Below, piece after piece: positions 1-13,156 of a stretch of 13,156 nt of DNA. The number at the start of each line of letters is the position of its first letter. Within the stretch, counting starts at the first letter, position 1. This stretch comes from Promethearchaeota archaeon (GTDB taxonomy: Archaea > Asgardarchaeota > Lokiarchaeia > Sigynarchaeales > SOKP01), in contig SDNV01000080.1 in NCBI GenBank assembly GCA_004524515.1, forward strand, positions 1-13,156, written 5' to 3'. The notes beneath the pieces are model-generated. The model was not told where the DNA came from. It saw nothing but the letters and a program-made list of their open reading frames with translations, and did not search any database. The position numbers and the translations under genes are program-made.

Positions 1-122
1 ATACGATATTTTTTAGGAATCCGATTTTTAAAAATTGCCTCTTTCCCAAACCAATGACCGTAATAAAGGTTTGCCTCAGCACCTTTTCGAATAATTTTTT
101 CTTTAGTTATGCTGTGATTCAT
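1..122 (-). CDS. bud32: Bud32 KEOPS kinase/ATPase, N-terminal fragment (cut by window edge)
   Basis: The minus strand from 122 to the window edge encodes 40 residues with no stop. They include KGAEANLYYG, the glycine-rich ATP loop of Bud32 (family form GAEA), then an invariant-lysine-like stretch EAIFKNRIPKKYR that matches the Bud32 signature 'IKxRIPKxYR'. Bud32 (PRPK family) is the small atypical kinase/ATPase of the KEOPS complex and works with Kae1 in tRNA t6A synthesis. The ATG at 122-120 lies 8 nt after the kae1 stop, so the two genes are almost certainly cotranscribed. GGAGG overlaps the kae1 C-terminal codons about 14 nt before this ATG and could serve as a distant ribosome binding site. 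In several archaea Kae1 and Bud32 are fused; here they are separate. The catalytic HGD/DFG region lies outside the window. Confidence 0.88.
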   Translation of the reverse strand, partial: MNHSITKEKIIRKGAEANLYYGHWFGKEAIFKNRIPKKYR

Positions 123-130
123 TTTGTCTA

Positions 131-1144
131 CTAATACCTCCAAGGTATAGTAATATTATCCATTCTCTCCTTAGGTTTGATTAGGGTTTCAGATAACTCA
201 TGACCCCCTTCTACTTTATAACGTAAAACTCCTGTCCAACCTATCATAGCTCCATTATCTCCCGCATATTTTAAGGGTACGACAGCGAATCTCGCATTAT
301 GTTCAAGACTGATATATTCAATCATCTCCTGCAATCTTTTATTCGCAGCTACACCTCCAGTTAATAAAACTTCTTCTTTTTCAGTGTGTGCTAATGCTCG
401 TTCAGTAACTTCAGTTAACATCGCAAAACTTGTTTCTTGAACTGAATACGCGACATCATGTAGATTATATTTTTTCCCAAAGTCTTCCGATTCTATCAGT
501 CTCTTGGCTGCGGTATAAAGTCCAGAAAAAGATAAATCCATTCCTTTTACTACATATGGTAATGAAAGGTATTTATTTGAATTCCTAGCTAGTTTCTCAA
601 TTTTTGGACCTCCCGGATGTGTTAAATTCGCATCGCGTGCAAAGGAATCTATCATATTTCCTATGGGAAGATCTAAAGTTTCCCCAAAAATTTGATATCT
701 ACCAGATTCAAAAGCACTCACAATTGTATTCCCACCAGATACATATAAGGTAAGAGGATCTTCAACATTACACATTAATCGTCCTATCTCAATGTGAGCA
801 ACGCAATGATTTACACCAATAATAGGAATCTTTAATTTTTGGCTAACCATTCGAGCTACTAATGCGCCAATCTTCAATATAGGAGCTAAACCGGGACTTT
901 GACTAAAAGCAATTAAATCTACATCCTTAATCGATAAGCCCGCTTCTTTTAAAGCCCTTTCTATAACCAAATTAAAACTATTTAAATGATATTCTTTAAC
1001 TTGTACGGGATGAAGTCCGCCCTTCTCAGGAAAATATGTGTCATTAACAAGACTATAAATTTTTCCCTCAAAATCAACAACTCCTACAGAAAAAGTATGA
1101 GCTGTGCTTTCAATACCGAGGCATACCTTTTTACCGAATATCAT
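131..1144 (-). CDS. kae1: Kae1, tRNA N6-adenosine threonylcarbamoyltransferase (KEOPS subunit)
   Basis: Kae1 transfers the threonylcarbamoyl group to A37 of ANN-decoding tRNAs, giving t6A, within the cytoplasmic KEOPS complex. The 337-residue protein is full length for the archaeal family. It shows the ASKHA fold motifs: an N-terminal GIESTAHTFSVGV (residues 10-22), the metal-binding HxxxH as H113 and H117 in NHCVAHIEIG, the phosphate loop YVSGGNT (134-140), PIGNMIDSFAR (160-170), TGGVAANKRL (262-271), and AGDNGAMIG (294-302) with the conserved Asp ligand D296. The start is ATG at 1144, which begins the expected MxxKxxLGIE pattern; no strong Shine-Dalgarno precedes it. The gene follows a hairpin-plus-T7 element after rps27ae, so it may have its own promoter in the 112-nt spacer, and it is followed 8 nt later by bud32. 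No missing key residues were seen. Confidence 0.96.
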   Translation of the reverse strand: MIFGKKVCLGIESTAHTFSVGVVDFEGKIYSLVNDTYFPEKGGLHPVQVKEYHLNSFNLVIERALKEAGLSIKDVDLIAFSQSPGLAPILKIGALVARMVSQKLKIPIIGVNHCVAHIEIGRLMCNVEDPLTLYVSGGNTIVSAFESGRYQIFGETLDLPIGNMIDSFARDANLTHPGGPKIEKLARNSNKYLSLPYVVKGMDLSFSGLYTAAKRLIESEDFGKKYNLHDVAYSVQETSFAMLTEVTERALAHTEKEEVLLTGGVAANKRLQEMIEYISLEHNARFAVVPLKYAGDNGAMIGWTGVLRYKVEGGHELSETLIKPKERMDNITIPWRY

Positions 1145-1220
1145 AATATAGCCTAAATTTTCGATTCATGGAGGATTTTATTTCCTAAAAGAAGAGGATT
1201 GTTAGCAAATCAGTATATTG

Positions 1221-1252
1221 AAAAAAACCTAAATATTCCTTAGAATATTAGG
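1221..1252 (-). terminator. Intrinsic-type terminator after rps27ae
   Basis: On the minus strand, 4 nt after the rps27ae TAA stop, CCTAATATTC pairs with GAATATTTAGG: ten base pairs with one bulged base, around the loop TAAG. Seven consecutive T residues follow (plus-strand A7 at 1221-1227). Hairpin plus U-tract is the bacterial intrinsic form; archaeal RNA polymerase can terminate at the U-tract alone. The position between rps27ae and kae1 suggests a boundary or partial attenuation inside the gene block. Confidence 0.6.
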
Positions 1253-1256
1253 GTAT

Positions 1257-1487
1257 TTACATTGATTTAGTACGTTTACGGGGAGATCTTTTTTTGGATC
1301 CTCTGGATCCAGCGACAGAAGCACCCTTTTTACCTTTTCGTTTAAAAATAGTGTACCCACATTTTCCACAAGACCATCTATCATAATGATCTGCGAGAAA
1401 ATATCCAGTTCCACATTTTGGGCATGTCCTGTGAGTTCTTACTAATTGATCTCCTTCAATTTTATAATATTTTGATGCATCAGTCAT
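1257..1487 (-). CDS. rps27ae: Small ribosomal subunit protein eS31 (S27ae) with long basic C-terminal tail
   Basis: S27ae is a small zinc-ribbon protein of the archaeal/eukaryotic 30S/40S head. From the ATG at 1487 the protein is 76 residues. It begins with the family-typical [12 protein letters not shown] and carries the zinc ligands C22-x2-C25 and C40-x2-C43 in CPKCG and CGKCG, ending the core with YTIFK. A further 28 residues form a Gly/Ser/Lys/Arg-rich tail (about 49-76), longer than the usual archaeal protein of roughly 50-65 residues. An upstream in-frame ATG at 1520 overlaps the rps24e stop by 8 nt and would add [11 protein letters not shown]. That stretch does not look like an S27ae N terminus, so I prefer 1487, which leaves a 25-nt spacer; neither start has a clear Shine-Dalgarno. 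It is adjacent to rps24e, as in most archaea. Confidence 0.92.
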
Positions 1488-1512
1488 AGTTAGTATATAA
1501 TTTATTTTTTTG

Positions 1513-1866
1513 TTATTCATTAAAAAGATGTTTATAGGGTTCTTTTTTTCTTTTTAGGTTATAAATCTCAGTTCTTTTTTCTTTTGGTAAATTTCTCACT
1601 CTGATATGAAATGGTTCAAATAATTCAATATCATTTTTATTATCATAAATATATATTTTGCCAATATCCTCTGTAGATCCAAAATACGTATTAATTTTTT
1701 TAATAATCGTCAAATTTTCATCAGAGCCTTTCATGGCAGCTATTTTCTTTTTAATTTCCATTCTATTAGGTGTTCCATTTCCAAAATGGATAATTTTAAC
1801 TTTTAATTCCACTCGATCTATCAAAGAATTCTTTTTTTCTTCTAAAATTTCGATATCAAAAGACAT
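1513..1866 (-). CDS. rps24e: Small ribosomal subunit protein eS24 (S24e)
   Basis: This 117-residue protein matches archaeal S24e in length and pattern: [20 protein letters not shown] at the N terminus, then [17 protein letters not shown], where family members have 'TPSRxEVRxKLAAxL'. The central [19 protein letters not shown] matches the conserved 'I.T.FG....G.A.VYD' segment. It is a component of the small ribosomal subunit. The C-terminal half is Lys/Arg-rich ([18 protein letters not shown]), as expected for rRNA binding. The ATG at 1866 is preceded by a weak AGGT only a few nt upstream. The 145-nt gap to the dephospho-CoA kinase gene upstream is AT-rich and could hold an internal promoter, but no TATA element stands out from the background there. 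Confidence 0.93.
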
Positions 1867-2011
1867 TGTTAACCTATAAAATTTTAACTACAATTATCTA
1901 ATTTTAAGAATAGATAAAAAATAAAATTTTGCTTTTTTAATTCAAATTAAGGGTTTTTAAAAATTAATAGAATAACATAAATGGAATAGTTGAAATGCTT
2001 TAGTTTAATCT

Positions 2012-2599
2012 TTAAATTTTTTCCATTAACGCGATATATTTTTTAACTCCTGTTTGAATACCTTTAGTAATATTGACCATTACTATCCCTTCAGGAATAT
2101 TATGCTTTGAGTCGGTTATTGGGGGTTGTCCATAAAAAACATAATTTTTAATATTCTTTTGAAGGGGGATTTCTAAAACTAAAGGAAGTACTAATAAGTC
2201 CTCTTCTCCCTCTGTAATTTTCAAAATTGTTCGTTTATTGGATAATATAATTTTTTTTAATAAGTTCCAACTTTCTTTAGGGATAGAGCCAGCAGGACTC
2301 TGAAATTCAATTACTTCTTCAAAAAAATCCCGATAGTCTATATTTATGTGATTTCTTTGAGTTTTCTCATCAATAATACAAAGTTTAATAAAAGATTTTA
2401 AAAAATTATTTGCTAAGAAGTCTTGGGTAACTATATCTCCAACCAAGTAAAAATTGATATTTGTATTTGTTTTAAAGAGCTCTTTAAAATAAGATTCAAT
2501 CTCTAATATTGTATCTTCTCGCTTACCAGAGATTAATTTTCCTAGGGGTTGAGAAAACTCATGTCTTTTCTTATGTGGGATTCCTAAATTATGATCCAT
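2012..2599 (-). CDS. GTP-dependent dephospho-CoA kinase (DUF359)
   Basis: Proteins of the DUF359 family are the archaeal dephospho-CoA kinases that use GTP to phosphorylate the ribose 3'-OH in the last step of CoA synthesis. They are unrelated to bacterial CoaE. The 195-residue sequence has the family motifs in order: QPLGKLISG (17-25), YLVGDIVT (51-58), IDEKTQR (76-82), SPAGSI (101-106), EGEEDLLVLP (130-139), FYGQPP (155-160) and EGIVMV (170-175). Between YGQP and EGIVMV lies a loop of about ten residues, apparently longer than the usual YGQPxEGVV form. The start is ATG at 2599. The gene sits between spt4 (58 nt upstream) and rps24e, an order common in archaea that supports the assignment. 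Confidence 0.9.
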   Translation of the reverse strand: MDHNLGIPHKKRHEFSQPLGKLISGKREDTILEIESYFKELFKTNTNINFYLVGDIVTQDFLANNFLKSFIKLCIIDEKTQRNHINIDYRDFFEEVIEFQSPAGSIPKESWNLLKKIILSNKRTILKITEGEEDLLVLPLVLEIPLQKNIKNYVFYGQPPITDSKHNIPEGIVMVNITKGIQTGVKKYIALMEKI

Positions 2600-2657
2600 T
2601 CACATCAAAAATACATTTTTTTTATTATTGGGATAAAAATAAAATTAAGTAAAATTT

Positions 2658-2849
2658 TTAGCGAACACGTAGAGCGTATTTACCTGGTACTCCTACTTTT
2701 AAATATTCCGCAATTTTAGATTCTTGGGGTTTGAAAATAATAACCTCGCCATGATAATCTTCACTAAGTGTGTGAGTTTTACACTTGGGGCAGATAACAT
2801 CATTCTTCGTGATGATATGGCAAGTTTTACATGCTTTTTCTTTAGTCAA
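2658..2849 (-). CDS. spt4: Transcription elongation factor Spt4 (RpoE'')
   Basis: Spt4 is the zinc-ribbon partner of Spt5 and stimulates processivity of archaeal RNA polymerase. The 63-residue protein has C7-x2-C10 (CKTC) and C20-x2-C23 (CPKC), the segment LSEDYHGEVIIFKPQESKIAEYL, and the family-typical ending GKYALRVR. The length is normal for archaeal Spt4. The start codon is TTG at 2849-2847, chosen because a strong AGGTGG lies 5 nt upstream and there is no ATG before the first cysteine pair. It follows rpo7 after 34 nt, the usual archaeal rpoE1-rpoE2 arrangement. Confidence 0.95.
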   Translation of the reverse strand: MTKEKACKTCHIITKNDVICPKCKTHTLSEDYHGEVIIFKPQESKIAEYLKVGVPGKYALRVR

Positions 2850-2854
2850 TTAAA

Positions 2855-2860
2855 CCACCT
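2855..2860 (-). promoter_or_regulatory. Shine-Dalgarno site of spt4
   Basis: AGGTGG on the minus strand, complementary to the 3' end of 16S rRNA, ends 5 nt before the TTG codon at 2849. This spacing settles the non-ATG start of spt4. Confidence 0.75.
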
Positions 2861-2883
2861 ATGATTACATTCTTTATTATACA

Positions 2884-3477
2884 TTATTTTTCTTTAGTAT
2901 TTTTTTTAGTGTCATCATTTTCTTCTTCCGATGTTAAATCTTCAATATCCTGTTCAATCCAATCTTGTTTTCCTAAAAACTTTTGTCGCATCGTTAAACC
3001 CAATTTTCCGCTACGACCCGTTCCCAAGCTTACCGCTATTATCCTTGCTCTTACAAGGTCATTTACTTCAAGAACTTTGCCGGTTTCCTTTCCAATAAAT
3101 CTATTTCCAACAGCTTCATAAGAAATATAATCATCACATATCTGAGAGACATGAACTAACCCATCAAGGGGTCCAAGTCTAATAAAGGCCCCAAAATCAA
3201 CAATTTCGACAATGTTGCCCTCAATAACCTCAGAGATTGATGGTTTAAAGGAAAGAATTGTAAATTCAACGTCATGGAACGTATTTGGCTGTCCAGGAAT
3301 GATTACTCCAGGCCCTACACTAAGAACATCAACTACAGCGATTATAAAGCCGTAATCCTTTGTAATAATGCCCTCATAATCTTCACTTAAGATTATATGA
3401 GCGGATGTTTCCTTTGGACTGTCAAAGAGAAATGGAGGTATTTCCACACGTCCAAGCAAAGTAATAAGTTTAAACAT
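2884..3477 (-). CDS. rpo7: DNA-directed RNA polymerase subunit Rpo7 (RpoE')
   Basis: Rpo7 (RPB7 counterpart) forms the polymerase stalk with Rpo4 and binds nascent RNA. The 197-residue protein begins with MFKLITLLGRVEIPP, the start of the tip domain, and continues through IGxGxxxPGxG-like sequence (VLSVGPGVIIPGQ, 51-63). The S1 RNA-binding domain follows (about 82-165), with EIVDFGAFIRLGPLDGLVHV (91-110) and KLGLTMRQKFLGKQDWIE. The last 25 residues are a highly acidic tail with lysines. The ATG at 3477 has AAGGTGA 10 nt upstream, so the start is well supported. It heads the rpo7-spt4-DUF359-rps24e-rps27ae series, and the upstream spacer is the probable promoter region for the whole series. 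Confidence 0.96.
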   Translation of the reverse strand: MFKLITLLGRVEIPPFLFDSPKETSAHIILSEDYEGIITKDYGFIIAVVDVLSVGPGVIIPGQPNTFHDVEFTILSFKPSISEVIEGNIVEIVDFGAFIRLGPLDGLVHVSQICDDYISYEAVGNRFIGKETGKVLEVNDLVRARIIAVSLGTGRSGKLGLTMRQKFLGKQDWIEQDIEDLTSEEENDDTKKNTKEK

Positions 3478-3487
3478 TTAGCTTAGT

Positions 3488-3494
3488 TCACCTT
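3488..3494 (-). promoter_or_regulatory. Shine-Dalgarno site of rpo7
   Basis: AAGGTGA on the minus strand lies 10 nt before the rpo7 ATG. It is a near-perfect anti-16S match and shows that the first gene of the block is translated from a leadered mRNA. Confidence 0.7.
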
Positions 3495-3530
3495 TTTGGT
3501 TAATCTATTTGGAATTTGCTTAATTTAATT

Positions 3531-3630
3531 AAATATGATAAAATTTAGAATATAAAATTAAATAAATCATTTTAGATATATTTTAGCACCGAATATGATA
3601 AAACTTAGATATAGGAGTAAAATATATCAT
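3531..3630. repeat. Two imperfect 40-bp direct repeats upstream of rpo7
   Basis: Positions 3531-3570 and 3591-3630 are near copies. Both begin with (A/G)AATATGATAAAA, then (T/C)TTAGA, then an AT-rich middle that aligns with small gaps, and both end with AATA(A/T)ATCAT. The period is 60 bp. Each unit is bounded by ATGATA and ATCAT, which are partly inverted copies of one another. The pair lies about 55-150 nt upstream of the rpo7 start and could be an operator or a relic duplication. The region is very AT-rich, so chance contributes to the match. Confidence 0.4.
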
Positions 3631-3809
3631 AAAATTAATATTTTTCTAATAAAGTCTGGAAAGACAAAGTTTTTTAAGTAATTTTAGTTAATTTTAAGGA
3701 TTTTATTTATAATCGAAAAAAACCGATAGTAATATACAAATTTGAATTTTTAGGATATACAGTTTCCTTAAAAAATGAATATTTCGAAAATTTAATCTCT
3801 TAAAACAAT

Positions 3810-4178
3810 TCAGATTAATTTAGCGATTTTTTCGCATGTTCTTTTACAATCCAGAAAGATCAGACCCAATCTGACGTCTTTTGTAGTTGAGACGGTCAAA
3901 ACCGCATTTTGTCCTGCGGATAAAACAAGCAAATATCCACTGGAGCCCTTCACATAAACTTGTTCAAATTCTCCTTTATTCATCTCTAAAGCAGCCCGCT
4001 CTGCTAAACTTAAAAGGGCAGCGGTCATTGCCGCAATTCGCGTTTCATCAACACCTTGTGGTAATGCTGAAGCAATTGGTAAACCCTCAACAGAAACTAT
4101 TGCGGCGGCTTTAACCTCGGGAATTGCTGCTAAAAGTTTTTTAAGTATAGTATCTAATGATTCCGGGGTTGACTCCAT
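3810..4178 (-). CDS. Roadblock/LC7 domain protein
   Basis: The 122 residues form a single roadblock/LC7 domain. An N-terminal helix (SLDTILKKLLAAIP) leads into the strand and turn VKAAAIVSVEGLPIASALP, then the long helix ETRIAAMTAALLSLAERAALEM and the pair of strands EQVYVKGSSGYLLVLSAG and NAVLTVSTT. A C-terminal helix (LDCKRTCEKIAKLI) closes the domain. Roadblock proteins dimerise and bind small GTPases; bacterial MglB acts as a GAP for MglA, and LAMTOR/Ragulator members scaffold Rag GTPases. A role with the GTPases further along the window is inferred from family knowledge only. The ATG at 4178 has GGAG about 12 nt upstream. Two lines of the gene that I counted are 40-43% GC, against about 28% in a line of the kinase gene, suggesting stronger codon selection or a different history. 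Confidence 0.92.
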   Translation of the reverse strand: MESTPESLDTILKKLLAAIPEVKAAAIVSVEGLPIASALPQGVDETRIAAMTAALLSLAERAALEMNKGEFEQVYVKGSSGYLLVLSAGQNAVLTVSTTKDVRLGLIFLDCKRTCEKIAKLI

Positions 4179-4475
4179 GGAAAAAGGTTACTCCACAAAT
4201 TAATTTGGGATATTAAATATATTCTTTTATTGTTTTTAATGTTTTTATTTTTTTTTAAGTTTTTCTTAATTAATTCTAAAATTAATAATATTTAATTTTT
4301 TAGCTTTTTTTTTAGAGAATTTATTAATTGTTTCATAGTTAACTACTTAATAAACAAGAATTCTACCAAGGTTCTGGAAAATGTATCTTTTTTTATTTGT
4401 TAAGTGCTGAATTTATTATTTATATTACCAATAAATGAGTAGTAATGTCATAAAATTTAATTTATATCAAAATTT
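4179..4475. promoter_or_regulatory. Divergent promoter region between roadblock and kinase genes
   Basis: These 297 nt are almost entirely A/T and separate two divergent genes. For the roadblock gene a minus-strand TATA-like sequence, ATATATTTAATA (plus 4211-4222), lies 33-44 nt before the ATG, which would give a very short leader. For the kinase the nearest TATA-like sequence, TTTATATC (4461-4468), is too close to the TTG start, so its promoter is unresolved. No RNA gene was recognised. Confidence 0.45.
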
Positions 4476-5669
4476 TTGAACAAATATACTGTAATAATAG
4501 CTGTGGTAATAATAATTACATATCTAGAAATTTTAGCCATTACATATGACTTTCTTTTTACATTATTCTTCTTTTTCTTAGCTGCTATTATGTTTTTTAT
4601 AGCTTTTAAAGGTCATACTGCTAAAAACCATTATGGAAGTAGTTCGACTACAGTTAGTGGGTTTATTTTGATTTTATTTGGACTTTATAATGCAATTTTT
4701 GGATTTTTTCCACAACCTGTAGCTGGTTTTATGATGTGGTGGATTGGAATAATTTTTATCAGCAATCTAATTTTTAGTGTAATTATTCGAAAAGAGCTTA
4801 AAAATATACGGTTAGAATTACAAAAAATGAATGTTTCTGCTTCAGAAAATCATAAAAAATCAGCATTAAGAAGATTTGTTGAATTGATGACAGAAGAAAA
4901 TCCTTATCAAGAATGTATCTCTCTCAAGATGGAGGCTGTAAGAAAAAGTTTTCATTTATCAGGAATTTTGATTATTTTGACATTTTTCGGATTCTTTTTT
5001 TTACCTCCTTTAACTCAAATGGCTAATCAAAATATAATATTATTTATAGATGATACAAAATGGCTTTATGGAATTTTATGGGGAGATCCTGATAAATATC
5101 CGTATAGGAAAAATAATTTTCAAGCTGTTATTGATCTCACGATGTTTGCTTTATTTGGCTCCTTATTCTTTGCCATTATTCCTGATATAATACGAGTTAT
5201 ATGGGGGCCCGAATATTCATTGTTAAATTTTTTAACGAAAGCAATTTTAAGAAATAAAGAATATAATTCAATTGGACCTCAAATTTTTTTATTGATTGGT
5301 GTGACGTTTTCTTATAGCCTTTATTTTATAGGGTTAGTACATTATCTCGTAGTTTTTACAGGGATAATAATTGCGTGTTTTTCAGACGGGATAGCAGCAT
5401 TAATAGGAAGATTTTTTGGAAAACATAAAATCAATTGTATAGGAGGGGATATTAAATCAGTCGAGGGCTTTATAGCTGGAACGCTAAGTGCATTTATAAT
5501 AGGTTTAATATTATTGGGACCCGTATATGCGCTAATAGCTGCTTTAATATTCTTTTTATTAGATTATTTTCCAATGGTCATTGCCGATAATATTTTAAAT
5601 CCAATAGTTGTTATATTAGGAATTAGTGTTGGTATTTTGCTTATTGGATTACCGATTGGATGGTTTTAA
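4476..5669 (+). CDS. Polytopic CTP-dependent polyprenol/dolichol kinase-like protein
   Basis: The 397-residue protein is an integral membrane protein. Its C-terminal two thirds match the dolichol/phytol kinase and DGK1 superfamily: RKSFHLSG (156-163, family RKxxHxxxG), then FSDGIAALIGRFFGKHKI (302-319), K-S-V-E-G (327-331, family KSxEG) and ADNILNP (370-376, family DNxxxP). These motifs bind CTP and Mg and phosphorylate a membrane alcohol, so a polyprenol kinase supplying lipid carriers for glycosylation, or a phytol/prenol or diacylglycerol-type kinase, is possible; the substrate cannot be read from sequence. About four N-terminal hydrophobic segments (6-30, 31-44, 59-79, 85-104) and a charged linker (105-155) precede the kinase core. 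That makes it longer than the compact archaeal forms of about 200 residues. An in-frame stop at 4458 leaves TTG at 4476 as the first usable start; the next Met (39) would remove a membrane helix. Confidence 0.82.
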   Translation: MNKYTVIIAVVIIITYLEILAITYDFLFTLFFFFLAAIMFFIAFKGHTAKNHYGSSSTTVSGFILILFGLYNAIFGFFPQPVAGFMMWWIGIIFISNLIFSVIIRKELKNIRLELQKMNVSASENHKKSALRRFVELMTEENPYQECISLKMEAVRKSFHLSGILIILTFFGFFFLPPLTQMANQNIILFIDDTKWLYGILWGDPDKYPYRKNNFQAVIDLTMFALFGSLFFAIIPDIIRVIWGPEYSLLNFLTKAILRNKEYNSIGPQIFLLIGVTFSYSLYFIGLVHYLVVFTGIIIACFSDGIAALIGRFFGKHKINCIGGDIKSVEGFIAGTLSAFIIGLILLGPVYALIAALIFFLLDYFPMVIADNILNPIVVILGISVGILLIGLPIGWF

Positions 5670-5733
5670 GTTTATTAATAATACTAGATGATATTAAATC
5701 TAAAGCAATAAAAATCATATTCTCTTATCTTAT

Positions 5734-6582
5734 GTGACAATGAAAGTGTTAATGGATGAATTAAAGAATATAAAACTAGCGATTTTTGATTTGGATGGGG
5801 TAATATATCGAGGGAAAAAGTTAATTCTAAATTCTGATAAAGTTATAGAAGAACTCAAAAAACATGCTATTAAAGTGGTATATTATTCCAACAACTCAAC
5901 TATTACCCGAGAAATGTATGTAAAGCGTTTACAAAATTTTAATATCCCAAGCAAAATTTCTGATTTTTACACAAGTGCTTCAATTACATCAGTTGAAATT
6001 TCAAAAATCAAAAAGGAATCCATAATCTTTGTTATCGGAGAAACTGGTTTGAGAGAGGAGTTGAAAGCGATGGGTCATACCATTGTTACTAATGCGTCTG
6101 ATTATAAGGATGTAGATTTTGTAATTGTTGGTCTGGACAGAGATTTTAAATATCAAAACTTAGCGATCGCTCAAAAATGTATTTTGGAAGGAAAAGCACA
6201 GTTTTACGCTACAAATACCGATGTTACATTACCTGCGGATTCGGGGCTTTTACCTGGAGCGGGGGTTATGGTTAATGCGGTTGAAACTTGTACTGCAAAA
6301 AAACCACTTAAAATTTTCGGAAAACCTTATCCTTACGGAATTGAAATGATATTAAAGGATACAAATACCACTCCTAATGAAGTATGCATTTTTGGGGATC
6401 GTTTAAATACGGATATTTTAGCAGGTAATTGTGCGGGTATAATAACTGCTGTTGTTTTAACCGGTGTTTCAACAAGAAAAGAAATTGTAGATTTAATTAA
6501 CCAATCTCAAAAAATTAATTCATTAGATAAAGATTTAATTCCAGATTTAGTCTTAGACTCATTAAATAACATATTTAAATAA
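5734..6582 (+). CDS. HAD-IIA family phosphatase (NagD / phosphoglycolate phosphatase-like)
   Basis: The 282-residue protein has all HAD motifs. Motif I is FDLDGVIYRG with nucleophile D19 and acid/base D21. Motif II is YYSNNST (50-56). The motif III lysine region is IFGKPYPYG (195-202), and motif IV is FGDRLNTDILAG (220-231). The C2A-type cap lies between motifs II and III (about 70-190) and includes the family-typical ATNTDVTLPADSGLLPGAG. Members dephosphorylate small sugar phosphates, phosphoglycolate, p-nitrophenyl phosphate or glycerol phosphate; the substrate here is unknown. The first in-frame start is GTG at 5734, but ATG at 5740 is only two codons downstream and equally likely. It follows the kinase gene after 64 nt on the same strand with no obvious terminator, so cotranscription is possible. 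Confidence 0.9.
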   Translation: MTMKVLMDELKNIKLAIFDLDGVIYRGKKLILNSDKVIEELKKHAIKVVYYSNNSTITREMYVKRLQNFNIPSKISDFYTSASITSVEISKIKKESIIFVIGETGLREELKAMGHTIVTNASDYKDVDFVIVGLDRDFKYQNLAIAQKCILEGKAQFYATNTDVTLPADSGLLPGAGVMVNAVETCTAKKPLKIFGKPYPYGIEMILKDTNTTPNEVCIFGDRLNTDILAGNCAGIITAVVLTGVSTRKEIVDLINQSQKINSLDKDLIPDLVLDSLNNIFK

Positions 6583-6596
6583 TGTTTTTCTTAATT

Positions 6597-6619
6597 CAAG
6601 AATTTTTAATTTATTCTTG
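6597..6619. terminator. Inverted repeat between convergent genes, possible bidirectional terminator
   Basis: CAAGAAT (6597-6603) and ATTCTTG (6613-6619) form a perfect 7-bp stem with a 9-nt A/T loop. It lies centrally in the 51-nt gap between the stops of the HAD gene and the convergent 406-residue gene. T-rich stretches flank it on both strands. The position fits a shared terminator, but the stem is short. Confidence 0.4.
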
Positions 6620-6633
6620 TAGTATTATGTGAA

Positions 6634-7854
6634 TTAAATAATATTTTCTGATTTAATATTAGAAAGAATCGGTTCATAATCTGCAATTTCTAAATCTTCT
6701 AATACTTTAGGATTAATTTTTTGTAAATTATTAAGGATTTGAATTAAATCAGCATCTTTGAATCCATGATACGTTTTATCATAGAATCCTTTCAGAATTT
6801 TTACAAAATTCTCGTAACTTAAGCTTAAATTTTGATCACCTCTACTAATAATCATTGAGATAAATTTGGAGATCTCATAAAATGAAAAATTTTTGGAGAT
6901 CAACAATGCAACTTTGCTAAAGTCTAATTTGTTATTATAAAGATTCTCATTTATAACAGTACTTATTCTTTTTATATTTATAATGGAATTATCAATCAAA
7001 TACTTAAAAGCTTCAGCAAGAACAAATGAGGCTTTAACATTAAAAATAAAAACTATCAGATTTGAAAGAGAGCGATTTTCATATAAGTAATTCGCTATAA
7101 TCATCGCTAATCCAATAACCTGATCACTAACATAACAAGGATTTTCTAATAATTTTAGATCGGGAGTATCTAAGCTTAAGATCTGTCCAATAAGGTTGAA
7201 TATGATTTTATTTGAAATGTTAGCATGAGTTGCTCCAATTAATAAATCTGAAACAGATTTAATCTCTAAATTCAGATCAGATGATAGGATTCGAATAATT
7301 TCTATTACATAATTTGAATTTAAAACACTAAATCGTATTAATGTTCCTAAAAATCTTCCAATTCTTATACAACTTGCATAATCATCTTGTATTATCTTTT
7401 TTAAAATGTCTGCTAATTGTTGATTATTAAAAAAATTATTTATAATTAAAAATTCGATAATTTGGGAAATCTGATATCCCATATCCCCCTCATGATCGAT
7501 TTGTAAAAATCCCCCAATAATTTTACTTATATCATATCCGTTATTATGTAATTTTAATAAAGTTCGGGAAGGTAATACTACATATTTCCTCTCATCTTCT
7601 TCATTTCCATAATAATATGGGGCTCTTAAACTAAAAACTTCTATAAAAAAAAAAGAAATTAGATATGAATTAAAAAGGCTTTTTATAATAAAAAAAGATA
7701 GACATTCAATGGAGTCTTCATTATTGTAGGTTGAAAGGATTTTCTGAAAAAATGTTATTACCTTCTCTAACTTGTCTTCAAGATTTTCATTTGAATTTAT
7801 TAAAGTTTCTAATTCTTTTTTATCCTCGGAGTTAAGAAAATCATATAGTACCAT
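6634..7854 (-). CDS. Unrecognised helical-repeat protein, 406 residues
   Basis: I do not recognise this protein. It has no signal peptide, no metal or nucleotide motif and no strong transmembrane helix, apart from one hydrophobic aromatic stretch (about 52-76, FFIIKSLFNSYLISFFF). From about residue 130 on it looks like a series of amphipathic helix pairs of roughly 33-47 residues: IIEFLIINNFFNN (132-144), LGTLIRFSVLNSN (169-181), SDLLIGATHANIS (202-214), GLAMIIANYLYEN (248-260), EAFKYLIDNSI (281-291) and VALLISKNFSFYE (315-327). Each is followed by a second hydrophobic helix. This resembles alpha-solenoid proteins of the HEAT/ARM sort, which usually act as scaffolds. The start is ATG at 7854. 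It is divergent from the GTPase-LRR-membrane gene, 89 nt away, so the two may share regulation. Composition (Asn, Ile, Leu, Ser) follows the low GC of the region. Confidence 0.8.
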   Translation of the reverse strand: MVLYDFLNSEDKKELETLINSNENLEDKLEKVITFFQKILSTYNNEDSIECLSFFIIKSLFNSYLISFFFIEVFSLRAPYYYGNEEDERKYVVLPSRTLLKLHNNGYDISKIIGGFLQIDHEGDMGYQISQIIEFLIINNFFNNQQLADILKKIIQDDYASCIRIGRFLGTLIRFSVLNSNYVIEIIRILSSDLNLEIKSVSDLLIGATHANISNKIIFNLIGQILSLDTPDLKLLENPCYVSDQVIGLAMIIANYLYENRSLSNLIVFIFNVKASFVLAEAFKYLIDNSIINIKRISTVINENLYNNKLDFSKVALLISKNFSFYEISKFISMIISRGDQNLSLSYENFVKILKGFYDKTYHGFKDADLIQILNNLQKINPKVLEDLEIADYEPILSNIKSENII

Positions 7855-7943
7855 AAATTTAAAAAAAAAATTCTTTATTAGTAGTTTAAATTTTATACAA
7901 TTTAATTAGAAGTTATTAAATTTTAATATTTTCATCATTATAT
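7855..7943. promoter_or_regulatory. Divergent promoter region between helical-repeat and LRR-GTPase genes
   Basis: The 89-nt spacer is nearly pure A/T and must contain start sites for both divergent genes. A plus-strand TATA-like TTTTATACAA (7891-7900) lies about 45-53 nt before the LRR-GTPase ATG. On the other side a run of A precedes the minus-strand gene. No Shine-Dalgarno is visible for either start. Confidence 0.35.
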
Positions 7944-10382
7944 ATGGCGGCACTGAATAATTTTTCTTCAGGAGAGCATTCGGTTAAAGTGATTGTAGTG
8001 GGTGATTATAAAGCAGGTAAAACTTCGATAGTAAAGAGTTTAATCGATGAGCACTTTAATGATAAATATGAACCTACTATTGGATTTGAGATTTCAAAAA
8101 AAGTTCTTTCTATTGATAATAGGAATATTAAATTCAGTATATGGGATACTGGCGGTTTAGTCAGTCAGATTCCTCCTAAAAAAGAAAAGATTTTCTATCA
8201 TGCTGATGCTGCTCTAATGATAATCGATAGAACTCAACCGAACAATTTAAAAAGTATTCAAAGATTTTATAATGATATAAAAAACTCAATTTCAAAACAA
8301 ATTCCTATTATAATAATAGGGACTAAGAATGATTTGCCTGCTGATAAAGAAATTAATGATGATGATATCAAAAACGTAGCAGATCAGTATGGTATATCCT
8401 ATATTTCTACTTCAGCGAAAACAGGTAATAATATTAATAAGGTTATAATTGAATTAACCCACCAAATTATTGATATTTTAACGAACTTAGAAATTCATAG
8501 ATTAAAAAATAAATATAAACACTATTACTTGAGCTCCGATGAATATAAGGCCTTAGAGGATTTAGAGCAATTTATTATAGAAAATTCAACGAAATCATTT
8601 ACTCCTAAAATTCAATACAATTTACATAATCTTAAAGATAAAGGATTTCCCGTTACCTCGGATATACATGAAACCTCAATTGGTATCAATATTCAAAGTG
8701 GAAACGTAATTGAGATTGGATTGTTTAATTGTGGATTAACCTCCTTACCTGATTCTTTTAGAAATTTTAAATCTCTTAAAAAATTAATCCTAAGATGTAA
8801 TCCCCTTACATCATTTCCTGAATTGTTAACCAAATTACCTTCTCTTGAAGTTTTAGACCTATCTCTTACTAACTTAAATACTATATCTGATACAATTGGA
8901 AATTTAGAAAGGCTTAAAGAACTTCATTTAGAGAATAATTTCCTAAGGACTCTCCCTGAATCGTTTGGAAATCTGAAAGCTTTAACAATATTAAATCTTA
9001 ATAATAATCCAGTAGATCATTTACCAGGATCGTTCGGAAATCTTACATTACTCGAAAGCTTATTATTGGAGTCTGCTCCATCCGATCCTAGTGGATATTT
9101 AATAAAACTCCCTAAAAATTTTGGTAATCTTCAAAATCTCAAAGAATTGGATTTAAGTTCTCATAAATTAAGTAAACTTCCTGAATCTTTTGGAGATTTA
9201 ACAACTTTAAAGATTTTTGATTTATTTAATAACAGATTTAAAACACTCCCTAATTATATTGAAAATCTAAAATCATTAGAATCAATAAATCTGGAGAGAA
9301 ATTTGATACAATCCATTCCCCGGTCCTTTTCTAATTTACTCCATCTAAAACAAATAAATTTAAAAAATAATATAATCAGCCCAAAAGAAGCATCTAAAAG
9401 ATTTAAAGCATTTGGCTTCAAGTCTGTGGGAAACGATTATGAAAGATGGATGAAAATAGCAGAGTCAATCGAGAAGCAGGAAGATCAAATGCAAATAATT
9501 AGATCTGAGATTAAGGAGAAAAGAATTATTAAAAATATCATTGCTCCCCTTATATATTGCTGCACTATTGCTTTTATAGGGCTGCTAACATTCTTGACTA
9601 CGAATATCTCATCTCAAACTTATGATTTTATTATTATTTTGATTCTTTTTTGCTGTGCGCTGGTAATAAATTTCCTCATAGGCACTTCAATTATTTCTAC
9701 AATTTCTAGCTATTTTAAAATATCTGTTTCAAAATTTGGAATGACAATTCAGAGGAATATTCTTAAAGTATTTGATATATTCGTTGCAATTCTATTAGTA
9801 TGGGCAATAAGAGCCGCTGTCTTAGCTGCCTTAAGTGTAGAATTAATACCGGCGATTAATTTTTTGTTTGAATTTTCTATTCCCGATTGGATTTTAAATA
9901 TCTTAGTACTTTTTGGCTATAATATCGATCTTACATTTTTAGAGAATTTGGATCTTTTCCTGGGTCATTTTTATCTTAAATTATTTAGTGCTGCATTAGT
10001 ATTTTGGGCGTTATATCGAAATGGGCTAAGCTATATCAAAAAAACTGCCTTTGATGAGATGGAAAATAAAAATTTACGGATTTTTCTTATAATTGGCCTA
10101 TTTGGAGCATTTTGGTTGGCGATCATGACCTATAGTAACCTAAAACCGTTATTGAGTATTGGTTATTATATAGGAGTATCACTAGGTGCTTTTGTATTCA
10201 TATGGGAAAAAAATAAGGATAATAAAATAATATTTTACCTATATCTCACAATTTTTGGATGCGGTATCCTATTCGTCTGGTTGATTTCTTTTTGGAATTT
10301 AATTATTTCACTCTTAATTGGAATTATTTTTATCTTCCTTTTTTTCATTTTAAGATGGAAATCTCACAATATTCCCATATGA
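7944..10382 (+). CDS. Rab/Ras-like GTPase fused to leucine-rich repeats and a polytopic membrane domain
   Basis: The 812-residue protein has three parts. The G domain (about 13-180) has P-loop GDYKAGKTS (20-28), switch I YEPTIGFE (42-49, T45), G3 WDTGGLV (67-73), G4 GTKNDL (126-131) and G5 STSAKTG (155-161). In G3 the position of Ras Gln61 is Leu72. Next come nine leucine-rich repeats of 23 residues (about 255-467) of the type LxxLxLxxNxLxxLPxSFGN, plus a capping unit to 491; the sixth unit is 29 residues. A charged coiled linker (about 495-530) leads to about eight hydrophobic helices (530-803), so the G domain and LRRs probably face the cytoplasm. Unlike ROCO proteins (LRR-Roc-COR), the GTPase comes first and no COR domain is visible. 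The ATG at 7944 starts just before the G domain. The role is unknown; a membrane-anchored GTPase receptor or scaffold is inferred. Confidence 0.9.
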   Translation: MAALNNFSSGEHSVKVIVVGDYKAGKTSIVKSLIDEHFNDKYEPTIGFEISKKVLSIDNRNIKFSIWDTGGLVSQIPPKKEKIFYHADAALMIIDRTQPNNLKSIQRFYNDIKNSISKQIPIIIIGTKNDLPADKEINDDDIKNVADQYGISYISTSAKTGNNINKVIIELTHQIIDILTNLEIHRLKNKYKHYYLSSDEYKALEDLEQFIIENSTKSFTPKIQYNLHNLKDKGFPVTSDIHETSIGINIQSGNVIEIGLFNCGLTSLPDSFRNFKSLKKLILRCNPLTSFPELLTKLPSLEVLDLSLTNLNTISDTIGNLERLKELHLENNFLRTLPESFGNLKALTILNLNNNPVDHLPGSFGNLTLLESLLLESAPSDPSGYLIKLPKNFGNLQNLKELDLSSHKLSKLPESFGDLTTLKIFDLFNNRFKTLPNYIENLKSLESINLERNLIQSIPRSFSNLLHLKQINLKNNIISPKEASKRFKAFGFKSVGNDYERWMKIAESIEKQEDQMQIIRSEIKEKRIIKNIIAPLIYCCTIAFIGLLTFLTTNISSQTYDFIIILILFCCALVINFLIGTSIISTISSYFKISVSKFGMTIQRNILKVFDIFVAILLVWAIRAAVLAALSVELIPAINFLFEFSIPDWILNILVLFGYNIDLTFLENLDLFLGHFYLKLFSAALVFWALYRNGLSYIKKTAFDEMENKNLRIFLIIGLFGAFWLAIMTYSNLKPLLSIGYYIGVSLGAFVFIWEKNKDNKIIFYLYLTIFGCGILFVWLISFWNLIISLLIGIIFIFLFFILRWKSHNIPI

Positions 10383-10743
10383 ATTTTTTATTAAATGATT
10401 AATAATTTCACGTAAAAGTTTTTTGGGCGCATTTCTTAAGTTTTTGTGATGCAAAATATTAAATTTTAAGATTTTATAAATCTAATATAAAGATGGGAGA
10501 TGCTCGTAAACTTTATATATTAACACATTTACATTTTCGACTAAATTTATTAAAGTTTTCTTAAACACCCTAATATTATTCATTAATTAAGTTCCTTGGT
10601 AGATCAATTCTAAAAATACCTACTAGTTAAGCTAATGCGATACCGGTATAATTTGTAAATATATTTGATAAAAACGTGAAGATAATAAAAAATTTTTTTT
10701 TGTTATTTTCCCACTTTATACCCATTATTAATCAGTTGTTACC

Positions 10744-10788
10744 ATTTTTTAAAATTTTTTTTTAAAATATATACAAATTTTAAAAAAT
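10744..10788. repeat. Perfect 14-bp A/T inverted repeat
   Basis: ATTTTTTAAAATTT (10744-10757) and its exact reverse complement (10775-10788) enclose 17 nt. It lies inside the long gene-free region. Being made only of A and T, it may be chance or a cruciform-prone element. Confidence 0.35.
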
Positions 10789-11328
10789 ATATATTTAAAA
10801 TAATTTTCATGCAATTAAATTTTTTTTAGATCCAACTTTTTAATTGAATTTATGAGAGATAATTATTTTTATAAACATTTTTTTTTCTTAATAAGGGATT
10901 TAATACCTATAAAGAAGTCAAAATTGAATATTGGGTAATAAAATAACGTTATAACCCCCGACGAATTATTTCTTTCTTCATTTTTTCCGATCTTTAAATT
11001 GGAAAAGAGTCCAAACGAATAAAACATAAATATTTACGATTGTGAAAAGAAAATACTTTTCTATAAAAGAAAATTAATTTAATATAACAAATTTTAAAAA
11101 CCGCAACTTAAACATCCTTTAAATTTTTTAATTTATTAGAAAAAAAAATATTTTTTTTTATTAATCCCTTGATAAGAATAAAATTATTTTTTTTTATAAA
11201 GAAAATTCCATGTGCAATCAACAAAAATACTATCTTATAAGAAAATATGTATTCAAGAGAATAACATTAGCTTGGCGTGGTATTGCTATATGCCTATAAT
11301 TACATTTTTTAATACTTTTATTAACTTT

Positions 11329-11354
11329 AAGAAAGAGTAAAATAGAAATAGAAA
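11329..11354 (-). terminator. Pyrimidine-rich tract directly after the first array GTPase
   Basis: On the minus strand the 26 nt following the TAA stop read almost entirely as T and C interrupted by few A (plus 11329-11354). U-rich tracts are the core of archaeal intrinsic termination. No hairpin precedes it, so the call rests on composition and position. Confidence 0.3.
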
Positions 11355-11891
11355 TTATTTTAAATATTGGGCAGAATCCAGCATTTTTCGGGATATAATA
11401 GAAAAAATTTCTTCCACATTTTCTCCCGTTTTGGAAGAACATTCAATAAACTCAAAAAAATTATATTTTTTTGCCATTTCACTTCCCTCTTCCTTGGAAA
11501 TGACTCGCTTTTCTTCTAAATCAGTTTTACCTCCCACCATAATGAGAGGGATATCGATAAATCGGCTTTCAAAACTCTTTTTAAACACTTCAAGCCAACT
11601 TTCCACATTTTCAATGCTGGAATGGCGGGTTATATCATACATAAAGATTCCTCCCGAGGAGCCTGAAGCATACGTGGGTAAAAGAAATCGGAATTTATCT
11701 TCTCCGGCAAAGTCCCAAATCTGTAATGTAACGTCTTTATTATTGGTTTCTAATTTTTTAATATAAAAGTCTGCTCCTATTGTAATTTTATAATCTCCCT
11801 TAAACGTTCCAGTTAAGTAGCGATTCACTAATGTAGTTTTACCTACGCCACCATCACCAAATACGCATACTTTAAATTTTGCAAATGGTAT
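11355..11891 (-). CDS. Ras-like small GTPase, array member 1, with non-canonical (ATA) start
   Basis: Read from 11891 the protein is 178 residues and aligns without gaps, through about residue 130, with the next paralog (12132-12662). It has P-loop GDGGVGKTT (12-20), switch I KITIGADF (35-42), G3 WDFAGEDKF (59-67; Glu64 where Ras has Gln61), G4 GGKTDL (120-125, Gly for the usual Asn of NKxD) and G5 CSSKTGEN (151-158). No C-terminal prenylation cysteine is present. The first standard start in frame is GTG at 11828, but that lies after the P-loop and would give a dead protein. An in-frame TGA at 11898-11900 leaves only AGG, ATT and ATA ahead of the P-loop. The ATA at 11891-11889 sits 11 codons before the first P-loop Gly, exactly like the paralog's ATG, with AAGGTGA 6 nt upstream. 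Alternatively, an ATG at 11910 in another frame would join if one A of the A4 run (11877-11880) were removed, so a frameshift or assembly error is possible. Confidence 0.8.
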   Translation of the reverse strand: MPFAKFKVCVFGDGGVGKTTLVNRYLTGTFKGDYKITIGADFYIKKLETNNKDVTLQIWDFAGEDKFRFLLPTYASGSSGGIFMYDITRHSSIENVESWLEVFKKSFESRFIDIPLIMVGGKTDLEEKRVISKEEGSEMAKKYNFFEFIECSSKTGENVEEIFSIISRKMLDSAQYLK

Positions 11892-11897
11892 AATCCT

Positions 11898-11904
11898 TCA
11901 CCTT
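11898..11904 (-). promoter_or_regulatory. Shine-Dalgarno site in front of the ATA codon
   Basis: AAGGTGA on the minus strand ends 6 nt before the ATA at 11891. Measured from AGGT(G), the spacing to the start triplet is 7 nt, identical to AGGT(A) and ATG in the neighbouring paralog. This supports 11891 as the ancestral or actual start. Confidence 0.6.
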
Positions 11905-11935
11905 TTCCATAAAATGTTAATACAAATTTCTCCCG

Positions 11936-11952
11936 TTTAATAAGCTAATTAT
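11936..11952 (-). promoter_or_regulatory. Promoter element shared with the next GTPase gene
   Basis: On the minus strand ATAATTAGCTTATTAAA lies 45-61 nt before the ATA start. It matches a segment at 12704-12720 in 15 of 17 positions. The TTATTAAA part is TATA-like and would place transcription initiation about 20 nt before the start codon, upstream of the ribosome binding site. Confidence 0.5.
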
Positions 11953-12131
11953 GTTGAATTTTATTTAAATCTTTTAATATTTGATATCTATAGCAAGCAA
12001 TTTAAATAATTTTTATCATAAATTATTTGACAGGAGTCTAAGATTTTTAATGAACCGGGATACTTTTAAATCTTATCTTATACAAAACCGATTTTAAATA
12101 TACTTTTGATAAATAAATAAATTACTTAAAT

Positions 12132-12662
12132 TCATCCATGTCTGTCAATTATTGCCTCCATAAGCCTTTCAAAAATATAATCCACATTTTCTCCAGTTTT
12201 GGCAGAGCATTCCACATAATCATACACTTTATCATAATTTTCGGTAATTGCCATCGCATCTTCGATATTAACAGCTCTTTTAAATTCAAGATCTTTTTTA
12301 CTTCCAATCATTAATAGAGGTATTTCAACATCATTTCTTTTACTTCCCTCTTCAAAAACTTCCATCCAATTATTAAAATTTCTAAAGCTGGAAAACCTAG
12401 TGATATCATACATAAAAAGAGCTCCAGAAGCGCCTAATAAATAACTAGGAAGGATGAAACGGAACCTGTCTTCGCCTGCGAAGTCCCAGATTTGTAGAGT
12501 AATGAGATATTCTTGAAATTCAAATTTTTTTACATAAAAATTTACACCTATCGTAATTTTTAGGTGATCTTTAAATACCCCTGTTAGGTAGCGATTTACC
12601 AATGTGGTTTTACCTACACCGCCATCCCCTAAAATACAAATCTTATACATCGTTTGTTTCAT
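12132..12662 (-). CDS. Ras-like small GTPase, array member 2
   Basis: This 176-residue protein is a complete G domain. It has P-loop GDGGVGKTT (12-20), switch I KITIGVNF (35-42, T37), G3 WDFAGEDRF (59-67) with Glu64 at the Ras Gln61 position, G4 GSKKDL (120-125, Ser in place of the Asn of NKxD) and G5 CSAKTGEN (152-159). It ends in DRHG with no cysteine for prenylation, so membrane binding, if any, needs another route. Such GTPases act as GTP/GDP switches; no partner or pathway can be read from the sequence. The ATG at 12662 has AGGTAG upstream (12669-12674); a second ATG four codons in (12650) is less likely because the spacing fits the first. It lies 216-220 nt from each neighbouring paralog on the same strand. 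Each gene seems to have its own promoter. Confidence 0.94.
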   Translation of the reverse strand: MKQTMYKICILGDGGVGKTTLVNRYLTGVFKDHLKITIGVNFYVKKFEFQEYLITLQIWDFAGEDRFRFILPSYLLGASGALFMYDITRFSSFRNFNNWMEVFEEGSKRNDVEIPLLMIGSKKDLEFKRAVNIEDAMAITENYDKVYDYVECSAKTGENVDYIFERLMEAIIDRHG

Positions 12663-12668
12663 TTATGG

Positions 12669-12674
12669 CTACCT
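12669..12674 (-). promoter_or_regulatory. Shine-Dalgarno-like site of array GTPase 2
   Basis: AGGTAG on the minus strand, with 7 nt between AGGTA and the ATG at 12662. It matches the spacing of the equivalent site before GTPase 1 and favours this ATG over the one at 12650. Confidence 0.5.
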
Positions 12675-12703
12675 AACTGTAAAAAAAAAGTCTTCCTTGA
12701 AAA

Positions 12704-12720
12704 TTTAATAAACTGATTAT
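12704..12720 (-). promoter_or_regulatory. Promoter element shared with GTPase 1
   Basis: ATAATCAGTTTATTAAA on the minus strand, 42-58 nt before the ATG, is the partner of the element at 11936-11952. A second TATA-like sequence, AATATAAATA, overlaps its upstream end. Which of the two is the TATA box cannot be decided by eye. Confidence 0.5.
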
Positions 12721-12866
12721 TTATATTTTTATTTACTTGATAGTTTTTAAAAACAAATATGATTAAAAAATTTTTGAATTAACCGAAAAAACCGAGAAAT
12801 ACTTTCAGAATATATAAATTTCAAGATTGAAGAGAGAATTAAAATTCAAAAATATTTAAGAAAATT

Positions 12867-12874
12867 AAAAAAAA
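12867..12874 (-). terminator. T8 tract after array GTPase 3
   Basis: Eight consecutive T on the minus strand begin 4 nt after the TAG stop of the partial GTPase gene. This is a plausible archaeal U-tract terminator; no hairpin is evident. Confidence 0.4.
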
Positions 12875-12878
12875 GTAC

Positions 12879-13156
12879 CTAATTCGCGTTTTCAAGCATA
12901 ACTTTTGTGATTCGCTTGAAAATTTCTTCTACATTTTCTCCTGTTTTAGAGGAGCATTCAATATAATCATTAAAATTATTTCTTTCTGCTAATTCTATCG
13001 CATGTTCAGTTTCAACTGATCTTTTGTTATCCAAATCTAATTTTCCCCCCACCATTATAAGGGGAATTTTATTATCATAATTTTTAGATCCTTTATTAAA
13101 CACTTCAATCCAATCACTTAAATTTCTTATACTTGAATATCTTGTTAAATCAAACA
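12879..13156 (-). CDS. Ras-like small GTPase, array member 3, C-terminal part (cut by window edge)
   Basis: The reading frame stays open to the end of the window and encodes about 91 residues of the C-terminal half. It starts with FDLTRYSSIRNLSDWIEVF, matching MYDITRxSSxxNxxxWxEVF in the two complete paralogs. G4 is VGGKLDLDNKR (Gly in place of the Asn of NKxD) and G5 is IECSSKTGENVEEIF. The protein ends in LENAN without a prenylation cysteine. The GTG at 13103 is internal and not a start. P-loop, switch I and G3 lie beyond the window. It resembles member 1 more than member 2 in G4 and G5 (GGKxD, CSSKTGENVEEIF), pointing to successive local duplications. Confidence 0.92.
   Translation of the reverse strand, partial: FDLTRYSSIRNLSDWIEVFNKGSKNYDNKIPLIMVGGKLDLDNKRSVETEHAIELAERNNFNDYIECSSKTGENVEEIFKRITKVMLENAN

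Follow-up and report, generated by a model that had tools for sequence, protein, structure and literature searches.

A conserved Asgard archaeal protein chain joining a Ras-type GTPase, leucine-rich repeats and an orphan membrane domain

The eukaryotic Rab and Ras switches have close relatives in Asgard archaea, and to our knowledge the way in which these Asgard switches act on membranes is largely unknown. FeoB has an N-terminal cytosolic G domain and a polytopic membrane domain in one chain; the LRRC8 volume-regulated anion channels carry leucine-rich repeats (LRRs) after their helices and have no GTPase. Roadblock domains of Lokiarchaeum are described as fused to Ras- and Rag-like GTPases (PMC4917890), and for Asgard Roadblock-GTPases such as those of MKD1 a second source gives RB, longin and domains of unknown function as partners, and its main text uses none of the words LRR, leucine and transmembrane (PMC10933270). 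The LRR protein SHOC2 is described as using its conserved concave face to bind switch I and switch II of GTP-loaded MRAS (PMC9452295).

The 13,156-nucleotide window analysed here, from a Promethearchaeota archaeon, encodes on its forward strand an 812-residue protein, opening at an ATG, that brings such parts together (7944..10382, +). An earlier note on this DNA had read in the chain a G domain, about ten LRRs and about eight membrane helices, and the layout agrees with that reading: Pfam places a Rab/Ras-like G domain at residues 15-176 (7986..8471, +; Ras, E 1e-34) and 9-10 LRRs at residues 255-480 (8706..9383, +; LRR_8, E 4e-25), separated by a 78-residue linker (residues 177-254; 8472..8705, +). 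A juxtamembrane segment that is basic near the first helix (residues 481-526; 9384..9521, +) leads into an orphan membrane domain, read from an AlphaFold2 model and from loop charges as eight helices with both termini inside (residues 527-808; 9522..10367, +). This domain is the hydrophobic C-terminal third of the protein, and before residue 527 no 19-residue window rises above the same cut-off.

With residues 515-812 as query, 46 proteins were found (the window protein itself among them), all with E < 1e-61; an LRR is present in all 46 and a Ras domain in 37, and these 37 carry GTPase, LRR and membrane domain in the same order. All of the members named to an organism (19 of 46) are Asgard: Promethearchaeota, Loki-, Hermod-, Hod- and Helarchaeota. 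The fusion is thus conserved among Asgard homologues, a point that the earlier note had proposed to check, and an assembly chimera is ruled out by the order kept in 37/46 homologues and by the synteny described below. The membrane-domain search was not exhaustive, since it missed a further member beyond the 46 (P0063), found through the GTPase part. Five loci, all labelled Lokiarchaeota or Lokiarchaeia, came out of a pattern scan over contigs from 84,980 species. The syntenic locus L001, introduced below, belongs to genome G001; across 227 genomes of the phylum to which G001 belongs, a profile search that scored at most 10 candidates per genome gave a match at E <= 0.001 in 8, six of them with E < 1e-100. 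An intact family gene is present in 6/227 of these genomes and a decayed copy in one more: the latter is a fragment of the C-terminal end of the membrane domain (L033 925-1200, E 1.1e-5) with six stops, which lies ahead of the gene that in L032 comes after the intact copy and so looks decayed, as it probably is. A match in L034 (E 9.9e-4) faces a longer frame and was put down to chance, and a match in L011 (E 6.7e-4) has its own hydrophobic frame of 174 residues. An origin as a virus or phage gene was rejected: there was no tblastn match in phage records, and none of the 119 pattern stretches of viral contigs encodes a relative. The GTPase-LRR-membrane family is real, narrow and patchy.

The gene neighbourhood is shared with one relative. 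On L001, a 700-kb Lokiarchaeota contig (JAHPZA010000010.1), three flanking genes are syntenic with those of the window at 48-71% identity, namely a weak-CTP_transf_1 membrane protein (66%), a HAD hydrolase (71%) and a 406-residue protein (48%) whose gene is divergent from the fusion gene (6634..7854, -) and which has no Pfam or NCBIfam match; the L001 locus has one extra gene relative to the window, and in both small GTPases lie on the other side of the fusion. None of the three flanking genes was found in L002-L005, where the 406-residue protein had no tblastn match at E <= 1e-3, and therefore we recognise no conserved partner beyond L001. A promoter scan found 20 candidates against 19.5 expected. 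A small GTPase of the window (11355-11828, -, extending upstream to about 11905) is listed as an ORF that starts at a GTG after the P-loop; its frame is open back through GDGGVGKTT to RIIPFAK, a stretch that holds no ATG, GTG or TTG, and its L001 homologue has an ATG, so that the window gene either begins at an unusual codon or differs in a base.

All five G motifs can be read in the window protein: the P-loop GDYKAGKTS, switch I PTIGF, G3 WDTGGL (8142..8159, +), G4 TKND and G5 SAK. The two glycines and the lysine of the P-loop, the switch-I threonine, K117 and D119 are kept in all 37 GTPase-bearing members and D57 in 36, and the family G domain is predicted to bind GTP. At position 12 the usual residue is Y (26 members) and at position 13 it is K (29); position 116 is T in 27 members, N in 5 and S in 5, so that G4 is mostly TKxD. 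The rarity of N (5/37) and the Y and K at positions 12 and 13 leave nucleotide binding as a prediction. At the place of the catalytic Gln61 of Ras the window protein has Leu72, and Gln is found there in 0/37 members, the residue being L in 28 and F in 9. A hydrophobic residue at position 61 is expected to slow GTP hydrolysis, as in Ras Q61L, and hydrolysis by the family G domain is probably slow; with Leu or Phe in place of the catalytic Gln, the switch is expected to remain in its GTP state for a long time and to depend on a partner for resetting. Position 61 in other GTPases of G001 is Q in 18 and E in 11, and L or F in none. This count comes from a motif pattern that parsed 29 of the 30 top-ranked proteins among 87 Ras matches; the fusion is one of the 57 lower-ranked matches, which lie outside it.

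The linker gave no Pfam match at E <= 10, its length varies from 73 to 81 residues among the 37 Ras-bearing members, and it carries the conserved motifs KYK.Y.L...E..AL.DLE and SFGI.I.NG.V. The Pfam scan of the whole protein found no COR family at E <= 0.1, and with both scans empty for COR and a linker of 78 residues, a COR hidden in the linker is ruled out. The observation in the earlier note that the ROCO order is reversed, with no COR, holds up in these scans. Descent from a ROCO protein through loss of COR and rearrangement of the domains is in our judgement highly improbable: the Ras profile fits the G domain better (E 1e-34), the LRR is C-terminal to it, there is no COR, the linker is 78 residues long, and the Roadblock-type N-terminus of the relatives, discussed below, ties the family to the Asgard Roadblock-GTPases.

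The LRR units start at residues 255, 278, 301, 324, 347, 370, 399, 422, 445 and 468, the last being partial. The unit at 370 is an irregular repeat of 29 residues (370-398; 9051..9137, +) that serves as a family signature, with E376, L389, P390 and L396 invariant in 37/37. The best PDB sequences for the LRR are Leptospira LIC11098 (E 3e-46) and SHOC2 (E 4e-46). Mean entropy at the concave positions (3, 5, 7, 8 and 10) is 1.29 vs 2.11 at convex positions (p 2.7e-5), a conservation that the repeat consensus partly forces; for positions 5, 7 and 8 alone, picked after the values were seen, it is 0.83 (p 6e-8). By analogy with SHOC2, the G domain may dock on this face in cis; against this, the full AlphaFold2 model, made for the relative P0007, has a pTM of 0.47 and gives no evidence of a contact between G domain and LRR.

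For the membrane part, AlphaFold2 with the 46 sequences (mean pLDDT 68) gives long helices, read here as 8 spans, and two further short ones within an outer loop. Using loop limits that follow from helix ends set by the analyst on this model, the mean K+R content of the nine loops over the 46 sequences is 6.09/0.57/2.11/0.43/4.07/0.04/1.3/0/1.72. Eight spans with both ends cytosolic, and with GTPase and LRR inside, fit these alternating charges, as do relatives with an LRR on both sides of the membrane domain (among them P0014, P0026 and P0028). The LRRs therefore face the cytosol, which makes a classical LRR ligand receptor unlikely; of the suggestion in the earlier note of a membrane receptor or scaffold with its own GTPase switch, the receptor in this sense loses ground, and the switch is consistent with the GTP-contact residues that are kept. 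The juxtamembrane segment carries near the first helix the motif KFKALAFKS.G..Y.RLM.IA, and loop 0 (505-530) has a mean K+R of 6.09 and D+E of 4.39; in Pfam this piece matched Dbl7 at E 0.0078, below the cut-off. Outer loop 3 is acidic, with a mean D+E of 3.74 and K+R of 0.43.

The membrane domain resembles nothing in the collections searched. In Pfam the window piece matches no family at E <= 10 and the best match for 11 members is unrelated (E 0.21); in NCBIfam the same number of members gave no relative, a match to V-ATPase subunit C (E 0.0067) in 1/11 being taken as chance; and a profile of 11 domains found no PDB sequence at E <= 10. Comparison of the model, which is weak at pLDDT 68, with solved folds (Foldseek, VIA) gave no convincing match. 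In a separate comparison with a viral structure library, the named rows listed were LRR, F-box or small-GTPase proteins or were uncharacterized.

The membrane domain has the lowest entropy among the six regions compared, at 1.16 vs 1.65 for the GTPase and 1.28 for the LRR, with the qualification that collecting homologues by this very domain favours its apparent conservation. Fifteen polar or aromatic residues are invariant in 46/46 sequences: Y538, N576, S588, Y590, K592, D611, W620, R623, E633, Y659, N668, D670, H675, W688 and R804. Five of these, E633, Y659, N668, D670 and H675, lie in the acidic outer loop and at the start of helix 4 (9840..9968, +). Taken with the acidity of outer loop 3, the 15 residues lead us to read the polar cluster as a putative active or binding site rather than part of an anchor, and the domain is predicted to have a membrane effector activity of its own.

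This conservation bears directly on whether the protein could be a membrane-tethered GTPase scaffold, in which the helices would anchor the GTPase as a lipid anchors a Rab, the LRR would recruit cytosolic partners and the output would be cytosolic. Several features would suit such a scaffold: the C-terminus of the G domain is not free to carry a lipid anchor on a tail, LRRs serve to bind proteins and here their concave face is conserved, and Ras-family GTPases are numerous in the relative G001 (87 Ras matches). A mere anchor, however, would not need 15 invariant polar or aromatic residues or an entropy below that of the LRR and the GTPase (collection bias again noted), and the membrane domain also occurs without the GTPase, in 9/46 members. 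We consider this reading somewhat unlikely.

Among the nine members that lack the GTPase, P0027 and P0045 are named partial and P0038 may be truncated at its start. Six proteins (P0014, P0026, P0028, P0040, P0045 and P0046) have an LRR on both sides of the membrane domain and no GTPase, and P0044 joins them on one well-supported side of the membrane-domain tree; seven of the nine GTPase-less members thus make up one side of a supported branch, which indicates that the membrane domain can work without the switch. A search for standalone membrane domains, scoring the 7999 candidates that share most words, gave 16 proteins, of which 10 have no Pfam domain, are 157-360 residues long and in 8/10 cases lie on contigs under 4 kb; the two of these ten that were inspected, P0047 and P0052, start inside the LRR and look truncated. 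A length-limited search with the GTPase part gave 30 proteins, 18 with an LRR, and 17 of these have the membrane domain (16 known members and P0063), while P0062 breaks off within the LRR; the other 12 (P0064-P0075) have no LRR in Pfam.

These relatives with only LRR and membrane domain would also suit a flow of information in the opposite direction, since they look as if the GTPase had been added later (on a tree rooted at its midpoint only). The membrane domain would then sense an ion, lipid or ligand outside and act as an exchange or activating factor, with the LRR-GTPase part as output in a GPCR-like logic. The acidic outer loop 3, with its invariant E633 and then N668, D670 and H675, is likewise consistent with such a sensor. 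We think this reading unlikely.

A candidate for the part that resets the switch lies at the N-termini of some relatives. About 145 extra N-terminal residues are present in 23 of the 37 GTPase-bearing members, one of these 23 being a partial protein with 97; the window protein has only about 12 residues before the G domain, with many in-frame stops in the 600 bases upstream. AlphaFold2 models the extension of P0007 (pLDDT about 80) as a-b-b-a-b-b-b-a, which we take to be the Roadblock order. In profile comparisons, whose E-values are those of single comparisons, the extensions (14 of the 23) match six other Asgard GTPases at their N-termini (96.3%, E 1.8e-9); these N-termini in turn match eight PF03259-positive Loki Roadblock proteins (96.9%, E 1.5e-10), the direct link between extensions and PF03259-positive proteins is 63.6% (E 6.8e-5), and a control comparison with the membrane domain gives 0.2%. 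Five of these six GTPases were scanned with Pfam, and Robl_LC7 appears below the cut-off in three (E 0.074, 0.0029 and 0.00032). For the extensions themselves the signal in Pfam and PDB is weak: in Pfam (14 of 23) LAMTOR5 (0.13) and MAPKK1_Int (0.035) appear once each among unrelated rows, of which the best has 0.019, and against PDB profiles unrelated rows at 0.056 and 0.17 accompany dynein roadblock at E 0.12 and 0.69. On the profile comparisons and the model, we take the extension to be Roadblock-type. Its distribution on the membrane-domain tree needs 7 changes, of which at least 6 are forced by well-supported branches, losses and gains being indistinguishable on the tree; a Roadblock-type extension whose presence has changed at least 6 times is evidently dispensable. 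The window also encodes a free Roadblock/LC7 protein (3810-4178, -; Pfam E 1.1e-20) that does not adjoin the fusion gene and is a possible partner for a GTPase without a Roadblock of its own.

Our preferred reading, to which we give about even weight for and against, is that the eight-helix membrane domain is an effector under the control of an Asgard small-GTPase cassette, with a SHOC2-like LRR acting in cis as the link between them. The Rab-like GTPase and the LRR scaffold would both be cytosolic, with the Roadblock-type domain ahead of them in 23/37 relatives. In its GTP-bound state the G domain would dock on the conserved concave face of the LRR, in cis or on a neighbouring copy, and the juxtamembrane segment would relay the docking to the membrane domain and so alter the activity of that domain, which might be transport, a channel, or chemistry at the invariant E/N/D/H cluster. 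The switch with Leu or Phe for Gln would stay GTP-loaded for long until reset by a partner, which could be the Roadblock domain of the same chain in members that have one, and perhaps a separate Roadblock protein in those that, like the window protein, do not; we infer this resetting role for Roadblock. In the most far-reaching form of this reading, a Ras-superfamily GTPase, its LRR effector and the membrane machine gated by them would share one chain, making up a transporter or channel with a new membrane fold and G-protein gating, and the LRR-RAS contact of SHOC2 type that is known from animals would already be made in cis; we hold it to be unlikely.

More widely, Asgard archaea may tend to fuse GTPases to output modules, with this family as one case among others. 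Of the other long GTPase regions of G001, eight were examined, none of which has an LRR motif or a strong span; among six scanned with Pfam, the C-terminal module is TPR in two, PAS in one, and PAS with HATPase in one. An Arf-like GTPase is fused to PAS in L067 (793-3582, -) and L068 (1768-4245, +), with a histidine-kinase-type ATPase domain also in L067; a Lokiarchaeote thus has a GTPase linked to a module of two-component-like type. A Ras-type GTPase with a long TPR array is encoded in L065 (2032-4713, +) and L066 (1822-4152, +); the N-terminus of these two is Roadblock-like by eye, with no Roadblock among the Pfam rows listed.

The earlier note had listed a known named family of the same architecture among possible refutations, and none came to light: the titles and abstract starts among the literature matches listed, a source covering few subscription papers or preprints, do not describe a GTPase-LRR-8TM protein. 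What appears new in the family, judged from its sequences and from the absence of a published description in this search, is the orphan membrane domain and the combination of switch, LRR and membrane parts. A conserved chain with a switch, an LRR and a membrane domain, often with a Roadblock-type regulator, is a single purifiable object for testing how Asgard GTPases act on membranes, and together with its orphan membrane domain the gene encodes the logic of that domain's control.

Set beside known systems, the family shares with the Asgard Roadblock-GTPases an N-terminal Roadblock-type domain and a small GTPase (in 23/37 relatives), to which it adds the LRR and the membrane domain, whereas the window protein itself has no Roadblock fusion. 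Like ROCO proteins (LRRK2, C. tepidum Roco) it has a Ras-like G domain and an LRR in one chain; unlike them, the LRR (255-480) comes after the G domain, COR is not found and a polytopic membrane domain is present. The LRRC8 channels differ in that the family membrane domain is unrelated to theirs by profile, at the sequence-profile level only (no PDB sequence at E <= 10). SHOC2 is one of the two nearest PDB sequences to the family LRR, and in both the concave face is conserved; SHOC2, however, binds a separate RAS protein and PP1C, whereas here one chain holds the LRR together with the GTPase and the membrane domain, and binding by the LRR is putative. With FeoB the family shares a cytosolic G domain and a polytopic membrane domain in one chain, but its G domain is of Ras type, the LRR lies between, and the membrane part has no Pfam family at E <= 10; FeoB_N matches 3/46 members, with a best E of 0.0013. 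The best reading is that the family would resemble FeoB in logic, not in descent.
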